This document shows positions 1 through 64,000 of a DNA stretch of 64,000 nucleotides, one piece after another. Made by a program: the position numbers and the translations under genes. Location of the stretch: the NCBI RefSeq assembly GCF_002563635.1, contig NZ_PDIZ01000001.1, positions 62,001 through 126,000 of the forward strand. Reading direction: 5' to 3'. This DNA comes from Bacillus sp. es.036. Its GTDB lineage: Bacteria > Bacillota > Bacilli > Bacillales > Guptibacillaceae. Within the stretch, counting starts at the first letter, position 1; each line of letters opens with the position of its first letter. The notes beneath the pieces were generated by a model, which saw only the letters and a list, made by a program, of their open reading frames with translations, did not search any database and was not told where the DNA came from.

Positions 1-214
1 CTACCTTTTCTTCTCCTTGCGTAACCGTGGCAGAGAATGTAACCTTTTCTCCTTTTTCTACTTTTTCAGGAGTATCAAGTGCAACATCAAGCGTTTCCAC
101 CTGCGTTTCTTCTGCTGTCGAATTGTTTTCAGTTTCATTCGCATTATCCTGTCCGCATGCCGCTAAAATAATCGCCACACTAAGAATAGAAACCAACGAT
201 CCTAATTTTTTCAT
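1..214 (-). CDS. Lipoprotein with YtkA-like domain (C-terminus outside window)
   Basis: The gene is cut by the window edge; about 71 N-terminal codons are present. The protein starts MKKLGSLVSIL and has a lipobox ending L-A-A-C at residues 17-20, so it should be a membrane-anchored lipoprotein. An Asn/Glu/Thr-rich linker follows. The last part, with DVALDTPEKVEKGEKVTF, resembles the first beta strands of YtkA/FixH-like domains found in Bacillus lipoproteins. A GGAAG ribosome site lies just before the ATG. The family call rests on a short stretch and is an inference. Confidence 0.7.
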   Translation of the reverse strand, partial: MKKLGSLVSILSVAIILAACGQDNANETENNSTAEETQVETLDVALDTPEKVEKGEKVTFSATVTQGEEKV

Positions 215-440
215 TTCATTCTTCCTTTCATTATCCACTAAACGATTTTCTAAGTTTACAGTATGACCAAAAATCGAATCTTGTAAACTCGATCAACACT
301 TTAATAGTAAGAAAGTTAGGCGGTGATCTCAAGTGGATATTAGATAGACATGTGACTAGCTCATGACAAAATGGTTTAACTCCTAGCTTGTCATAGGGAA
401 TTAAGCAAGGGATGAGAAAAAAGGTTAACCCCTAACAAGA

Positions 441-474
441 AGAAAACGGTTCGCTTGGAGAGGGAGCGTTTTCT
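441..474 (-). terminator. Intrinsic terminator after the GNAT gene
   Basis: The 8-base arms AGAAAACG and CGTTTTCT flank an 18-base loop. Read on the minus strand, the hairpin starts at the stop codon of the acetyltransferase gene and runs into a T-rich tract. Confidence 0.5.
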
Positions 475-1281
475 TTAAATCATAGGTGTGCCGGTTTGAA
501 AATGAATCATCATCCATTTCTCAATATCCTGAAATCCTATCCGTTTATAAATCTTACCTGCGTCAGGATTATCATAGAAAAGACAAAGCACTTTCCCTTC
601 GTGTAGAACCTCGAAACATAACTTACTCGTACATGTTGTAGCATAACCGTTCCGTTTATAGTCTGGTAAAGTGCACACGCCCACAACCATGGCGGATTGA
701 GAGTTTTCTGCTGCTGTAGAGGCGGCTGATACAGGCTGGCCGTCCCTTTCAATATAGTAGGTTCTCGATAAGCCTTTCTCTTGATTACGTTGTTTTTCCT
801 CTACGGTTTCGGTGGCATCAAACTCATCAATCTTATTATGTAGGGAATGAATTTTATTTAGATCATTTAAATCTGCTTTTTTCACTTCTTCTATGTTCTT
901 TAGGGAAAGCTGCTCCACGCTTTCACACTTTGCATAGAACAGTTCCCGACTTGAATGAGGGGAGTGTGAGATGTGTGGCTGAATGTGATTGGTTACTCGC
1001 TTTAGACCTGACATCATCAAGAAGGATGTATCATTTGAAATCACCTGTGCAAAACCTTCCGCATCAAATTCGGCAGGAGCAAAGGGGATATAGTTTCTTT
1101 CATATTTTAATAGAACAGCTCGTAATGTTCCGTCCTCAGAGAAATCTCCCCACAGCTTTTGGAATGGTTGATCATATCCGTAGGCTTCAATGTCTCCTAG
1201 TATAAACAAATTTTCAGCTGCATGCGGCGTTAGTAAGGAAAGGCATTGGTGATGGTCTTTTTCTGTTAATCGTCTAATCAA
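475..1281 (-). CDS. GNAT family N-acetyltransferase
   Basis: Predicted acetyl-CoA-dependent N-acyltransferase of about 268 residues; the substrate is unknown. The C-terminal half carries the GNAT core: MVVGVCTLPDYKRNGYATTC fits strand 4 and the acetyl-CoA loop (R/Q-x-x-G-x-G/A), followed by LCFEVLHEGKVLCLFYDN and a terminal IYKRIGF motif. The N-terminal half is a separate, less conserved domain. The frame stays open to a TTG at 1317, but the strong AAAGGAGGGA lies inside that extension, ten bases before a second TTG at 1281, so the shorter start is preferred. It is monocistronic, divergent from the large secreted-protein gene. Confidence 0.8.
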   Translation of the reverse strand: MIRRLTEKDHHQCLSLLTPHAAENLFILGDIEAYGYDQPFQKLWGDFSEDGTLRAVLLKYERNYIPFAPAEFDAEGFAQVISNDTSFLMMSGLKRVTNHIQPHISHSPHSSRELFYAKCESVEQLSLKNIEEVKKADLNDLNKIHSLHNKIDEFDATETVEEKQRNQEKGLSRTYYIERDGQPVSAASTAAENSQSAMVVGVCTLPDYKRNGYATTCTSKLCFEVLHEGKVLCLFYDNPDAGKIYKRIGFQDIEKWMMIHFQTGTPMI

Positions 1282-1449
1282 TTGGTTTATTCCCTCCTTT
1301 TGGATACTAACTTTCAATTTTACATAAGGAATTCAAAAAGTAAATAGATTCGGAAAATTTATCCTAATTTTACAATTTGTAAATAAGCCATTAATAGTTC
1401 AACTCTACTATAAGAGTGGGGGCCACTATGAATGAATTAGGGGGATGAA

Positions 1450-3570
1450 ATGAAAAGGAATAAAGGTTTTAAATTAGTCAGTGTAGGAATGATTGGATGC
1501 ATGTTACTTTCGATGATGTTTTCAACGATCATTGAAACCGCAGCACAAGCAGAGGAAGGTGGGTTCTATCCGCTTCTTATTACAGAAATATCACCGAATA
1601 TTAAAGGGGCGGAAGATTATGAGTATGTGGAGCTTTACAATAATACCAATCAGCCACTTTATTTAAACGATTACGAATTCCTTTATCGCTATACAGATGG
1701 AAGCGATCAAGACAAAAAACTGACTGTCGAACCAGCCGTCATCGCTCCAAGCGAAACAAAGGTGTTATGGTATAACAAAAGCGGCAAAACGATTGTTGAT
1801 TTTGAAAATCACTATGGAGTGAGCGACCTTCAAGATCATGTGATTAGTCTTGGTGGAGAAGAATTTAGTGGTTTTTCAAACGGAGGTAATCGAGGGGTTG
1901 TTCTCTTAGATGGAAAGGGGAATGAAATGCTTCATGCCAGTTATACTGGTGATCAGGCAGCTGAGGATTTGAGCGTCCATTATCAATATCCTACTGGTGA
2001 TAAAGAGATGGTCGTTTATCAAGCAAAACAAGCGCCAACACCAGGAAGTGTTGAGGAGTCCCAGGTTCCACTTAGTCCTCAACCATTATCGAATGTTGCT
2101 ATTACTCATGATGCACTGACAACGCAAAGTGCAAATGAAGATATGACGATTACTGCTGGAATAACAGCGGAAACCGAATTGCAACAAGTTTCGATTGTTT
2201 ATCAGGCATCTCAATTAGAAGTACCTGTTGAACTTCAAATGAAGAAAGTAGAAGATCCTTCAGAACCTTATGGAGGAGTCTACGAAGGCATCATCTCCAA
2301 AGAGAATTTTGCTTTTTCAAAGGAAATGACTTACTACATAAAGGTTGAAACAGCTCGATATACAAAGAACCATCCTATTCATTCCGGTGAGCCGTTTACA
2401 ATAAAAATAGAAGAAGCCTTAAAAAATGAGCCGCCGGTAATCACTCATGAAGTTCCTCAACCAACTGGAAATCAAGATGTGACAATTTCCGCGGAAATAA
2501 AAGACGATACTGGGGTGCAATCTGCCGTATTATTCTATCGTCAGGATGAAGAGATGGAACCAGTCTCCATTCCTATGGAGATTGAAGAGGGAGATGTGTA
2601 TACAGCCGTTATTCCATCTAAAAAGCTTTGGTCTAATAAAATTGTCTATACGATTGAAGCGAATGATGGCAAGCACTCAGTGACTTCTGAAGAGTATCAA
2701 ATTAACGTTGATCGTCCGGAAATTGATTCAGGGAAATTGCCAGAGTTACTCGTTACAGAAGTTGTTCCTGATTCAACGAATGTTAACGGAGCGGATGGGT
2801 ATGAATTTATCGAGGTTTACAATACGACAGATCAAGCAATTAACTTCAAGGATTATAAAATCCAGTATCGGTACCCGATGGATGGCCCGGAAGCAGATTT
2901 GATTTGGTCACCTCAAAAAGAAGATGTCACCATTCCTTCAGGTCAATCAATGGTTTTTTGGATTATCAATTCAGCAAATCAAAACGAAACGGTTGCTGAT
3001 TTTAACAAGAATTACGGATCAGCGCTAGTTGAAAATGAATCCATTGTAAAAGTAGAATCGAATGGGATGTCGAATAGCAGTTCCCGAGGAATCCTTGTTG
3101 CAACGAATACGGGGAAAGAGATTTCGATTGGTAATTATAACGATCAGGTCGGCATTGATGATACCGCTGCAAATAAAGGGATTCTTTATACGTATCCAAC
3201 AGATGGTACACAAATATTAAGGAAAATCAGCAGTGCTACTGAGCCAGCTTCTCCAGGTAATGTGTTACCAGGTCAGGTACCCGCTGATTTAATCAAGGTA
3301 GAAGAAGATAGCGAACCCCCTTCTATTGAAGCGCTACATGATTTTGAGAAAATGAAGCAAACAGAAAATATCGAACTAATCTTTGATGCCGAGGATAATC
3401 ATCTTGTGAAGACAGTAGCACTTTTCTATAAGCATGAGAGTGAAGAGAACTTCCGCAAAGTGTATTTAAAAGAAGACTTTGACGATACATTCTATCATCG
3501 TAAAAGATGGCGATATTCTCTCTGGAAAGGAAATCATAAAAGGTGCGGCAGATGGAGCAACACCAGATGA
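1450..3570 (+). CDS. 5' portion: signal peptide and two lamin-tail domains
   Basis: This open frame gives 706 residues, of which about the first 683 look genuine. Residues 1-35 are a signal peptide (basic start, hydrophobic core, cleavage near AAQAEEG). Lamin-tail domains are visible near residues 40-190 (LLITEISPN, EYVELYNNT, VLLDGKGNEM) and 430-600 (LLVTEVVPDS, EFIEVYNTT). Between and after them lie repeated modules with the pattern 'V-LFY ... Y-I---DG'. The last 23 residues after FDDTFYH are out of frame, read from a displaced segment, and end at a spurious stop. If expressed, it would be a truncated exported protein without the enzyme domain. Confidence 0.75.
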   Translation: MKRNKGFKLVSVGMIGCMLLSMMFSTIIETAAQAEEGGFYPLLITEISPNIKGAEDYEYVELYNNTNQPLYLNDYEFLYRYTDGSDQDKKLTVEPAVIAPSETKVLWYNKSGKTIVDFENHYGVSDLQDHVISLGGEEFSGFSNGGNRGVVLLDGKGNEMLHASYTGDQAAEDLSVHYQYPTGDKEMVVYQAKQAPTPGSVEESQVPLSPQPLSNVAITHDALTTQSANEDMTITAGITAETELQQVSIVYQASQLEVPVELQMKKVEDPSEPYGGVYEGIISKENFAFSKEMTYYIKVETARYTKNHPIHSGEPFTIKIEEALKNEPPVITHEVPQPTGNQDVTISAEIKDDTGVQSAVLFYRQDEEMEPVSIPMEIEEGDVYTAVIPSKKLWSNKIVYTIEANDGKHSVTSEEYQINVDRPEIDSGKLPELLVTEVVPDSTNVNGADGYEFIEVYNTTDQAINFKDYKIQYRYPMDGPEADLIWSPQKEDVTIPSGQSMVFWIINSANQNETVADFNKNYGSALVENESIVKVESNGMSNSSSRGILVATNTGKEISIGNYNDQVGIDDTAANKGILYTYPTDGTQILRKISSATEPASPGNVLPGQVPADLIKVEEDSEPPSIEALHDFEKMKQTENIELIFDAEDNHLVKTVALFYKHESEENFRKVYLKEDFDDTFYHRKRWRYSLWKGNHKRCGRWSNTR

Positions 3571-3892
3571 TCTCCTTCTAAAAATCGATGGGGAAGAGCC
3601 AACAAACACGTTTAAAGCATTACACCATTTATTCACCCGATTTAATTGGTAGAAATGGAATTGAGTATTATACGGAAGTATCTGATGGAACGAACCGTAT
3701 CAAAAGTGAGGTAAAAAAGATTGAGATTGAACAGCCAGTGAAGGAGGCCGTTCGATTAAATGCTATTTCAAGCTGACTGGATTGGATCGGAACCGATAGC
3801 GTCATGTAGCGATTGATTGTATCATCAAAAATAAGAAGCGCTTCTTCTCCCATCGTCACGCCATTTTTGAAAAAGAGATTTGTTTTCTTCAC
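3499..3892. other. Scrambled core of the lamin-tail gene (segments C, B, inverted D)
   Basis: Three coding blocks are out of order. Block C (about 3499-3620, frame of 3500) encodes a peptide starting VKDGDILSGKEI. Block B (about 3621-3762, frame of 3618) encodes HYTIYSPDLIGRNGIEYY. Block D (about 3763-3892) only makes sense on the minus strand, encoding KKTNLFFKNGVTMGEEAL and ending PIQSSQLEI. Removing 3499-3620 joins A to B exactly in frame at a shared CAT. The joined peptide then matches the paralogous module upstream in the same protein ('SAVLFY...KIVYTIEANDG' against 'TVALFY...GIEYYTEVSDG'). The inferred ancestral order is A-B-C-D-E. Confidence 0.8.
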
Positions 3893-6337
3893 ATGAACCA
3901 AAATACGATTAGCATTCGTTCTGGAACGAAAGTATCACCATTTGACGACAATTCAGAAGAAAACCGTGATGATTTCTATGTCAAGAATATTCGACTTGTC
4001 ATGAGTGATGGCACAATGATTCAAGACGAAGCTTATATGAATCCAGAACAGGAACTTACAATTGGAGACGGGGGAGGAGCTGCTCCAGTTATCGATTTTA
4101 ACTTTACTCTTTCAGAAGACCTCTTTTCTTCTCTTGCTTACCAGTGGGATACAAGAAAGACAAGGGACGGTTTGCATACCATTCAGGTTCGCGATCCTAA
4201 GAAAGGGAGCATGGAAAAAACAGTTCTTGTTGATAATACAGCTCCAACGATCCTCCCAACGATAGAAACAAAAGAATATAAAGGGAAGTTTACGATTGAT
4301 GCACAGCTTGTTGATAAAACATCAGGGATGGAAGAGCTAACCGCAACGCTTGATGGAGAAACAATCGAATTGCCTTATGAGACATCTTCTGTTGAACTAG
4401 AGGCTGGTGAGCACGTTGCGGTATTTACAGGATATGATGTAGCTGGAAACAAAGCAGAAGAAAAGGTTCCATTTACAGTAGTAGAAGAACAGCCTGAAAA
4501 ACCTGAAGTCATTTCACCAGAGAATGGAGAAGGAAATGTAACAGGAAACCCAAAGCTAAAAGTACTTGTGGAAGATCCAACAAATGATAAGTTAGACGTT
4601 GATTTTTATAAAGGCTATCAATATTCCGCTGGAGATAAAAATATTAGCGTCCATGCGAACACAGTAGATACAGAACCGCCTGGCGTTTTTGAACCAGAAG
4701 GGGAGAAAGCATTCACTGAAAAAGAGATTCAGCTAATTTCAGAAGTAGATCAACAATATATGACCACTGATTCAACAACTCAATTCCCATATCACCGTTT
4801 TGATATTGAGGTAGAAGAGGCGGTTCAGGATGGTGATCGAATTGCTCTTAATTGGAAAGGAAAATCATTAGAAGGAAGAAAAGTATCGATGTATGCCTGG
4901 AACCATAATCAGGAAAACTGGTATCCGATTGTGCAGCAGATCGCACCAGAAGGAGATTTCACTCTTGAAGGATCTGTCACGGCCAAAGATTATGTGAAAG
5001 ACCAAAAAGTGACGGTTCTTGTTCAAGACGAAATTCCAGAAAATCGTAATCAATATGATTATACGTTTGTATGGATGAGCGATACGCAATATTATTCTGA
5101 GAGCTATCCGTATATTTATCAAAAGCAAACTGAGTGGATTAAAGATCAGCAAGAAGAAATGAAAATTAAATACGTGTTCCATACCGGAGATTTAGTGGAT
5201 GAAGCGGATAAAGTCTACCAGTGGAACAATGCAGATGCAAGTATGAAAGTGCTTGATGATGCCGGCATTCGTTACGGTGTTCTAGCAGGTAACCATGATG
5301 TTGATAATAAAACCGGTGACTATACAGCCTTTTCGAAGTATTTTGGAGAGTCGCGCTTTAACGGTCGAGATTATTATGGTGAGTCTTATCAAGATAACAG
5401 GGGACACTATGACCTTATCTCTGAGAATGGCAATGATTATCTGATGCTTTATATGGGCTGGGGAATTGAGCAAGAGGAAATCGACTGGATGAATGCTGTT
5501 TTAGCTCAGTATCCTGATCGAATGGCGATTCTATCTTTCCATGAATATTTGCTTGTTTCAGGAAATCGAAGCCCACTTGCAGACGAAATCTATGAAAAGG
5601 TTGTTGTGCCAAATAAGAATGTTGTTGCAACTTTATCAGGCCATTACCATGACAGTGAGTTATTAGTAAATGAAATTGATGACGATGGTGATGGGAGAGC
5701 AGATCGAAACGTGTATCAAATTCTTGCAGACTATCAGGGAGGACCAGAAGGCGGGCAGGGGTATTTACGTTTGTTACATGTCGATGTTGCGAATAATCGA
5801 ATCTATATGAACACATATTCTCCTTACTTAGATGATTATAACTTCTATGATAATGAGCAATACCCAGGAAAAGATGAATTTACGATTGATCTTAATCTAG
5901 AGCCACAAGTGAAACGTGTAGCGACTGATTATTTTGAAGTAAATGTTTATACGGAAGAAAAAATCGGTTCAGATCGCGGTGTAAGGAGTGGAGCCATTGC
6001 TGAAGCGAAATGGAAGAAGCTTGCTAAAGGTGAAACGTATTATTGGTATGCCACCGCTTCTGATCAGTTTGGGGGGAAAACAACGTCTGACATCTGGCAC
6101 TTTACAATGAAGGGGTCAAAAAATGAGAGAGTCGAAAAAGAGAAAGATAAAGAACCTACTCAAAAAGAGGATCTAAAAAAAGAGGATAAAGAAGTAAAAG
6201 AAGATAAGAAAGGTGAGAATGGGATTAAGAAAGTTCAAACGAAAGATGAACAAAAACCTAAACCGAACGATGAGCTTGTAGATGAAGAGAATTCAAGCAG
6301 TGAGCAAGTAAACGAAGAAGATCCTGAGAATAAATAA
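3893..6337 (+). CDS. 3' portion: metallophosphoesterase domain and charged tail
   Basis: This 814-codon frame continues the secreted protein from NTISIRSGTKVSPFDD. The calcineurin-like phosphoesterase domain lies at about residues 385-640 and has the expected metal-ligand motifs in order: MSDTQYY, HTGDLVDEAD, LAGNHDVD, SFHEY and LSGHYHDSE. A GDGRAD-type loop and a fibronectin-like segment ending TTSDIWHFTMKG follow, then a tail of about 75 residues almost entirely Lys, Glu, Asp and Gln. The ATG at 3893 has no ribosome site and sits right at the inversion edge, so independent translation is doubtful. The domain itself looks intact. Confidence 0.75.
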   Translation: MNQNTISIRSGTKVSPFDDNSEENRDDFYVKNIRLVMSDGTMIQDEAYMNPEQELTIGDGGGAAPVIDFNFTLSEDLFSSLAYQWDTRKTRDGLHTIQVRDPKKGSMEKTVLVDNTAPTILPTIETKEYKGKFTIDAQLVDKTSGMEELTATLDGETIELPYETSSVELEAGEHVAVFTGYDVAGNKAEEKVPFTVVEEQPEKPEVISPENGEGNVTGNPKLKVLVEDPTNDKLDVDFYKGYQYSAGDKNISVHANTVDTEPPGVFEPEGEKAFTEKEIQLISEVDQQYMTTDSTTQFPYHRFDIEVEEAVQDGDRIALNWKGKSLEGRKVSMYAWNHNQENWYPIVQQIAPEGDFTLEGSVTAKDYVKDQKVTVLVQDEIPENRNQYDYTFVWMSDTQYYSESYPYIYQKQTEWIKDQQEEMKIKYVFHTGDLVDEADKVYQWNNADASMKVLDDAGIRYGVLAGNHDVDNKTGDYTAFSKYFGESRFNGRDYYGESYQDNRGHYDLISENGNDYLMLYMGWGIEQEEIDWMNAVLAQYPDRMAILSFHEYLLVSGNRSPLADEIYEKVVVPNKNVVATLSGHYHDSELLVNEIDDDGDGRADRNVYQILADYQGGPEGGQGYLRLLHVDVANNRIYMNTYSPYLDDYNFYDNEQYPGKDEFTIDLNLEPQVKRVATDYFEVNVYTEEKIGSDRGVRSGAIAEAKWKKLAKGETYYWYATASDQFGGKTTSDIWHFTMKGSKNERVEKEKDKEPTQKEDLKKEDKEVKEDKKGENGIKKVQTKDEQKPKPNDELVDEENSSSEQVNEEDPENK

Positions 6338-6344
6338 TTTTGCG

Positions 6345-6378
6345 GAGATCGTGAGTCTGACTCACGATCTCTTTGTTT
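6345..6378 (+). terminator. Intrinsic terminator
   Basis: Perfect 11-bp stem GAGATCGTGAG / CTCACGATCTC with a 5-base loop, followed by TTTGTTTT, directly after the secreted-protein stop codon. Confidence 0.85.
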
Positions 6379-6453
6379 TGGAAGGAAATATACGCTCTAT
6401 AACAGAAGTGAAGAGAGAGAAGTGTGAGCAAACAATGAAAGGAATTAAGAAGG

Positions 6454-7140
6454 ATGATAAAAGGAATTCTCTTTGACCTGGATGAAACACTTTTAAATCG
6501 AAAAGAATCGGTGGAATCTTTTATACAAGATCAGTATAAGCGCTACAAACCCTATTTGGCAGGAGTAAAAGGAGAAACGTATTGCTCTCGTTTCATTGAA
6601 CTTGATAACAACGGATACACGTGGAAAGATAGCGTCTATGAGAGGTTAGTAGATGAATATCAATTACCGTTATCTTCTGTAGAGCTTTTAGATGATTATC
6701 TTCTTTATTTTAAACAGCATTGTCACCCTTTTCCAGGCATGCTAGAAATGCTTGAGGCGTTGAAAAAACGGCACTACAAACTTGGCATCATTACAAATGG
6801 AAGAACGTCATTTCAACTAAGCAATATTCGTGCTCTTGGAATTGAAGTGTATTTTGATACCATTGTTATTTCAGAGAAGGAAGAAGTAAAAAAACCTGAG
6901 AAAACGATATTTCGACGAGCACTTGAACGTATCGGTTTAGAAGCTCATGAAGCAGTTTTTGTAGGAGATCATCTCATTAACGACATAAAAGGTGCGAAAG
7001 ACGTAGGGATGAAAGCGATATGGAAAAAACGAGATAAGGAAATCGTAGAGACGGGGATAGACTACGTCTATTCGTTGATCGACCTATTATCCGTTGTAGA
7101 GGAATGGAATGCGAATAGAAACAAAACTAATCAACATTGA
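6454..7140 (+). CDS. HAD-superfamily phosphatase (YjjG/YfnB-like)
   Basis: Cytoplasmic haloacid-dehalogenase phosphohydrolase of 228 residues, the usual length for the class with a helical cap. Motif I is FDLDETLLN (nucleophile and acid/base Asp near residues 8 and 10), motif II IITNGR, motif III the Lys in VKKPEKTIF, and motif IV FVGDHLINDIKGA. The closest family by motif spacing is the nucleotidase-like YjjG/YfnB group, so a small phosphomonoester or nucleotide is the likely substrate; this is inferred. An AGAAGG site precedes the ATG. The stop codon lies two bases from the end of the convergent hydrolase gene, with no obvious terminator between them. Confidence 0.85.
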   Translation: MIKGILFDLDETLLNRKESVESFIQDQYKRYKPYLAGVKGETYCSRFIELDNNGYTWKDSVYERLVDEYQLPLSSVELLDDYLLYFKQHCHPFPGMLEMLEALKKRHYKLGIITNGRTSFQLSNIRALGIEVYFDTIVISEKEEVKKPEKTIFRRALERIGLEAHEAVFVGDHLINDIKGAKDVGMKAIWKKRDKEIVETGIDYVYSLIDLLSVVEEWNANRNKTNQH

Positions 7141-7142
7141 AC

Positions 7143-7670
7143 CTAGCGAAGCCTGTCTACAAATTGATCAGTTGAGATGGTGTTTGCAAACCATTGAAGC
7201 GTATGATTATGATGTTGAATCATTTGTGAAGCCTTTAGAATCGGCGTATCCCAGGTACTATGTGCATCTTCAATTAAATGTGTAGAAAAGCCTTTAGAGT
7301 GGGCACTTCGGCATGTTGTATCGATACAAACTTCTGTTTGAAGGCCGGCGATGAGTAAGTTTTTGATCCCATTGTCATGTAGCTGTTTTTCAAGAGTTGT
7401 TTCACAAAAGGAATCGGGTGTCGTTTTCTGAATCACGAGATCGTCTTTTTCAACAGTTAGAAAAGGATGAAGCTTCCAGTTTTCGCTATGTCGCTGTAAA
7501 TTTAATCCTTTGGACTCGTGTTGAATGTAGAAGATGGGCATTTGTTTCGATTTAGCAGATGCGATCAGTTTTTTAAGGTTATATAAAAGTTTTGCATCAT
7601 GATAGACGGATCCTCCGCGTTGAAACATGCGATTTTGAACATCGATAATGAGAAGTGCAGTTTCTTGCAA
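7143..7670 (-). CDS. Cysteine hydrolase, isochorismatase family
   Basis: Predicted amidase of the isochorismatase/nicotinamidase fold, 175 residues with the chosen start. The catalytic triad is visible: Asp in LLIIDVQNRMF, Lys in VIQKTTPDSF and Cys in AGLQTEVCIDTTCRSA (nicotinamidases and related enzymes use these three). The frame is open from an ATG at 7700, but GGAGGGGGAG lies about 7 bases before a TTG at 7670, giving MQETALLIIDVQ, which fits family N-termini better. The physiological substrate cannot be told from sequence. A LexA-like palindrome sits 24-37 bases upstream of this start. Confidence 0.85.
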   Translation of the reverse strand: MQETALLIIDVQNRMFQRGGSVYHDAKLLYNLKKLIASAKSKQMPIFYIQHESKGLNLQRHSENWKLHPFLTVEKDDLVIQKTTPDSFCETTLEKQLHDNGIKNLLIAGLQTEVCIDTTCRSAHSKGFSTHLIEDAHSTWDTPILKASQMIQHHNHTLQWFANTISTDQFVDRLR

Positions 7671-7693
7671 AAATATCTCCCCCTCCAATAATA

Positions 7694-7707
7694 AGAACAA
7701 GTGTTCT
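7694..7707 (-). promoter_or_regulatory. Candidate LexA (SOS) box
   Basis: AGAACAAGTGTTCT is a palindrome with a two-base centre. It contains GAAC-N4-GTTC, and the N4 (AAGT) satisfies the Bacillus consensus CGAACRNRYGTTYG; only the outermost bases differ. It lies in the ohr/hydrolase intergenic region, close upstream of the hydrolase start. Confidence 0.4.
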
Positions 7708-7757
7708 GTTATTTATAATACACTTATCAAAAGAAAAATTCAATCTGTATTTGAAAA

Positions 7758-7784
7758 AAACATTCATTGGCACTATGAATGTTT
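7758..7784. promoter_or_regulatory. 9-bp inverted repeat upstream of ohr
   Basis: AAACATTCA and TGAATGTTT form a perfect inverted repeat with a 9-base spacer, about 60 bases upstream of the ohr start. This is the expected place for a repressor site. It does not resemble the published OhrR operator closely, so the binding protein is unknown. Confidence 0.4.
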
Positions 7785-7844
7785 AAAACAGGTAAAAAAA
7801 GGGGACATTTCAGTTGTATGCAAATTAGAAGGAGCTGATATTCA

Positions 7845-8264
7845 ATGAGTAATGTAATGTTTACTTCACAAGCAACTGCAGAAGGCGGACGTAATGGACA
7901 AGTTAAATCTTCGGACGGTTTAATTGACTTAAATCTTGTTATGCCAACAGAGAAATCAAGCGAAACAGGCTCAAACCCTGAGCAACTGTTTGCTGCTGCT
8001 TATGCCGCTTGCTATGATGGTGCATTAAACCTTGTGGCATCGAAGAAAAAAATGGACATTGATTCAAAAATCACAGCAGACGTTAGCTTGTTGAAAGATG
8101 AAGCAGATAATGGCTTCAAAATTGGCGCAGCCCTTACTGTAGAAATTAAAGGTGTTAGCCAGGAAGACGCAGAAATGTTAGCAAAAGAAGCTCACAAAGT
8201 ATGTCCTTACTCTAAGGCAACACGAGGCAATATTGACGTAGAAATTAACGCAAAAGCTGTTTAA
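7845..8264 (+). CDS. ohr: Organic hydroperoxide resistance protein Ohr
   Basis: Thiol peroxidase of the Ohr/OsmC fold, 139 residues (normal length), which reduces organic and fatty-acid hydroperoxides in the cytoplasm. Both catalytic cysteines are present in the Ohr context: AAAYAACYDGALN and HKVCPYSKATRGN. The N-terminal segment with SSDG-IDLNLVMP and the SNPEQLFAA motif are typical of Ohr rather than OsmC. AGAAGGAGCTGATATTCA precedes the ATG. An IS element begins five bases after the stop codon, so the native downstream terminator is displaced. No ohrR lies beside it in this window. Confidence 0.95.
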   Translation: MSNVMFTSQATAEGGRNGQVKSSDGLIDLNLVMPTEKSSETGSNPEQLFAAAYAACYDGALNLVASKKKMDIDSKITADVSLLKDEADNGFKIGAALTVEIKGVSQEDAEMLAKEAHKVCPYSKATRGNIDVEINAKAV

Positions 8265-8310
8265 TAGCTAAAGAGGCTGGGACATAACTAGCCTGAAATA
8301 TCGATAAAAA

Positions 8311-8348
8311 GGTTCCGTTCATCGTTTTTGATGAACGGAACCTTTTTT
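8311..8348. terminator. Hairpin at left end of the IS
   Basis: 13-bp perfect stem GGTTCCGTTCATC / GATGAACGGAACC with a 6-base loop. A-rich and T-rich flanks make it a bidirectional terminator. It would stop both transposase transcripts and read-through from ohr. Confidence 0.8.
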
Positions 8349-8374
8349 GTTCGGTTATTCCTAAGATTATTGGA

Positions 8375-9949
8375 TCACTCTGCACTCATGGCGGTGTACT
8401 TTCTCAAGTTCACCGCCATGATCGCAAAGCCCATTTCATTTTTGACCTTCTCTTTGCCCCTTACGGACATCCGAGTGAAACCCAAAATAGCCTTCAGAAA
8501 TCCAAAAACTGGCTCTACATCGATTTTCCGTTGACCGTAGATTTCACCTGTTTTTTCGTCCGAAAGCAGCTCTTTAACCTTATTCTTTTGTTGTTCCCAC
8601 TTGGTATTGTAATAGATTCTCCGATTCGTGCCATCTTTGGTCTTTGTACATTGTTTACGTAAGGGACAACCGGTACAATCTTCGCATTCATAAACTTTAA
8701 ATTCTCGTTTGAAGCCACTCCGGTCAGTGCGATGAGAGACGTAACGGAACGGCAACAGTTTCCCATTTGGGCATGTGAATAAATCTTCTTCTTCATTGTA
8801 GTCCCAGTTGGATACGCGAAACGTATCCTTCGTAAAGCTCTTCTTTTTCTCTTTGCGATAGGTATTGTACGTGATGAGAGGGATTCGCTTCCGATTCTCC
8901 AGGACATCGATGTAGTTTTCTTCGCTTCCATAACCGGCATCCGCGACGATGTAAGGTGGGAGTTTAAAGGAATCATTCTCCACACGATCTAGAAAGGGAC
9001 GAAATGTGCGTGTATCCGTTGGATTCGGGAAGATATCATAAGCGAGCGTATATTGTCCCTCCGTCGCAATCTGGAGATTGTAACCGGCTTTGAGTTGCCC
9101 ATTTTTCATATAGTCATCTTTCATGCGCATGAACGTGGCATCGTGATCGGTTTTGGAATAACTGTTCCGTTCTTTGAAGATAGCCATATCGTTTTCGTAT
9201 TTTGTTTTGCGCAATACGAAATCCTTCATTTGTTTAAGGAACTGCTTCGATCCTTTTCGCTCTGAACGAAGCTTTTTTCGTTCGGTTACATCGGCACTGG
9301 TTTCAATCTTCTCATTGTATTCTCCGACTTTTTCTTCTAGCTTTTCTTCTATTTTAGAAAGTTCTTTAATGGAAAGTTGTTCTGGACTTTCCCGTTCGAT
9401 TTCGGGGATCACTTCTTTTTCAATCAACTCATCGTACATCGCATTCGACTTTTCAATCAGACTCTCGCTGTACCTTTCAACAGCCTTTCGCCACACAAAT
9501 GTAAACTTATTGGCATTCGCTTCAATCTTCGTACCATCAATAAAGATCGCTTCATCATCAATGAGGTCTTTTTGAACGAGCTGACAACGAAACTGTACGA
9601 AGCCCTGACGAAGAAGTTCTTTGACTTCTGGGTGGACACGGAACCGATTGATTGTGCGATAGCTGGGTTCATACCCTTGCGCTAACCACATCATCCGTAC
9701 ACTATCCTTGAGGAGACCTTCAATCTTTCTTCCTGAAAAAGCCGATTGGGTGTACGCACATAAAATAACTTTCATCATCATACGTGGGTGATAAGCAGGG
9801 CATCCCGTATCACGTAGGAACGCAGAAAAAGCTTCATCCGGAATCTGTTCGACCAACTCATGGACGGCATAGGCGATATCATTTTCTTGTAATTTCATTT
9901 CTAAATCTAGGGGCAAAATCACTTGATTCATGTTATAATCTTTAAACAT
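8375..9949 (-). CDS. IS1182-family transposase
   Basis: DDE transposase of 524 residues, apparently intact. The N-terminal region (about 15-90) matches the transposase N-domain with FSAFLRDTGCPAYHPRMMMK. Catalytic acidic residues are visible in IFIDGTKIEANANKF, YIVADAGYGSEENY and KIDVEPVFGFLKAILGF. Residues 395-460 hold a Cys-rich module (FTCPNGK, YECEDCTGCPLRKQC) typical of the C-terminal DDE_Tnp_1_6 type. A coiled, charged insertion occurs around 170-240. GGAGGTGCCCTT precedes the ATG. Confidence 0.93.
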   Translation of the reverse strand: MFKDYNMNQVILPLDLEMKLQENDIAYAVHELVEQIPDEAFSAFLRDTGCPAYHPRMMMKVILCAYTQSAFSGRKIEGLLKDSVRMMWLAQGYEPSYRTINRFRVHPEVKELLRQGFVQFRCQLVQKDLIDDEAIFIDGTKIEANANKFTFVWRKAVERYSESLIEKSNAMYDELIEKEVIPEIERESPEQLSIKELSKIEEKLEEKVGEYNEKIETSADVTERKKLRSERKGSKQFLKQMKDFVLRKTKYENDMAIFKERNSYSKTDHDATFMRMKDDYMKNGQLKAGYNLQIATEGQYTLAYDIFPNPTDTRTFRPFLDRVENDSFKLPPYIVADAGYGSEENYIDVLENRKRIPLITYNTYRKEKKKSFTKDTFRVSNWDYNEEEDLFTCPNGKLLPFRYVSHRTDRSGFKREFKVYECEDCTGCPLRKQCTKTKDGTNRRIYYNTKWEQQKNKVKELLSDEKTGEIYGQRKIDVEPVFGFLKAILGFTRMSVRGKEKVKNEMGFAIMAVNLRKYTAMSAE

Positions 9950-10040
9950 AAGGGCACCTCCGATGGTTATTGTGTGGTAACTATAATTTTATCAGAGGTT
10001 GTCCTTATTTTATTGTTAAATTAAGATGAAAATATAGAAA

Positions 10041-10085
10041 GAGTGGCCCTGCGAACAAATTCTTTGTCCGCAGGGCCACTCTTAT
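10041..10085. terminator. Hairpin at right end of the IS
   Basis: 13-bp perfect stem GAGTGGCCCTGCG / CGCAGGGCCACTC with a 15-base loop, just inside the right inverted end. It probably insulates the transposase gene from outside transcription. Confidence 0.7.
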
Positions 10086-10140
10086 TTTAATTTACTGGGT
10101 TTTGTCCCAGCCTCTTTTTCATTAGGCTCTTTTCTAATAG

Positions 10141-10331
10141 ATTGTTGCTTTTGAATCAATTATTGAATAAAAAACCACACTTCGCTAATTGTAGCGGAAG
10201 GATGCTCGACTCCTGCGGGACTAGCGGGACAGATGAGACCCCACAGGAGCGAAAGCGACGAGGAGGCTCACCGCCCGCCCCGCGGAAAGCGGGTAGGAGC
10301 GGAAATTAACCACTTATCTAAAAGCAACAAT
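10141..10331. repeat. 191-bp MITE-like structured repeat
   Basis: Perfect 12-bp terminal inverted repeats (ATTGTTGCTTTT and AAAAGCAACAAT) enclose a GC-rich core with GACTCCTGCGGGACTAGCGG, CCCCACAGGAGCGAAAGCGA and CCGCGGAAAGCGGG. Core motifs of this kind recur in intergenic regions of many Bacillus genomes. The core can fold into several GC-rich stems (CTCCTG/CAGGAG, CCCCGC/GCGGG). It has no coding capacity and lies 24 bases beyond the IS end, between it and the binding-protein gene. Confidence 0.75.
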
Positions 10332-10353
10332 ATCTAAGAAAGGAGCGGTTAAG

Positions 10354-11187
10354 TTATTTCTCGAATTCAATATCTTCCGGTAGCTCTGTTACATCTGCAT
10401 CGTTAAAGAATGTCTTTGAGAGGTCGCGGATAGTACCGTCTTCGAGCATTTCTTCAATAACGCCATTCACCTTTGAAATGAGTTCTTCGTTTTCTTTATT
10501 CATCAATAGTCCACCTTCACTCGGCATGTACTGAATATCAGGGTGAATGGTAAGGTCAAGTTCAGGGAAGGCTGCTAGAGCCAATCGCTGTAAATAGACA
10601 TCATTTAAAATAACATCCGTTCTTCCGTTATCAACGTCACGAAGGTACTGTTCATTTGTAGCGTTATCGTAGATGACTTCTTCAGCGCCTTTTTCTTTTG
10701 CAAGCTTCATAAAGTTTGTTGTCGCAGCCCCAGCTGCTTTTTTGCCTTCCAAATCGTTAATTGAGTCAATCCCAGAAAGGTCATCAGCCCGTACGATCGC
10801 TGTACCGTAAGAATGTTTGTATGGGGTAGACAGGGCGAATTTTTCTTTACGCTCTTCTGTAATGCCAATATCGTTAGCGGCCATGTCAACTTTTCCCGTT
10901 TGTACAGCCGTCAACATTCCATCAAAGCCCATTTCAACAAATTCAACTTTTAAATCCAGACGGTTAGCCATTTCTTTCACGATTTCAACGTCGAAACCGG
11001 TTAAGTCATTCGTTTCTTGCTCGTGATAAGAAGTTGGGTAAAGCGTGCCAGATGTTGCCACTTCAATTGTTCCCTTATCCTGAATTTCTCCCCATGTCGT
11101 TTGTTCCTCTTCTTTCGCATTATTGTTACCACATGCTGCTAGTACTCCAATTAAGACTAGCAATAAAAGCATTTGCTTTAATTTCAT
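10354..11187 (-). CDS. Amino-acid ABC transporter substrate-binding lipoprotein (orphan)
   Basis: Family 3 periplasmic-type binding protein, 277 residues. The signal sequence MKLKQMLLLLVLIGVLAACG has a lipobox, so it is anchored outside the membrane. Typical signatures follow: GTIEVATSGTLYPTSYHEQE, DVEIVKEMANRLDLKVEFVE, FDGMLTAVQTGKVDMAANDI and ITEERKEKFALSTPY. Family members bind polar amino acids such as cystine, glutamine or arginine; the ligand is not certain. No permease or ATPase gene adjoins it, which is unusual, so its membrane partners must be encoded elsewhere. GGGGGAAATACTAG precedes the ATG. Confidence 0.9.
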   Translation of the reverse strand: MKLKQMLLLLVLIGVLAACGNNNAKEEEQTTWGEIQDKGTIEVATSGTLYPTSYHEQETNDLTGFDVEIVKEMANRLDLKVEFVEMGFDGMLTAVQTGKVDMAANDIGITEERKEKFALSTPYKHSYGTAIVRADDLSGIDSINDLEGKKAAGAATTNFMKLAKEKGAEEVIYDNATNEQYLRDVDNGRTDVILNDVYLQRLALAAFPELDLTIHPDIQYMPSEGGLLMNKENEELISKVNGVIEEMLEDGTIRDLSKTFFNDADVTELPEDIEFEK

Positions 11188-11461
11188 CTAGTATTTCCCC
11201 CTTTTTAGTCAGAACTTTACCATAGCAAATCTTAATACATTCTAGCAAACGATTAGACTAAATTTTGTTAAGGAGATTGGAGGTGGGTGTCTGTTTCGTA
11301 CAAGTCCTGACGCAAACCAATAATGAAAAATTGACTAGATAAAAAGTGTGTAATCGACGGCCATAAGACCTAGTTTAGTTTATAAATGAGAGGGTAACTG
11401 GAGCATATCGAACCCCCTTGAGATTGCTGTGGGTTATTCAATAAAGGAAGGGGAATGAGCT

Positions 11462-11695
11462 TTGAAACAATCGGTTGGAAGTTGTACGCACCGATACTCG
11501 GTCGTGCAACACCAAACAAAAATGGCGATTGAACATTCCAAGCGCTTGTCTAAAAAGAAAGTAGATGTTCGGAGGATATCTCAAATGACTGGATTTTCAG
11601 AAGAACAAATTCTTGAATCGATGGAATTTGGTGATCCCGATTTTAAAGTTGAACGTCCGACGCTTCCAAAACAACATATCCATTTGGACCTATAA
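11462..11695 (+). CDS. Small hypothetical protein, 77 aa
   Basis: Starts at TTG behind AAGGAAGGGG. The middle (VDVRRISQMTGFSEEQILES) resembles a helix-turn-helix or short helical pair, and the tail is Pro/His rich. It is basic at the N-terminus and acidic later. I recognise no family. A terminator follows and no partner gene adjoins, so it appears to be a single-gene unit. Confidence 0.6.
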   Translation: MKQSVGSCTHRYSVVQHQTKMAIEHSKRLSKKKVDVRRISQMTGFSEEQILESMEFGDPDFKVERPTLPKQHIHLDL

Positions 11696-11718
11696 TGTAA
11701 ACGTCCAGCAAATGAGTG

Positions 11719-11752
11719 AGCCTGCTTAGGTGATAAAAGTAGGCTTTTTTTT
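11719..11752 (+). terminator. Intrinsic terminator
   Basis: AGCCTGCT / AGTAGGCT stem with one G-T pair and a short loop, followed by eight T, after the 77-aa gene. Confidence 0.8.
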
Positions 11753-11881
11753 GTGATGCCTGATAAAAGGGAAAAGTTGGTTAGTTTCGTAGCTAGTTGG
11801 GTACAAGATAGACATAGAAAAATGGATTAATCTTGATTGAGAGTTGATGAATGATAACTTTCAATCTGAAAGGAGAGGTGT

Positions 11882-13471
11882 ATGAAAGAAAAGAAAAATC
11901 AAAAAGGAAATTCAGTATTTTGGATATCGGGTTTAGTCATATTCGTGCTCGTCATATGGGGAGCTCTTGTTCCTCAATCCTTCTCATCTGTCGCAAGTTC
12001 AGTCTATTCATTTACAACGAATGCATTTGGCTGGTTTTATTTATTGGCCGTTATTTTCTTTGTACTGTTTTGTTTCTATCTTGCGATTAGTAAGTATGGA
12101 AAAATTCGATTAGGTGATGATGAGGAGAAACCGGAATATCCCTTTTTTACATGGATTGGCATGTTGTTTAGTGCAGGTTTTGGAGTTGGTCTTGTCTTCT
12201 GGGGTGTCGCAGAGCCGATGACGCATTTCGCAAACCCTCCAACTGGTTTTGGGGTTGAAGGTGAGACGGAGCAAGCAGCAAAGCTGGCGATGCGGTATTC
12301 ATTTTTCCATTGGGGCATACACCAGTGGTCTGTATTTACAGTTGTCGGTCTTGTGATGGCGTATTTCCAGTATCGGAAAGGTCGCAGAAGTTTGATCAGT
12401 GAAACGATTTCGAGTGGCTCGAATGCGAATAAAAAATCATCATGGAAAAAAGTGATCAATATCCTTGCTGTTATTGCAACCGTAATGGGTGTTGCCACAT
12501 CGCTTGGCTTTGGCATCTTACAGATTAACGGCGGTTTAGATTATATGTATGGGCTTCCTCAAAATGCCCTGGTTCAAATCGCTATTACTGCAATTCTTTT
12601 TCTCTTATATATGGCTTCTTCGACAACGGGACTTAACAAAGGCATCAAGTATTTGAGTAATTTAAACCTGGCCCTTGCTCTTCTACTGATGCTGTTTATT
12701 CTTTTCCTTGGGCCAACGGTGTTTATTCTTGAAAGCTTTACGCTTGCACTTGGAGGATACATTCAGAAGTTTATTGAAATGAGCTTCTTTATGACGCCAT
12801 ATCAAGGCGGATCATGGGTGAAGGAATGGACCGTCTTCTATTGGGCGTGGGTCATTGCGTGGTCACCCTTTATTGGCGCTTTCGTTGCCCGCGTTTCAAA
12901 AGGACGAACCATTCGTGAAATGATTTTTGGCGTATTGATTGTTCCTCCATTCATTGCGATGATATGGATAGCTGTATTTGGTGGAGCTGCTTTTCATCTG
13001 GACCTGTTTCAAGGGACAGCCATTGCAGACGCTGTCAATAATGATGTAACAAGTGCTTTATTTGTGACCTTAGAGCAATTTCCACTCACTCAGGTGCTAT
13101 CCATCTTGTCACTGTTTCTAATCTGTGTCTTTCTTGTTACTTCCGCTGATTCAGCTACGTTTGTTCTCGGGATGATGACCTCAGATGGTGACTTAAATCC
13201 TTCTCTTTTCTCAAAGCTTGTATGGGGCACCTTGATTGCCGCCATTACCGCGGTCTTAATTATTAGTAGCGGGCTACAGGGGCTTCAGACGGCTTCTCTT
13301 GTGGCAGCTTTACCATTTACGGTGATCTTACTCATCATGTGCGTGAACCTTTTTAAATCGCTACGGAAAGAAGTAAGAGTAGCAAATAGGAAGCGAGAGC
13401 AAACATTATTGAAAAAAGTAGCTGAAGCAACGAAAGAGAAGAAAGAACATCGACAAAAACAATCTTCTTAA
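11882..13471 (+). CDS. opuD: BCCT-family glycine betaine transporter (OpuD-like)
   Basis: Sodium-coupled carrier of the betaine/choline/carnitine family, 529 residues with about 12 membrane segments. Family motifs are clear: GMLFSAGFGVGLVFWGVAEP, HWGIHQWSVFTVVGLVMAYF and the Trp-rich substrate-site segment FYWAWVIAWSPFIGAFVARV. The C-terminal 35 residues are highly charged (Lys/Glu), as in osmosensing members. Uptake of betaine supports growth at high salt. GAAAGGAGAGGTGT precedes the ATG. Choline or carnitine cannot be excluded as substrates. Confidence 0.92.
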   Translation: MKEKKNQKGNSVFWISGLVIFVLVIWGALVPQSFSSVASSVYSFTTNAFGWFYLLAVIFFVLFCFYLAISKYGKIRLGDDEEKPEYPFFTWIGMLFSAGFGVGLVFWGVAEPMTHFANPPTGFGVEGETEQAAKLAMRYSFFHWGIHQWSVFTVVGLVMAYFQYRKGRRSLISETISSGSNANKKSSWKKVINILAVIATVMGVATSLGFGILQINGGLDYMYGLPQNALVQIAITAILFLLYMASSTTGLNKGIKYLSNLNLALALLLMLFILFLGPTVFILESFTLALGGYIQKFIEMSFFMTPYQGGSWVKEWTVFYWAWVIAWSPFIGAFVARVSKGRTIREMIFGVLIVPPFIAMIWIAVFGGAAFHLDLFQGTAIADAVNNDVTSALFVTLEQFPLTQVLSILSLFLICVFLVTSADSATFVLGMMTSDGDLNPSLFSKLVWGTLIAAITAVLIISSGLQGLQTASLVAALPFTVILLIMCVNLFKSLRKEVRVANRKREQTLLKKVAEATKEKKEHRQKQSS

Positions 13472-13606
13472 CAAGTTATTCAATAGAAAAGTTTTTTTCA
13501 TGTATCTATCTTGTCTCTTATTCTTGTAGACTAGTAGTAAGGGTGTGCTTGAAAAATAGTGAGGTAGAGTTAATTTCACGAAGTTGTGAAAGAAAGAGGA
13601 TTGAGA

Positions 13607-13960
13607 ATGTCAGATCTATTATGGATTACGTATCTTGGAATTTTAGGAGCCCCAGCGATAGGGTTTTTATTAAAAGGGAAATATAAAACAATCGCGATGA
13701 AAGTTGATTTTATCGTCTCATGTATGACATGGACTGGTTTATTTGGATATGTAACGAGTATAAGTATTGGACCAACTCTACTATGGAAAATTGTTTTCGT
13801 CGTCGGAATCGTGTGGGATCTCCTATTTGTGATTTATATCGACAAAAGTGATGAAGCGGTTGAGGGATTGAGTGAGAAAACAGTGAAAGCTACAACAGTC
13901 GTATTCTCAATTTTGATGCTCCTACCACTATATTATGGGCTCTTTCGCTATGCTTTTTAA
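13607..13960 (+). CDS. Small integral membrane protein, unknown function
   Basis: 117 residues, four predicted membrane helices (near 5-20, 35-55, 58-80 and 95-115), no recognised motif. The frame is open from GTG at 13586, but AGAGGA sits six bases before the ATG at 13607, which is preferred. It lies between opuD and a bidirectional terminator, with about 130 bases to the former, so it probably has its own promoter. Confidence 0.65.
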   Translation: MSDLLWITYLGILGAPAIGFLLKGKYKTIAMKVDFIVSCMTWTGLFGYVTSISIGPTLLWKIVFVVGIVWDLLFVIYIDKSDEAVEGLSEKTVKATTVVFSILMLLPLYYGLFRYAF

Positions 13961-13987
13961 AGGGAATCTTAATCGTTTGTAGAAAGA

Positions 13988-14019
13988 AAAAAGCGCGTTC
14001 CCCCGGGGAACGCGCTTTT
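13988..14019. terminator. Bidirectional terminator
   Basis: AAAAGCGCGTTCCCC / GGGGAACGCGCTTTT, a near-perfect 15-bp palindrome between the convergent membrane-protein and ZIP genes. Confidence 0.9.
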
Positions 14020-14029
14020 CGTATGCGGA

Positions 14030-14839
14030 CTAGCCAAGTGCTACATCGAGAACCATCATGACGGAGAAACCAATCATAAGTGACATGGAAGCAATTTGAA
14101 CATTCCCTTTCTCTTGAGAACCAGGAATGATTTCTTTCGCTACTACAAAAATCATCGCGCCAGCTGCAAAGCTCAGCGCATACGGTAAGAGGGGTTGAAT
14201 GTAAATGACAGCAAGTGCTCCAACAACAGCTGAAATAGGCTCAACAACTCCTGATAGCTGTCCGTAGAAAAAGCTTTTCGCTTTAGACATACCGTCACCT
14301 CGAAGTGGTACAGAGACGGCGGTACCTTCAGGAATGTTTTGAATTCCAATTCCGATCGCAAGTGCAATCGCACCGGCAAGTGTTGAGCTCGAAAACTCTG
14401 CAGCTACAGCACCGAATGCGACACCAATAGCAAGACCTTCAGGAATGTTGTGCATCGTAATGGAGAAAACAAGCATTGCGGTACGGTGTTTTGCTTTTTT
14501 ATCTTTAATGTCTTTAAAATACAAATCTTCATTGATGTGTGGCAAGATACGATCAACGAGAAGAAGGAAAAAACCTCCTAATAGAAAACCAACAACTGCA
14601 GGAATATACCCAGGTACTCCCTGTTGTTCAGCCATCTCTATCCCAGGGCTAAGCAGGGACCAAAAACTTGCTGCGATCATAACGCCTCCCGCAAATGCAA
14701 GCATGCCATCAAAGACTTTTTGATTAACAGTTCTTGTGAAAAATACAAATGATGCCCCAAGTGCAGTGGCGCCCCATGTAAACATCGTAAAAAGGAATGC
14801 CTGTGAGACAGGGCTTAATCCAACAATCCAATCACCCAT
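14030..14839 (-). CDS. ZIP-family divalent metal transporter (GufA-like)
   Basis: Integral membrane metal uptake protein, 269 residues, about eight helices. The two ZIP metal-site helices are present: MHNIPEGLAIGVAFGA (helix 4) and GIQNIPEGTAVSVPLRG (helix 5), followed by SGVVEPISAVVGA. This pattern is the GufA subfamily, which carries Zn and sometimes other divalent ions. A His/Asp-containing loop separates helices 3 and 4. AGAAGGAGAGTTTACTC precedes the ATG. No metal regulator gene adjoins it. Confidence 0.92.
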   Translation of the reverse strand: MGDWIVGLSPVSQAFLFTMFTWGATALGASFVFFTRTVNQKVFDGMLAFAGGVMIAASFWSLLSPGIEMAEQQGVPGYIPAVVGFLLGGFFLLLVDRILPHINEDLYFKDIKDKKAKHRTAMLVFSITMHNIPEGLAIGVAFGAVAAEFSSSTLAGAIALAIGIGIQNIPEGTAVSVPLRGDGMSKAKSFFYGQLSGVVEPISAVVGALAVIYIQPLLPYALSFAAGAMIFVVAKEIIPGSQEKGNVQIASMSLMIGFSVMMVLDVALG

Positions 14840-14986
14840 GAGTAAACTCTCCTTCTAAGAATCTATCTATACTTTCCTATCATCATATTTTTTGCCTTTA
14901 GGAAAAATCTATACACTCAAGTCTAATCCGACTGTTGGTAACTGTCAACATACGTGAATTATAGGAAGTGTTTAATAATCAATTTA

Positions 14987-15014
14987 AAAAAGCCCGGCAA
15001 TTGTGCCGAGCTTT
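14987..15014 (-). terminator. Intrinsic terminator
   Basis: AAAGCTCGGCA / TGCCGGGCTTT (minus strand, one mismatch) followed by a T run, after the thioredoxin-like gene. Confidence 0.85.
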
Positions 15015-15020
15015 GTAAAA

Positions 15021-15593
15021 CTATTTTGTAACGGTCACCGATTGACTTAGCATAGCTAGCATGTCGTCCTTGATGTGCTTCCACATGTCATGATCCGTTG
15101 TAAATCGTTCAGTGGTTTCACTAATAAATGAGAGGAACGCCTTCTTAAAGTCTGGATCGCCCTTTGGTGGAAGTGATTGTTTTGCTCGATCCACATAGGC
15201 TTGGACTTCTGGAGCACGTGGCCCCCATTTTCCAACTTCACGGCCTTCTGAATCAATCAATACAATAATCGGAATCGATCTTGCTGTTCCATTTGTTAAA
15301 TATTGATCCATCAGTTCAAGGTGATTGTCACGAATAAAGTATGCACTTTCAATTAAAGCTTCATCAGCCATGCGCATAAAAATAGGAAGGTTAACCATTG
15401 CATCACCGCACCAGTCAGCTGTTAGGACAAGAGCACGGAGCTTTTCTGATTGAAGAGAATGAAGAAATTCAAGGTCATCTTTTTCGAGAGTAACATGATT
15501 ATAAATGGTTAATAAATCTTCTCGATGTTCGTCCATACTATGAATGTATTGTTGCATGGACATGCCCCTATCAAACCAATTCGTTAGATCCAT
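15021..15593 (-). CDS. Thioredoxin-family protein with single active-site Cys
   Basis: 190 residues with a thioredoxin fold. The segment ALVLTADWCGDAMVNLPIF corresponds to the active-site strand and helix, but the second Cys of CxxC is replaced (W-C-G-D-A). RSIPIIVLIDSEGREVGKWG supplies the cis-Pro strand. N-terminal (1-55) and C-terminal (150-190) helical extensions surround the core. One-Cys members cannot form the internal disulfide and may act on bacillithiol adducts or in redox sensing; this is inference. AAGGAGGGCCATCA precedes the ATG. It has its own terminator and no co-transcribed neighbour. Confidence 0.8.
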   Translation of the reverse strand: MDLTNWFDRGMSMQQYIHSMDEHREDLLTIYNHVTLEKDDLEFLHSLQSEKLRALVLTADWCGDAMVNLPIFMRMADEALIESAYFIRDNHLELMDQYLTNGTARSIPIIVLIDSEGREVGKWGPRAPEVQAYVDRAKQSLPPKGDPDFKKAFLSFISETTERFTTDHDMWKHIKDDMLAMLSQSVTVTK

Positions 15594-15753
15594 TGATGGC
15601 CCTCCTTTATTCGAATTCTACCATAATTAATTATACTACGAAAAAGCCTGGAAATCCTTTTTATCATAGAATAGCCTTTTCGTATGAAAGCATATCGATA
15701 GTGACATAACCTAGGCTATGATATAATTGAGTCACATAAAGGACGTGATAAGA

Positions 15754-16308
15754 GTGAATTCTGTCGGAGCCATTCAAAGCACGGAGCAGATTGAGATATT
15801 AAAAAGAGCGTTATTGAACCGATCAAAACGAGACTATTTGTTGTTTATTTTCAGTATTAATACGGGCTTGCGTTTAACGCCTCTTTTGCATCTTACCCTT
15901 AATCATGTGATGAATGGATCTTTTAATGAATTCCTAGAATCATCTATTACCGAAACAACAGATATCTACCTCAATTCAGAAGTGAAACGCGCTCTTACGC
16001 TTTATGTGAATGAGCATCCTTCAAATGATAACTTTTACCTTTTTCATACGAAAAAAGATCCTACTCATCCAATTACAAGACAGCAGGTTCATCGCATCTT
16101 ATCTCAAGCGGGAAAAGATGCCGGACTTGAGCATCCAATCAGCTTTCATAGTTTAAGAAAAACGTTTGGTTATCATGCGTTTCAACAGGGAGTAGCCGTG
16201 TCTCTCATTCAAAAAATTTATGGACATGCGACGAGAAGTGAAACATTAAAATATATCGGTATAAATTCTGAGCAAATTCCGAAACTGAAGATTGATGTAC
16301 ATTTATAG
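15754..16308 (+). CDS. Tyrosine recombinase, catalytic domain only
   Basis: 184 residues covering just the catalytic domain of phage-integrase-type recombinases. The conserved residues appear in order: Arg in INTGLRLTPLLHLTL, Lys in HTKKDPTHP, His-x-x-Arg in SFHSLRKTFG, His in KIYGHATRSET and the Tyr nucleophile in LKYIGI. The N-terminal SAM-like DNA-binding domain is absent. The frame is open from TTG 15727, but AAAGGACG is better spaced for GTG at 15754. No attachment sites or phage genes surround it. It lies 15 bases before the antiporter gene and may be co-transcribed with it. Confidence 0.85.
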   Translation: MNSVGAIQSTEQIEILKRALLNRSKRDYLLFIFSINTGLRLTPLLHLTLNHVMNGSFNEFLESSITETTDIYLNSEVKRALTLYVNEHPSNDNFYLFHTKKDPTHPITRQQVHRILSQAGKDAGLEHPISFHSLRKTFGYHAFQQGVAVSLIQKIYGHATRSETLKYIGINSEQIPKLKIDVHL

Positions 16309-16323
16309 AAGGGAGGAAGATCA

Positions 16324-17796
16324 ATGGATACGAATGCAGTAATTTTATTCAGCGCCATCTTTTTAATCGGTGGTGTCCTGATGGCCAAATTTTCTTCCCG
16401 GTTAGGTGTCCCGGCACTTGTCTTGTTTATTATCGTGGGAATGATTACAGGAAGCGATGGACTCGGATATATTTATTTTGATAATGCTTCACTTACACAG
16501 TCACTTGGTATATTAGCTCTTGTATTGATCTTGTTTGATGGTGGCTTACAAACAGAATGGCGTCGTACGAAAGCCGTTCTTCCTATTTCATTGTCTCTCG
16601 CAACAGTAGGCGTTCTTATTACTTCAGGGTTATTTGGTGTTGCTGCCAAAATGATTTTGGATGTGAATTGGAATGAAGCTCTACTCTTAGGTGCGATTGT
16701 AGGTTCAACAGATGCAGCAGCGGTCTTTGCCGTTTTGAAAGGGAAGAACATTAAGCGGAAGTTGCAATCGACCCTTGAAGCAGAGTCAGGCTCGAATGAT
16801 CCAATGGCAATGTTTTTAACACTTACTTTATTACAACTTGCCATTGGCGAGACCGCCTTTGGTGCGTCCGTCATCCTGTCGTTCTTCTGGCAAATGGGCG
16901 CTGGACTATTACTAGGTGTCTTGTTTGGCTACGCGGCCTCATGGGCGATGAAGAATATCGAGTTAGGTTCAAACGGGTTATACCCTGTTTTTTCAATTGC
17001 GATTGCCTTAATTACATATAGCGCAACAGATTTAGTCAACGCAAGCGGACTGCTTGCTGTGTATGCTGCTGCCCTTGTACTTGGTAATACAAAAAGTCTT
17101 CCATATGGTCAAACGATTTTCCGCTTCCATGATGGGATCGCTTGGATGATGCAAATCTTAATGTTTATTATGCTAGGTCTCCTTGTTAATCCTTCTGAAC
17201 TATTCTCAACCTGGATTGTCTTAAAAGGGCTAGCTCTCTCGTTTATCTTGATTGTGATCGCACGTCCAATTGCTGTTTTTCTCTCAAGTATCCCGTTTAA
17301 GTTCACACTTAAAGAAAAAACTTTTCTTTCTTGGGCCGGATTACGAGGAGCGGTGCCAATTGTGTTAGCGACTTTCCCGCTGTTAGAAGGACTAGAAAAT
17401 AGCCAGCTTTTCTTTAACCTCATTTTCTTTATTGTCCTCACTTCTGCCCTTGTACAAGGAGCTACTATTCCTCTTATAGGGAAAAAATTAGGGCTTACTA
17501 GCCCTGAAGTTCATGTGCCTTCTCATTCATTAGAACTGGTATCATCAACAACGGTTAACGCCGAGATGATTCCTTATACCATTAGGCCATCTTCTAAATT
17601 AATTGGAAAAGAGTTATCCGATATATCATTTCCAGATAAAGTGCTCGTTAGTGCAATTATTCGCCGAGATGAATTGATCGCACCTTCTGGAGATACGAAA
17701 ATAAAAGTGAACGATGTACTCTATATTCTTGTTGAAAATCAAAAGAAATCAGAGCTTGAAAAGGTACTGGGGATCCGAAAGACAATCGGTGGATAA
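16324..17796 (+). CDS. Cation/proton antiporter, CPA1 family with RCK-C domain
   Basis: 490 residues: about 12-13 membrane helices (1-390) and a cytoplasmic TrkA-C/RCK-C domain (about 405-485) with IGKELSDISFPDKVLVSAI and DVLYILVENQKK. Family motifs include ILFDGGLQTEWR, GAIVGSTDAAAVFAVLKG, EAESGSNDPMAMFLTL and WAGLRGAVPIVLATFPLL. The architecture matches NhaP2/CvrA-type potassium/proton antiporters, in which the RCK domain senses a ligand. It probably exports K+ or Na+ in exchange for protons. GGGAGGAAGATCA precedes the ATG. Confidence 0.9.
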   Translation: MDTNAVILFSAIFLIGGVLMAKFSSRLGVPALVLFIIVGMITGSDGLGYIYFDNASLTQSLGILALVLILFDGGLQTEWRRTKAVLPISLSLATVGVLITSGLFGVAAKMILDVNWNEALLLGAIVGSTDAAAVFAVLKGKNIKRKLQSTLEAESGSNDPMAMFLTLTLLQLAIGETAFGASVILSFFWQMGAGLLLGVLFGYAASWAMKNIELGSNGLYPVFSIAIALITYSATDLVNASGLLAVYAAALVLGNTKSLPYGQTIFRFHDGIAWMMQILMFIMLGLLVNPSELFSTWIVLKGLALSFILIVIARPIAVFLSSIPFKFTLKEKTFLSWAGLRGAVPIVLATFPLLEGLENSQLFFNLIFFIVLTSALVQGATIPLIGKKLGLTSPEVHVPSHSLELVSSTTVNAEMIPYTIRPSSKLIGKELSDISFPDKVLVSAIIRRDELIAPSGDTKIKVNDVLYILVENQKKSELEKVLGIRKTIGG

Positions 17797-17808
17797 CTAA
17801 AAAATTTC

Positions 17809-17847
17809 GAATGAAGGGGCTCTGCACTGCAGAGCCCCTCCATTCGT
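17809..17847 (+). terminator. Long hairpin after the antiporter gene
   Basis: GGGGCTCTGCA-C-TGCAGAGCCCC perfect stem, extended by GAATG/CATTC with bulges. There is no long T run, so it may act as an mRNA 3' stabiliser as well as a terminator. Confidence 0.7.
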
Positions 17848-17945
17848 TTCATTCGCATAAAGTTAGGGAAAATCCCTCCTAAATCATAAGCATCATTTAT
17901 GCAACAAAACGATTATCTAACAATGAAGAAAGAAGGTCATCGATA

Positions 17946-18767
17946 ATGCCTGAAGGTCCTGAAATTAGAAGAGCAGCAGACCAGGTTGAGAAAGCGTTAC
18001 GAAAAGGAAGCGTGATGGATGTATTCTTTGCTTTTGAACATTTAAAGGGATATGAATCTCTCTTAAGCGGGGCAGAGGTAACGAGGGTAGATACGAAAGG
18101 AAAGGCGATGCTGATTCGATTTGATAATGGGTATACCATCTACTCGCATAATCAGCTCTATGGGAAATGGGTGATACGGAACGCCTACAATTATCCAAAA
18201 ACAAATCGTCAGCTACGTCTAGCCCTTCATAATGAGAAGAAGTCTGCCCTTCTATATAGCGCATCTGATATTGAAGTGCTTCGCGATGAAGAAGTGCCTC
18301 TCCACCCTTTTATTGCGAAAGTGGGACCTGATTTACTGAGTGAAGAAGTAAGTGCGGAACAATTGAAGGAGCGCTTTGAATCAAAAGCTTTCCATAAGAA
18401 AAAGTGGACTTCCCTTTTGCTAGATCAGTCTTTTATTGGTGGTATTGGTAACTATTTAAGAAGTGAAATTCTCTTTCTAGCAGGTATTCATCCGGATTTA
18501 CGTCCAATTGATTGCTCGGAGCAGCAGTTAACGAAAGCGGCTGAAGCCACCGTGAAACTCGTTCATCAATCCTATGAACATAACGGAATTACGAATGATC
18601 TTGAGTTAGCGATGAAGCTTAAGGAGAAAGGACAAAAACGCCCTCAATATAGACATTGGGTTTTTAACCGAGAAGGGGAGGCGTGCCGAATTGAAGGAAC
18701 AGAAATTCAAAAAATGAAAGCTGGATCAAGAAGATTGTATTTTTGTCCAATGTGTCAGGCGAAGTAA
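17946..18767 (+). CDS. nei: Endonuclease VIII-like DNA glycosylase (Nei)
   Basis: Base-excision repair enzyme of the Fpg/Nei family, 273 residues. The N-terminal PEGPEIRRAADQV gives the catalytic Pro and Glu. The helix-two-turn-helix is LLLDQSFIGGIGNYLRSEIL. The C-terminal zinc finger is atypical: HWVFNREGEACRIEGTEI has Glu where the second Cys is expected, leaving three Cys (with FCPMCQ). The zinc site may therefore be weakened or use another ligand. The enzyme normally removes oxidised pyrimidines. It ends about 70 bases before the rbs operon and is a separate unit. Confidence 0.88.
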   Translation: MPEGPEIRRAADQVEKALRKGSVMDVFFAFEHLKGYESLLSGAEVTRVDTKGKAMLIRFDNGYTIYSHNQLYGKWVIRNAYNYPKTNRQLRLALHNEKKSALLYSASDIEVLRDEEVPLHPFIAKVGPDLLSEEVSAEQLKERFESKAFHKKKWTSLLLDQSFIGGIGNYLRSEILFLAGIHPDLRPIDCSEQQLTKAAEATVKLVHQSYEHNGITNDLELAMKLKEKGQKRPQYRHWVFNREGEACRIEGTEIQKMKAGSRRLYFCPMCQAK

Positions 18768-18809
18768 GAAAAAAACTTGCAAACGCATTCAATGGTGTGG
18801 TAAGTTATA

Positions 18810-18823
18810 TGTAACCGGTTACA
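18810..18823 (+). promoter_or_regulatory. cre / RbsR-type operator upstream of rbs
   Basis: TGTAACCGGTTACA is a perfect 14-bp palindrome 22 bases before the rbsR start. With its flanks it satisfies the cre consensus WTGNAANCGNWNNCW fully. LacI-family RbsR proteins bind the same kind of CG-centred site, so CcpA and RbsR could both use it. Confidence 0.8.
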
Positions 18824-18845
18824 CAAGGACGAAGGAGTGAAGCAC

Positions 18846-19835
18846 ATGGCTACAATTCGAGATGTAGCAGAACATGCGGGAGTATCTGTTGCGACCGTTT
18901 CTCGTGTATTAAATGATAATGGTTATGTAGGTGTCGAAACGAGAAAACGTGTGATGGATGCGATCAATAGTTTGAACTACAGTCCAAATGAAGTAGCGCG
19001 CTCACTCTATAAGCGAGAATCAAGGTTAATTGGACTGCTTCTTCCTGACATTACGAACCCTTTTTTTCCACAGTTAGCTCGTGGGATTGAGGATGAAGTC
19101 AACCGAGCTGGATTCAGGTTGTTACTTGGAAACAGTGATGAAGAGGCAATGAAAGAATTAGAGTACATCCAAACCTTTTTGCAAAATCAAGTTGTTGGCA
19201 TTATTTCAGCAACAAATAATACAGATAACGAGAATTATACAAATCTTGATTTGCCCGTTGTCTTTCTAGATCGTGTGTCAAAACAACATCCTTCTGTTTA
19301 TGCTGATGGAATTGAAGGCGGACGACTGGCAGCGAAAGCGTTAGTTGAGAGAGGGTCAAAAAGAATTACACTGATTAAAGGACCTGGGCATGTAAAGCCA
19401 GCGATGGATCGGTTTCAAGGAGCACTCGCTGAATTAAGTGCAGCAGAAGTCGATTTTTCGGTTCTTTCAACTTCCTCTTACGCATTTGATGATGCACGAA
19501 AAAGGGCTGAAGAGCTCTTTGAAAAGCATTCTGATACGGATGGAGTGATTGCAAGTAACGATATTGTAGCAATTGCCATTTTACATGAGGCACTTCGTCT
19601 TGGCAGAAGGATTCCGGAGGACTTACAGCTGATTGGTTACGATGATATCCCGTTTAGTAGCTTGTCTTATCCTTCTTTATCAACGATCAGGCAACCTGCT
19701 TATGAAATGGGGAGGGAAGCAGCGAAATTACTCATTCGAATGATTCGAAAAGAAAAGGAAATTGATCAAACGATTCAATTGCCAGTTACGCTAATTGAAC
19801 GAAATACGACAAGAAAGGTTGATCCAAATGCGTAA
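18846..19835 (+). CDS. rbsR: LacI-family ribose operon repressor RbsR
   Basis: 329 residues. The N-terminal LacI helix-turn-helix and hinge are MATIRDVAEHAGVSVATVSR, VSRVLNDNGYVGVETRKRV and SPNEVARSLYKRES. A periplasmic-binding-protein-like sensor domain (about 60-325) follows, with LIGLLLPDITNPFFPQLARG and the C-terminal LSTIRQPAYEMGREAAKLL. It should repress the downstream operon until ribose is present. GTG 18837 overlaps the AAGGAG ribosome site, so the ATG at 18846 is used. The end overlaps rbsK by 8 bases. Confidence 0.93.
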   Translation: MATIRDVAEHAGVSVATVSRVLNDNGYVGVETRKRVMDAINSLNYSPNEVARSLYKRESRLIGLLLPDITNPFFPQLARGIEDEVNRAGFRLLLGNSDEEAMKELEYIQTFLQNQVVGIISATNNTDNENYTNLDLPVVFLDRVSKQHPSVYADGIEGGRLAAKALVERGSKRITLIKGPGHVKPAMDRFQGALAELSAAEVDFSVLSTSSYAFDDARKRAEELFEKHSDTDGVIASNDIVAIAILHEALRLGRRIPEDLQLIGYDDIPFSSLSYPSLSTIRQPAYEMGREAAKLLIRMIRKEKEIDQTIQLPVTLIERNTTRKVDPNA

Positions 19836-20718
19836 AGCGAAAATAGCTGTAATCGGAAGTTCCTCAATGGATCTTGTAGTAACTTCCAAGAAACGTCCAG
19901 GAGCGGGAGAAACGGTATTAGGAGAATCATTTAAAACCGTCCCTGGCGGCAAAGGGGCAAATCAAGCAGTTGCAGCGGCAAGGCTTGGTGCAGAAGTGCA
20001 TATGATTGGCTGTGTCGGTGACGACCATTACGGCGAGGCGATCTTAAGAAACTTTAAAAACAATGGTGTTAAAACCGACCATGTGGAACCGGTTACAGGT
20101 GTTGAAAGCGGAACGGCTCACATCATTCTTGCAGAGGGCGATAACAGTATTGTGGTTGTTAAAGGAGCGAATGATTACATTACGCCTTCTTATATTAAAA
20201 AGAAGGCTGAGCTCATTGAAAGTTGCGATCTGGTCATGATTCAGCAAGAAATACCGGAAGAAACGGTAGCGTTTGTAGCTGAGTTATGTAAGAAAGTGGA
20301 TGTGCCGTTGTTACTTAACCCAGCGCCGGCAAGACCCATCTCGCAGCAGGTGATTGATTTAGCTACGTATATGACACCTAATGAACATGAGGCAGACGTT
20401 TTATTTAGTGGGCAATCAATGAATGAGTCATTAAGAATGTATCCTGAAAAGGTATTTATTACGGAAGGCGCAGCAGGTGTACGTTATTTCAATGGGCAAG
20501 AGGAAGTGTTGATTCCCTCATTTAAAGTAGAAGCCATTGATACAACCGGCGCAGGAGATACGTTTAACGCTGCATTTGGTACAGCAATTGCGGAAGGAAA
20601 AACGCTAGCGGATAGCATAACTTTTGGTAATCGCGCTGCTTCTCTTTCTGTTACTGGTTTTGGAGCACAAGGCGGCATGCCGACACGTGAAGAAGTGGAA
20701 AGGATGCTAGCAGAATGA
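19828..20718 (+). CDS. rbsK: Ribokinase RbsK
   Basis: PfkB-family sugar kinase, 296 residues, phosphorylating ribose at C5 with ATP. The two PfkB signatures are visible: [20 protein letters not shown] (substrate side) and [20 protein letters not shown] (anion hole and catalytic Asp). [13 protein letters not shown] is the first strand. The start ATG lies within the end of rbsR, with AAAGG nine bases upstream, suggesting translational coupling. Confidence 0.95.
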
Positions 20719-21107
20719 AAAGAAGAGGAATGTTAAATAGTCATATTTCTAAAGTTCTTGCAGATCTCGGGCACACCGATCAGATTGTTATTGCAGATGC
20801 TGGCCTCCCCGTTCCGGTTGGTGTCCCGAAAATTGATCTCGCATTACGTCCGGGGCTCCCAGCATTTCGTGATGTGGTGAGTGAACTTCTTCAAGAGATG
20901 GTTGTCGAGCGTGTGACGCTTGCATATGAAATTGAAGGTAACCAAAAGGTGCATGATTGGCTAAAGCAGGAGCTTGAAGAAACGGAACGGAATTATGTCG
21001 ATCATGAAGCATTTAAAGAGCAAACGAGGCAGGCGAAAGTTGTCATCCGCACAGGTGAGACAACGCCATATGCCAATTGCATTCTTCATTCAGGAGTAAT
21101 CTTTTAA
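20715..21107 (+). CDS. rbsD: D-ribose pyranase RbsD
   Basis: 130 residues, full length. It converts beta-pyranose to beta-furanose ribose, the form used by ribokinase. Signatures are [19 protein letters not shown] (catalytic His in LGHTD), [12 protein letters not shown] and [12 protein letters not shown], with the conserved C-terminal [18 protein letters not shown]. The start overlaps the rbsK stop by four bases. Confidence 0.96.
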
Positions 21108-21121
21108 ACGAGGTGAACAGC

Positions 21122-22612
21122 ATGCAAATTAGCATGAGAGACATTCATAAAGCATTTGGAGCGAACAAAGTGCTTGAAGGCGTGAACATCGACATTCATG
21201 ATGCCGAAGTTCATGCCCTTATGGGAGAAAATGGAGCGGGGAAGTCAACGCTCATGAACATTCTAACTGGTCTTCATAAGAAAGATCATGGCACAATGGT
21301 GATCGATGGAAAAGAACGGGTTTTTGATAATCCGAAAGAAGCTGAAGAAAATGGTGTTGCTTTTATCCATCAAGAGCTAAACATCTGGCCAGAATTAACG
21401 GTATTGGAGAATTTGTTCATTAATAAGGAACCGGTTACATCTTTTGGTCTTATTCATTCGAAAAAAATGAAAGCGATTGCGAATGAGCAGTTTAAGAAAC
21501 TAGCCATCTCCATTCCTCTTCAGCAGGAAGCAGGAAAATGTTCCGTTGGAGAGCAGCAGATGATTGAAATTGCAAAGGCATTAATGACAGATGCGAAAGT
21601 GATTATTATGGATGAGCCCACAGCAGCACTAACGGAACGTGAGATTCAAACGCTGTTCCAGGTGATTCGCTCACTAAAGAAAAGCGGCGTTTCCATTGTC
21701 TACATTTCGCATCGTATGGAAGAGATCTTCACAATCTGTGACAGCATTACCGTCATGCGAGATGGAAAAACAGTTGATACAAAGGCGATTCCAGAGACGA
21801 ATTTTGATGAAGTTGTTCGAAAAATGGTTGGTCGAGAATTAACTGATCGCTTTCCTGAACGTTCTCCGAAGCCTGGTGAAACGATGTTAGAAGTCAAAGG
21901 CCTCGCTAGAAAAGGCGTGTTTGAGAATGTCAATTTTTCCGTAAGGTCCGGTGAGATCGTTGGCGTTTCGGGGTTAATGGGTGCTGGTCGAACTGAAGTC
22001 ATGCGGACGATTTTTGGACTGGATGGAAAATACACTGGCGATATTTTCATTAGTGGTAAAAAAGTAGTCATTAAAAATCCTTCTCACGCTGTTCAACTAG
22101 GACTTGGTTTTATTACAGAAGATCGAAAAGAAGAGGGACTTGTGCTCGATTTCTCTCTGAAGGATAATATCGCGTTACCGAGTCTTTATAGCTTTGCTCC
22201 GAAAGGCTTAATCAATGAAAAAAGCGAGCTGGACTTTGTTGAGCTCCTCATTAAACGGCTAACGATTAAAACTGAGTCTGCTCAAACAAGTGCCAAAAAC
22301 CTTTCTGGAGGTAATCAACAAAAGGTGGTTATCGCTAAATGGATTGGGATTGGACCGAAAGTATTGATTTTAGATGAACCTACACGTGGTGTTGATGTAG
22401 GAGCGAAGCGTGAGATCTATCAATTAATGAATGAGTTAACGGATCGTGGAGTTGCGATTATCATGGTTTCCTCTGAACTACCGGAAGTGCTTGGCATGAG
22501 TGATCGAATTCTTGTTTTCCGTGAGGGTCAACTGACCGGTGAGGTATCCAAGAAGGAAGCAACGCAAGAGAAAATAATGACGCTGGCAACAGGAGGTCAA
22601 GAAGATGAATAA
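21122..22612 (+). CDS. rbsA: Ribose ABC transporter ATPase RbsA
   Basis: 496 residues with two ABC cassettes, the sugar-ABC type. Cassette 1 has Walker A GENGAGKST, signature SVGEQQMIEIAKAL and Walker B VIIMDEPTAAL. Cassette 2 has a degenerate Walker A (GLMGAGRTE), signature LSGGNQQKVVIAKW and VLILDEPTRGVDVGAKREI. It energises ribose import with RbsC and RbsB. GAGGTGAACAGC precedes the chosen ATG; an upstream in-frame extension overlapping rbsD is rejected. Confidence 0.96.
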   Translation: MQISMRDIHKAFGANKVLEGVNIDIHDAEVHALMGENGAGKSTLMNILTGLHKKDHGTMVIDGKERVFDNPKEAEENGVAFIHQELNIWPELTVLENLFINKEPVTSFGLIHSKKMKAIANEQFKKLAISIPLQQEAGKCSVGEQQMIEIAKALMTDAKVIIMDEPTAALTEREIQTLFQVIRSLKKSGVSIVYISHRMEEIFTICDSITVMRDGKTVDTKAIPETNFDEVVRKMVGRELTDRFPERSPKPGETMLEVKGLARKGVFENVNFSVRSGEIVGVSGLMGAGRTEVMRTIFGLDGKYTGDIFISGKKVVIKNPSHAVQLGLGFITEDRKEEGLVLDFSLKDNIALPSLYSFAPKGLINEKSELDFVELLIKRLTIKTESAQTSAKNLSGGNQQKVVIAKWIGIGPKVLILDEPTRGVDVGAKREIYQLMNELTDRGVAIIMVSSELPEVLGMSDRILVFREGQLTGEVSKKEATQEKIMTLATGGQEDE

Positions 22613-23558
22613 TTCAATGAAAACAAATCATGTTGGTAATGTGATGCAAAAGCTAGGACCACTATTAGGTTTACTTGTGCTTGTTGCAACCGTTTCTATC
22701 TTAAATCCAAGTTTTTTAGAACCACTTAATTTATTGAATTTACTTCGACAAGTGGCAATTAATGCGCTTATTGCTTACGGAATGACATTTGTTATTTTAA
22801 CAGGCGGAATAGATTTATCGGTTGGTTCGATTTTAGCACTCTCAAGTGCACTGATGGCTGGCATGATGGTGTCAGGAATTGACCCGATTTTGGCGATACT
22901 CATAGGTTCTTTGCTAGGAGCTGCCATGGGTATGGTGAATGGACTGTTGATTACGAAAGGAAAAATGGCTCCGTTTATCGCAACGCTTGCAACGATGACT
23001 TTATTCCGAGGATTAACGCTCGTCTATACAGATGGGAATCCGATTACGGGGCTTGGCGATAGCTATGCTTTCCAGCTTTTCGGAAGAGGCTATTTCCTTG
23101 GTATCCCAGTTCCGGCGATCACGATGTTACTATCATTCGCTGTTCTCTGGGTAATTCTTCATAAAACACCGTTCGGGCGTAAAACGTATGCTATCGGTGG
23201 AAATGAGAAAGCGGCTCTTATTTCAGGTATTAAAGTGAATCGCATGAAAGTGATGATTTATTCTCTAGCTGGTCTACTTTCAGCTTTAGCAGGAGCAATT
23301 CTAACGTCAAGATTGAACTCAGCACAACCAACTGCAGGAACATCGTACGAGCTTGATGCAATCGCGGCAGTTGTGCTTGGCGGAACAAGCCTTTCCGGAG
23401 GTCGAGGTTTAATTATTGGAACATTAATCGGTGCACTGATTATTGGTACGTTAAATAACGGATTAAATTTGCTTGGTGTATCTTCTTTCTTCCAGATGGT
23501 TGTCAAAGGTGTTGTTATTATCATTGCTGTGTTGATTGATCGTAAAAAAGCAGCTTAG
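22605..23558 (+). CDS. rbsC: Ribose ABC transporter permease RbsC
   Basis: 317-residue membrane permease of the branched-chain/ribose type, about 8-10 helices. The ATPase-contact region includes ITGGIDLSVGSILALSS-like (here LTGGIDLSVGSILALSS), and the family C-terminal motifs YELDAIAAVVLGGTSLSGGR and LNNGLNLLGVSSFFQ are present. It overlaps rbsA by eight bases, with GGAGGTCAAGAAG before the ATG. Confidence 0.96.
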   Translation: MNNSMKTNHVGNVMQKLGPLLGLLVLVATVSILNPSFLEPLNLLNLLRQVAINALIAYGMTFVILTGGIDLSVGSILALSSALMAGMMVSGIDPILAILIGSLLGAAMGMVNGLLITKGKMAPFIATLATMTLFRGLTLVYTDGNPITGLGDSYAFQLFGRGYFLGIPVPAITMLLSFAVLWVILHKTPFGRKTYAIGGNEKAALISGIKVNRMKVMIYSLAGLLSALAGAILTSRLNSAQPTAGTSYELDAIAAVVLGGTSLSGGRGLIIGTLIGALIIGTLNNGLNLLGVSSFFQMVVKGVVIIIAVLIDRKKAA

Positions 23559-23568
23559 GAGGATTACT

Positions 23569-24492
23569 ATGAAAAAGTTACTGCCATTCCTGCTCAGTTT
23601 GTCATTGCTTGTGCTTGGAGCATGTTCGCTTCAGCCGCCTGAATGGGCAAAGCCGAGTCAGGAGACAGATATAGAGGATATTAAAATTGGTTTATCCGTT
23701 TCAACGTTAAATAATCCCTTTTTCGTATCGATGAAAGATGGGGTAGAAGCGGAAGCGAAAGAACAAGGCATGGACATTGTTGTCGTAGATGCGCAAAATG
23801 ATGCGGCAAAGCAAATTAGCGATGTTGAAGATCTGATTCAGCAGGGTGTCGATGTATTATTGATTAATCCAACCGATTCAGCAGCGATTTCAACGGCGGT
23901 CCAATCAGCGAATAGCCTGGGTATTCCAGTCGTTACGCTTGACCGCTCTGCCGAGAAAGGCGATGTAGCCACTCTTGTTTCTTCGGATAATGAAAAAGGC
24001 GGAGAGATGGCTGGCGAGTTTTTAGTTGAGCAGTTAGGAGAAGGGGCAAAAATAGCTGAGCTTGAAGGAGTACCCGGTGCATCGGCTACTCGTGAACGCG
24101 GGAAAGGGTTCCACAACATTGCAGATGAGAAGCTAGATGTTGTTGCAAAACAGACAGCTAATTTCGATCGTACAGAAGGTTTAAATACGATGGAAAACTT
24201 GCTTCAAGGTAATCCTGATATCGAAGCGGTATTTGCCCACAATGACGAGATGGCGCTTGGAGCTCTCCAGGCTATTCAAAGTTCGGGGAAAGACATTCTC
24301 GTTGTTGGATTCGATGGAAATGAAGATGCGATTAATAGTATTCAAGATGGAAAGCTATCAGCGACTGTTGCACAGCAACCTGAACAAATAGGTTCACTCG
24401 CCGTTCAGGCAGGTGTTGATGTATTAAAAGGGAACGAAGTCGATGAAACAATTCCGGTTCCATTAAAGCTAGTAACGGAAGAAACAAAGTAA
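23569..24492 (+). CDS. rbsB: Ribose-binding lipoprotein RbsB
   Basis: 307 residues. The signal peptide is MKKLLPFLLSLSLLVLGACS with a Gly-Ala-Cys lipobox. The binding domain has IGLSVSTLNNPFFVSMKDGV, DVLLINPTDSAAI, GIPVVTLDRSAEKG and IEAVFAHNDEMALGALQA, all typical of RbsB. It delivers ribose to RbsC/RbsA at the outer face of the membrane. AGGAGGATTACT precedes the ATG. It is the last gene of the operon, ahead of a terminator. Confidence 0.96.
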   Translation: MKKLLPFLLSLSLLVLGACSLQPPEWAKPSQETDIEDIKIGLSVSTLNNPFFVSMKDGVEAEAKEQGMDIVVVDAQNDAAKQISDVEDLIQQGVDVLLINPTDSAAISTAVQSANSLGIPVVTLDRSAEKGDVATLVSSDNEKGGEMAGEFLVEQLGEGAKIAELEGVPGASATRERGKGFHNIADEKLDVVAKQTANFDRTEGLNTMENLLQGNPDIEAVFAHNDEMALGALQAIQSSGKDILVVGFDGNEDAINSIQDGKLSATVAQQPEQIGSLAVQAGVDVLKGNEVDETIPVPLKLVTEETK

Positions 24493-24497
24493 GGTTA

Positions 24498-24525
24498 AAC
24501 GCTCCCACTACTGGGAGCGTTTTGT
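24498..24525 (+). terminator. rbs operon terminator
   Basis: AACGCTCCCA / TGGGAGCGTT stem with a short loop, followed by TTTG. Confidence 0.85.
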
Positions 24526-24598
24526 CGTATAAAAGGAAATGAAAGAGATAAGTCGAATTTAATGGTAGTAGAAAAGAAGGAAGAAGGAGGATGTGGAG

Positions 24599-25618
24599 AT
24601 GGAAGCCTGGATTGAAGCAATGTTCTCCGAAACGTACGTGGATGAAGCGATTGTTCGATTTGGTATTCAAGTATCGAATATAAGAAAGCTAGGCGATTTT
24701 GAAAACTATGTTTATGAAGTCAAAGAGATTGAAAGGACATGGATCCTTCGTTTTACTCATAGCTCTCACCGTACTCTTGAAGAAATAAAATCCGAACTCC
24801 TGTGGGTCAATCAATTAAGCGGTGCAGGCGTTCAAGTGGCACGCGCCTACCCTTCTATAAAGAATGAAATGGTAGAACTAATCTTAACAGAGAAGGGGAC
24901 GTTTTATGCTTGTTTATTTGAAAGGGTGCCTGGAAATGCGATTAAAGTAAATGACGACTTGTTTGGACCCGCTCTATTCGAAGCATGGGGAAAAGAGATT
25001 GGGAAGATGCACCGTTTTTCGATGAAGAACAAGGTTTCATTAATACGAGCGAGATGGGATGAAGGTGACTTGCTTCAGTTCGACCGGTATCTCTCCAAAC
25101 CTGAAGATGCAAGAATCATAATTGAAGGGAAAAGACTGATCGAAGAAATCCAGACGTTTCATGAAACAGGAAATACGTTTGGTCTCATTCACTCCGATGT
25201 CCATCACGGAAACTTTCATTACGATGGCAATGCAATTCATCTATTTGATTTCGACGATGCGATGTATCATTATTATGTGAGTGATCTTGCGATTCCTGTC
25301 TATTATGCGGTTTGGCAAAAATGTGGAACCTCGTCTTTTACAGAACGATCGAGCTTTGCTACAGCATTTTTACGTTCCTTTTTGAAAGGGTATCGAGAAG
25401 AAGTAAAGGTCTCTTATGAATGGCTTAAAACGCTTCCTTATTTTATTCGATTAAGAGATTTTGAACTCTATACTGTATTTCATAAAAAATACGATGTGAC
25501 TAAGTTGAATGCAAAAGAGAAAGCCATGTTAGACGGCATCCGTGAACGATTGATTCACTCTGAATTAATTGCAGAGCCTGCATTAGAGGATCGAGAGAAG
25601 TGGATTGAAAGCACGTAA
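24599..25618 (+). CDS. Aminoglycoside phosphotransferase-fold kinase
   Basis: 339-residue cytoplasmic kinase-like protein. The catalytic loop FGLIHSDVHHGNFHYDG (Asp and Asn) and the metal motif IHLFDFDDAMYHYYVSDLA are intact; an ATP-site Arg/Lys strand lies near YEVKEIERTWILRFTHSS. Family members include homoserine, choline and macrolide kinases, so the substrate is open. AAGGAGG is eight bases before the chosen ATG; a GTG six bases upstream is too close. It is a single gene. Confidence 0.8.
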   Translation: MEAWIEAMFSETYVDEAIVRFGIQVSNIRKLGDFENYVYEVKEIERTWILRFTHSSHRTLEEIKSELLWVNQLSGAGVQVARAYPSIKNEMVELILTEKGTFYACLFERVPGNAIKVNDDLFGPALFEAWGKEIGKMHRFSMKNKVSLIRARWDEGDLLQFDRYLSKPEDARIIIEGKRLIEEIQTFHETGNTFGLIHSDVHHGNFHYDGNAIHLFDFDDAMYHYYVSDLAIPVYYAVWQKCGTSSFTERSSFATAFLRSFLKGYREEVKVSYEWLKTLPYFIRLRDFELYTVFHKKYDVTKLNAKEKAMLDGIRERLIHSELIAEPALEDREKWIEST

Positions 25619-25687
25619 CGATGTTTTCCAATTACTAAGAAGTGGTAATGTACTTTGTGTAGCTTTTAACAGAAAGGATGATTGAAA

Positions 25688-26617
25688 GTGGCAAAAGTAC
25701 AAATTGGAAAATCTGGTTTACAGGCAAACCCAATCGGTTTAGGTACAAACGCCGTGGGTGGACATAATATTTATCCGAATTTAAATGAAGAAACAGGGAA
25801 AGATCTTGTAAGAGCAGCAATAGATAATGGTATTAATTTATTGGATACAGCTTATATATACGGACCTGAGCGCTCTGAAGAACTTGTTGGTGAAGTGATC
25901 AAAGAACGGGGAAGCCGAGACGATATCGTTCTGGCAACAAAAGGCGCTCATGAATTTAAAGGAGAAGAAGTTGTTTATAACAATTCACCTTCGTTCCTAA
26001 AACAATCGGTGGAGAACAGCTTAAAGCGACTTCAAACAGATTACATCGATCTATTCTATATTCATTTTCCAGATGAACATACGAACAAAGCTGAAGCAGT
26101 AGGTGCTCTTAAAGAATTGAAAGATCAAGGGAAAATTAAATCGATTGGTGTTTCTAATTTTGATTTAGAGCAGTTAAAAGAAGCAAACAAGGATGGCTAT
26201 GTGGATGTGCTTCAAAGTCATTACAACTTGTTTCATCGTGATGCTGAGGAAGACCTTCTTCCTTATACTGCGGAACAGGGCATTTCCTTTATCCCATACT
26301 TCCCACTTGCTTCTGGACTTCTAGCAGGTAAATATGATGAGAACACGACGTTCGATGATATTCGCTCGAAGGATCCTCTTTTCCAGGGAGAAGCATTTAA
26401 AGCAAACCTAAAGAAAGTTGATCAGGTACGAAATATTGCGAACGCAAAAGGTGTTGAGGTTACACACCTTATCCTTGCGTGGTATTTAACGCGTGATAGC
26501 ATTGATGTGCTTATCCCAGGGGCTAAGCGTCAAGAACAGGTTGTTGATAACTTGAAAACACTTGATGTGAAGTTAACAAGTGAAGAAATCCAGCGTATCG
26601 ATCAGATTTTCAAGTAA
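25688..26617 (+). CDS. Aldo/keto reductase, IolS/YccK-like
   Basis: NADPH-dependent oxidoreductase of 309 residues. The opening [20 protein letters not shown] closely follows Bacillus IolS. Catalytic Asp/Tyr occur in [16 protein letters not shown], Lys in VLATKGAH, and the His strand in [10 protein letters not shown]. The cofactor loop near the end is [16 protein letters not shown]. The start is GTG at 25688 with AAAGGA ten bases upstream; the TTG six bases earlier is too near. No iol genes surround it, so a role in inositol metabolism cannot be assumed. Confidence 0.9.
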
Positions 26618-26626
26618 GAGAAGTAC

Positions 26627-26658
26627 AAACCAGAGGATGTTATGTCCTCTGGTTTTTT
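26627..26658 (+). terminator. Intrinsic terminator
   Basis: AAACCAGAGGA / TCCTCTGGTTT perfect 11-bp stem with a run of six T, after the aldo/keto reductase. Confidence 0.9.
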
Positions 26659-26729
26659 GTAGGAAATTCTATCTGTTTTGTCCAGGATTATGCGGATATG
26701 CCCATCATACATAAAAGGAGGCCTCCAAC

Positions 26730-26921
26730 TTGAAAAAGAGCGTGCTTTTTATTCTTACACTTTCTCTTGTGCTCATTGCAATTCTTCTCATTTTCCTTTT
26801 CGAGGATGACCGTGCAGTACGGCCAGGTATGATCATGTCACTCGGTGCGCTTGCGGTCGTTTTTCAGCGCGTCGTCTTGTTACTAGTGAGACGAAAAAGG
26901 AAGAAACACAAAAGGAGGTAG
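26730..26921 (+). CDS. Small two-helix membrane protein
   Basis: 63 residues with two hydrophobic helices (about 3-24 and 33-54) and a very basic end (RRKRKKHKRR). It starts at TTG after AAAGGAGGCC. The stop is three bases before the following truncated Nudix gene, so the two were probably co-transcribed. Function unknown. Confidence 0.65.
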   Translation: MKKSVLFILTLSLVLIAILLIFLFEDDRAVRPGMIMSLGALAVVFQRVVLLLVRRKRKKHKRR

Positions 26922-26924
26922 TGA

Positions 26925-27131
26925 ATGATAAAAGTAAAAGCACTTGGGCTCCTTTTTAGAGAACAAGAGATGTTAGTTGAAGCTTATTATGGAAAGCATT
27001 CAAAAGGATCTGGAAGTTATTATCGTCCACTTGGAGGGAATATAGAATTTGGAGAGCATTCTAAAGTAACAGTAGTAAGAGAATATAAAGAAGAGCTTGG
27101 AATTGAAGTGGACGTAAATCAGTACCTATGA
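26925..27131 (+). pseudogene. Truncated Nudix hydrolase
   Basis: 68 codons only, against about 140-160 for the family. The Nudix box is complete (GGNIEFGEHSKVTVVREYKEELGIEV), but the frame stops at VNQYL just after it. The strands that complete the fold are missing. In the +1 frame the next bases read TYEANDKTR and then stop, compatible with a small internal deletion. A stable enzyme is unlikely. Confidence 0.7.
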
Positions 27132-27217
27132 AGCGAATGACAAAACAAGATAACTAATCATGTCACTATCATGACGATACTGTCACCTAAATGAAATATC
27201 AAATTCAATCCATATTC

Positions 27218-27246
27218 TTTTAATAAAGTGGAAAGACTACTATAAT
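27218..27246 (+). promoter_or_regulatory. Candidate sigma-A promoter for the DUF2294 gene
   Basis: Consensus -10 TATAAT at 27241-27246, with a weak -35 TTTTAA 17 bases upstream. Confidence 0.5.
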
Positions 27247-27299
27247 GAATACTGGGTAGGAAATACGATGTTCCTATCTTAGAATAAAGGGTGAACCTA

Positions 27300-27992
27300 A
27301 TGGAACGTAAGTCAAATGAAGCTGAAATTGCGAGTTATGTCGGCAAACTGTTAAGAGATAACTTTGGGAAAGGCCCATCATCGGTTTACGTATCGATACA
27401 GGAACCGTATATGACAATATATTTTCGCGATTTTCTGGCACCGATGGAACGAGTACTAGTGGATCAGAAAGAAGATATGCGTGTTGAAGAAACGCGCGAT
27501 TTGCTGATTCAAGGCTTGTTACCTGAAATTAAAGCATCCATTCGAGTGATGACTGGTATTGAAATCCAGTCATTTTATCATGATTGGTCTCTTCAAAATC
27601 GCTCAGGAGTTATTGTTGGTGTCATGAATAACATCAATGAAATGGAAGGTAAAGCACTTCCTGAATATGATAAAAAAGAACGCGTTCATGAGGAAATTAT
27701 TCGAGTCAGTATGCTTGCGGAAAAAGCACCAGAGAAAGTAGACTCCTGCATGCTAAATGACCGAACGCTCGTCGTGCTTCGGGATGGTATTCTCGTTCGC
27801 ATAGAGAAAGAGTTAATTCGCGATGGTTTTGAAGAACAATTAAAATTATCGAAAAGACGGCTTGAGAAAAGCTTGCTTCATGATCAACAATTTGAATCGA
27901 TCCTTTCTACAAAAGTAGAAGATATTTTTGTAGACTGGGATTTTAATCTAGATAAAAGCTATATTACATTAATCCTTAAACCAAACAGATAA
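27300..27992 (+). CDS. Tandem DUF2294 protein
   Basis: 230 residues with two related DUF2294 units: about 1-115 (YVGKLLRDNFGKGPSSVYVS, YFRDFLAPMERVL, TGIEIQSFYHDWSLQNRSG) and a more diverged copy at about 120-230 (VRIEKELIRDGF, KVEDIFVDWDFNLDKSYITL). Bacillus YbcI-type proteins carry one copy of about 120 residues. A role linked to Na+ or bicarbonate transport has been suggested for the family but is not established. The ATG at 27300 is used because AAAGGG is well spaced for it. A strong terminator follows. Confidence 0.8.
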   Translation: MERKSNEAEIASYVGKLLRDNFGKGPSSVYVSIQEPYMTIYFRDFLAPMERVLVDQKEDMRVEETRDLLIQGLLPEIKASIRVMTGIEIQSFYHDWSLQNRSGVIVGVMNNINEMEGKALPEYDKKERVHEEIIRVSMLAEKAPEKVDSCMLNDRTLVVLRDGILVRIEKELIRDGFEEQLKLSKRRLEKSLLHDQQFESILSTKVEDIFVDWDFNLDKSYITLILKPNR

Positions 27993-28027
27993 TAGGTGGA
28001 AATAAACTGGGCGATAGAACCAGTTAT

Positions 28028-28070
28028 AAGCCAAAAAGAACCAGACTTCTGGTTCTTTTTGGCTTTTTTA
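28028..28070 (+). terminator. Strong intrinsic terminator
   Basis: AAGCCAAAAAGAACCAGA / TCTGGTTCTTTTTGGCTT long stem followed by a T run. Confidence 0.92.
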
Positions 28071-28138
28071 TATTTTCTTATCCTTCCAATGCAGCAGAAA
28101 ACACACTATGAATATAGAATCAGACAAGGAGGAAGATA

Positions 28139-28324
28139 ATGAAATACCTAATCGATCATTCAAAACGCATTATTCATCGCACACCATTTGCTGGTGATCA
28201 ATGCGAATTTCATACGACACCTATTACAAAGAGAGAGGGCACGCACGATCATCTCTATCTTCAAAAGCTGATTGATAAAGAGTTATATGAAGTGTGTTGT
28301 TATTGTAAAGGAAGTATTCAATAA
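28139..28324 (+). CDS. Small conserved-type protein with Cys cluster, 61 aa
   Basis: A GGAGGAAGATA site precedes ATG. The sequence has an N-terminal strand (MKYLIDHSKRIIHR), one Cys near residue 22 and a C-terminal VCCYCKG cluster that could bind metal. I cannot assign a family. It is followed about 75 bases later by the Nudix-PP2C gene and may be co-transcribed with it. Confidence 0.6.
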   Translation: MKYLIDHSKRIIHRTPFAGDQCEFHTTPITKREGTHDHLYLQKLIDKELYEVCCYCKGSIQ

Positions 28325-28398
28325 TCCCTCGCAAAAGAAGGAAGTCCTCACTAGCGTTGCGAATGTCTTAATGATGTTAGGCGGATAGGAGGTACGTG

Positions 28399-29622
28399 AT
28401 GGACCGAAACAGAGCGGGCGTGATCATTATTCAAAATGATCAAATCGCTTTAATAGAGCGAAATCGAAATGATGAAACGTATTATGTTATTCCAGGTGGT
28501 GGAATGGAAGAAAGTGAAACACCCCAACAAGCTGCCAAAAGAGAAGCCCTTGAAGAACTAGGAGTAGACGTACGTGTAAAAGCGTTCTATACTTCTTTTC
28601 AATTTAATGGAGAACATTTTTACTATACAGCCGAAATCCTTAGTGGTGAATTTGGAAACGGAACCGGTAGCGAGTATCGGTATTCTTCTCATAAACGAGG
28701 CACGTATAAAGCGGTTTGGGTACCAGTTTCTGAACTAAACGGATTACGTATCTACCCTGAAGAAGTCATTTCAGTATTGGTGTCTGAGAGGAGTCTTAAA
28801 CTTACTGAAGCTAATTCTAAGATAGGAAAAAGTTATCAATTAAGCTGGGTAGGGAGTATGTATCCTTATTTAGATGAACCAACCTGTACTGAAGTTGGGA
28901 ACGTCTCGGTCGGTCGTTTCGGAGGGAACACTTCAGCAGGACAGAATAAGAATGAAGATGGTTGTCTCGTCTGGACTGGAGTAGATTGGGAATTTGCAGT
29001 CCTATTAGATGCACATAAATCGGCGAGTAGTGCAGCGCTTATTTTAGATGAAGTTGAGCGATATCACTCGATGCTTACGAACATTCTTATAAAAAAGACG
29101 CAAGAAGCAGTGAGTGAATTGCCGAAAGCTGTAGTTGGCCTTTTTCAAAACGCAACATTTAAACAAAAGTGCCGGGAAGTGGAAGGGGAGACGGCCTGTT
29201 TAATTGTCGTTCGAAAAAATAAGTATCTATGGTGGTTCTCCGTTGGTGATTGTTTATTGCTTTTGATTCATCCAGAGCTGGAAGCGCTTGGAGAGTCGGT
29301 GCAAAATCATCGAAGTTTCTACGAGTGGATCGGGGAAGTGAACACATTTGATACGATTGTCCCATGCTATAGCACAGGCACAAAAGAATTAAGAAAAGGT
29401 GATAACCTCATCTTCTTAACGACGGATGGATTACTTGAGTGTCCTCATACTAATTTTCATTTTCCAGATCAAATCGTGGCGCGAATGAAAGGGAAGTGTG
29501 TTAAAAAAGATGTCCAACAGTTATTGAAAGAAATAGAGGGTAAGGGTGTAAGAGATAGCACAACCATAGTTGCATGGAAGATTAACATAGTAGAAAATGG
29601 CGTAATGCCTAGTGACTTATAA
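28399..29622 (+). CDS. Nudix hydrolase fused to PP2C-like phosphatase
   Basis: 407 residues. Residues 1-140 form a Nudix domain with a complete box (GGGMEESETPQQAAKREALE, then ELGVDV), usually a nucleoside-diphosphate-derivative hydrolase. Residues 150-407 resemble a PP2C (PPM) Ser/Thr phosphatase. Metal-ligand positions are recognisable: NEDGCLVW, LLDAHKSASSA (usual DGHGG changed), WFSVGDCLLL (usual GDSR), FLTTDGLLE and RDSTTIVAWKI. Both halves seem to keep catalytic residues. AGGAGG is seven bases before the ATG. The function may be signal-linked nucleotide hydrolysis, but that is inference. It ends at a bidirectional terminator. Confidence 0.8.
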   Translation: MDRNRAGVIIIQNDQIALIERNRNDETYYVIPGGGMEESETPQQAAKREALEELGVDVRVKAFYTSFQFNGEHFYYTAEILSGEFGNGTGSEYRYSSHKRGTYKAVWVPVSELNGLRIYPEEVISVLVSERSLKLTEANSKIGKSYQLSWVGSMYPYLDEPTCTEVGNVSVGRFGGNTSAGQNKNEDGCLVWTGVDWEFAVLLDAHKSASSAALILDEVERYHSMLTNILIKKTQEAVSELPKAVVGLFQNATFKQKCREVEGETACLIVVRKNKYLWWFSVGDCLLLLIHPELEALGESVQNHRSFYEWIGEVNTFDTIVPCYSTGTKELRKGDNLIFLTTDGLLECPHTNFHFPDQIVARMKGKCVKKDVQQLLKEIEGKGVRDSTTIVAWKINIVENGVMPSDL

Positions 29623-29627
29623 TGAAA

Positions 29628-29659
29628 GAAGACGTCGCATGTGTGCGACGTCTTCTTTT
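29628..29659. terminator. Bidirectional terminator
   Basis: GAAGACGTCGCA / TGCGACGTCTTC perfect 12-bp stem, four-base loop, between convergent Nudix-PP2C and chrA genes. Confidence 0.92.
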
Positions 29660-30851
29660 AGAATGAACTGATGATTTGAATGAGATACCCGCCGATGATG
29701 CCTATACCAACGATCATCCAGGCTGGGAACTTCCATATTGAGAGTAGAGCGAATAAAATCGCGGCAAGGGCGAAATCTTCTCCTGAATTAATTGCGCTTT
29801 TAATAACAGGGTCATAAAAGGCCGCTAATAAAATACCTACCACACTAGCGTTCACGCCAATTAAAACTTTTTGAAATGAAGCCCGCTTTCGTAATTCATT
29901 TAGAAATGGGAGGGCAGCTGTAATCAGTAGAAAGGACGGTAAGAATATCGCTATTGTGACGACGATTGCTCCCGTAATGCCTCCTAGCATCGTACCGAGA
30001 TAGCTTGCGAACGTAAACAGTGGACCTGGAACTGCTTGGGCCATTCCATAACCTGCAAGGAATTGATCGCTTGAAAGAAGACCCTGGGGAACGATTTCTC
30101 GTTCAATCATCGGTAGGACGACATGTCCTCCTCCGAATACAAGCGCACCTACTCGAAAGAACGTGTCAAATAAATTGAGAAGCGCATGATCTGTTAAACG
30201 GTTAAGAATTGGTAGAACGATTAAGAGCGTACCTAACAAGGCTAGCGAGCTAATACCAACTTTTTTTGATATAGAAACGGGAAAGGGTTTTACGGTTGTT
30301 TCTGTTTTGTCGTTAAAAAAACGTAAACCTATTAGCCCAGCTCCTGCGATAACAAGAAGCTGCATCCATGCAGACGGATAGAGTAGCATGATGAGAGCTG
30401 CGGCTAAGGCGATTCCAATCCTCGTTCGATCCGGTGTTAATTTCTTACCTAATCCAATAATGGCATGAAGCACGACTGCTGCCGCAACAATTTTTAAGCT
30501 ATGAATAAATGTCCCATCACCAAGCGAAAAGGTTTGATAAAGCAGGGCAAAGATGACAAGAATGATGATAGAAGGAACTGTGAAGCCAAACCATGATAGA
30601 AAGCCACCAAACATCCCACCCCGCATCATACCGATTGCTATTCCAACTTGACTGCTAGCAGGTCCCGGCAAAAATTGACATAGTGCAATGATGTCAGCAT
30701 ACATTTTGTCATCAAGCCACTTCCTTCGATCAACATATTCATCCTTAAAATAAGCAAGATGCGCAACAGGACCTCCAAATGAGGTTAAACCCAGTCGCGT
30801 TGATACGAGAAGAATTTCAATAAAGGTTTTGAAAGAGTGTTTACCAGGCAT
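29658..30851 (-). CDS. chrA: Chromate transporter ChrA (long CHR family)
   Basis: 397-residue membrane protein with the duplicated CHR architecture. Copy 1 has TSFGGPVAHLAYFKDEYVDR, ALCQFLPGPASSQVGIAIG and WFGFTVPS. Copy 2 has GALVFGGGHVVLPMIEREIV, GYGMAQAVPGPLFTFASYLG and TIAIFLPSFLL. It effluxes chromate with the proton gradient. GGAGGGTCAAT precedes the ATG. It follows padR by 12 bases in one operon, so the PadR protein is likely its regulator. Confidence 0.93.
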   Translation of the reverse strand: MPGKHSFKTFIEILLVSTRLGLTSFGGPVAHLAYFKDEYVDRRKWLDDKMYADIIALCQFLPGPASSQVGIAIGMMRGGMFGGFLSWFGFTVPSIIILVIFALLYQTFSLGDGTFIHSLKIVAAAVVLHAIIGLGKKLTPDRTRIGIALAAALIMLLYPSAWMQLLVIAGAGLIGLRFFNDKTETTVKPFPVSISKKVGISSLALLGTLLIVLPILNRLTDHALLNLFDTFFRVGALVFGGGHVVLPMIEREIVPQGLLSSDQFLAGYGMAQAVPGPLFTFASYLGTMLGGITGAIVVTIAIFLPSFLLITAALPFLNELRKRASFQKVLIGVNASVVGILLAAFYDPVIKSAINSGEDFALAAILFALLSIWKFPAWMIVGIGIIGGYLIQIISSF

Positions 30852-30863
30852 ATTGACCCTCCA

Positions 30864-31172
30864 TTAGTCTTTGATTTCTTTAAATAGTTCGTATGCTTTA
30901 GATTGTGCTTCTAACAATATTCGATCGCCTTTATCGGTGGTACGGTAATATTTTCGTATCTTTCCATTTACGTTGTTTTCTTCTTTCGAAAGTAAACCAT
31001 CATTCTCCATATTGTGAAGGATGGGATATAAGGTACCTGAGCTCATTTCATATCCGTGTTCACGAAGTTCTTCTAGCATCCATGAGCCGTAGATCGCTTC
31101 TTCCTTAGCATGGTGAAGAATATGAATTTGAATAAAGCCTAGAAAAAGTTTCCTTAGTATTTTATTATCCAA
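30864..31172 (-). CDS. PadR-family transcriptional regulator
   Basis: 102 residues, a typical one-domain PadR winged helix: LGFIQIHILHHAKEEAIYGS, GSWMLEELREHGYEMSSGTL and YPILHNMENDGLLSKEE, with a C-terminal dimer helix. It starts at TTG behind AGAGGTGGTAGCAT. It leads the operon with chrA. A palindrome upstream (31202-31218) is the probable autoregulatory site. Members paired with chrA in other bacilli are thought to sense chromate; here that is inferred from context. Confidence 0.9.
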   Translation of the reverse strand: MDNKILRKLFLGFIQIHILHHAKEEAIYGSWMLEELREHGYEMSSGTLYPILHNMENDGLLSKEENNVNGKIRKYYRTTDKGDRILLEAQSKAYELFKEIKD

Positions 31173-31201
31173 ATGCTACCACCTCTTATTATTTGATTTC
31201 G

Positions 31202-31218
31202 ATATCGGTTTTCGATAT
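31202..31218 (-). promoter_or_regulatory. Candidate PadR operator
   Basis: ATATCG-GTTTT-CGATAT, a perfect 6-bp inverted repeat with a 5-base spacer, 30 bases upstream of the padR start. CGATAT half-sites are common in PadR-family operators. Confidence 0.6.
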
Positions 31219-31481
31219 TGCTGATAAGCAAATTTTAACGGGAAAATGATTGAGCCACAAGGGGATGGGAGCGTTTTTTACAAATCCTTAACATGGTCGA
31301 AGTTTCACCTTTCAGTGACTCAACCAACCGTTAAGTGAACAAGTTCATAAGCTTAATTTCTTTTAATAGTGCTTTAGTTATAGTAAGATATTGTCTGTTG
31401 TTTAAAACGTTTTTGAACGGTAAACCCTAAGTGGAATCAAGATTTAGGGCACAACTGCTAAGGAGAAAAGGAGGAGAATCC

Positions 31482-32966
31482 ATGGAGGAAAAGGAAACGT
31501 ATGAATTCCTAGCTGATGATCCCAATTTTAATGTTAAACCAGTCATGATCTCGCTTATCATCGGGGCTTTTTTTGCTATCTTAAATGAAACTCTATTAAA
31601 TATTGCATTAACAACGTTAATGGAGAAGTTTAGCGTCACACCTGCCACTGTCCAATGGATGGCAACCGGCTTCTTGCTAGTAATGGGAATTTTAACACCG
31701 GTTTCCGCACTTCTGCTACAGTCCTATACGACGAGACAGATGTTTCTTGGCACAATGACGATTTTTACGATCGGAACCGTTATATGTGCAATCGCGCCGA
31801 CTTTCGCTATCCTTTTAAGCGGTAGGCTGTTACAAGCGGTGGGTACAGGATTATTAATTCCAATCGTTTTTAACACATTTTTACTCATTTTCCCTCCAGA
31901 ACGCCGGGGAAGTGTGATGGGAACGATCGGTCTCGTGATTATGTTTGCGCCGGCCATTGGTCCAACCCTTTCAGGCGTGATTGTGGACAACCTTGGTTGG
32001 AGATATTTGTTTATTACCGTTATTCCTTTCGCGCTGTTTTCGATTGGATTCGGCTACAAGTTCCTTCGTAATGTTGGTGAGGTAACGAAGCCTAAAGTTG
32101 ATATTCTTTCGATACTCTTCTCCACATTAGGATTTGGAGGCGTTGTACTTGGATTTAGTTTTGCGGGTGAGGGTGAGGTTGGCTTCTTAGCCCCGCAAGT
32201 CTTTTTACCTCTTGTAATTGGGGTTGTTTCCCTGATTATCTTTGTACTTCGTCAGTTGAAATTAAAAGAGCCAATGCTTGATGTACGAGTCTTTAAATAT
32301 CCGATGTTTACAGTTGCCGTCTTGCTCTTTATTATCATTATAATGGCGATGTTCTCATCTGAAATTATTTTACCGATGTACATGCAGGGTCCACTTGGAT
32401 TATCGCCACAAACAGCCGGATTGATTCTACTGCCTGGTGCGCTGTTAAATGGCTTAATGTCACCAGTAATGGGGAAGTTATTCGATAAGTTTGGACCAAG
32501 GAAATTAATTATTCCTGCTGCTCTTGTATTGACCGGTGTTATGTTCGTGTTTAGTACAGTGAAGGTTGATACATCCATTGTGTTAATTGTTTCCACTTAT
32601 ATTTTGCTCATGCTTTCGATTTCAGCAATCATGATGCCAGCTCAAACGAATGGACTTAATGGACTTCCAAAAAATCTTTATCCACACGGTACGGCTATCA
32701 TGAATACGCTACAACCTGTTTCAGGAGCAATTGGCGTCTCTGTTTTCATTAGCATTATGACAACACGTCAACAGACTTATCTCGATAATGCTGCTAACCC
32801 AGCAGACCCAACAACTATTAGTCAGTCCCTCGTGTCGGGAGTGGAACTTGTCTATCTTGTTGCATTCGGTTTTGCTGCAGCTGGCTTTCTTATTTCATTA
32901 TTTATTCGTAAAGCAATGCCTGAAGATCGAGCAGGTCAAACTGAATCAAAAGCGGTTAATGACTAA
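31482..32966 (+). CDS. MFS multidrug efflux transporter, DHA2 (14-TM) family
   Basis: 494 residues, about 14 membrane helices. Signatures: LNETLLNIALTTLMEKFSVT (helix 1), VQWMATGFLLVMGILTPVSA, the motif C-like region FAPAIGPTLSGVIVDNLGWR and GLILLPGALLNGLMSPVMGK. It resembles LmrB/EmrB drug exporters that use the proton gradient. AAAGGAGGAG precedes the ATG at 31482; the longer frame from 31431 lacks a ribosome site. No adjacent regulator; a terminator follows. Confidence 0.9.
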   Translation: MEEKETYEFLADDPNFNVKPVMISLIIGAFFAILNETLLNIALTTLMEKFSVTPATVQWMATGFLLVMGILTPVSALLLQSYTTRQMFLGTMTIFTIGTVICAIAPTFAILLSGRLLQAVGTGLLIPIVFNTFLLIFPPERRGSVMGTIGLVIMFAPAIGPTLSGVIVDNLGWRYLFITVIPFALFSIGFGYKFLRNVGEVTKPKVDILSILFSTLGFGGVVLGFSFAGEGEVGFLAPQVFLPLVIGVVSLIIFVLRQLKLKEPMLDVRVFKYPMFTVAVLLFIIIIMAMFSSEIILPMYMQGPLGLSPQTAGLILLPGALLNGLMSPVMGKLFDKFGPRKLIIPAALVLTGVMFVFSTVKVDTSIVLIVSTYILLMLSISAIMMPAQTNGLNGLPKNLYPHGTAIMNTLQPVSGAIGVSVFISIMTTRQQTYLDNAANPADPTTISQSLVSGVELVYLVAFGFAAAGFLISLFIRKAMPEDRAGQTESKAVND

Positions 32967-32970
32967 CGAA

Positions 32971-32999
32971 AAAAGCGTCTCACAGCGAGGCGCTTTTTT
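32971..32999 (+). terminator. Intrinsic terminator
   Basis: AAAAGCGTCTC / GAGGCGCTTTT stem with a 5-base loop and six T. Confidence 0.88.
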
Positions 33000-33267
33000 G
33001 TTGTCACAATTTCGTAAATGAAATCATGACTTTATGCTTTTATAAAGAAAAGCTAAATGTAATATACTTGAAACGATTGAAACAAAAGCTGGGAGTAAAC
33101 CAAATATAAAGAAACAAATGGTAGTACCTTTCTAATTATTGTTATTTTTTTACCGATATTTCACTGCTCTTTAACAGAAGAGTTACGAATCAGTTGGGTA
33201 CGTTACTGCTGTATTAAAAGAACGTTTTCATTGAAGGGAAATGAACTGCAAGCAATTGTAATGGAAT

Positions 33268-33296
33268 TTGACATTAAATTTTTTAGGGAGTATTAT
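33268..33296 (+). promoter_or_regulatory. Sigma-A promoter of ltaS
   Basis: -35 TTGACA (33268-33273), 17-base spacer, -10 TATTAT (33291-33296), predicting a leader of about 85 bases. The rest of the 33000-33260 gap is AT-rich with no gene or structure that I recognise. Confidence 0.85.
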
Positions 33297-33389
33297 ACTC
33301 AAGTATTAGGATTTAAAAAAAATTAACATTTTTACATTTAAAATATATTCAACACATTATGTAATTCTACAAGGAGGTCTTCAACTGGC

Positions 33390-35348
33390 ATGCGAAATAA
33401 ATTAAGCAGTCAGATTAATAAGCCATGGGCGTTGTTCTTTGGTGTCATTCTATTATTCTGGTTAAAAACGTATGCTGTCTATCAAACTGAATTTGATCTT
33501 GGAATTCAAAATGGTATGCAGTCGTTTCTATTAGTCTTAAACCCGATTAGTTCTTTGTTGCTATTCTTTGGGTTTGCCCTATTCTTCAAAGGACGTAAAC
33601 GAGCATGGGCGATTCTAATTATTGATTTTGTCCTATCCTTTATTCTTTATGCAAATGTCGTGTACTACCGTTTCTTTAATGACTTTATTACACTTCCAAC
33701 AGTAATGCACACAAATGATGCTGGAGAGCTGAAAGACAGTGCCTTTGCATTAATGCAGTTCTCTGATGCGTTTTATTTCATTGATACGTTGCTTATTCTT
33801 GGATTAATCTTATTTAAAGTTATAAAGCCACAAGTCGCGATGAAAAAGAAGAAAATTGCACTTGTATTTGCCTCAGCAGCTGTCTTCTTTACAGTGAACC
33901 TCGGACTTGCTGAAGCTGATCGTCCAGAACTTTTAACGCGTGCTTTTGATCGCACGTACCTTGTGAAATATCTTGGTCAGTTCAACTATCAAATTTTTGA
34001 CGTCGTTACAACCGTTAAGTCTAGCTCTCAAAGCGCGTTTGCAAGCAGTGATGATTTAACAGATGTTCGAAACTTTGTTGAAGCAAATCGAACAGAGCCA
34101 AATCCAGAGTACTTCGGTAAGGCTGAGGGAATGAACGTCATTTATATTTCTCTTGAATCGATGCAAAGCTTTGTAATTGGAAAAGAAATCGATGGTCAGG
34201 AAGTAACGCCGTTCTTAAACAGTCTTGTTGAAGATCAAAACACATTCTATTTCGATAATATTTTCCATCAAGTTGGACAGGGAAAAACGTCGGACGCTGA
34301 GTTTATGATGGCAAACTCTCTCTATCCACTACCAAGTGGATCAGTAGCGATGGAGAAAGCGCGGAACACGTATCAGGCGCAGCCAGCCATTTTGGAGCAA
34401 AAAGGCTACTCAACATCATCCCTACACGGTAATGGTAAAACGTTCTGGAACCGTGATGAGATGTATAAGTCATTTGGTATTCAGAAATTCTTTGATTCAA
34501 GCTATTACGATATGAACGAAGAAGATGTTCATAACTATGGTCTAAAAGATAAGCCATTCTTTGAACAATCTATGCCATATCTTGAAAGTCTCGAACAACC
34601 GTTTCACGCGAAAATGCTAACTTTATCGAACCATTTTCCGTTTACAATGGATGAAGGTGATGTCGATTTCCCAACACCTGAAACGAATGATTCAGTTGTA
34701 AATGGTTACTTCCAGACAGCGAAGTATATGGATGAATCCATTGAACAATTCTTTAACGACTTGAAAGAATCAGGACTTTATGACAACACCGTGATTGTTA
34801 TGTATGGGGATCATTATGGTATTTCGAATAACCATAATAAGGCGATGTCTGAAGTGATGGGTGAGGAAGTGGGCCCATATGAAAATGCTCAGCTACAGCG
34901 TGTGCCTCTGTTCATTACTGCACCTGGTGTAGAAGGTAAGCAGGTTCATGAATATGGTGGGCATATGGACATCCGTGATACCGTTCTTCATCTACTAGGC
35001 GTTGAAACAGATGATTATATTTCGTTTGGATCTGATCTCCTTTCAGAAGATCATCGTGAAATCGTCCCATTCCGTAATGGTGATTTCGTAACGCCAGAAG
35101 TAACGTCTATTAATGAGAAGTGTTATGCGAATCCATCAGGTGAAAAAGTAGATGCTGAACAATGTGAGCAGCCAGGACAGTTTGTCGAAGAGTCACTTGA
35201 ACTCTCAGATAAAGTAGTCTACGGCGATTTACTGCGCTTCTATGAGCCTGAAGGTTTCACTCCTGTTGATCGTAGTGATTACGACTATAATGTTGATCAA
35301 ACAGAACCAGTACAAGAAGATCCTGCACAAGAAAAAGAACAGAAATAA
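33390..35348 (+). CDS. ltaS: Lipoteichoic acid synthase, LtaS family
   Basis: 652 residues. Five membrane helices fill about residues 12-165, followed by an extracellular sulfatase-fold domain. Active-site motifs are NVIYISLESMQSFVIG (metal Glu), HQVGQGKTSDAEFMMAN (catalytic Thr at residue 300, the same number as in S. aureus LtaS), WNRDEMYKSFG and MYGDHYGIS (metal Asp, His). It polymerises glycerol-phosphate from phosphatidylglycerol onto a glycolipid anchor. The end is acidic and Gln-rich. Bacilli often have several paralogues, so primary synthase versus primase or stress paralogue is not settled. Confidence 0.93.
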   Translation: MRNKLSSQINKPWALFFGVILLFWLKTYAVYQTEFDLGIQNGMQSFLLVLNPISSLLLFFGFALFFKGRKRAWAILIIDFVLSFILYANVVYYRFFNDFITLPTVMHTNDAGELKDSAFALMQFSDAFYFIDTLLILGLILFKVIKPQVAMKKKKIALVFASAAVFFTVNLGLAEADRPELLTRAFDRTYLVKYLGQFNYQIFDVVTTVKSSSQSAFASSDDLTDVRNFVEANRTEPNPEYFGKAEGMNVIYISLESMQSFVIGKEIDGQEVTPFLNSLVEDQNTFYFDNIFHQVGQGKTSDAEFMMANSLYPLPSGSVAMEKARNTYQAQPAILEQKGYSTSSLHGNGKTFWNRDEMYKSFGIQKFFDSSYYDMNEEDVHNYGLKDKPFFEQSMPYLESLEQPFHAKMLTLSNHFPFTMDEGDVDFPTPETNDSVVNGYFQTAKYMDESIEQFFNDLKESGLYDNTVIVMYGDHYGISNNHNKAMSEVMGEEVGPYENAQLQRVPLFITAPGVEGKQVHEYGGHMDIRDTVLHLLGVETDDYISFGSDLLSEDHREIVPFRNGDFVTPEVTSINEKCYANPSGEKVDAEQCEQPGQFVEESLELSDKVVYGDLLRFYEPEGFTPVDRSDYDYNVDQTEPVQEDPAQEKEQK

Positions 35349-35352
35349 TGTG

Positions 35353-35383
35353 AAAGCATCCCGATAAACGGGGTGCTTTTTTT
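35353..35383 (+). terminator. ltaS terminator
   Basis: AAAGCATCCCG / CGGGGTGCTTT stem (one G-T pair) and a run of T. Confidence 0.85.
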
Positions 35384-35501
35384 GTGCTCAGAAAATGTTC
35401 TCCTTCTAAAGGTGTAGAAGAAAATAAGTCATTAGCTACAGTGATTGAATGGGTAAATAGGTTATAATTTCCATAAGGGTGAAAAAGAGGGAGAGATGAT
35501 C

Positions 35502-36323
35502 ATGAAACGACCGATTTGCATCACGTGTGGCACGCAATACGTTGATATGGAGGTGAATCCTGAAACGTGTCCTATTTGTAAAGAAGAAAGACAGTATGTT
35601 AATCCAGATGGACAGGAATGGACAACGCTTATCTCCATGCAGAAACAGCAATTTCAAAATCAAATTATCGAAGAAGAAAAAGGCTTATATAGCATCACAA
35701 CAGCTCCGACTTTTGCAATTGGTCAAACAGCATATCTGGTCCAGAGTACTGGATTTAATGTGCTATGGGATTGCATTTCTTATCTTGATGAAGCGACAAT
35801 CCAAGCGGTTAAAGACCTAGGCGGCATTGATGCCATTGCTCTGTCACATCCACATTATTACTCATCTCAGGTAGAATGGGCAGAAGCCTTTCATGTGCCG
35901 ATCTATATTCATGAAGATGATGCCAAATGGGTGATGAGAGAGAGTGAGAGGGTTGTGTTCTGGAATGGAGAGTCATTGGAACTTGCCCCTCACTTAACCA
36001 TTCATCGCCTTGGCGGACACTTCCTTGGTGGTGCAGTGCTTCATCTGAAGGATGTGAGTGGAGGGAAAGGGATACTGCTAACGGGCGACATTATACAAGT
36101 TGTCGCTGATCAGGAATGGGTTAGTTTCATGTATAGCTATCCTAATTTAATACCGTTACCTGCTAGGAAGGTGAAAGAAATGGCTCATAAGGTTAAGCCA
36201 CTAAAGTTTGATCGTCTTTACAACGCCTTTCATCGCATCGTTGAATCTGGCGCAGATGAGGCGGTTCAACGGTCGGCTACTCGATATCTTCAAGCTCTTG
36301 AAGGAGAGCTTTTTCATACGTAA
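35502..36323 (+). CDS. MBL-fold hydrolase with N-terminal zinc ribbon
   Basis: 273 residues. The N-terminal 35 residues contain ICITCGTQ and ETCPICKEER, a two-CxxC zinc ribbon. A metallo-beta-lactamase-like domain follows, but its main metal motif is reduced: LSHPHYYSSQVEW replaces HxHxDH, while GGHFLGGAVLHL and LLTGDIIQV retain later ligands. Activity may be altered or lost. GAGGGAGAG is spaced for the ATG at 35502 rather than 35496. The terminator stem begins in its stop codon. Confidence 0.8.
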   Translation: MKRPICITCGTQYVDMEVNPETCPICKEERQYVNPDGQEWTTLISMQKQQFQNQIIEEEKGLYSITTAPTFAIGQTAYLVQSTGFNVLWDCISYLDEATIQAVKDLGGIDAIALSHPHYYSSQVEWAEAFHVPIYIHEDDAKWVMRESERVVFWNGESLELAPHLTIHRLGGHFLGGAVLHLKDVSGGKGILLTGDIIQVVADQEWVSFMYSYPNLIPLPARKVKEMAHKVKPLKFDRLYNAFHRIVESGADEAVQRSATRYLQALEGELFHT

Positions 36324-36362
36324 AAGCAGAACCTCCTTAATAGAAGGAGGTTCTGCTTTTAG
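36322..36362 (+). terminator. Intrinsic terminator overlapping a stop codon
   Basis: AAAAGCAGAACCTCCTT / AAGGAGGTTCTGCTTTT, a perfect 17-bp stem starting inside the TAA of the MBL gene. Confidence 0.92.
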
Positions 36363-36569
36363 GAGCAAGGAAAAGGGAAAACTTTAGATAGAGCGAATAT
36401 AGTTTAGAAGGGGAGTGGATGGAAAAATAAAACGGGTGTTGAATTGCTAGACAAAGGTTTGGAAATAAGGAGAAGTGGAAAAACCATTACACATAGTGAA
36501 AATAATAGGAAAATGTTAGAAAGAAAAGGTGTTTAAGTATCGATTAGGTTTTACGAAGGAGGAGTAGGG

Positions 36570-36953
36570 ATGAAAATTTATAATTTTGATCGGTCGGCAG
36601 GAAAAGAAATTACAAAATTCGGATCGCAATTTATGATGTCTCGCATTACTCAGACGAATTCTAGCGTACATATAGGTGCCATGTATCTGGACAAAGAAGG
36701 GCTGATTGGCTTTCATCAGGCCGTGACGCCGCAATTATTATTAATCATCAGTGGTGAAGGGTTGGTAAGAGGAGAAGATAATGAGTTAATGAAGGTAAAA
36801 GAAGGGGATGCTGTCTTCTGGAATAAGGATGAATGGCATGAGACGACTACGGAAAAGGGTTTAACCGCTATTGCCATTGAAGGTGAATTTGATCCGGAGT
36901 TGTTTTTAAATGAAAAAGAGGAGGTAGAAGAGAGAGAAGAAACAGAAGCATAA
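36570..36953 (+). CDS. Cupin-domain protein
   Basis: 127 residues with a single small beta-barrel cupin: GLIGFHQAVTPQLLLIISGE (motif 1, degenerate His/Glu set) and VKEGDAVFWNKDEWHETTTE (motif 2 with His). An acidic tail (EKEEVEEREETEA) closes it. Such proteins often bind a metal or small ligand; the specific role is unknown. GGAGGAGTAGGG precedes the ATG. Confidence 0.8.
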   Translation: MKIYNFDRSAGKEITKFGSQFMMSRITQTNSSVHIGAMYLDKEGLIGFHQAVTPQLLLIISGEGLVRGEDNELMKVKEGDAVFWNKDEWHETTTEKGLTAIAIEGEFDPELFLNEKEEVEEREETEA

Positions 36954-37012
36954 GTGGAATACAGAAACAAAATGATCTGATTACGAGAAAGCAACTAGAT
37001 AAAGATAAACAA

Positions 37013-37046
37013 AAAAAAGCTCTTCCGCCGGGGAAGAGCTTTTTTA
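37013..37046. terminator. Intrinsic terminator (csp)
   Basis: AAAAAGCTCTTCC / GGGAAGAGCTTTTT stem, functional in either direction; it closes the cold-shock gene. Confidence 0.88.
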
Positions 37047-37054
37047 TATATGAT

Positions 37055-37255
37055 TTATGCTTTAACTACGTTAGTAGCTTGTGGTCCGCGGTTACCTTGC
37101 TCAGTGTCAAAAGTAACTGTTTGACCTTCTTCAAGAGTTTTGAAACCTTCGCCTTGAATAGCTGAGAAATGTACGAATACGTCGTCTCCGCCTTCAACTT
37201 CGATGAAGCCAAAACCTTTTTCTGCGTTAAACCATTTTACTGTACCTTTGTTCAT
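37055..37255 (-). CDS. csp: Cold-shock protein (CspB/CspD type)
   Basis: 66 residues, the normal length for a single OB-fold RNA chaperone. RNP1 is KGFGFIEV and RNP2 VFVHFSAI, with the end [11 protein letters not shown]. It binds single-stranded RNA/DNA and melts mRNA secondary structure. The ATG at 37255 follows TTGGAGGATACACAC; an ATG 30 bases upstream in frame is ignored. The predicted promoter lies about 130 bases upstream, leaving a long untranslated leader of the kind seen in cold-regulated csp genes. Confidence 0.96.
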
Positions 37256-37384
37256 GTGTGTATCCTCCAAGTGCATTTTGCACAAATATTACTATTACTG
37301 CTCTACATAATCATTTGAGATGTAAGTACTTCCTAAAGTAGCCTGCTCTTTAATAATCAGTACCGAACAACAATAATTAACCTT

Positions 37385-37413
37385 AGTATAACACGTCTCC
37401 CAAAAAAAGCAAA
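37385..37413 (-). promoter_or_regulatory. Candidate csp promoter with long leader
   Basis: On the minus strand, TTTGCT and TATACT are separated by 17 bases. The transcript would have a leader of about 120 bases before the csp start codon. Confidence 0.6.
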
Positions 37414-37613
37414 CCTCTTCTGGAAATTCCCCTAAATTAGTTGTAAAAAGAGTCTTTGGAATGAAGGCGTTTGGCGTCGTAATTACTGATGCATTAGGGT
37501 TTATAGCTATCTTTAGAAATATAAATAAGGCAGTGAGAAAGTTTTTAATGTAAAATGAAGTGTGTTCCTCTATGATAGGGTAGAGAATCGATTTATCAGC
37601 GGAGGTAGAAGAT

Positions 37614-38426
37614 ATGCCAATTCAGAAATCGATCATTGACCAGGAAGTTCAATTAATCGGAAAACAGCTAGAAGCAAGAAAGTTAGATATTGCAAAAAGA
37701 TTACTCAAACCAGGCGCGGACAATGCAGAAGCACTGAGGTTACATACAGAGCTTGTTCAACTGTGTGCCGACACCATTTTAATTGGTATAGAAGAAACGA
37801 TGCCTAACGTTACAAAGTGGGGAAGAGAGACGGGAGAGCTGGCGGTTAGTTATGGCTCAGAACTAGATGAGTCACTGAAAACCACGTCAGAATTTAGACA
37901 AGCAATATGGGATGTCATTGAATTAATAACAGTCGAAGCAAACCATACGGTTCAAAGTGTTTTTAGAGCCGGGAAATTGGTTGATCGTATGCTTGACCAT
38001 GCTGTTTATGCATACAGCACAGCCTATGTCACCTCATATAAGAATAATCTCAGCCATGCACAAGAAGTATTTCTAGAGCTTTCTGTTCCCGTTGTACCAA
38101 TTCTTGAGGGCGTCGCTGTTTTGCCGATTATCGGTGATGTTGACACGCATCGGGCTAGTCTTCTTATGGAAACAGCACTAAGAGAATCAACTGAAAAACA
38201 CTTAACGCATTTATTTATCGATCTTTCTGGTGTCACTATTGTTGATACAATGGTTGCCAACAACATTTTTAATATTATTTATTCTCTAGAGCTGTTAGGC
38301 GTTAAGGGGATCCTGTCAGGAATTAGGCCTGAAGTGGCACAAACGATGATTCATCTCGGGATCGATTTCTCTTCCATTCAAACGCACAGTACGTTAAAAC
38401 AAGCATTAGCAAGGCATATTTTATAA
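37614..38426 (+). CDS. RsbR-type STAS-domain protein (stressosome paralogue)
   Basis: 270 residues. The C-terminal STAS domain (about 155-268) keeps both Thr phosphorylation sites of RsbR paralogues: FIDLSGVTIVDTMVANNIFN and SGIRPEVAQTMIHLGIDFSS. The N-terminal half is helical, like the sensory domains of RsbR proteins. In Bacillus such proteins join RsbS in the stressosome that controls RsbT and sigma B. No rsbS, rsbT or other partner is adjacent, so this is a stand-alone paralogue. GCGGAGGTAGAAGAT precedes the ATG. Confidence 0.85.
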   Translation: MPIQKSIIDQEVQLIGKQLEARKLDIAKRLLKPGADNAEALRLHTELVQLCADTILIGIEETMPNVTKWGRETGELAVSYGSELDESLKTTSEFRQAIWDVIELITVEANHTVQSVFRAGKLVDRMLDHAVYAYSTAYVTSYKNNLSHAQEVFLELSVPVVPILEGVAVLPIIGDVDTHRASLLMETALRESTEKHLTHLFIDLSGVTIVDTMVANNIFNIIYSLELLGVKGILSGIRPEVAQTMIHLGIDFSSIQTHSTLKQALARHIL

Positions 38427-38448
38427 TCTGCTTAAACATTATTAAGAG

Positions 38449-38479
38449 AAAGCTGTCCAAAACAGGCAGCTTTTTTTTT
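38449..38479 (+). terminator. Intrinsic terminator
   Basis: AAAGCTGTC / GGCAGCTTT stem followed by nine T. Confidence 0.85.
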
Positions 38480-38711
38480 GGGGAGAAAAAACGAAAAAAT
38501 TGGAATGTTTTTTTAAAATGAATTCCATTGACGGTGAAGACAATGACTAATAAAATGGTCTCGAAAAATCTTAGTAAGATCCTCTCTTCCACAAGCAAGA
38601 ACGCTACCATCTTAAGCGAAAAGACGGTTTGTCTTCAAAGGTCTGACTGACTAGCAGATGGAATCAGGATGCTCAGGTTTTCTTTATTTTTTAGGAAGGG
38701 AGGATGACGTA

Positions 38712-39347
38712 ATGCTTTATCGAATTACGGTTTATCTTCTTGGTATGTTTATTAACTTTTTTGGTGTCGCGCTTGTCATTCATGCGACGCTTGGAGCTGG
38801 ATTTTGGACTTCTTTTTTTATTGGGCTATCAGATTTAGCAGGACTTACCGTTGGGTTTTGGTATGGCTTGTTTCAAATCCTTGTCATTTTCTTGAATGGG
38901 AGTTTAATGAAACAGAAGCCCGAATATGGAGCGGTTCTGCCGATTATTCTAGAAAGCTTTATCCTCGACTTCTGGTTAGAAATTGTGTTTTCTTCCGTCC
39001 AGCTAACAGCAGCACCACTAATGGTAAAAGTTGCGATTCTAATTGCGGGAATGGTCGCAATTGGGTTAGGCGTAGCCATCTATATATTGCCACAATTCCC
39101 GCGAGCACCATTTGATCAGCTTTTTCTTGTAATTAGTGCAAGATTCAATCTTAGTTTGCAAATGGGACAGACGATTGTTGCCATTGTCATGGCAACACTT
39201 GCTCTAATGATTGGTGGTCCAGTTGGTGTAGGAACAATTGCGCTCGTATTTTTACTTGGACCGATTATTCAATTCTGGTATGAGAGAGCGTATCCAATGT
39301 ATTACATGCTGTATCCAACGCAAGCACCGCACGAGGAATATTTATAA
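38712..39347 (+). CDS. YczE/YitT-like membrane protein
   Basis: 211 residues with five or six membrane helices: FINFFGVALVIHATLGAGFW, FWYGLFQILVIFLNGSL, LGVAIYILPQFPRAPFDQLF, GPVGVGTIALVFLLGPIIQF. The pattern fits the YczE family; B. subtilis YczE is needed for lipopeptide and polyketide synthesis, but no such genes are here. AGGGAGGATGACGTA precedes the ATG at 38712; the longer open frame has no ribosome site. Confidence 0.8.
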   Translation: MLYRITVYLLGMFINFFGVALVIHATLGAGFWTSFFIGLSDLAGLTVGFWYGLFQILVIFLNGSLMKQKPEYGAVLPIILESFILDFWLEIVFSSVQLTAAPLMVKVAILIAGMVAIGLGVAIYILPQFPRAPFDQLFLVISARFNLSLQMGQTIVAIVMATLALMIGGPVGVGTIALVFLLGPIIQFWYERAYPMYYMLYPTQAPHEEYL

Positions 39348-39360
39348 ACGTGTATGACGA

Positions 39361-39394
39361 GACGCTTTTGTGAAAATGCAAAAGCGTCTTTTTT
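39361..39394 (+). terminator. Intrinsic terminator
   Basis: GACGCTTTTG / CAAAAGCGTC perfect 10-bp stem and a T run. Confidence 0.88.
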
Positions 39395-39498
39395 GCGGAA
39401 ATTGGGTTTTATAAGAAAAAGGAATTCTCTATTAATTAAGGGTGCTTAAAGTGCCGATTGTAACGTCAGCAGTTCTTGTAAAAAAATGAAGAATAAAA

Positions 39499-39530
39499 AA
39501 GACAGCGAACCAATTAAAGTTCGCTGTCTT
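39499..39530 (-). terminator. CYP102A terminator
   Basis: AAGACAGCGAAC / GTTCGCTGTCTT perfect 12-bp stem; on the minus strand it is followed by TTTTTT. Confidence 0.9.
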
Positions 39531-39538
39531 CTTCCGTA

Positions 39539-42500
39539 TTAAGCGCCAGCCCATACATCTTTCGCATATCGGCCGTCTCGCTCAAGTTCTTCTAGCCATT
39601 GAATCGCTTCTTGCTCAGTTGTTTCATACATCGATTGATAGCTTGTGATCATCGTTTGTTCAACTTCAGGAGCCATGTGGCTACCGTCGCCGCAAACGTA
39701 TAAGCGTCCACCGTCTTTTAGAAGTGGGATGACATCTAAAGCATTCTCGGTTACAAGATGTTGTACATACGTTTTTTTCTGTCCAGGGCAACGAGAAAAT
39801 GCCGTATGAAGGGTAACAAGTCCATCTTTTTCAGCCTGTTCAAGCTCTTCCTGATATAAATAATCATGTTCAGGATTACGGCAACCGAAGTAGAGGTGAG
39901 CTGCACCAAGCTCGTTGCCTTGCTTACTTAATTCCCGGCGGGCTTGAATGAATCCTCTAAATGGCGCAATACCTGTTCCAGGTCCAATTAGGACCATTGG
40001 TGTTTCTGGATCTTCTGGAAGCTGGAAGTTGGACTGTGGCGTATTGATAAAGCAGGCCACTTTGTCACCAAATTCACGCGTTGCCAGGTAGTTCGAAGCA
40101 ACACCCTTGTATTCTCCCTTACCATTCCAAGCAGTGTCACGAACGACACTAACCGTCATGCTCGCTTCTCGTTCTTTATAAAGCGGAGAACTTGAAATCG
40201 AGTAGTAGCGAGCCTTCAATGGCGGAAGTAGTGCAATGAACCGCTCAAATGGAATCTCGCAAGCTAGATAGTGTTCAACGAGTTCTAGCATCGTAACGCG
40301 CTTCTCAAGAACTTCCTTTTTATAGGTGTCGTCTTCAAGTAATTGCTCGAGTTCAACAACATGAGGTGGGCAAACTGTATGTGAAGCTAGCGCCCGTATT
40401 TGAGAACGTGTTGCTGGTTCTTGAAGTTCTACATAAGAAGAAAGAAGCTCCTGGAGTTTCACTGGTTTGTCAGTAGGAAGGTGAGCCGCTTTACCAGAAT
40501 CTCCAGTCAGTAGAACGTGATCATGCCCATTTAACGAGAAGCGTTCAAGAACACGATTGACCATTTCATCACTATTTTGTGGAAGGATGCCGACATGATC
40601 ACCTTCTTGATAGGTCACACCGTCAGGTAACATCAATTCAATGTGTCGCGTGCTTCTTCCACTCTCTGTATGCTGTAATTCAACATTTCGATTAATAATC
40701 GCAGTGAACGCGTGGTGTGTTCTAGCGAGAGGCGTATCACTTACGCCACTTACGAAACTCATTGAAATGGCACTGTTTTCTGAGCTGTTTTCATTTAGTT
40801 CGATATTCATTGCTTCTGCGAGATTTGGCCATAGCGTTGCTTCCCATTTCTCATAATCGCCTTCAAAGTCATCGCTTGCATCCCCATCCCCCGTTTCAGA
40901 AATTCGCTGAGCACCTTTCTTTGATAGCTGCTCATCAATTAGGGCTGGAATCCGTTGATACGTGTTGGCCCAGTTGCGGTCACCGCAACCAAAGACGGCA
41001 TAATGGACACCGTTTACTGCTCCATCTTCCATCTCATCAAGCCACTGTACAAATTCATCCGCATTGTCTGGAGGATTTCCGTTATAGGAAGCGGAAACAA
41101 TCAGAACAGCTCCGTCTTGAGGAAGTTCCTTCACATAATCGTTCAGAGGAGCAACTTCAGAGCTAAAGCCCTGTTGGCGGCCAGTTTCAGCAAGGTCACG
41201 AGCAATTCCTTCAGCTGTGCCTAGATTAGATCCATATAAGACAAGAAGAGGAGTTCCGTGCGCATTTTCGACGGGTGCTGGTGCTGTTTTCTTTTCTTTT
41301 TCAACAGGTTCAGCTTGTGTAACAAAAGAAATCGATTCCTTTCTTTGCTTCACTTTCATTTTTAGACCATCGGGTTTGAGCGTTAATGTTTCTTTCACAT
41401 CAAGTTGATAGTTCGAATGATCGATGAGATCAAAGTGCTGAATAACCATACCGAGAACGAGCGTGGCTTCATGTAGTGAGAATTGTTGCCCGATACATGC
41501 GCGCTGCCCATTTCCGAACGGCTTATAAGCGTGTTGGGGGATAGAAGACGGGTCTTCAAAGCGTTCAGGTACGAATTCTTCCACATTATCACCCCAAATG
41601 GATTTATCACGATGTAGTTCGGGGAGTAGGAGCGTGAACTCGTCACCTTTTTCTACATCATATTCTCCATTCAATGTTGTATCTTCCTTCGCATAGAGAG
41701 AAAAGGCAGGAGCGGTTGGCCATAAGCGAAGGGATTCATTAAGAATCATTCGAACATATTTGAGCTGCTTTACCTGCTTATAATCAGGAATAGCATCGCC
41801 AACGACACGGTCGACTTCTTCTTGAGCTTTGGCAAGCTTATCTGGATTATTCATGAGGTAGTAAAGTGTAAAGGAAAGCAGTCCACTTGTCGTTTCATGT
41901 CCAGCGATTAAGAATGTGATAATTTGGAAACGGATATTCTCATCATCAAGCGGTTCACCTGTTTCAGGGTCTTTTCCTTTCAACATATGTGCTAAAAGAT
42001 CATCCTCGCCTTGATCACCATTCTTCTTACGGTCTGCGATTAAGCCATCGACTAGAGAAAACATATAGTCAATATCATCTTTAAATTGTTTTTTGGAGCG
42101 TACCATCAGTTTATCTTGAACCCCAAGACGCTGTGATTGATTCATCGCTTCATCCAAAGCACGAACCATCGCATCAACAAATTCATGGTTGGTTTCTCTG
42201 TAAAAGCTATTAAAGCGAAAGTCGAAGCCACAAAGGCCAATCGTATCAAGAGTCAACCGCGTCATATCTTCCGGAACATCAATTTCTTCATCAGGGTTAA
42301 GGCGTGCCCACTTCTGAATAAGCTGTGTAGCAAGGTCGACCATTTTATTATGATAGCCTTTCATCGCTTGTTGACTAAAACTTGGGAGGAGGATGTTATG
42401 GGCTTTTTTCCAATTCTGTTCGTTCGTTTCACTTGTGAATAAGCCATCTCCTCCAAAAGCACGAACTTTTTGAAGAACGGGTCCTACTTTTTTGTCGAAG

Positions 42501-42703
42501 CGTTTTTCATCTGTTATTTCCGAGACAAGGGATGCACTAGAGACAAACGTACTGGTGCGTCCAGGAAATTGAAACTGATAAATTGGGCCCAATTCTTTAG
42601 CAAGTTTCATAAACGATTGAATGGGTTTTTCTTTATCAATAAGAGGAAGGTTTCCTAAAGGTCCATATGTTTTTGGCTGTGGGAACGATTTCTTAGTAGT
42701 CAA
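39539..42703 (-). CDS. cyp102A: Self-sufficient fatty-acid hydroxylase, cytochrome P450 CYP102A
   Basis: 1,054 residues, the size of P450 BM3. The heme domain (1-460) has [15 protein letters not shown] (I-helix oxygen groove), ESLRLWP and [18 protein letters not shown] (heme Cys near 400). A linker leads to a flavodoxin-like FMN domain (about 485-630, [18 protein letters not shown]) and a FAD/NADPH reductase (about 665-1054, [48 protein letters not shown]). It hydroxylates medium and long fatty acids near the omega end. It starts at TTG behind GAGGTGATTCATC. A palindromic operator lies about 35-50 bases upstream. Confidence 0.96.
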
Positions 42704-42735
42704 GATGAATCACCTCATTAGTAATTTTTGGATCG

Positions 42736-42751
42736 GAATGAACGTTCATTC
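42736..42751 (-). promoter_or_regulatory. FadR-like TetR operator upstream of CYP102A
   Basis: GAATGAACGTTCATTC, a perfect 16-bp palindrome between the two genes. It resembles the Bacillus FadR/Bm3R1-type TGAATGA-N-TCATTCA site. Confidence 0.82.
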
Positions 42752-42778
42752 ATTATCTTGTATGAAGAGACTTGCTCT

Positions 42779-43351
42779 TCATTGATGGGATCTAACTGAG
42801 TCCCATAAGCTTTCTTCAATATTTGACAGAAGCTCTGGATCAGGATCGAGCTCACCTGCTCTTACAAGGTTCTGAAGTTCAAGAAATGCGCCATATACAA
42901 TAGCGATCAGGGCTTCAGAAGGCAGGTTTCGAATAACAGCATGTTGTTTACCAGTATCAAAGAAATTTCTTAATAAGTTCAGCAATTGATTAAAATCAGT
43001 CCGACTTTGTTGGTCCAAAAAGTGAGATGCACTATGTTTTTTAATAAAATATAGTGCATGTTCATTCTGGTTTGTAAACAAAATCATTGCCTTAAAAATA
43101 TGATGAAACTGATTTCGTATAGGCTTATGAAATGGAAATTGATCCTTAATCGTATTTGTAAATGTTTCAACATAATCTTGAAAGAGAGTGTTTACAAGAA
43201 CCTCTTTATTCTCGAAATAACGATAGATGGTGCCTGCTCCAACATTTGCTGAAGTGGCAATCATCGGAACCGTGGTTGCATTAAACCCTCGCTCCGCAAA
43301 TAGAGCAAGAGCGCTTGTCATAATACTTTCTCGTTTCGTTTGAATTGTCAC
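42779..43351 (-). CDS. TetR-family repressor (FadR/Bm3R1-like)
   Basis: 190 residues. The N-terminal helix-turn-helix domain is ESIMTSALALFAERGFNATT, TVPMIATSANVGAGTIYRYF and ENKEVLVNTLFQDYV; the C-terminal ligand domain has a FadR-like helix set. Together with the adjacent CYP102A and the two palindromes, it most likely represses both genes and is relieved by fatty acids or acyl-CoA, as Bm3R1 does in B. megaterium. The start is GTG at 43351 behind GAGAGGGGCTC; the longer ATG frame would include the operator region. Confidence 0.9.
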   Translation of the reverse strand: MTIQTKRESIMTSALALFAERGFNATTVPMIATSANVGAGTIYRYFENKEVLVNTLFQDYVETFTNTIKDQFPFHKPIRNQFHHIFKAMILFTNQNEHALYFIKKHSASHFLDQQSRTDFNQLLNLLRNFFDTGKQHAVIRNLPSEALIAIVYGAFLELQNLVRAGELDPDPELLSNIEESLWDSVRSHQ

Positions 43352-43375
43352 GAGCCCCTCTCTATAAAATAATAC

Positions 43376-43393
43376 GGAATGAATATTCATTCC
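43376..43393 (-). promoter_or_regulatory. FadR-like TetR operator, autoregulatory
   Basis: GGAATGAATATTCATTCC, a perfect 18-bp palindrome about 25 bases upstream of the repressor start. It shares the GAATGAA/TTCATTC arms with the site at 42736. Confidence 0.85.
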
Positions 43394-43578
43394 CCTCTCA
43401 TTTTAAACCTGTTGAAAAAGCATAACAATAAAGCAGATGTCCTAAAAAGATTGAAGATCCTGTTAACTTGAGGGTCTAATCCCCTATTTTAATGTTAAAA
43501 AATGGTATAAAATAGCATACAAAAGAATAATTTCCATCTGAGAAGTGTACTCCCTTTGTTGTATCCTTATAAATCTAA

Positions 43579-43607
43579 AGAGGCTTCTCACTATAAGAAA
43601 GCCTCCA
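43579..43607 (-). terminator. Weak terminator after the M50-like gene
   Basis: GAGGCTT / AAGCCTC stem, 12-15-base loop, downstream of the minus-strand stop codon, followed by a T-rich stretch. Confidence 0.45.
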
Positions 43608-43625
43608 CTGATTTTCGCTATTTTC

Positions 43626-44105
43626 TTAGTCGATTGGATCTTGCGCTTTTCCGTATCGAATGACATCGATAATCGCCATGCCATCACTCGGTTTACCGGC
43701 ATCATTTCGATAAGGCATTAGGGAGAAGAAAATAAAATAAATCGAGAAGTAAGTAAATTGATAGAAGAAGAGATCAACTGGAAGAATGTCGGCATAAATT
43801 AATGCGTTTAGAATGAGAATAACAATAATGTTAAATAAACTACCAGCCGCATAAATGGCGACGTGAGCCCATGTTTTGTTATAGGTTAAATCTTCATATT
43901 GGCACCAACCTTCCATAAAGTATTTCTTTTTTACTTCAAGAGGACCGATATGAAAAATGGTTTTCCCAGTACCGATACAGAATTTGATTTTGCCTCCAAA
44001 AACTCTTGCTACAAGAACATGTCCAGCTTCGTGTAGGAGAGTGATAATGGGTAATATGATAAAAAAGTTCACGAAGAACATTGGGATGTCGCTTAGTGTA
44101 AACAT
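43626..44105 (-). CDS. M50-like membrane metalloprotease homologue
   Basis: 159 residues, three or four membrane helices. The first helix carries LLHEAGHVLVARVFGG, the HExxH zinc motif of site-2 proteases, and helix 2 begins AIYAAGSLFNIIVI. The expected third ligand motif (N-P-x-x-x-L-D-G) is reduced to AGKPSDGMAI, which still offers Asp. It lacks PDZ or CBS domains, so it is a minimal member. The target is unknown. TTGGAGGTTTTAA precedes the ATG. It is a single gene. Confidence 0.75.
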   Translation of the reverse strand: MFTLSDIPMFFVNFFIILPIITLLHEAGHVLVARVFGGKIKFCIGTGKTIFHIGPLEVKKKYFMEGWCQYEDLTYNKTWAHVAIYAAGSLFNIIVILILNALIYADILPVDLFFYQFTYFSIYFIFFSLMPYRNDAGKPSDGMAIIDVIRYGKAQDPID

Positions 44106-44235
44106 TTAAAACCTCCAAAATGGTTATCAGTTGTTACGCCTTTAACTAAGCCGTTCCCAAAAATGTTGATTCTGTAACACGTTTTTAAAATGTTCTATTT
44201 ATCAAAAAGGTTAGTAGTGAGGGGCGGATGATAAT

Positions 44236-44264
44236 AAAAAGAACAGCTCGATTGAGCTGTTCTA
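44236..44264 (-). terminator. Symporter-peptidase operon terminator
   Basis: AGAACAGCTC / GAGCTGTTCT perfect 10-bp stem; the minus strand continues with TTTTATT. Confidence 0.88.
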
Positions 44265-44323
44265 GTGAAAAGAACCGTCCATCAGAAGATGTCATCTCCC
44301 TTTACAAGATGAATGGGGCTGAC

Positions 44324-45424
44324 CTATTTAATAATCTGAAGTTCTTTCGGATATTTCGTTAAAGTTTCATACCCTGTTTTCGTAACAAGAACATCATCTT
44401 CAATTCGAACCCCGCCTACTTCAGGTACATAGATGCCTGGCTCGATGGTATATGTCATTCCTTCAACTAGAAGAGAGTCGTTGTTTTCACTCATAGATGG
44501 ATATTCATGAACTTCAATTCCAATTCCATGACCGATTCGATGAGGGAACTGGTCTCCATATCCAGCGTCTGCAATGATTTGTCTGGCTGTTTTATCAAGA
44601 TCCCCAAGTCTTGATCCTGGTTGAGAGATAGTGAGCGTTTCAAGCTGCGCGTTCAATACGACATCATAAATTTCTTTTTGCTTTTCGTTCACTTCTTTAT
44701 AAGCAACTGTTCTGGTAATGTCTGAACAATAGCCATCTAACACCACGCCAAGATCGAATAAAACGAGGTCGCCTCTTTTAAGCTTGCGATCTCCAGGATG
44801 ACCGTGTGGCTGTCCTGCTTTTTCACCGAAAAGCACCATGGTTGAAAAGGACATTTCTCGAATTCCTTTTTTCTTTAGTTCGTACTCGATCGTTGCAAGA
44901 ACTTCCATTTCAGTACAACCTTCTTGGAGCGCTTTAACTCCCGTCTCAACCCCGAAGTCTGCTAGTGCTGCAGCTCTTCTTAGAATCTCTAATTCTTGCT
45001 CATCTTTGATTAAACGTAGTTCGTGAAGTTTCTCTTCAGCACTTGTAAATGAAACGGATGGATAGCGCTTCATAACTTGTTCAGCACGTCCATAAGAAAG
45101 GGTTTCTTTCTCAATTGCCACCTGATTTGCTTCAGTAACCCCACGTTTCTTCAATGCATCGTGAATGAATTCCCACGGGTCATCAGCGTCACCATGTCCG
45201 ATAATCTCATGCTCCCATCCTGCATCTCTTGCTTGAGATACTTCCATACCCGGACAAACAAGAAATGGTTCTGCATCAGGGAAAATAAATAAACCTAATA
45301 GTCGTTCATGTGGTTCACATTCAAAGTTGGAAAGATAAAATACATTGGATGAAGAGTGAACAAACGCAAAGGTTTGTCCAGTATCTCCTAGCCAATTCGA
45401 AAAACTTTCTAAACGATGATTCAT
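44324..45424 (-). CDS. M24-family Xaa-Pro peptidase (prolidase-like)
   Basis: 366 residues: an N-terminal creatinase-like domain (1-125) and a pita-bread catalytic domain. The five metal ligands are visible in LVLFDLGVVLDGYCSDITRT (two Asp), PHRIGHGIGIEVHEYPS (His), TYTIEPGIYV (Glu) and GGVRIEDDVLVT (Glu). It cleaves the bond before or after proline in short peptides. It follows the symporter gene by 44 bases, so the two form an operon that may import and break down proline-containing peptides. Confidence 0.9.
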   Translation of the reverse strand: MNHRLESFSNWLGDTGQTFAFVHSSSNVFYLSNFECEPHERLLGLFIFPDAEPFLVCPGMEVSQARDAGWEHEIIGHGDADDPWEFIHDALKKRGVTEANQVAIEKETLSYGRAEQVMKRYPSVSFTSAEEKLHELRLIKDEQELEILRRAAALADFGVETGVKALQEGCTEMEVLATIEYELKKKGIREMSFSTMVLFGEKAGQPHGHPGDRKLKRGDLVLFDLGVVLDGYCSDITRTVAYKEVNEKQKEIYDVVLNAQLETLTISQPGSRLGDLDKTARQIIADAGYGDQFPHRIGHGIGIEVHEYPSMSENNDSLLVEGMTYTIEPGIYVPEVGGVRIEDDVLVTKTGYETLTKYPKELQIIK

Positions 45425-45468
45425 TTCTTCTCACAACCTGTTCTCAAAAAATTTGGATGATGACTGTC

Positions 45469-46863
45469 TTATTCAGACTTTGTTTTGTTTGTAGTTACTA
45501 AAGTTACGACAATTAATACGATAACCGCTACTGGAACAGCGAAAAGAACACTGTTTAGATCAAATGGTTTAGCAAGTGGGATTTCCCAAACAAGCGTTGT
45601 AACCACACCGGCGATCATAGAGGATACGCCGCCATAAAGGTTGACGCGTTTCCAGAAAAATACAGCTAATACTGCAGGAGTAATACCAGCTCCGTAAACG
45701 GTGTAAGCATACATTTGAACAGATAGTACTGTAGGGAAGAAGCTAATAATGACATAAGCAAGGACCCCGAGGATGACGATGAACCATTTGGTCATGACTA
45801 ACAACTGTTTATCAGTCGCATCCTTTTTTAAATATTTTCCGTACAGATCATACGTGACGTTTGTAGCGGCAGAAAGAAGGTAAGAGTTACCTGTAGTGAT
45901 AATAAATGCTGTTGCTGCCGTTAATAAAATACCGCCGACAAACGTTGGCATAACGACAGTTGTTGCCATCAGTGCCATCCCTGGATCAATATCAGGGAAG
46001 ATTGATCGTGCTGCAAAAGCGATTAAACTAATTGTTGGAGAAATGAGAAGCATCGCCACAAGCCAACCAATTTGGGCTTTTTTCGATGATCGATCTCCAC
46101 TTGATGAAGCCAACCGTTGATACATGTTCTGGTCAGCAAGTAATAGAAATAAAGAGGGTAATAAATAACCTAATAATTGAATGTTCGATAACTGGCCACT
46201 GAATGTTAAGTGTTCTTTTGGTACATTCGCCAGGATGCTGTCCCAACCTCCAGCAATAACAAATATGGTTGGTAACGTGATTCCTAACCCGACAACCATC
46301 AAAATGGCACTTACAGCGTCAGTAGGAGCTACTGAGCGTAATCCGCCAATTGTTGCCAGGAAGATGATAAGAGCAGCACCAATAATGGTCCCTGTTTCAA
46401 CTGAAATACCTGTTGTCAGGTTCAGGATGAAGCCAAACCCTTTCATCTGATAGGAAACAATTCCTACATAGGCAAGAATAATGATAATGCCTGCCAGCGT
46501 CCTCGCGAATGAACCGTATTTTTCTTCAAGTATTGAAGATACTGTATATTTCCCAAATGCTCGGATTCTTGGAGCAATGATATAAAGAATCAAGATACCT
46601 ACTATCGTTGGAATGGCCATAAGAAACGCAGGAATAATTCCATAGCTATACGCCATAGACGTTTCGCCACCTGAAATGCTTCCACTACCTGTCCATGTTG
46701 CTAGCAATGTACCAGTTAGAACAAGAGCACCAAGTCCTTTACCAGCGAGGATAAAATCCTCACTATTTGATACTTTCTTAGAGAAATAAATTCCAAGTCC
46801 CACCATGAGTATGCCATAAGCAATAACAAACCATAGAAGGTTAGGATTGTGTGTAATTTCCAT
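45469..46863 (-). CDS. Sodium:solute symporter (SSS family)
   Basis: 464 residues, about 13 membrane helices. The family region is visible as KKVSNSEDFILAGKGLGALV, TGSGSISGGETSMAYSYG and LLADQNMYQRLASSSGDRS. Members carry proline, pantothenate, acetate or other small solutes with Na+. The adjacent peptidase suggests proline or a proline peptide, but this is inferred from context. A GGAAGTGACG site is rather far (12 bases) from the ATG. Confidence 0.88.
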   Translation of the reverse strand: MEITHNPNLLWFVIAYGILMVGLGIYFSKKVSNSEDFILAGKGLGALVLTGTLLATWTGSGSISGGETSMAYSYGIIPAFLMAIPTIVGILILYIIAPRIRAFGKYTVSSILEEKYGSFARTLAGIIIILAYVGIVSYQMKGFGFILNLTTGISVETGTIIGAALIIFLATIGGLRSVAPTDAVSAILMVVGLGITLPTIFVIAGGWDSILANVPKEHLTFSGQLSNIQLLGYLLPSLFLLLADQNMYQRLASSSGDRSSKKAQIGWLVAMLLISPTISLIAFAARSIFPDIDPGMALMATTVVMPTFVGGILLTAATAFIITTGNSYLLSAATNVTYDLYGKYLKKDATDKQLLVMTKWFIVILGVLAYVIISFFPTVLSVQMYAYTVYGAGITPAVLAVFFWKRVNLYGGVSSMIAGVVTTLVWEIPLAKPFDLNSVLFAVPVAVIVLIVVTLVTTNKTKSE

Positions 46864-47322
46864 TACGTAAACGTCACTTCCTTATCTTAGTTGTGTTTTT
46901 CTTAGGTGCGCACCGTGTTAATTATGCTACCACAATAAATTGAGTTAATAAAAAGCGGGAAATAGTTTTGTTGGAATACTTTAGTAACATTTTTTATCAT
47001 CATCGAGATAAGTAGTTCTATTTTCATATTTTATTGGTTTTATTTTGAATTTAATAGAAAATAAAAGAAACATTATAGTTATAAAGAACTAAATTAAAAA
47101 ATCTTTAAAGACAAATAAAAGCGTTATTATTTAGATTTTTTGCGCAATTTTAATAGTTTATGGTTCGCTAAACACATGATTTGGAAATAATACTAAGGAG
47201 AAATTTCTTTGAAAGAAGTCTTTTCTTACCTAAAAAGGGTAATTACTTATAGGGTATTAATTTTTTTAAAAGGGAAAATTTTGTTTTGAAGAATGATGTA
47301 ATCAGGGTATAAAACATGATGG
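46864..47322. other. AT-rich intergenic region
   Basis: About 460 bases between the divergent symporter and CstB-like genes. It is very AT-rich, with poly-A/T tracts and an IR TTTTATTTT / AAAATAAAA near 47038-47067. I see no gene or recognised RNA. A loose CsoR-like half-site pattern (AAAGGGTAATTACTTATAGG) occurs near 47233-47252. Confidence 0.6.
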
Positions 47323-47351
47323 TTGCTGAAAAATGAAAAAGGGTTTATGAT
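47323..47351 (+). promoter_or_regulatory. Candidate promoter of the CstB-like gene
   Basis: TTGCTG (47323-47328), 17 bases, TATGAT (47346-47351). The predicted start of transcription falls right at the operator at 47361. Confidence 0.6.
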
Positions 47352-47360
47352 GGTTATAGA

Positions 47361-47374
47361 TACCCACAGGGGTA
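47361..47374 (+). promoter_or_regulatory. CsoR/CstR-type operator
   Basis: TACCCACAGGGGTA matches the TACCC-N4-GGGTA pattern bound by CsoR-family repressors, including the persulfide sensor CstR. It overlaps the predicted transcription start, 32 bases before the gene. Confidence 0.7.
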
Positions 47375-47405
47375 ATTTAAAAACTGTTACTAGGAGGATA
47401 ATGAC

Positions 47406-48815
47406 ATGTATTTACGTACGTTTTTTGATGAAAAATTGGCACAGTATTCTTATATGATTGGCTGTCAACGAACTGGTGAAGCGCTTGTAATTGATCCAGC
47501 GCGAGACGTTACACCGTATTTAGAAACAGCGAAAAAGGAAGGCTTTCATTTAGCGGCAGCAGCAGAGACGCACATTCATGCTGACTTTGTCTCAGGCGCA
47601 AGACAACTAGCTGAAAAGCATGACGTAAAGCTGTACTTATCCGATGAGGGAGATCAAGACTGGAAATATGGTTATCTCGATGGTTTGAATGTGGAACTTG
47701 TAACTGAAGGTTCTATGATTCATGTAGGTAACGTTGAACTTCGTGTGATGCATACCCCTGGGCATACCCCGGAAAGTATTTCGTTCGTTCTTACAGATCG
47801 TGGAGGCGGCTCTGAGGTCCCAATGGGAATTTTCACTGGTGATTTTGTATTCGTAGGTGATATTGGTCGCCCGGATCTGCTTGAAAAAGCTGCTGGAGCT
47901 GTTGGCACAGCTGAAACGGGAGCAAAATCAATGTTCAAATCGCTACAAAAGTTTAAAGAGCTACCAGAATTTATAACGGTCTGGCCTGGTCACGGCGCAG
48001 GTAGCGCATGTGGAAAGTCACTTGGTGCTGTTCCTCAGTCAACAGTTGGTTATGAACTTCGCAATAACTGGGCATTGAAGGAAGAAAATGAAGAGACATT
48101 CGTCAAAGAACTATTAAATGAACAGCCTGAAGCTCCGACGTACTTTGCTGTGATGAAGAAAGTAAATAAAGAAGGCCCAAACGTCTTAACAGGTGAAGAA
48201 CTTGAAAAGGTTGAAAGTGTTGATGAAGTTCGTGCGCTTGCAACGAATGGGAATACGACAATCGTGGATACGCGACCAGCACAGGATTTCGCGGATGGAC
48301 ATATTGATGGGGCGATTAACCTTCCATTCAATAAAGCATTTACGAACTGGTCAGGTTGGGTATTAAACTATGAGCGTGACTTGCTTCTTATCGCAGAGGA
48401 TGATCAAAAAGAAGAGATCGTAAAAGCATTACACTCCATTGGCATTGATCGGATCAAAGCATACGCTGGTCCTGAGCTTCTCTCTCAATGGGATGATCTT
48501 GAAGGCTATTCCTTTGTGACAACGGAAGAATTGAAAGATGTTTATGATAAAGAAGATGTTTATGTTGTTGATATTCGAAAAGAAAACGAATGGAATGCGG
48601 GCCACATCCCTGGGGCCAATCATCACATGCTTGGATATTTAGAAGATCAAGCGAAGAATATTCCAGAAGATAAAACAGTTGTGGTGCATTGCCAATCAGG
48701 AACTCGTTCAGCAATTGGAACAAGTTTACTGCAGTCGCTTGGTTTCAAGGACATTTTGAACTATAGCGGTGGTTTTGCTGCATGGGAAAAAAACGGAGAT
48801 AAAATTGAAAAATAA
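47406..48815 (+). CDS. CstB-like persulfide dioxygenase-rhodanese fusion
   Basis: 469 residues. An MBL-fold persulfide dioxygenase domain (1-255) has ETHIHADFVSGARQLA (HxHxD), MHTPGHTPESISF and FTGDFVFVGDIGRPDLLE, the ETHE1-type set. It is followed by an inactive rhodanese-like domain (about 265-360) and an active one (about 370-469) with the Cys loop VVHCQSGTRSAIG. This order matches staphylococcal CstB, which oxidises low-molecular-weight persulfides to thiosulfate during sulfide stress. AGGAGGATAATGAC precedes the ATG. The repressor is not encoded nearby. Confidence 0.9.
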   Translation: MYLRTFFDEKLAQYSYMIGCQRTGEALVIDPARDVTPYLETAKKEGFHLAAAAETHIHADFVSGARQLAEKHDVKLYLSDEGDQDWKYGYLDGLNVELVTEGSMIHVGNVELRVMHTPGHTPESISFVLTDRGGGSEVPMGIFTGDFVFVGDIGRPDLLEKAAGAVGTAETGAKSMFKSLQKFKELPEFITVWPGHGAGSACGKSLGAVPQSTVGYELRNNWALKEENEETFVKELLNEQPEAPTYFAVMKKVNKEGPNVLTGEELEKVESVDEVRALATNGNTTIVDTRPAQDFADGHIDGAINLPFNKAFTNWSGWVLNYERDLLLIAEDDQKEEIVKALHSIGIDRIKAYAGPELLSQWDDLEGYSFVTTEELKDVYDKEDVYVVDIRKENEWNAGHIPGANHHMLGYLEDQAKNIPEDKTVVVHCQSGTRSAIGTSLLQSLGFKDILNYSGGFAAWEKNGDKIEK

Positions 48816-48818
48816 TCT

Positions 48819-48854
48819 AAAAAGAGCGTAAAGCCACTGCTTTACGCTCTTTTT
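48819..48854. terminator. Bidirectional terminator
   Basis: AAAAAGAGCGTAAAG / CTTTACGCTCTTTTT perfect 15-bp stem between convergent genes. Confidence 0.93.
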
Positions 48855-48855
48855 C

Positions 48856-50019
48856 TTATGCACTCATTTCAGTTTCTAACGTAGCCGGTTTAGGCTTTAT
48901 TAGCATTAATCCAATCCCCCCAACACTAAGGACAGCTGCAACGAGGAACGGTGCGTGAGCTGATACTCCCTGGCCGATCAAACCAGAAAGAACTGGGGCA
49001 ATTGCAGCACCGAGCCAGCGGAGGAAATTGTATCCTCCTGACGTTATGCTTCTTTCATATGGAGAAACTTCCATCACGTAGCTTGTAAAGAGGGCGTTAT
49101 TGAGTCCTGAAGCAAGCCCTGAAACGATAACCACAGTAATCAGAAGTGGTGTCGTTGGAACAACAAATAGCAAGGCTAGTAAGAGAGCAAATATCAATAA
49201 GCTATAAGGAAGAATCTTCTTCGGTAGAAACTTTTTCTCAAGTTGGTGACTTAGAATGGCTGAACCGTAGGCGAGCATTAACCCCCACCCAAAGAATACA
49301 AATCCAATTTGAATCGCATTAAGTCCGATAATGAGCGGCGTATAAGCCAGCACTACGAAAAACCCGTAGTAATAGAGCATCGCTGCAAGAGCGGACGTTA
49401 GGAATGGTTTGAATGAAAAGAGCCCTTTTAACTCATTCATTCCAACAGGTTTACGTTTTTGTTTGCCATTTGGTTCAAACACAAAGAAGAGAACAAGGCA
49501 AAATGCAGCTAGAATTAGGATCGACGTTGCAAAGAAAGGGAATCTCCATGAATAACCACCAAGAACACCACCTACAAGGGGGCCGCCCGCCATTCCTAGT
49601 CCAATCGCTGCCTCATAGTAGCCAACGGCTTTTTGTGGGTCTTTAGATAAAGCGATTAATAGCGTCATGGCTGTCGCGAAGAACATAGAATTACCAAATC
49701 CCCAACCTGCTCTAAAAATCGATAGGCTTGCGATTCCATTTGATAGAGCACAGAGAAGCGCAAAAACCGTCACAATACATAAGCCAAATACCATCATGCG
49801 CTTATCGCCAAAGCGACTTGCAAAAATCCCTGCAGGAATCATCATAATGGCCATTGTTAAAATGTAAGCAGTAAACAGCATTTCTACTTGCCAGTGGTTT
49901 GCACCAATTTGTTCTGCGATCGTTGGAAGGATCGGATCGACAATCCCTATACCCATAAAAGCAAGAAAGGTTGCTGCAATTGTAATCCACCGGGCTTTTG
50001 TGAATTTCTTATCATTCAT
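48856..50019 (-). CDS. MFS efflux transporter, DHA1 (12-TM) family
   Basis: 387 residues, twelve membrane helices. Helix 1 is FLAFMGIGIVDPILPTIAEQ, the loop 2-3 motif FASRFGDKRMMVFG is motif A, and the motif C-like segment is AAIGLGMAGGPLVGGVLGGY. It is a drug-proton antiporter by family. A TetR gene stands divergently upstream, so that protein is its likely repressor. GGAGGTTAAATTGA precedes the ATG. The 330-base gap upstream contains two strong hairpins that would be in its mRNA leader. Confidence 0.88.
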   Translation of the reverse strand: MNDKKFTKARWITIAATFLAFMGIGIVDPILPTIAEQIGANHWQVEMLFTAYILTMAIMMIPAGIFASRFGDKRMMVFGLCIVTVFALLCALSNGIASLSIFRAGWGFGNSMFFATAMTLLIALSKDPQKAVGYYEAAIGLGMAGGPLVGGVLGGYSWRFPFFATSILILAAFCLVLFFVFEPNGKQKRKPVGMNELKGLFSFKPFLTSALAAMLYYYGFFVVLAYTPLIIGLNAIQIGFVFFGWGLMLAYGSAILSHQLEKKFLPKKILPYSLLIFALLLALLFVVPTTPLLITVVIVSGLASGLNNALFTSYVMEVSPYERSITSGGYNFLRWLGAAIAPVLSGLIGQGVSAHAPFLVAAVLSVGGIGLMLIKPKPATLETEMSA

Positions 50020-50081
50020 TCAATTTAACCTCCAATAAATATCGTTTGAAAAGAACAACGGTTGTTATTTATCTCACCTTA

Positions 50082-50150
50082 AGGGGAAATAAAACCCCCA
50101 CCTAATTAACCTAGGTCAATAAGTACGTCAAGGTGGGGGCAACTTCCCCT
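50082..50150. repeat. Nested hairpin 1 between MFS and TetR genes
   Basis: Outer arms AGGGGAA / TTCCCCT and inner arms CCCCCACCT / AGGTGGGGG enclose a 27-base loop containing the palindrome ACCTAGGT. Either strand could fold. Confidence 0.75.
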
Positions 50151-50173
50151 AAATGTCAGATTGGTTCCTCTAA

Positions 50174-50209
50174 CCATCAGAGGGGAAGAAGTAAAACCCC
50201 CTCTGATGG
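50174..50209. repeat. Hairpin 2 between MFS and TetR genes
   Basis: Perfect 12-bp stem CCATCAGAGGGG / CCCCTCTGATGG with a 12-base loop. It shares the pattern AGGGGAA...TAAAACCCCC with hairpin 1, suggesting the two arose from one element. Confidence 0.78.
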
Positions 50210-50352
50210 AAGTTTCACTTTATACAACAAGTGTCGTAAAATATTTTAACAGAGTCATGAAATTGAGCAATAATCAAGTTTTCGAAGAACGTGGTCTAAA
50301 CGACAAGTTATAAAGTGTTGTTGAGAAAAAGTTTAATTTGGAGGAGATTTTT

Positions 50353-50961
50353 ATGAGAAAAAAGGAAGACCCGCGCGTTACGCGAACTCGAAAGCTCTTG
50401 CAAGATTCGTTTATCCATCTGATGTCAGTAAAAGAATATGAGAAAATCACGATTGCCGATATTACAACAGAAGCAACGGTTAACCGCGCTACTTTTTATT
50501 TGCATTATCAGGATAAAGAAGAGTTACTACTTCAAACGGTTGATGAAATGCTTCGGCAGCTGTTTGGCGAGGCACTGACCATTCCTCCTGGTAATTTATC
50601 AATTGATGAACTTCAGCGTTATATCGCAGAACATATTTTCTCAAGTATCGCAGAATACGATAAATTCTTTCACGTAATGTTAATCAAAAAAGGAATGCCG
50701 AACTTTCTTGATCACATGCGTAGCTTCTTCTTTGATTTCTATGACAATCGAATTGCAAAGGGGAGATTCGATCCTCTCCCGTTACCAAGTGAAGTGATTG
50801 CAAGCTATATTGCATCTGCTTATACAGGCATGATTTCCTGGTGGCTTGAAAATGACATGCCTTACACACCGAAAGAGATGGCTGAGCAAATGATTCAATT
50901 AAATCAGAAAGGGCCGACTGGGATTTTGAAGATGCATGTTAAAAAACAAAAAGAACGATAG
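50353..50961 (+). CDS. TetR/AcrR-family regulator
   Basis: 202 residues. The DNA-binding domain is RTRKLLQDSFIHLMSVKEYE, KITIADITTEATVNRATFYL and HYQDKEELLLQTVDEML. The C-terminal domain is of the TetR type that follows an 'HYxDK' helix. It is divergent from the MFS gene, so it probably controls that exporter in response to a drug-like ligand. TTGGAGGAGATTTTT precedes the ATG at 50353. A 10-11-bp hairpin begins in its stop codon. Confidence 0.88.
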   Translation: MRKKEDPRVTRTRKLLQDSFIHLMSVKEYEKITIADITTEATVNRATFYLHYQDKEELLLQTVDEMLRQLFGEALTIPPGNLSIDELQRYIAEHIFSSIAEYDKFFHVMLIKKGMPNFLDHMRSFFFDFYDNRIAKGRFDPLPLPSEVIASYIASAYTGMISWWLENDMPYTPKEMAEQMIQLNQKGPTGILKMHVKKQKER

Positions 50962-50987
50962 GAAGCGAGTCCAGGCTTCCTATCGCA
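50957..50987 (+). terminator. Hairpin overlapping the TetR stop
   Basis: CGATAGGAAGC / GCTTCCTATCG perfect 11-bp stem; the T run is short, so termination may be partial. Confidence 0.65.
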
Positions 50988-51081
50988 TTGTTCGTTCATA
51001 TCGTTATAATAAATAGTAGAACAGGAGTAGATGATAAAGAATTCCAATGAAAAGGCAGGAACCGTAGCGTCACAATGTTAT

Positions 51082-51110
51082 TTGACAGAAAATTCTATCC
51101 ATTGTATTCT
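51082..51110 (+). promoter_or_regulatory. Sigma-A promoter of glaH-lhgO
   Basis: TTGACA (51082-51087), exactly 17 bases, TATTCT (51105-51110). The -35 is consensus. The transcript would start near 51117 and have a leader of about 220 bases before glaH. Confidence 0.82.
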
Positions 51111-51181
51111 TAACGTATTAGCTCATACGTCCCTTAAGAAAGGTATCCCTTTCATAACTAGGAGAGTAGAGCGTCCACAGA

Positions 51182-51247
51182 ATGATAACAATTACAATAA
51201 CTGATAAAACTGTTGAAGCTCTTGCCAGAGTTTCGTGCGCAGTTTAA
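51182..51247 (+). CDS. Possible 21-codon leader peptide
   Basis: ATG-initiated short frame beginning MITITITDKT; its TAA overlaps the first base of the terminator stem. An AGGAGAG lies 15 bases upstream, farther than ideal. Translation is not proven; it is recorded because of its position. Confidence 0.3.
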   Translation: MITITITDKTVEALARVSCAV

Positions 51248-51295
51248 AGCCAGTATATTTTTTCCGTAAGACGGGAGAAGTGTGCTGGCTTTTTT
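51207..51295 (+). promoter_or_regulatory. Structured leader with internal terminator before glaH
   Basis: AAACTG (51207-51212) can pair with CAGTTT (51240-51245). Immediately afterwards AAAGCCAG (51246-51253) pairs with CTGGCTTT (51285-51292), followed by a T run, forming an intrinsic terminator in the leader. The GCCAG of the earlier CTTGCCAGAG could pair with the same CTGGC and prevent the terminator. It matches no known riboswitch class that I can recognise. Confidence 0.6.
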
Positions 51296-51339
51296 GTTTT
51301 TCTTGTCATTCTAAAAAAATAAAAGGAGAGATGCGTGCA

Positions 51340-52272
51340 ATGGAACTTACAAGGATGAAGCAGGACGAAAGAAGTGTGAAAAAAGGCAAAGGGTATGAGA
51401 TTAAACCGAGTGCAGTTCATGAACGACTTTATGTAGTGGATCTGGAAGAAGAAGTGATCACTCGTTTTTTTGAAGACGTTCGTGAGATTAGTAGTCAGCA
51501 GTTAGCGTACATCCCTTACATGCGATTTATTCTGACAGAGAAGCTCTCACGGCTTTTAGATAAAAACTTTCAAAAAGCGGTTCGAGCAATTCTCCATGAT
51601 CGACAGACGGGCGGATTTACCGTTGGGGTTAACAAGCAAACGACTGATCCAGAGGACTATGTAAAGTTTTCAACCGCATTTTCTCACCTTGTTGGCATCC
51701 CTAATTTCGATGCGATGTCCGGAAATTACTACGCTCGTTTTTCAGTAAAACATACGGATACGAGTGATTCTTACCTTCGTCAGGCGTATCGTCTTTTTAC
51801 ACTCCATACAGATGGAACATATGTAGATGAAGCGACGGACTGGTTGTTGATGATGAAATTTGAGGAGCAACATGCGGTTGGTGGTCGTTCACGACTTCTT
51901 CATCTTGATGATTGGGAAGAGCTTGAGCGGTTTTATCAGCACCCGATGGCATCACAGCGATTGATTTATAAGGCACCGCCAAGCAAAAATGTGGTGAAGG
52001 AAGTGTTCCGTACGACGTTCTATGAACAAAACAATGAACCTTGTATTTGTTTTATCGATCAGTTCGTTCATCCAGAAAACATTGCGCAGGCAACTTATTT
52101 ACAGGAACTATCACTTTCGATGGAGAATTCTTCTGCCACAAAAGGACTTGAGCTACCAGCAGGAGAACTGATTATGTTAAATAACCGATTCTGGCTTCAT
52201 GGAAGAGAAGCCTTTGAAGAAAATACTGGACTTCACAGAGAGCTTTTACGCCAGCGTGGTCGATTTGCTTGA
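51340..52272 (+). CDS. glaH: Glutarate 2-hydroxylase GlaH (CsiD)
   Basis: 310 residues, an Fe(II)/2-oxoglutarate oxygenase of the CsiD family. Metal ligands fit RLFTLHTDGTYVDEATDWLL (His-x-Asp) and MLNNRFWLHGREAFEE (distal His), with the 2-oxoglutarate Arg in GLHRELLRQRGRF. It converts glutarate to L-2-hydroxyglutarate with 2-oxoglutarate and O2. The next gene oxidises that product, which strongly supports the call. The in-frame ATG at 51340 is used; the frame extends upstream into the leader without a ribosome site. Confidence 0.92.
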   Translation: MELTRMKQDERSVKKGKGYEIKPSAVHERLYVVDLEEEVITRFFEDVREISSQQLAYIPYMRFILTEKLSRLLDKNFQKAVRAILHDRQTGGFTVGVNKQTTDPEDYVKFSTAFSHLVGIPNFDAMSGNYYARFSVKHTDTSDSYLRQAYRLFTLHTDGTYVDEATDWLLMMKFEEQHAVGGRSRLLHLDDWEELERFYQHPMASQRLIYKAPPSKNVVKEVFRTTFYEQNNEPCICFIDQFVHPENIAQATYLQELSLSMENSSATKGLELPAGELIMLNNRFWLHGREAFEENTGLHRELLRQRGRFA

Positions 52273-52292
52273 GTTGAATTGGAGGAAACAGC

Positions 52293-53504
52293 ATGTATGA
52301 TTATCTCGTGATTGGCGGCGGAATCGTTGGTTTATCCACAGCGCTTTCGATTCGACAGCGTTACCCAAATGCAACACTTGCAATCGTTGAAAAAGAAAAG
52401 GAATGGGCTAGTCATCAAACAGGTAGGAATAGTGGTGTGATTCATTCAGGAATTTATTATAAGCCTGGTAGCTTGAAAGCGACATTAGCGAAGCGGGGCA
52501 GTGAGTCGATCGTTCGCTTTTGTCAGGAGAATAATATTGCACATGATGTGTGTGGAAAGGTTATCGTAGCTGTTGATGAAACGGAAAAAGGTCATCTAAA
52601 TCACTTGTATGAACGTGGATCGGAAAACGGTCTTGACGTACAAAAGCTCACAAAGGAGGAGCTTAAAGAGGTCGAACCTCATGTAAATGGGATAGGTGGG
52701 ATTCGGGTGCCGTCTACTGGCATCGTGAATTATAAGAAAGTGACTGAGAAATTAGCGGAAATTCTATCGAACCAGGAAGTTGACTTGTTTCCGGGGACCA
52801 GAGTAACAAATATCGAAGAAAGTCTTGATGAAGCGGTGGTTGATACGTCTAAAGGAACGTATAAAGCAAAGTATATAATTAATTGTGCTGGTCTTCAAAG
52901 TGACCGTATCGCGAGGCTCTCGGATATTTATACCGATTTAAAGATCGTTCCGTTTCGAGGCGAGTATTTTGAATTGAAGAAAGAGAAAAGTCATCTGGTT
53001 AAAAACTTAATTTATCCTGTACCAAATCCAGATTTTCCGTTTCTTGGTGTTCATCTCACTCGTATGATGGATGGCTCGATTCATGCTGGACCAAATGCGG
53101 TACTTAGCTTGAAGCGTGAGGGCTATCATAAGCTTTCATTTAATCCAAAAGATGCCCTCGATGTGCTGGCATTTGAGGGGTTTTGGAAAATGGCGGGAAG
53201 TAACATGAAAGAAGGGTTAAAAGAAATGGGACGGTCCTTTCACAGAAAATCATTTGTGAAAAGCCTCCAGAGACTTGTACCAGAAATTCAAGAGGACGAC
53301 GTGGTTCCAACTCACTCGGGAGTAAGGGCTCAGGCTCTCCTTAAGAATGGTCAACTTGTTGATGATTTCTTTATTATTCCTGGCAAAAGATCCATTCATG
53401 TTTGCAATGCACCGTCTCCTGCTGCGACAGCATCATTAGAGATTGGGAAGATCATTGCAGGGAAAGTGCCTTCGCCTACGAGAAAGATGATTCGATTATC
53501 GTGA
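52293..53504 (+). CDS. lhgO: L-2-hydroxyglutarate oxidase/dehydrogenase LhgO
   Basis: 403 residues, FAD-dependent. The dinucleotide-binding start is YLVIGGGIVGLSTALSIRQR, then SHQTGRNSGVIHSGIYYKPG, the LhgO hallmark, and GVRAQALLKNGQLVDDF with a C-terminal HVCNAPSPAATASLEIGKII. It oxidises L-2-hydroxyglutarate to 2-oxoglutarate, passing electrons to the quinone pool. It follows glaH by 20 bases, with TTGGAGGAAACAGC before the ATG. The pair completes glutarate (lysine breakdown) entry to the TCA cycle. Confidence 0.94.
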   Translation: MYDYLVIGGGIVGLSTALSIRQRYPNATLAIVEKEKEWASHQTGRNSGVIHSGIYYKPGSLKATLAKRGSESIVRFCQENNIAHDVCGKVIVAVDETEKGHLNHLYERGSENGLDVQKLTKEELKEVEPHVNGIGGIRVPSTGIVNYKKVTEKLAEILSNQEVDLFPGTRVTNIEESLDEAVVDTSKGTYKAKYIINCAGLQSDRIARLSDIYTDLKIVPFRGEYFELKKEKSHLVKNLIYPVPNPDFPFLGVHLTRMMDGSIHAGPNAVLSLKREGYHKLSFNPKDALDVLAFEGFWKMAGSNMKEGLKEMGRSFHRKSFVKSLQRLVPEIQEDDVVPTHSGVRAQALLKNGQLVDDFFIIPGKRSIHVCNAPSPAATASLEIGKIIAGKVPSPTRKMIRLS

Positions 53505-53602
53505 ACGAAAAGCCATCGAGGAAACTCGGTGGTTTATTTTATGGAAGAGGGAAAAGGAGCCTACTACGAGAAGAATACTTCTAGAAGTGGAGGGGTTGGA
53601 GC

Positions 53603-54379
53603 ATGTTAGTAACGAAACAATATTGGATTCCAGTGTTTAATGAAGAAAGAACGGTTAGAATTTATTTACCAGATACATATGAACATACGAATCAAGAATA
53701 CCCAGCTCTCTATATGCACGATGGACAAAATGTGTTTGAAGATAAGGACGCAGTAGGGGGAAGGTCGTTACGTTTAAAGGACTATCTCGAGCAGAGTCAT
53801 GATCAGGTTATCGTTATTGCGATTGATTCGGGAGCTAATCGGATGGAGGAATATCGCCTATGGGCACCGGGAAAAATGAGCGAAGAACTTACAGGGAAAA
53901 GTGATTCTAGGGAAGCGAAGGGTAGGGATTATCTGGATTTTATCGTGAGGGATTTAGTACCGTCAATTAATGCTACGTATCGCATACAGGTGGGATCGAA
54001 TTATATGGCTGGTATTTCACTTGGCGGTTTGCTTACAGTCTATGCGCTATGTCGCTATCCAACTGTTTTTAGAAGAGGAGCTGGGATCTCTTCCGCTTTT
54101 TTTCGTAATCAGGAAAAGTTAGAGCAGTATATCTTAGAATCCGAACAAGTTGCATTTGACGGTCTTTATTTGGATTGCGGCGATAAGGAGTCGGGAGAAG
54201 AGCGAATCGATCGAGCGTTTCTGAAATCGAATGAACGGATATTTGGATTGTTAGAGGAAAGAGGAAGTAGTGTTGAATTTAAAGTGATTAAGGATGGCAA
54301 GCATCACTATGAGTCATTTTCTCGTAGAGTACATGATGTTCTGACTTTTTTGCTAGGGTGTAGAGGTTACAAGCATTAG
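53603..54379 (+). CDS. Alpha/beta-hydrolase esterase (YbbA/Fes-like)
   Basis: 258 residues, esterase-D/Fes-type fold. The opening strand motif EYPALYMHDGQNVFEDKDAV is the family signature. The nucleophile elbow is MAGISLGGLLTVYAL (G-x-S-x-G), and the late segment KVIKDGKHHYESFSRRV provides His. Relatives hydrolyse siderophore trilactones or acetylated sugars; the substrate is not determinable. GTGGAGGGGTTGGAGC precedes the ATG. It is about 100 bases beyond lhgO and may be in the same transcript. Confidence 0.82.
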   Translation: MLVTKQYWIPVFNEERTVRIYLPDTYEHTNQEYPALYMHDGQNVFEDKDAVGGRSLRLKDYLEQSHDQVIVIAIDSGANRMEEYRLWAPGKMSEELTGKSDSREAKGRDYLDFIVRDLVPSINATYRIQVGSNYMAGISLGGLLTVYALCRYPTVFRRGAGISSAFFRNQEKLEQYILESEQVAFDGLYLDCGDKESGEERIDRAFLKSNERIFGLLEERGSSVEFKVIKDGKHHYESFSRRVHDVLTFLLGCRGYKH

Positions 54380-54387
54380 TAACTTAA

Positions 54388-54412
54388 AAAGGACCCTGGA
54401 TGAGGTCCTTTA
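54388..54412. terminator. Short bidirectional terminator
   Basis: AAAGGACC / GGTCCTTT stem with an 8-base loop between convergent genes. Confidence 0.75.
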
Positions 54413-54422
54413 TTGATAGAAT

Positions 54423-54668
54423 TTACATGAATAATAGTAATCCTGCCGATATTCCAATCGTAAGACCAATCGGGACTAATTGGATTTTCAGTAACAAACC
54501 AGATGTACTAGCATAGTGATCAAGTGGATTTTGAACGGGTTCACTCATAAAATCCGCTACTCGGTCTGATTTCTTCTTTTTGAAGGAAAGAGGGGGAACG
54601 TCAACGGTGTACTGATCAAGTTGTTCACGCAGTTCTTTCGGTAGCGAATGGTTATTGTGTGAATTCAT
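54423..54668 (-). CDS. Small tail-anchored protein, putative anti-sigma
   Basis: 81 residues: an acidic/basic soluble part (1-58) and one C-terminal membrane helix (IQLVPIGLTIGISAGLLLFM). Its start overlaps the end of the ECF sigma gene by 17 bases, with GGAGGGACATTACG before the ATG. Small one-helix partners of ECF sigmas often act as anti-sigma factors (compare YxlC with SigY), and that is the best guess here. No zinc (ZAS) motif is present. Confidence 0.65.
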   Translation of the reverse strand: MNSHNNHSLPKELREQLDQYTVDVPPLSFKKKKSDRVADFMSEPVQNPLDHYASTSGLLLKIQLVPIGLTIGISAGLLLFM

Positions 54669-55188
54669 CGTAATGTCCCTCCAATAAATCTCTTAAACGT
54701 TTAATTGCTGTCGATAATCTTGACTTAACCGTTCCAACTGGAATATCTAAAATGTTTGCAGTATCTTCTTGAGTCATGTCGTGATAATAGATTAAGAGGA
54801 TAACCGCTCGCTGCTTTTCAGGTAGCTGTTTAATCGCCCACTGAATCGTCATCTTCTCCACAGAATCGTTAAAAGAAAATTCTTCTTTTTTGATCAGAAA
54901 AGGGAGCAGCGTTTGCCATTTTGCTCTTCGTTTTATTTTGTTAATCATCAGTTGATAACCGATTTTTAAAAGATACGTTTTTAGAGACGCCCGTGTAACG
55001 TCATAGCGATCCTGATACTTGTGAAATTTAACGAATGTATCCTGAACAAGATCGATACTAAACTGCTCATCACGAGTATAGCGAAATAAGAAACGGTAGA
55101 GTGAATCTTTGTGTGTAAGGTAAATGGTTTCGAACGTCATCGCCAATGATTTCTCGAAAGGAATCGATTCGCGTTCGTTAAAATTCAT
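54652..55188 (-). CDS. ECF-family RNA polymerase sigma factor
   Basis: 178 residues. Region 2 is YRFLFRYTRDEQFSIDLVQD, then TFVKFHKYQDRYD with the -10 recognition helix near LKTYLLKIGYQLMINKIKRR. Region 4 is IKQLPEKQRAVILLIYYHDM, TQEDTANILDIPVGTVKSRL. The ATG has a weak ribosome site and overlaps the preceding membrane-protein gene, so it is translationally coupled. The target promoters and signal are unknown. Confidence 0.92.
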   Translation of the reverse strand: MNFNERESIPFEKSLAMTFETIYLTHKDSLYRFLFRYTRDEQFSIDLVQDTFVKFHKYQDRYDVTRASLKTYLLKIGYQLMINKIKRRAKWQTLLPFLIKKEEFSFNDSVEKMTIQWAIKQLPEKQRAVILLIYYHDMTQEDTANILDIPVGTVKSRLSTAIKRLRDLLEGHYDEFTQ

Positions 55189-55543
55189 TTGGCCAGCGCT
55201 CTTTTATCCCTTTGTAAGTGTAAGCGAGTCGGAAAATAAACCAGAGAAATGTGAGAAGTGGAAAAACAAAGGTCTGATGCAGAAAGAACTGCACAAATGG
55301 ATTTTCAATGTTTTCTCCCTTAATTAGAAAAACAAATAAACCTGTAATACATAAGAAAGAATACGCTGAGGAAGCAATCATGACATAATCCCACCGCGAC
55401 CAATAAAAATAGAGATTTGTCTTCTGAAAATCAATTCTTCCATTTGTTTTGTGAACATGTTTTTGAAGCGTTGCAATTAAGACGGCAAAAATGGTTCCAA
55501 GAACTCCTGCCATCACTAACCCCATGATCCAACCGATTGCCAT
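55178..55543 (-). CDS. Membrane protein, first gene of the ECF operon
   Basis: 121 residues with three membrane helices (about 3-25, 52-76, 86-110) separated by a basic loop. It opens with MAIGWIMGLVMAGVLGTIFA, behind AAAGGTGTGAAATAC; an ATG 18 bases earlier is poorer. It overlaps the sigma gene by 11 bases. It may sense the signal or help hold the sigma factor at the membrane; no family is recognised. A possible ECF-type -35 (TGAACTTTC) lies near 55601-55609. Confidence 0.65.
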   Translation of the reverse strand: MAIGWIMGLVMAGVLGTIFAVLIATLQKHVHKTNGRIDFQKTNLYFYWSRWDYVMIASSAYSFLCITGLFVFLIKGENIENPFVQFFLHQTFVFPLLTFLWFIFRLAYTYKGIKERWPNEF

Positions 55544-55656
55544 GTATTTCACACCTTTCATTTCTATATTTTCACATATTTATACAAATAAAAGGGAATG
55601 AAAGTTCATTAATAAATGAGTTTTTTTTTACTGGATTTTTGATTTAACTTTAAAAA

Positions 55657-55683
55657 AGAGGCGCGACTAGTTGTCGCACCTCT
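55657..55683 (-). terminator. PTS operon terminator
   Basis: AGAGGTGCGAC / GTCGCGCCTCT (minus strand, one mismatch) with a 5-base loop, followed by TTTTTT. Confidence 0.88.
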
Positions 55684-55711
55684 CATATATGAAGATTAAT
55701 TTGAAGCCTTT

Positions 55712-57262
55712 TTAAGAAGCATTTGATTCTTGCATAATTTTATTAATCTCATTTTTGTATAAATCAGATCGCCCACCGAAAATGGCCTGAATGTTTTGAT
55801 CGACTTTCACAACACCAGCTGCTCCAAGTTCCTTTAGGCGATTTTCGTCAATTGCTTTTACTTCCGCTACTTCTACACGAAGTCGAGTAAAGCAGGCATC
55901 AACATGCTTTAAGTTGTTTTCGCCTCCAAGTGCTTCCATGATTTCCAATGCTAGTTCTTTGTTCTTGCCTTTTCCTGGATTTTTCTTGTTGTAGTCTTTT
56001 CTGGTGAAGAGTTTGTTCTCTTGTCCACCTCGTCCAGGGGTAACTAAATCCCATTTCTTGATCGCAAAGGAAAACGTGAAATAGTAGATGAAGAAAAAGA
56101 CAGCACCGAGAACAAGGTTCATCCACCAATTATTCGTTCCGGGAATAGCGTTAACAAGGACAAAATCGATTAATCCAGAACCACCAGCCCAACCAAGATG
56201 GACATCTAGCATGTACGTTACGGCGAAAGAAATTCCCGCAAGGATCGCATGCACAAAGAATAGTACAGGCGCTACAAATAGGAAGGTGAATTCGATTGGT
56301 TCAGTAATACCAGTCAGGAAAGCAGTACCTGCTGCAGCGATTAGCATCCCTTTGACAACTGGTCTGTTATTTTTATCAGCCTGACGATACATAGCAAGTG
56401 CTGCACCTACGAGACCGAACATTATCACAGGGAATTTACCTGCCATGAATCGACCAGCTGTCACATCAACGCCTTCTGCGATTTGAGCAAGAAAAATGTA
56501 CTGATCACCTGATACCATGCTGCCTGCAACTTCTGTCGTTCCACCAAGTGATGTCCATAGGAATGGCGCATACCAGATATGATGAAGACCTGTAGGAATT
56601 AATACTCGTTCTAAAAATCCATATAAACCAATGTATAAGGGATTTGTTGAACCATTTGCAATCACATTTGCGACAGCATTGATGCCAGTTTGGATCGGTG
56701 GCCAGACGACCATCATAGCCATGGCTAGGAAGATCGAGGAGAAGACCATTGCAATGCCGACTGAACGATCTCCTGCAAAGAATCCAAGAACTTCAGGAGG
56801 ATCGAATTCGTGAAATTTGTTATAAATAAATACTGCAAGCAACCCGACAATAATTCCTCCGAGTACACCCGTTTCAAGTGTAGGAATTCCCAGAGCCATT
56901 CCATAGGCACCATTTTCAGCAACCATTTCTGGTGTGATCCCTAAGGCAAAGGAGATGGTTTTGTTCATAATGATGTAGCCAAGTAGGGCTGCAAGTGCAG
57001 CAATACCGGAGCCACCCGTTAATCCAATTGCCACGCCAATTGCAAATATAATGGCTAGATTATTAAAAATACTAATGCCGATATCTGACATGCCTTGGCC
57101 TATAAACTGAATCGTATCATTTTGTAAGAAAGACATTGTATCTGCGAGTGGTCCAGTTAAAGCAGCTCCAAGTCCTAATAAAATACCAGCTGCTGGAAGA
57201 AGAGCAACAGGGACCATTAATGACTTTCCGAACCTTTGTAAACTACCAAAGTATTTTTTCAC
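55712..57262 (-). CDS. malP: PTS alpha-glucoside/maltose transporter EIICB
   Basis: 516 residues. The EIIC membrane part (1-415) has MVPVALLPAAGILLGLGAAL, GIMNGI-type loops here as GITEPIEFTFLFVAPVLF and FFAGDRSVGIAMVFSS. The EIIB domain (about 430-510) has VDACFTRLRVEV with the phosphorylated Cys. The order and size match MalP/GlvC. It imports maltose or a related alpha-glucoside as the 6-phosphate, using EIIA from another locus. It starts at GTG after GAGGAGGCTTTACTCA. It follows glvA by 87 bases that contain a hairpin. Confidence 0.9.
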   Translation of the reverse strand: MKKYFGSLQRFGKSLMVPVALLPAAGILLGLGAALTGPLADTMSFLQNDTIQFIGQGMSDIGISIFNNLAIIFAIGVAIGLTGGSGIAALAALLGYIIMNKTISFALGITPEMVAENGAYGMALGIPTLETGVLGGIIVGLLAVFIYNKFHEFDPPEVLGFFAGDRSVGIAMVFSSIFLAMAMMVVWPPIQTGINAVANVIANGSTNPLYIGLYGFLERVLIPTGLHHIWYAPFLWTSLGGTTEVAGSMVSGDQYIFLAQIAEGVDVTAGRFMAGKFPVIMFGLVGAALAMYRQADKNNRPVVKGMLIAAAGTAFLTGITEPIEFTFLFVAPVLFFVHAILAGISFAVTYMLDVHLGWAGGSGLIDFVLVNAIPGTNNWWMNLVLGAVFFFIYYFTFSFAIKKWDLVTPGRGGQENKLFTRKDYNKKNPGKGKNKELALEIMEALGGENNLKHVDACFTRLRVEVAEVKAIDENRLKELGAAGVVKVDQNIQAIFGGRSDLYKNEINKIMQESNAS

Positions 57263-57308
57263 TGAGTAAAGCCTCCTCTGTTCATAAGCAAGCGTTTTCT
57301 TATAGTTC

Positions 57309-57341
57309 TGATAGAAAGACCCGGATCTTAATCCTAGGTCT
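57309..57341 (-). other. Hairpin between glvA and the PTS gene
   Basis: AGAAAGACC / GGTCTTTCT arms around a 15-base loop. No T run follows on the minus strand, so it is more likely an mRNA-stability or processing element than a terminator. Confidence 0.5.
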
Positions 57342-57349
57342 TTCTGTTA

Positions 57350-58702
57350 TTATTTTGTTTTAACGAGTTCTTTTTTACGATGAAGTTCAGGCCATAGTTC
57401 TTTGTTTGTTTCAATTAAGTCATCAAGAATTTGACGAGCCACAGGCGCATCTACAACTGTTCGATTTAATGTTAGGGCCTGAAGTGCTTTCTCATAGCTA
57501 TTCTCGAAATAAGCGTCTACAACAAGTTTCTCATATGCAAGCTGTCCTTCAATCAATCCTTTGTAGAACGTTGAAATGTGACCTACCGCAAATGGCTTTG
57601 GTCCTCGATTCGTCATCATCGCTGGAACTTCGACCATAGCATCGTCAGGTAAATTAGCGATAATGCCGTTATTTTCTACCATTACGATGAAGATATCTCC
57701 ATTGTTGTAGGCCATTGAAGCAGCTACTCGGATCATATATCGTCCATGGATATCAACTTCGAGTTCAACATTTTTAGTAGAGTTATCCTGAATAATCTGA
57801 TCCGCTAGGGTGTGAACACGCTTCTCACGGCCATTGATTACCTGACGTGCGCGCGTGTTTGTCACATCTTCTTTCGCTACCATATCAGAAGGATAGAGGT
57901 AATATTGCAAATACGTATTTGGTAGATATTCTGGGAAATCAGTTACCATTTTTTCAACCTGTTTGAATGTTTTAATCCAAGATGGGTCGTTTGCAATTTC
58001 TGCATCTTCCGGCATGAACCCTTTGTCTGTTATGGCATTTTTAATCGTATCCGTGTGATCGTTACCTTCTTTATCATAGATCTTCGTAAACCATCCAAAG
58101 TGATTTAAACCAAAATATTCAGGGACCAGGTCAAATACTTCTTTTCCAAGAATTCCAGCGTAGCTTACCATAATGGCTGCTGGCATATCACATATGTTTA
58201 AAATCTTCTTATCATCTGGAAATTCGCGTCGAAGTGCTTCAGCAACAATAGCTGCGGGATTTGTATAATTTAATATCCATGCTTCAGGCGAATACTCACG
58301 AATATCATTAACTAACTCAATCATATCTCCAATTGAACGGAGACCATAGGCCATCCCACCTGGCCCACATGTTTCTTGTCCAACTGTGTCGTATTTAAGA
58401 GGGATTTGCTCATCCTTTTCTCTCATTTGTAAACCGCCAGTTCGAATTTGGACAAAGACAAAATCTGCATTTGTCAGCGCTGTTTTTTTATCTGTTGTGT
58501 AGGAGAAACTCTCAAGCTCAGGGTATTTTTCTCGCAAAATGATCTCAGATGCTTTAGCAACTTTTTCTTGTCTTTCAGAGTCAGTGTCATAAAAAGTAAT
58601 CGTTTTCAAAGGAAACTGTTTTTTTTCTGCAATTAAACTCATAATCATTCCGATTGTATAAGTACTGCCGCCGCCTACTACTACAAGATTTTGTTTTTTC
58701 AT
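57350..58702 (-). CDS. glvA: 6-phospho-alpha-glucosidase GlvA (GH4)
   Basis: 450 residues, NAD+- and Mn2+-dependent glycoside hydrolase of family 4. The cofactor loop is LVVVGGGSTYTIGMIMSLIA, active-site segments VGQETCGPGGMAYGLRSIGD and ILNICDMPAAI (metal Cys), and LNHFGWFTKIYD. The sequence follows B. subtilis GlvA closely along its whole length. It cleaves maltose-6-phosphate to glucose and glucose-6-phosphate, downstream of PTS uptake. TCGGAGGCTAATCAT precedes the ATG. The gene is upstream of the PTS gene in one operon. Confidence 0.94.
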   Translation of the reverse strand: MKKQNLVVVGGGSTYTIGMIMSLIAEKKQFPLKTITFYDTDSERQEKVAKASEIILREKYPELESFSYTTDKKTALTNADFVFVQIRTGGLQMREKDEQIPLKYDTVGQETCGPGGMAYGLRSIGDMIELVNDIREYSPEAWILNYTNPAAIVAEALRREFPDDKKILNICDMPAAIMVSYAGILGKEVFDLVPEYFGLNHFGWFTKIYDKEGNDHTDTIKNAITDKGFMPEDAEIANDPSWIKTFKQVEKMVTDFPEYLPNTYLQYYLYPSDMVAKEDVTNTRARQVINGREKRVHTLADQIIQDNSTKNVELEVDIHGRYMIRVAASMAYNNGDIFIVMVENNGIIANLPDDAMVEVPAMMTNRGPKPFAVGHISTFYKGLIEGQLAYEKLVVDAYFENSYEKALQALTLNRTVVDAPVARQILDDLIETNKELWPELHRKKELVKTK

Positions 58703-58720
58703 ATGATTAGCCTCCGATAG

Positions 58721-58763
58721 GTATTATATTTGTATTAATAATTTTATAATATGAATATAATAC
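58721..58763. promoter_or_regulatory. Inverted repeat in the glvA/gntR intergenic region
   Basis: GTATTATATT and AATATAATAC form a perfect 10-bp inverted repeat with a 23-base spacer. The region is AT-rich, and this is a plausible place for the GntR regulator to bind both promoters. Confidence 0.5.
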
Positions 58764-58790
58764 ATATATTGAATTTGGTCAATATCATTA

Positions 58791-58818
58791 TTGGTTTTTA
58801 GTCAGTTTTGGTTATAAT
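58791..58818 (+). promoter_or_regulatory. Promoter of the GntR gene
   Basis: TTGGTT (58791-58796), 16 bases, TATAAT (58813-58818). Confidence 0.6.
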
Positions 58819-58848
58819 ATAATGAGAGATCATACTGGAGGAATTTAT

Positions 58849-59565
58849 ATGTCTACGCCACTGTACCGAAAAATTGCCGGACAACTTAAAGAAGATATTA
58901 CTAATGGAACATTAAGGGTTGGAGAAGCTATTCCAACCGAAGCGCACTTGTCTAACCTTTACAAAGCTTCGCGCGTTACGATTCGTCAGGCGATCCAAAC
59001 CCTTGTAGAAGAAGGGCTATTAGAGAAGGTTCAAGGCAGCGGAACTTATGTAAGCGAGAAGAAAATTGAACACAACATTTTTGAACTGCAGAGTTTTACT
59101 GAAGAAATGAAGAGACTAAATAAAACCCCGGTTAACAGAGTGATCGATTTTCAATTAACAGAGCCGTCTGATCAAATAAAACGAATGCTTCAAATTCCAG
59201 AGGGCGAAAAAGTATTCTACGTAAGAAGACAGCGTCTGGTTGATGATGTTCCTTATGTTTTAGAGGATACATATCTTCCTGTATCAATGTTTCCAAACCT
59301 CTCTTATCAAATTATGAGTGGTTCAAAGTATGACTACATTGAAAAGGAAAAGGGAATGAAAATTAAAGAAAGTTTTCAAGAAATCATTCCGATTTTACCT
59401 GACGAAGATATATCCAAATTTCTTGAGGTAGATTCAAATTTACCGATTTTAAAGGTGCAATTGTATAGTATCTTTCAGGATTCTACTGTATTCGAATATA
59501 GTGAAATTTATTTTAAGAGTGATGAGTATAAATTTACGTTACGTGCTTCGCGACCTGGGAATTAA
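58849..59565 (+). CDS. GntR/HutC-family regulator of the glv genes
   Basis: 238 residues. The N-terminal GntR winged helix is YRKIAGQLKEDITNGTLRVG, EAIPTEAHLSNLYKASRVTI and RQAIQTLVEEGLLEKVQGSG. The UTRA ligand domain (about 85-235) has EKVFYVRRQRLVDDVPYVLE and VQLYSIFQDSTVFEYSEIYF. It probably senses a sugar phosphate and controls the divergent glvA-PTS operon. B. subtilis instead uses an RpiR-type GlvR activator, so the regulation differs. TGGAGGAATTTAT precedes the ATG at 58849. Confidence 0.88.
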   Translation: MSTPLYRKIAGQLKEDITNGTLRVGEAIPTEAHLSNLYKASRVTIRQAIQTLVEEGLLEKVQGSGTYVSEKKIEHNIFELQSFTEEMKRLNKTPVNRVIDFQLTEPSDQIKRMLQIPEGEKVFYVRRQRLVDDVPYVLEDTYLPVSMFPNLSYQIMSGSKYDYIEKEKGMKIKESFQEIIPILPDEDISKFLEVDSNLPILKVQLYSIFQDSTVFEYSEIYFKSDEYKFTLRASRPGN

Positions 59566-59583
59566 TGTGAAGGTTACTCATAA

Positions 59584-59621
59584 ATGCGGCGGTGGTGTTA
59601 AAGCCCCTGCCGTATTTTTTT
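59584..59621 (+). terminator. Terminator after gntR
   Basis: ATGCGGC / GCCGTAT arms (one G-T pair) and a run of seven T. Confidence 0.7.
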
Positions 59622-59704
59622 GTAATAAATCGCGTTTTACAATGAAAACATAGTTAGTTAAAGGAATGGGGAATCTAATTAAAAAACCGAGGGGAGAATG
59701 CAAT

Positions 59705-60304
59705 TTGAAGAAGTTGGGTTTCCTATTTATTTGGACCTTTATGGTTATCAGCTTAGTTGGTTATATGGATAAGGTGTATGCTACGAATCAAATGGAAGCA
59801 AGTACGCAAATAGAACGAGATCTCAGTGAAGTTACCTATCTCAAATCAGAAACGAAGAAAGACGCTGCCCTTGAAGAAGCGTTTGCTAAAGAGTTCGGTC
59901 TTACGAAGGGGGCAGACTCCATTCGTTATTACTACAATAAAATAGACTTTAACAATGATCAGATACCTGAAACATTTGTCTATTTAGTCGGTCCAATGGT
60001 TTGTGGAACAGGAGGATGCAGTGGACTTTTGTTAGAAGAAAAGAACGGGGATTATACGGTGAAGTCTCGATTTTCTTTAGTCAGAACCCCAGTCATCATT
60101 CAAAATGAAACAACGAACGGATGGAAGAACATTGTGATGTATGTGGCGGGTGGAGGAATAGAGCCTGGCTATCACAAGCTAAAATTTGATGGAGAAAACT
60201 ATCCTTCCAATCCATCTGTTCAACCGATTGTGGAAGAGGGTAAGATAAAAGGGATAGGGATCATAAACGATGAAATTGCTGAAGATACTGGCATTGTTTT
60301 TTAA
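59705..60304 (+). CDS. Secreted protein of unknown function
   Basis: 199 residues. It starts at TTG with GAGGGGAG upstream and has a signal peptide (about 1-26, LGFLFIWTFMVISLVGYMDK, cleavage after VYA). The mature part has IDFNNDQIPETFVYLVGP, a calcium-type D-x-N-x-D loop, and VCGTGGCSGLLLEEKNGDY with two Cys that could pair. Similar 'Gly-Cys-Gly' proteins are exported beta-rich proteins; function is unknown. It is transcribed alone. Confidence 0.7.
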   Translation: MKKLGFLFIWTFMVISLVGYMDKVYATNQMEASTQIERDLSEVTYLKSETKKDAALEEAFAKEFGLTKGADSIRYYYNKIDFNNDQIPETFVYLVGPMVCGTGGCSGLLLEEKNGDYTVKSRFSLVRTPVIIQNETTNGWKNIVMYVAGGGIEPGYHKLKFDGENYPSNPSVQPIVEEGKIKGIGIINDEIAEDTGIVF

Positions 60305-60311
60305 AGAGAAA

Positions 60312-60350
60312 TAGAGGACAAATGAGAGAATTTGTCCTCTACTCTTTTTT
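60312..60350. terminator. Bidirectional terminator
   Basis: TAGAGGACAAAT / ATTTGTCCTCTA 12-bp stem with a T run, between convergent genes. Confidence 0.9.
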
Positions 60351-60669
60351 ATGTGTTAAGAGGTTCAGGATGCAGCTCGTATTGCTTGTGAGCATCCTTA
60401 AGAGCAGCAGCAAGAGCATTGCCGGCTTTTCCGAGATAGCCCTCTTTTAACTGATGGAGAGGGTCTGTAATACCATCTTTTAAACTGAATCCTTTGAGTA
60501 ATTGTTTAACGAACTGTTTGCTATGTTCAGTTGCGAGTGTGCAAGATGCGTCGACGATCACGCCATACTTTTTATCAACTTCAAGAGTGAGGGTTAAGGT
60601 GTCTGAAATGTTGTTAGCGGCCATGCCAGTTGGGAGTTTTGAGTGGCCGGCGACGAAAAGGGTGTTCAT
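60349..60669 (-). CDS. DUF3870-domain protein
   Basis: 106 residues, matching DUF3870 by its opening VAGHSKLPTGMAANN, the strand YGVIVDASCTLATEHSKQFV and the ending YLGKAGNALAAALKDAHKQY. The conserved Cys lies in DASCTLAT. Members occur in Firmicutes and may help amino-acid catabolism; no function is established. GAAAGGAGATAATTTGATTA precedes the ATG. It is a single gene. Confidence 0.88.
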   Translation of the reverse strand: MNTLFVAGHSKLPTGMAANNISDTLTLTLEVDKKYGVIVDASCTLATEHSKQFVKQLLKGFSLKDGITDPLHQLKEGYLGKAGNALAAALKDAHKQYELHPEPLNT

Positions 60670-60781
60670 TAATCAAATTATCTCCTTTCATTTGGTAACG
60701 TTTTCAATAGTGTAGCATAACAAGACTTGTTAGAGAGTGGTAGAATAGTAGAAAATGTCATTTAGAATGGAGTGGATATGA

Positions 60782-61573
60782 ATGGATCTCAATCTAAAAG
60801 GAAAATCAGTCGTCGTAACAGCTGCAAGCAAAGGACTTGGAAGAGCTTCGGCCCTTGCATTTGCGAAAGAAGGTGCGCATGTTATTTTATCAAGTAGAAG
60901 TGATGATGAACTAAAAAAAGCATGCGAAGAAATCATCGAAGAGACAGGGAATGAGCACGTTACTTGGATCGTTTGCGATATGACAAAAGCGGATGATATT
61001 AATCGATTGATGAAGTTTGCTGCAGAAACGAATGGTACAGTCGAAGTGTTAATTAATAATGCGGGCGGTCCTCCAGCTGGGGGATTTGAGGATTTTAGTG
61101 ATGATGATTGGCAAAATGCGTTTGAACTGAATCTATTAAGTTTTGTTCGAACGTCAAGAGCAGCTATTCCATATATGAAAGAAAATAGATGGGGAAGGAT
61201 CTTGAACATTGCTTCATCCTCCATTAAACAGTCACTAGATAACTTGATCCTCTCGAACACATTTCGAGCAGGAATTGTGGGATTAGCTAAAAGTCTTTCC
61301 CAGGAGTACGCAGAGCATAATATTCTCGTCAATACCGTAGGCCCAGGACGTATTGCTACGGATCGTGTGGAGCAACTTGATCAAATCAAGGCAGATCAGT
61401 TAGGCATCAATGCTGCTGAATTAAAGAGTCAGGCGGAGCAATCCATTCCAATGAAAAGATACGGGGAACCTGATGAATTTGCAAAGGCGATCGTATTCCT
61501 AGGCTCAGGAGCAAATACGTATATGACCGGGCAATCACTCGTTGTTGATGGTGGACTTGTAAAGGCACTATAA
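60782..61573 (+). CDS. SDR-family oxidoreductase lacking the usual Tyr/Lys
   Basis: 263 residues, Rossmann fold. The cofactor loop is VTAASKGLGRASALAFAKEG and the NNAGGPPAGGF segment is typical. Ser is present (NIASSSIKQ), but the YxxxK pair is replaced by LILSNTFRAGIVGL. That marks the subgroup of SDRs annotated as FabG-like without the catalytic Tyr and Lys. The C-terminal GQSLVVDGGLVKAL is normal. Catalysis, if any, must use other residues. TGGAGTGGATATGA precedes the ATG. Confidence 0.82.
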   Translation: MDLNLKGKSVVVTAASKGLGRASALAFAKEGAHVILSSRSDDELKKACEEIIEETGNEHVTWIVCDMTKADDINRLMKFAAETNGTVEVLINNAGGPPAGGFEDFSDDDWQNAFELNLLSFVRTSRAAIPYMKENRWGRILNIASSSIKQSLDNLILSNTFRAGIVGLAKSLSQEYAEHNILVNTVGPGRIATDRVEQLDQIKADQLGINAAELKSQAEQSIPMKRYGEPDEFAKAIVFLGSGANTYMTGQSLVVDGGLVKAL

Positions 61574-61582
61574 AGTGGAGAG

Positions 61583-61608
61583 GAACGCAGCTGATTGCGT
61601 TCTTTTTC
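61583..61608 (+). terminator. Intrinsic terminator
   Basis: GAACGCA / TGCGTTC stem with a 6-base loop and TTTTT, after the SDR gene. Confidence 0.8.
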
Positions 61609-61742
61609 TTTGTGAATCTCCCCCTAATCATTTTTCTTTTAGGAAGAAACCGATATAATAGAAGAAGATGAAAAATGACTAAATCTGGTATTGCTAAACC
61701 CTTTGGTTTCAAAGCAATTGTCGGTACAGGGAGGGTGATTGG

Positions 61743-63029
61743 ATGGTAGATGCGAAAGAACGGATTCTAGAAGCGACGGATATTCATAAAGCAACTGAGA
61801 TGATCAGCATTGCGACGAATAAGCCGGTAATTATCGAAAATAAAAATTTCGAATTGATTTCATACAGCACGGCGTCAGAGAGCTTTGATCAAACGCAGCA
61901 AAAAACCATTTTATATAAAAAATGTCCCGTTTTTATTATTGATCGTTTAAAAAAAGAAGGGATCGTGCAACAGCTTGAGAGCAATGAAGCTCCCATTCGC
62001 ATTGCCCCTATTGAAGAAATCGGTTTTTATCAGCGTGTTGTGGTGAAAGCCATCTATGAAGGGCGGACAATGGGGTATCTCTGGGTACAAGAAACAAATA
62101 GTCCGCTTACGGAAGAAGAGGTTGATTTTCTTACTGAAATCACCCCTCACGTTGGCAAGCTTATTCATGATTCGTATCAAAAAGGGAAAGAGCATGAGGG
62201 GAAGCAGGAGAAATTGCTTTGGAACGTGCTTCTTCATGAATATGAAAGTGAAAATCAAATGAGGCGTAAAGCCCAGGTGGCAAGCTTGCCATTGCCTGAG
62301 CGCTTTTCTGTACTTGTTATGTCCATTGCAGAGCCATCTCAAGAATCGCTTTTGAATGAAGTGCTCGAGCTTCTATCTCGGTTTAAGCGTCATAAAATTC
62401 AGGTGCTGAAAACCGAGCTTCAAGTGGTTGCTGTCATTTCTGGTGATAAAAGTATGAAGGGATCTGCCATTGAGCATACCCGCGAGCTTGTAGAGTACGT
62501 GAAAAGTGCGTTAACGCACGAAGAGTTTTATTCTTTCTTGATTGGAATTGGAAAAGAATACGTGGAACTCATTGATATGAGGAAAAGTTTTCTAGAAGCA
62601 CTGGAAGTCATTGAGACAGCTGACTTTATTGGTCCAAGGCCAGATGTGATGCCGCGAGAGTTCTCGAAGCTTGGCGTATACCGGTATCTTGCCGCTCTTT
62701 ATGAGAAAAACAATACGGAGCATTACTTTAATCAAAATTTACTTAACTTGATGGAAAAAGACTCGGTTAGCCATTCTAGTTTGTTGAAGACGCTAGAGGT
62801 GTATTTATCGAACAATGGTAAGGGTAAAAGCACCGCCGCTGAACTGTTTATTCATCCCAATACGCTGAATTATCGCATGAAACAGATACAGGATTTAACC
62901 GACATTGATTTTGATGATTTTAATATGAAAAGTCATATTTATATTGAGTTGTTGTTGTTAAACAACATACCGTCTTACTATAACCGGTACCTTTCGGCTG
63001 TAGAGGAGCAGAAAAGTACGACGAAATAG
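61743..63029 (+). CDS. PucR/CdaR-family transcriptional regulator
   Basis: 428 residues. A GAF-like sensor fills about 1-150. The middle is a GGDEF-like degenerate region, and the C-terminal PucR helix-turn-helix (about 360-415) is LEVYLSNNGKGKSTAAELFI, HPNTLNYRMKQIQDLTDIDF. Such proteins control catabolic operons, for example purine, galactarate or proline use. No target operon adjoins: the SDR gene upstream has its own terminator. AGGGAGGGTGATTGG precedes the ATG. Confidence 0.85.
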   Translation: MVDAKERILEATDIHKATEMISIATNKPVIIENKNFELISYSTASESFDQTQQKTILYKKCPVFIIDRLKKEGIVQQLESNEAPIRIAPIEEIGFYQRVVVKAIYEGRTMGYLWVQETNSPLTEEEVDFLTEITPHVGKLIHDSYQKGKEHEGKQEKLLWNVLLHEYESENQMRRKAQVASLPLPERFSVLVMSIAEPSQESLLNEVLELLSRFKRHKIQVLKTELQVVAVISGDKSMKGSAIEHTRELVEYVKSALTHEEFYSFLIGIGKEYVELIDMRKSFLEALEVIETADFIGPRPDVMPREFSKLGVYRYLAALYEKNNTEHYFNQNLLNLMEKDSVSHSSLLKTLEVYLSNNGKGKSTAAELFIHPNTLNYRMKQIQDLTDIDFDDFNMKSHIYIELLLLNNIPSYYNRYLSAVEEQKSTTK

Positions 63030-63071
63030 CCGTTTTGAGTGGGTATCTGGCAAGTTTATGGCACAAATTGA

Positions 63072-63099
63072 GAAGCTGCACAAGGTGCAGCTTCTTTTT
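63072..63099 (+). terminator. PucR-gene terminator
   Basis: GAAGCTGCAC / GTGCAGCTTC perfect 10-bp stem with a 3-base loop and TTTTT. Confidence 0.92.
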
Positions 63100-63181
63100 C
63101 GTAGTTAAAAAGGAGAGAAGTGTGCGTAGTAGCTGGTGTGAGTGTGGGAGGGAGTGGTAAGAGAGTAGGAGGAGAGTGGTT

Positions 63182-63231
63182 TATTGGCCAAAACTTAGAT
63201 TTATTGGCCAAAATCAGAATATATTGGCCAA
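63182..63231. repeat. Three 20-bp iterons, TATTGGCCAAA
   Basis: TATTGGCCAAA occurs at 63182, 63202 and 63222, an exact 20-base spacing, with AT-rich spacers. Each contains the palindrome TTGGCCAA. The flanking 63100-63180 stretch is G-rich (GGGAGGGAG, GGAGGAGAG). No gene is visible. Confidence 0.85.
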
Positions 63232-63248
63232 AGTGGAAAATCAGTGAC

Positions 63249-64000
63249 GGCCGTCTCCGCTTTTCCAAGATCCAGCTGCAGTGGGCAGACACTTGGTCAC
63301 TTCACCATTTCATCCGAACACAAAAAGCGTGTTCAAATGAAATGGCTCCAGTGCCTGTCGTGTCTAAACGGCCACTTCCGCTTCTCCTGAGATCCAGCTA
63401 CGACTCGCAGAAACTGCGATATTTCACTCTTTCACCAGAACACAAAGGGCGTGTTCCAGTTCAAGAGTTCCAATATCTCCGTTACTAAACGCTCGTCTCC
63501 GCTTTTCCCTGATCCAGCTGCAGTGGGCAAACACTTGGTCACTTCACCATTTCATCCGAACACAAAAAGCGTGTTCAAATGAAATGGCTCCAGTGCCTGT
63601 CGTGTCTAAACGCCCACTTCCGCTTTTCCCAGATCCAGCTGCGACTCGCAGAAACTCCGATATTTCACTCTTTCACCAGAACACAAAAAGCGTGTTCTAG
63701 TTCAAGAGTTCCAATATCTCCGTTTCTAAACGCTCGTCTCCGCTTTTCCCTGATCCAGCTGCAGTGGGCAAACACTTGGTCACTTCACCATTTCATCCGA
63801 ACACAAAAAGCGTGTTCAAATGAAATGGCTCCAGTGCCTGTCGTGTCTAAACGCCCACTTCCGCTTTTCCCAGATCCAGCTGCGACTCGCAGAAACTCCG
63901 ATATTTCACTCTTTCACCAGAACACAAAAAGCGTGTTCTAGTTCAAGAGTTCCAATATCTCCGTTTCTAAACGCTCGTCTCCGCTTTTCCTATTGTGTTT
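63249..64000. repeat. 241-bp tandem repeat array of composite units
   Basis: Units start near 63249 (diverged), 63490, 63731 and 63972, a period of 241 bases. Each unit is two related half-units of about 120 bases. Both begin CGCTTTTCC...GATCCAGCTGC and share the hairpin GAACAC-AAAAAGC-GTGTTC. Half A adds the outer stem CCATTTCAT / ATGAAATGG. Half-unit starts resemble dispersed Bacillus intergenic repeats. The sequence after the fourth start (TATTGTGTTT) diverges, so the array ends or changes at the window edge. Confidence 0.92.

What the first reader, a model, noticed from the sequence alone, without database searches (positions are those of the whole stretch)
3450..3910. Lamin-tail gene shuffled within 390 bp: A-C-B-inverted D-E
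Seen: three adjacent coding blocks of about 122, 142 and 130 bp sit in the wrong order, and the third is on the wrong strand, yet each still reads as good protein. Deleting 3499-3620 restores frame exactly at a duplicated CAT and regenerates a module matching one earlier in the same protein. Possible short overlaps sit at the joins (CAT/CATTA, G, CATG). This is not a simple indel or one inversion. Inference: a template-switching micro-rearrangement, or an assembly error; a programmed switch is possible but unsupported.
Basis: partly seen in the sequence, partly recalled or inferred. Interest (0 to 1): 0.75.

Follow-up and report, generated by a model that had tools for sequence, protein, structure and literature searches.

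The report
Locally shuffled, broken secreted phosphoesterase gene
In this bacterium one gene has been cut into pieces within about 400 bases and rejoined in the wrong order with one piece back to front, most likely by error-prone repair of several DNA breaks, which leaves the gene broken.

Summary
The window gene (1450-6337; lamin-tail domains plus a metallophosphoesterase) reads A-C-B-inverted D-E. Of 13 same-genus relatives searched (genus Pseudalkalibacillus), six carry the gene, and all six have one open frame in order A-B-C-D-E. In 25 of 25 distinct relative loci the blocks found keep that order; all five blocks were found in 15.

Joins: A|C 3499|3500, C|B 3619|3622, B|invD 3762|3763, invD|E 3894|3895. 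Every block occurs once. Net loss is 26 bp: 28 bp at C/D and 1 bp at D/E lost, 1 bp duplicated at B/C, 2 nt of filler. Three joins share no base; the fourth has up to 2 bp, or a TT filler. Microhomology is neither above nor clearly below chance.

This is cut-and-rejoin geometry. The genome carries Ku, an ATP-dependent ligase and a LigD-type polymerase. No second such scramble was seen by eye in 780 kb (18% of the genome) compared with one relative. An assembly error cannot be excluded without reads. A programmed switch is not supported. The gene is very probably a recent pseudogene.

The parts
1450..3499 (+). Block A: 5' half of the gene, signal-peptide-like start (by eye), two lamin tail domain stretches; the open frame continues into block C and stops at 3570
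   Evidence: the ORF listing; Pfam PF00932; A|C break placed at 3499|3500 against six relatives
3500..3619 (+). Block C (third in relatives), here second; 28 bp that follow it in relatives are missing
3620..3621 (+). TT at the C|B join: 2-nt filler, or part of B with one substitution after a CA overlap
3622..3762 (+). Block B (second in relatives), here third
3763..3894 (-). Block D, inverted
3895..6337 (+). Block E: rest of the gene with calcineurin-like metallophosphoesterase domain, frame open; the ATG at 3893 is created by the invD|E join

Best explanation
The gene was cut at four places within about 420 bp in one cell lineage. The three freed pieces (B 141 bp, C 120 bp after losing 28 bp, D 132 bp) were religated as C, B and inverted D. 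The joins are blunt or almost blunt, as expected of Ku/LigD-type non-homologous end joining, perhaps in a resting cell or germinating spore with clustered DNA damage. The result is a loss-of-function allele of an accessory secreted lamin-tail/metallophosphoesterase gene. Shown: order, orientation, cut points, losses, presence of Ku, ligase and polymerase genes, open order in relatives. Inferred: a single event, the end-joining pathway, the spore setting, and the pseudogene status.
For: Each block is present exactly once, with net change at the four cuts of 0, +1, -28 and -1 bp plus 2 nt of filler. An ad hoc copying model with independent end points never tiled like this in 3,000,000 draws (model and thresholds set after seeing the data). 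Total microhomology is 0-2 bp against a chance mean of 2.89. Ku, an ATP-dependent ligase and a LigD prim-pol lie together in this genome. The relatives' order is A-B-C-D-E in 25 of 25 distinct loci for the blocks found. Seven of 13 same-genus relatives gave no match to the second half, so loss is tolerable, and the own genome gave no second match to either half. In PMC3161906 (passages read) all 40 sequenced E. coli amplification junctions, read there as template switches, had microhomology.
Against: No reads were available, so the arrangement itself is unproven. Four breaks within 420 bp and retention of 120-140 bp pieces are physically demanding. PMC3161906 (passages) makes this very point: NHEJ needs two double-strand breaks per junction, and its authors do not favour NHEJ in their system. 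Zero microhomology is not itself unusual: 10% of random shuffles have none and 47% have 2 bp or less. The cuts are rather evenly spaced (140, 134, 146, or piece lengths 140, 120, 132; random spacings reach this in 0.16-1.2% of draws depending on the measure; tested after seeing it), which random damage does not explain. One join could be a 2-bp microhomology. No experiment ties this event to Ku/LigD.
Confidence: 0.45

Rival explanations
1. Serial replication template switching (FoSTeS/MMBIR-like): the nascent strand jumped forward to C, back to B, across to the other strand for D, then resumed at E.
For: One replicative episode can give several jumps in 400 bp. One join has up to a 2-bp CA overlap with a nearby substitution. 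An imperfect inverted repeat (12 nt, 1 mismatch) lies beside both cuts of D in relative L004, longer than in 200 of 200 shuffles. PMC3161906 reports complex template-switch events in starving E. coli (passages read).
Against: Three of four joins share no base, and the total is not above chance. Copying does not predict that every block is kept once with shared cut points; 0 of 3,000,000 draws of an ad hoc model did so. Against same-spaced places in the gene the inverted-repeat score is reached by 8 of 435 and was one of 12 comparisons. Its left arm is clear only in L004 of the six (read by eye), and the cuts lie outside the arms.
Confidence: 0.25
2. Assembly artefact: small local contigs or reads were placed in the wrong order and orientation.
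For: No read data were seen. Block sizes are similar (120-141 bp) and near common short-read lengths (recalled). Only this one locus was noticed in the surveyed 780 kb. Both halves show codon changes like an intact gene.
Against: The joins have almost no overlap and no N (one search counts no N in the 400 kb that holds the locus). The longest direct repeat found around the locus is 22 nt at 77% identity and the longest inverted one 20 nt at 80%. The assembly is 4.34 Mb in 3 contigs with the locus inside a 3.65 Mb contig. In 400 kb, 210 of 216 testable relative ORFs are intact here and 209 of 212 the other way.
Confidence: 0.2
3. Several separate ordinary rearrangements (swap of B and C by circle excision and reinsertion, then inversion of D) accumulated after the gene was already dead.
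For: A swap plus an inversion gives the same final order.
Against: The C/D cut must be used by both events. A and E show no further stop or frameshift, and the own lineage has 12 synonymous and 3 non-synonymous unique codons in E, no excess over two relatives (18:7 and 19:7), so there was little time after inactivation.
Confidence: 0.07
4. A programmed DNA switch (shufflon or invertase type) that varies the protein.
For: Genes for tyrosine and serine recombinases exist in the genome (10 and 3 matches); the nearest is a tyrosine recombinase about 12 kb away at window 15787-16266.
Against: That recombinase region is collinear in relative G009, which has the unshuffled gene. Repeats at the cuts are at chance level except one weak pair. 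The present order breaks the frame. No other order was found in 25 relative loci. Only two recombinase families were searched for.
Confidence: 0.03

Closest known systems
Chromothripsis / shatter-and-religate rearrangement (known from eukaryotes, recalled)
   Same: Clustered breaks, pieces kept about once, random order and orientation, blunt or near-blunt joins
   Different: Scale is 420 bp with three pieces in a bacterium; an analogy only, since clonality and pathway are untested
Bacterial Ku/LigD non-homologous end joining
   Same: Genes present in this genome; blunt joins, one-base changes and a possible 2-nt filler are compatible
   Different: No experiment links it to this event; ligase and polymerase are separate ORFs here, whereas the B. 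subtilis LigD is one multifunctional protein (start of the abstract of PMC13201618, seen in the listings)
Microhomology-mediated template switching in E. coli (PMC3161906, passages read)
   Same: Complex local change with inversion
   Different: Those junctions carried microhomology and belonged mostly to amplifications and duplications; here microhomology is not above chance and no block is duplicated
Inverted-repeat spacer inversion by template switching (PMC8604942, passages read)
   Same: An imperfect inverted repeat flanks D in relative L004
   Different: The cuts lie outside the repeat arms, the spacer is about 140 bp where the paper's inverted spacers span 2-5 bp of substitutions, and B and C are also swapped

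Membership tests
Lamin-tail-domain plus calcineurin-like metallophosphoesterase protein (gene identity) | PF00932 and PF00149 above cut-off in the two halves | tested here: met
   PF00932 70.9 bits (cut-off 34.3), PF00149 44.4 bits (cut-off 21.5)
Lamin-tail-domain plus calcineurin-like metallophosphoesterase protein (gene identity) | One uninterrupted reading frame | tested here: not met
   two frames here; one frame of 1635-1674 aa in six relatives
End-joining (NHEJ) shatter-and-religate event | Pieces kept about once, cut points shared | tested here: met
End-joining (NHEJ) shatter-and-religate event | Little or no microhomology | tested here: met
   0-2 bp in all; not distinguishable from random joins
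End-joining (NHEJ) shatter-and-religate event | Ku and LigD-type functions in the genome | tested here: met
End-joining (NHEJ) shatter-and-religate event | Dependence on Ku/LigD | not testable with these tools
   needs genetics
MMBIR/FoSTeS template switching | Microhomology at joins above chance | tested here: not met
   73% of random shuffles have 2 bp or more in total
MMBIR/FoSTeS template switching | Copied (duplicated) tracts | tested here: not met
   only 1 bp duplicated, plus up to 4 bp on the overlap reading of C|B
Shufflon / invertible switch | Repeated recombination sites at the cuts | tested here: not met
   11 of 12 comparisons at chance level, one weak (8 of 435)
Shufflon / invertible switch | Alternative orders among relatives or cells | tested here: inconclusive
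   none in 25 relative loci; cells of one clone not testable

The most novel reading that the evidence does not exclude
A natural bacterial micro-chromothripsis: one burst of clustered breaks within 420 bp, repaired by Ku/LigD-type end joining, conserved every piece while shuffling and inverting them, which would show that end joining can leave multi-piece scars in spore-former genomes.
Probability: 0.4. Interest if true: 0.6.

Novelty: new variant of a known kind. Interest (0 to 1): 0.4.

Why it matters
If the arrangement is real, it is a readable scar that favours cut-and-rejoin over copy-and-switch in a bacterium: every piece kept once, cut points shared, joins blunt. Such scars could be sought across spore-former genomes with and without Ku/LigD. 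It also warns that two apparently separate ORFs here are one broken gene. For the gene itself the consequence is ordinary: loss of a dispensable secreted enzyme.

Tried and rejected
Programmed switch: looked for repeats at the cuts and for recombinases of two families (PF00239, PF00589). The nearest recombinase lies in sequence collinear with relative G009. Rejected.

Insertion-sequence cause: the transposase gene at 8375-9949 (PF13751) lies about 4.5 kb from the last cut. A search with 8300-10000 found only itself and a 42-bp inverted match at its own end, and no element sequence lies at the joins. Rejected.

A second copy or paralogue as donor: none found with the DNA of 3400-3960 or with either half. 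Rejected.

Recurrence: 780 kb of own sequence (18% of 4.34 Mb) against 800 kb of G009. 61 off-diagonal rows were listed (37, 24), three of them this locus. I read them by eye, and only this locus shows neighbouring blocks swapped plus one inverted. The other 58 look like indels, tandem copies or repeats, but I did not classify each. Three of the 58 are inverted (42, 52 and 146 bp). The scan sees pieces of at least 40 bp and 75% identity within 5 kb. Sum of long aligned pieces: 321,712 bp (pieces of at least 1500 bp) and 290,264 bp (at least 800 bp). The other 82% of the genome was not surveyed.

Literature: searches (15 of 38 papers listed; 15 of 274; 2 of 2; 12 of 24; 10 of 18) listed no title on a bacterial multi-piece scramble of this size; others (genus name, 15 of 18 listed; lamin tail domain and metallophosphoesterase, 12 of 267) listed no title on this gene. 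This is a check of listings only, in an open-licence library.

Ligase by PF04679: no match in the whole-genome search. The ligase was found next to Ku by reading ORFs, with PF01068 above cut-off and PF04679 only below it.

Full report
What was claimed.

Setting. The window is bases 62001-126000 of contig C1 (3.65 Mb) of a 4.34 Mb genome in three contigs. G011 corresponds to Pseudalkalibacillus hwajinpoensis AmN0-1, G006 to P. hwajinpoensis SaN0-1, G001 to P. spartinae FJAT-53046 and G004 to Bacillus sp. RAR_GA_16. The window genome therefore belongs to Pseudalkalibacillus (genus inferred; the record itself is unnamed, and its source habitat is unknown).

The gene. The ORF at 1450-3570 carries two lamin tail domain stretches, and the ORF at 3893-6337 a calcineurin-like metallophosphoesterase domain. 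The second half was searched in the own genome plus 60 relatives: 21 of 61 genomes match, including 6 of 13 same-genus relatives. Those six have a single open frame of 1635-1674 aa. Seven of 13 same-genus relatives gave no match, so the gene looks accessory. Neither half has a second match in the own genome.

The shuffle. Base-level comparison with the six relatives places A to 3499, C at 3500-3619, TT at 3620-3621, B at 3622-3762, inverted D at 3763-3894 and E from 3895. In relative coordinates (0 = window 3300) these are A to 199, C 340-459, B 200-340, D 619-488 and E from 621. So 28 bp (460-487) and 1 bp (620) are lost, 1 bp (340) is used twice and 2 nt are added, net -26, which equals 801 against 827 bp. 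Alternatively B starts at 3618 with a CA overlap (four of six relatives) and one substitution.

Order in relatives. Block peptides were placed in 29 loci, of which four (L029-L032) repeat L004, L007, L005 and L008, leaving 25 distinct loci. In all 25 the blocks found lie in order A-B-C-D-E on one strand. All five blocks were found in 15 of 25, three or four in the other 10. The weaker loci L016-L027 were not used. The unshuffled order is therefore ancestral.

Why cut-and-rejoin rather than copy-and-switch. First, three joins share no base with the relatives' context and the fourth at most two. Random four-cut shuffles of a relative's sequence give a mean total of 2.89 bp; 73% reach 2 bp or more and 10% have none (3,918 of 20,000 draws kept after requiring pieces of at least 60 bp). 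So there is no excess of microhomology, but its absence alone proves nothing. Second, each block is present once and cut points are shared to 0-1 bp at three of four cuts. An ad hoc copying model with independent end points never gave this in 3,000,000 draws; the model and its thresholds were chosen after seeing the data, so this is an order of magnitude only. Third, the genome has a Ku gene with an ATP-dependent ligase and a LigD-type primase-polymerase in overlapping ORFs. In the genus search all 14 genomes had some match to the ligase; 11 of 14 had strong matches with open frames of 300-307 aa, and three (G003, G005, G010) only weak ones. This suggests that the short, split form is normal here and not a lesion; the polymerase ORF was not checked in the relatives. 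Bacterial NHEJ is linked to spores and quiescent cells in PMC1378119 and PMC8656161 (passages read) and in the start of the abstract of PMC4245934 (search listing).

Results that cut the other way. PMC3161906 (passages read) points out that end joining needs two double-strand breaks for each junction and prefers template switching for complex events in E. coli. An imperfect inverted repeat of 12 nt flanks D in relative L004, longer than in any of 200 shuffles. Same-spaced places in the gene reach its score in 8 of 435 cases, and it was one of 12 comparisons, so it is a weak lead towards a hairpin. The cuts are unusually evenly spaced (0.16-1.2% of random draws by different measures), which I cannot explain and which slightly favours an artefact or a structural cause. 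Only one such locus was noticed in the 18% of the genome surveyed.

Age and function. A and E have no further stop or frameshift. Own-lineage unique codons, where four relatives agree, are 12 synonymous and 3 non-synonymous in E, against 18:7 and 19:7 in two relatives. In the last 359 codons of A they are 4:3 against 6:9 and 17:6. There is no sign of long decay, so the event is recent, or is an artefact. The half with the enzyme domain now lacks the export start, and its ATG (3893) is made by the join with no ribosome-binding-like sequence visible by eye. I infer a pseudogene.

Verdict. The best reading is a local break-and-religate event by end joining, with template switching and assembly error as serious rivals. 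Long reads decide between real and artefact.

Noticed in passing
L045:3743-6347 (own genome C1, about 767.7-770.3 kb): LigD functions are split into two overlapping ORFs (ligase, prim-pol) beside Ku; ligase open frames of 300-307 aa in 11 of 14 genomes of the genus suggest this is the normal form there.
   Followed up: partly
window 8375-9949: DDE transposase gene (PF13751) with no counterpart in relative G009 at this place; a search with 8300-10000 found no second copy in the genome, only a 42-bp inverted match at its own end.
   Followed up: partly
window 15787-16266: Tyrosine recombinase-like gene, 193-codon open frame, in a stretch collinear with G009.
   Followed up: partly
own genome C1:145070-146756 and C1:325480-326224: Two further genes that are one frame in G009 read as two adjacent pieces here, as after a frameshift.
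   Followed up: no
L004, region homologous to the C/D and D/E cuts: Imperfect 12-nt inverted repeat flanking block D in this relative; its left arm lies within the 28 bp lost in the window.
   Followed up: partly
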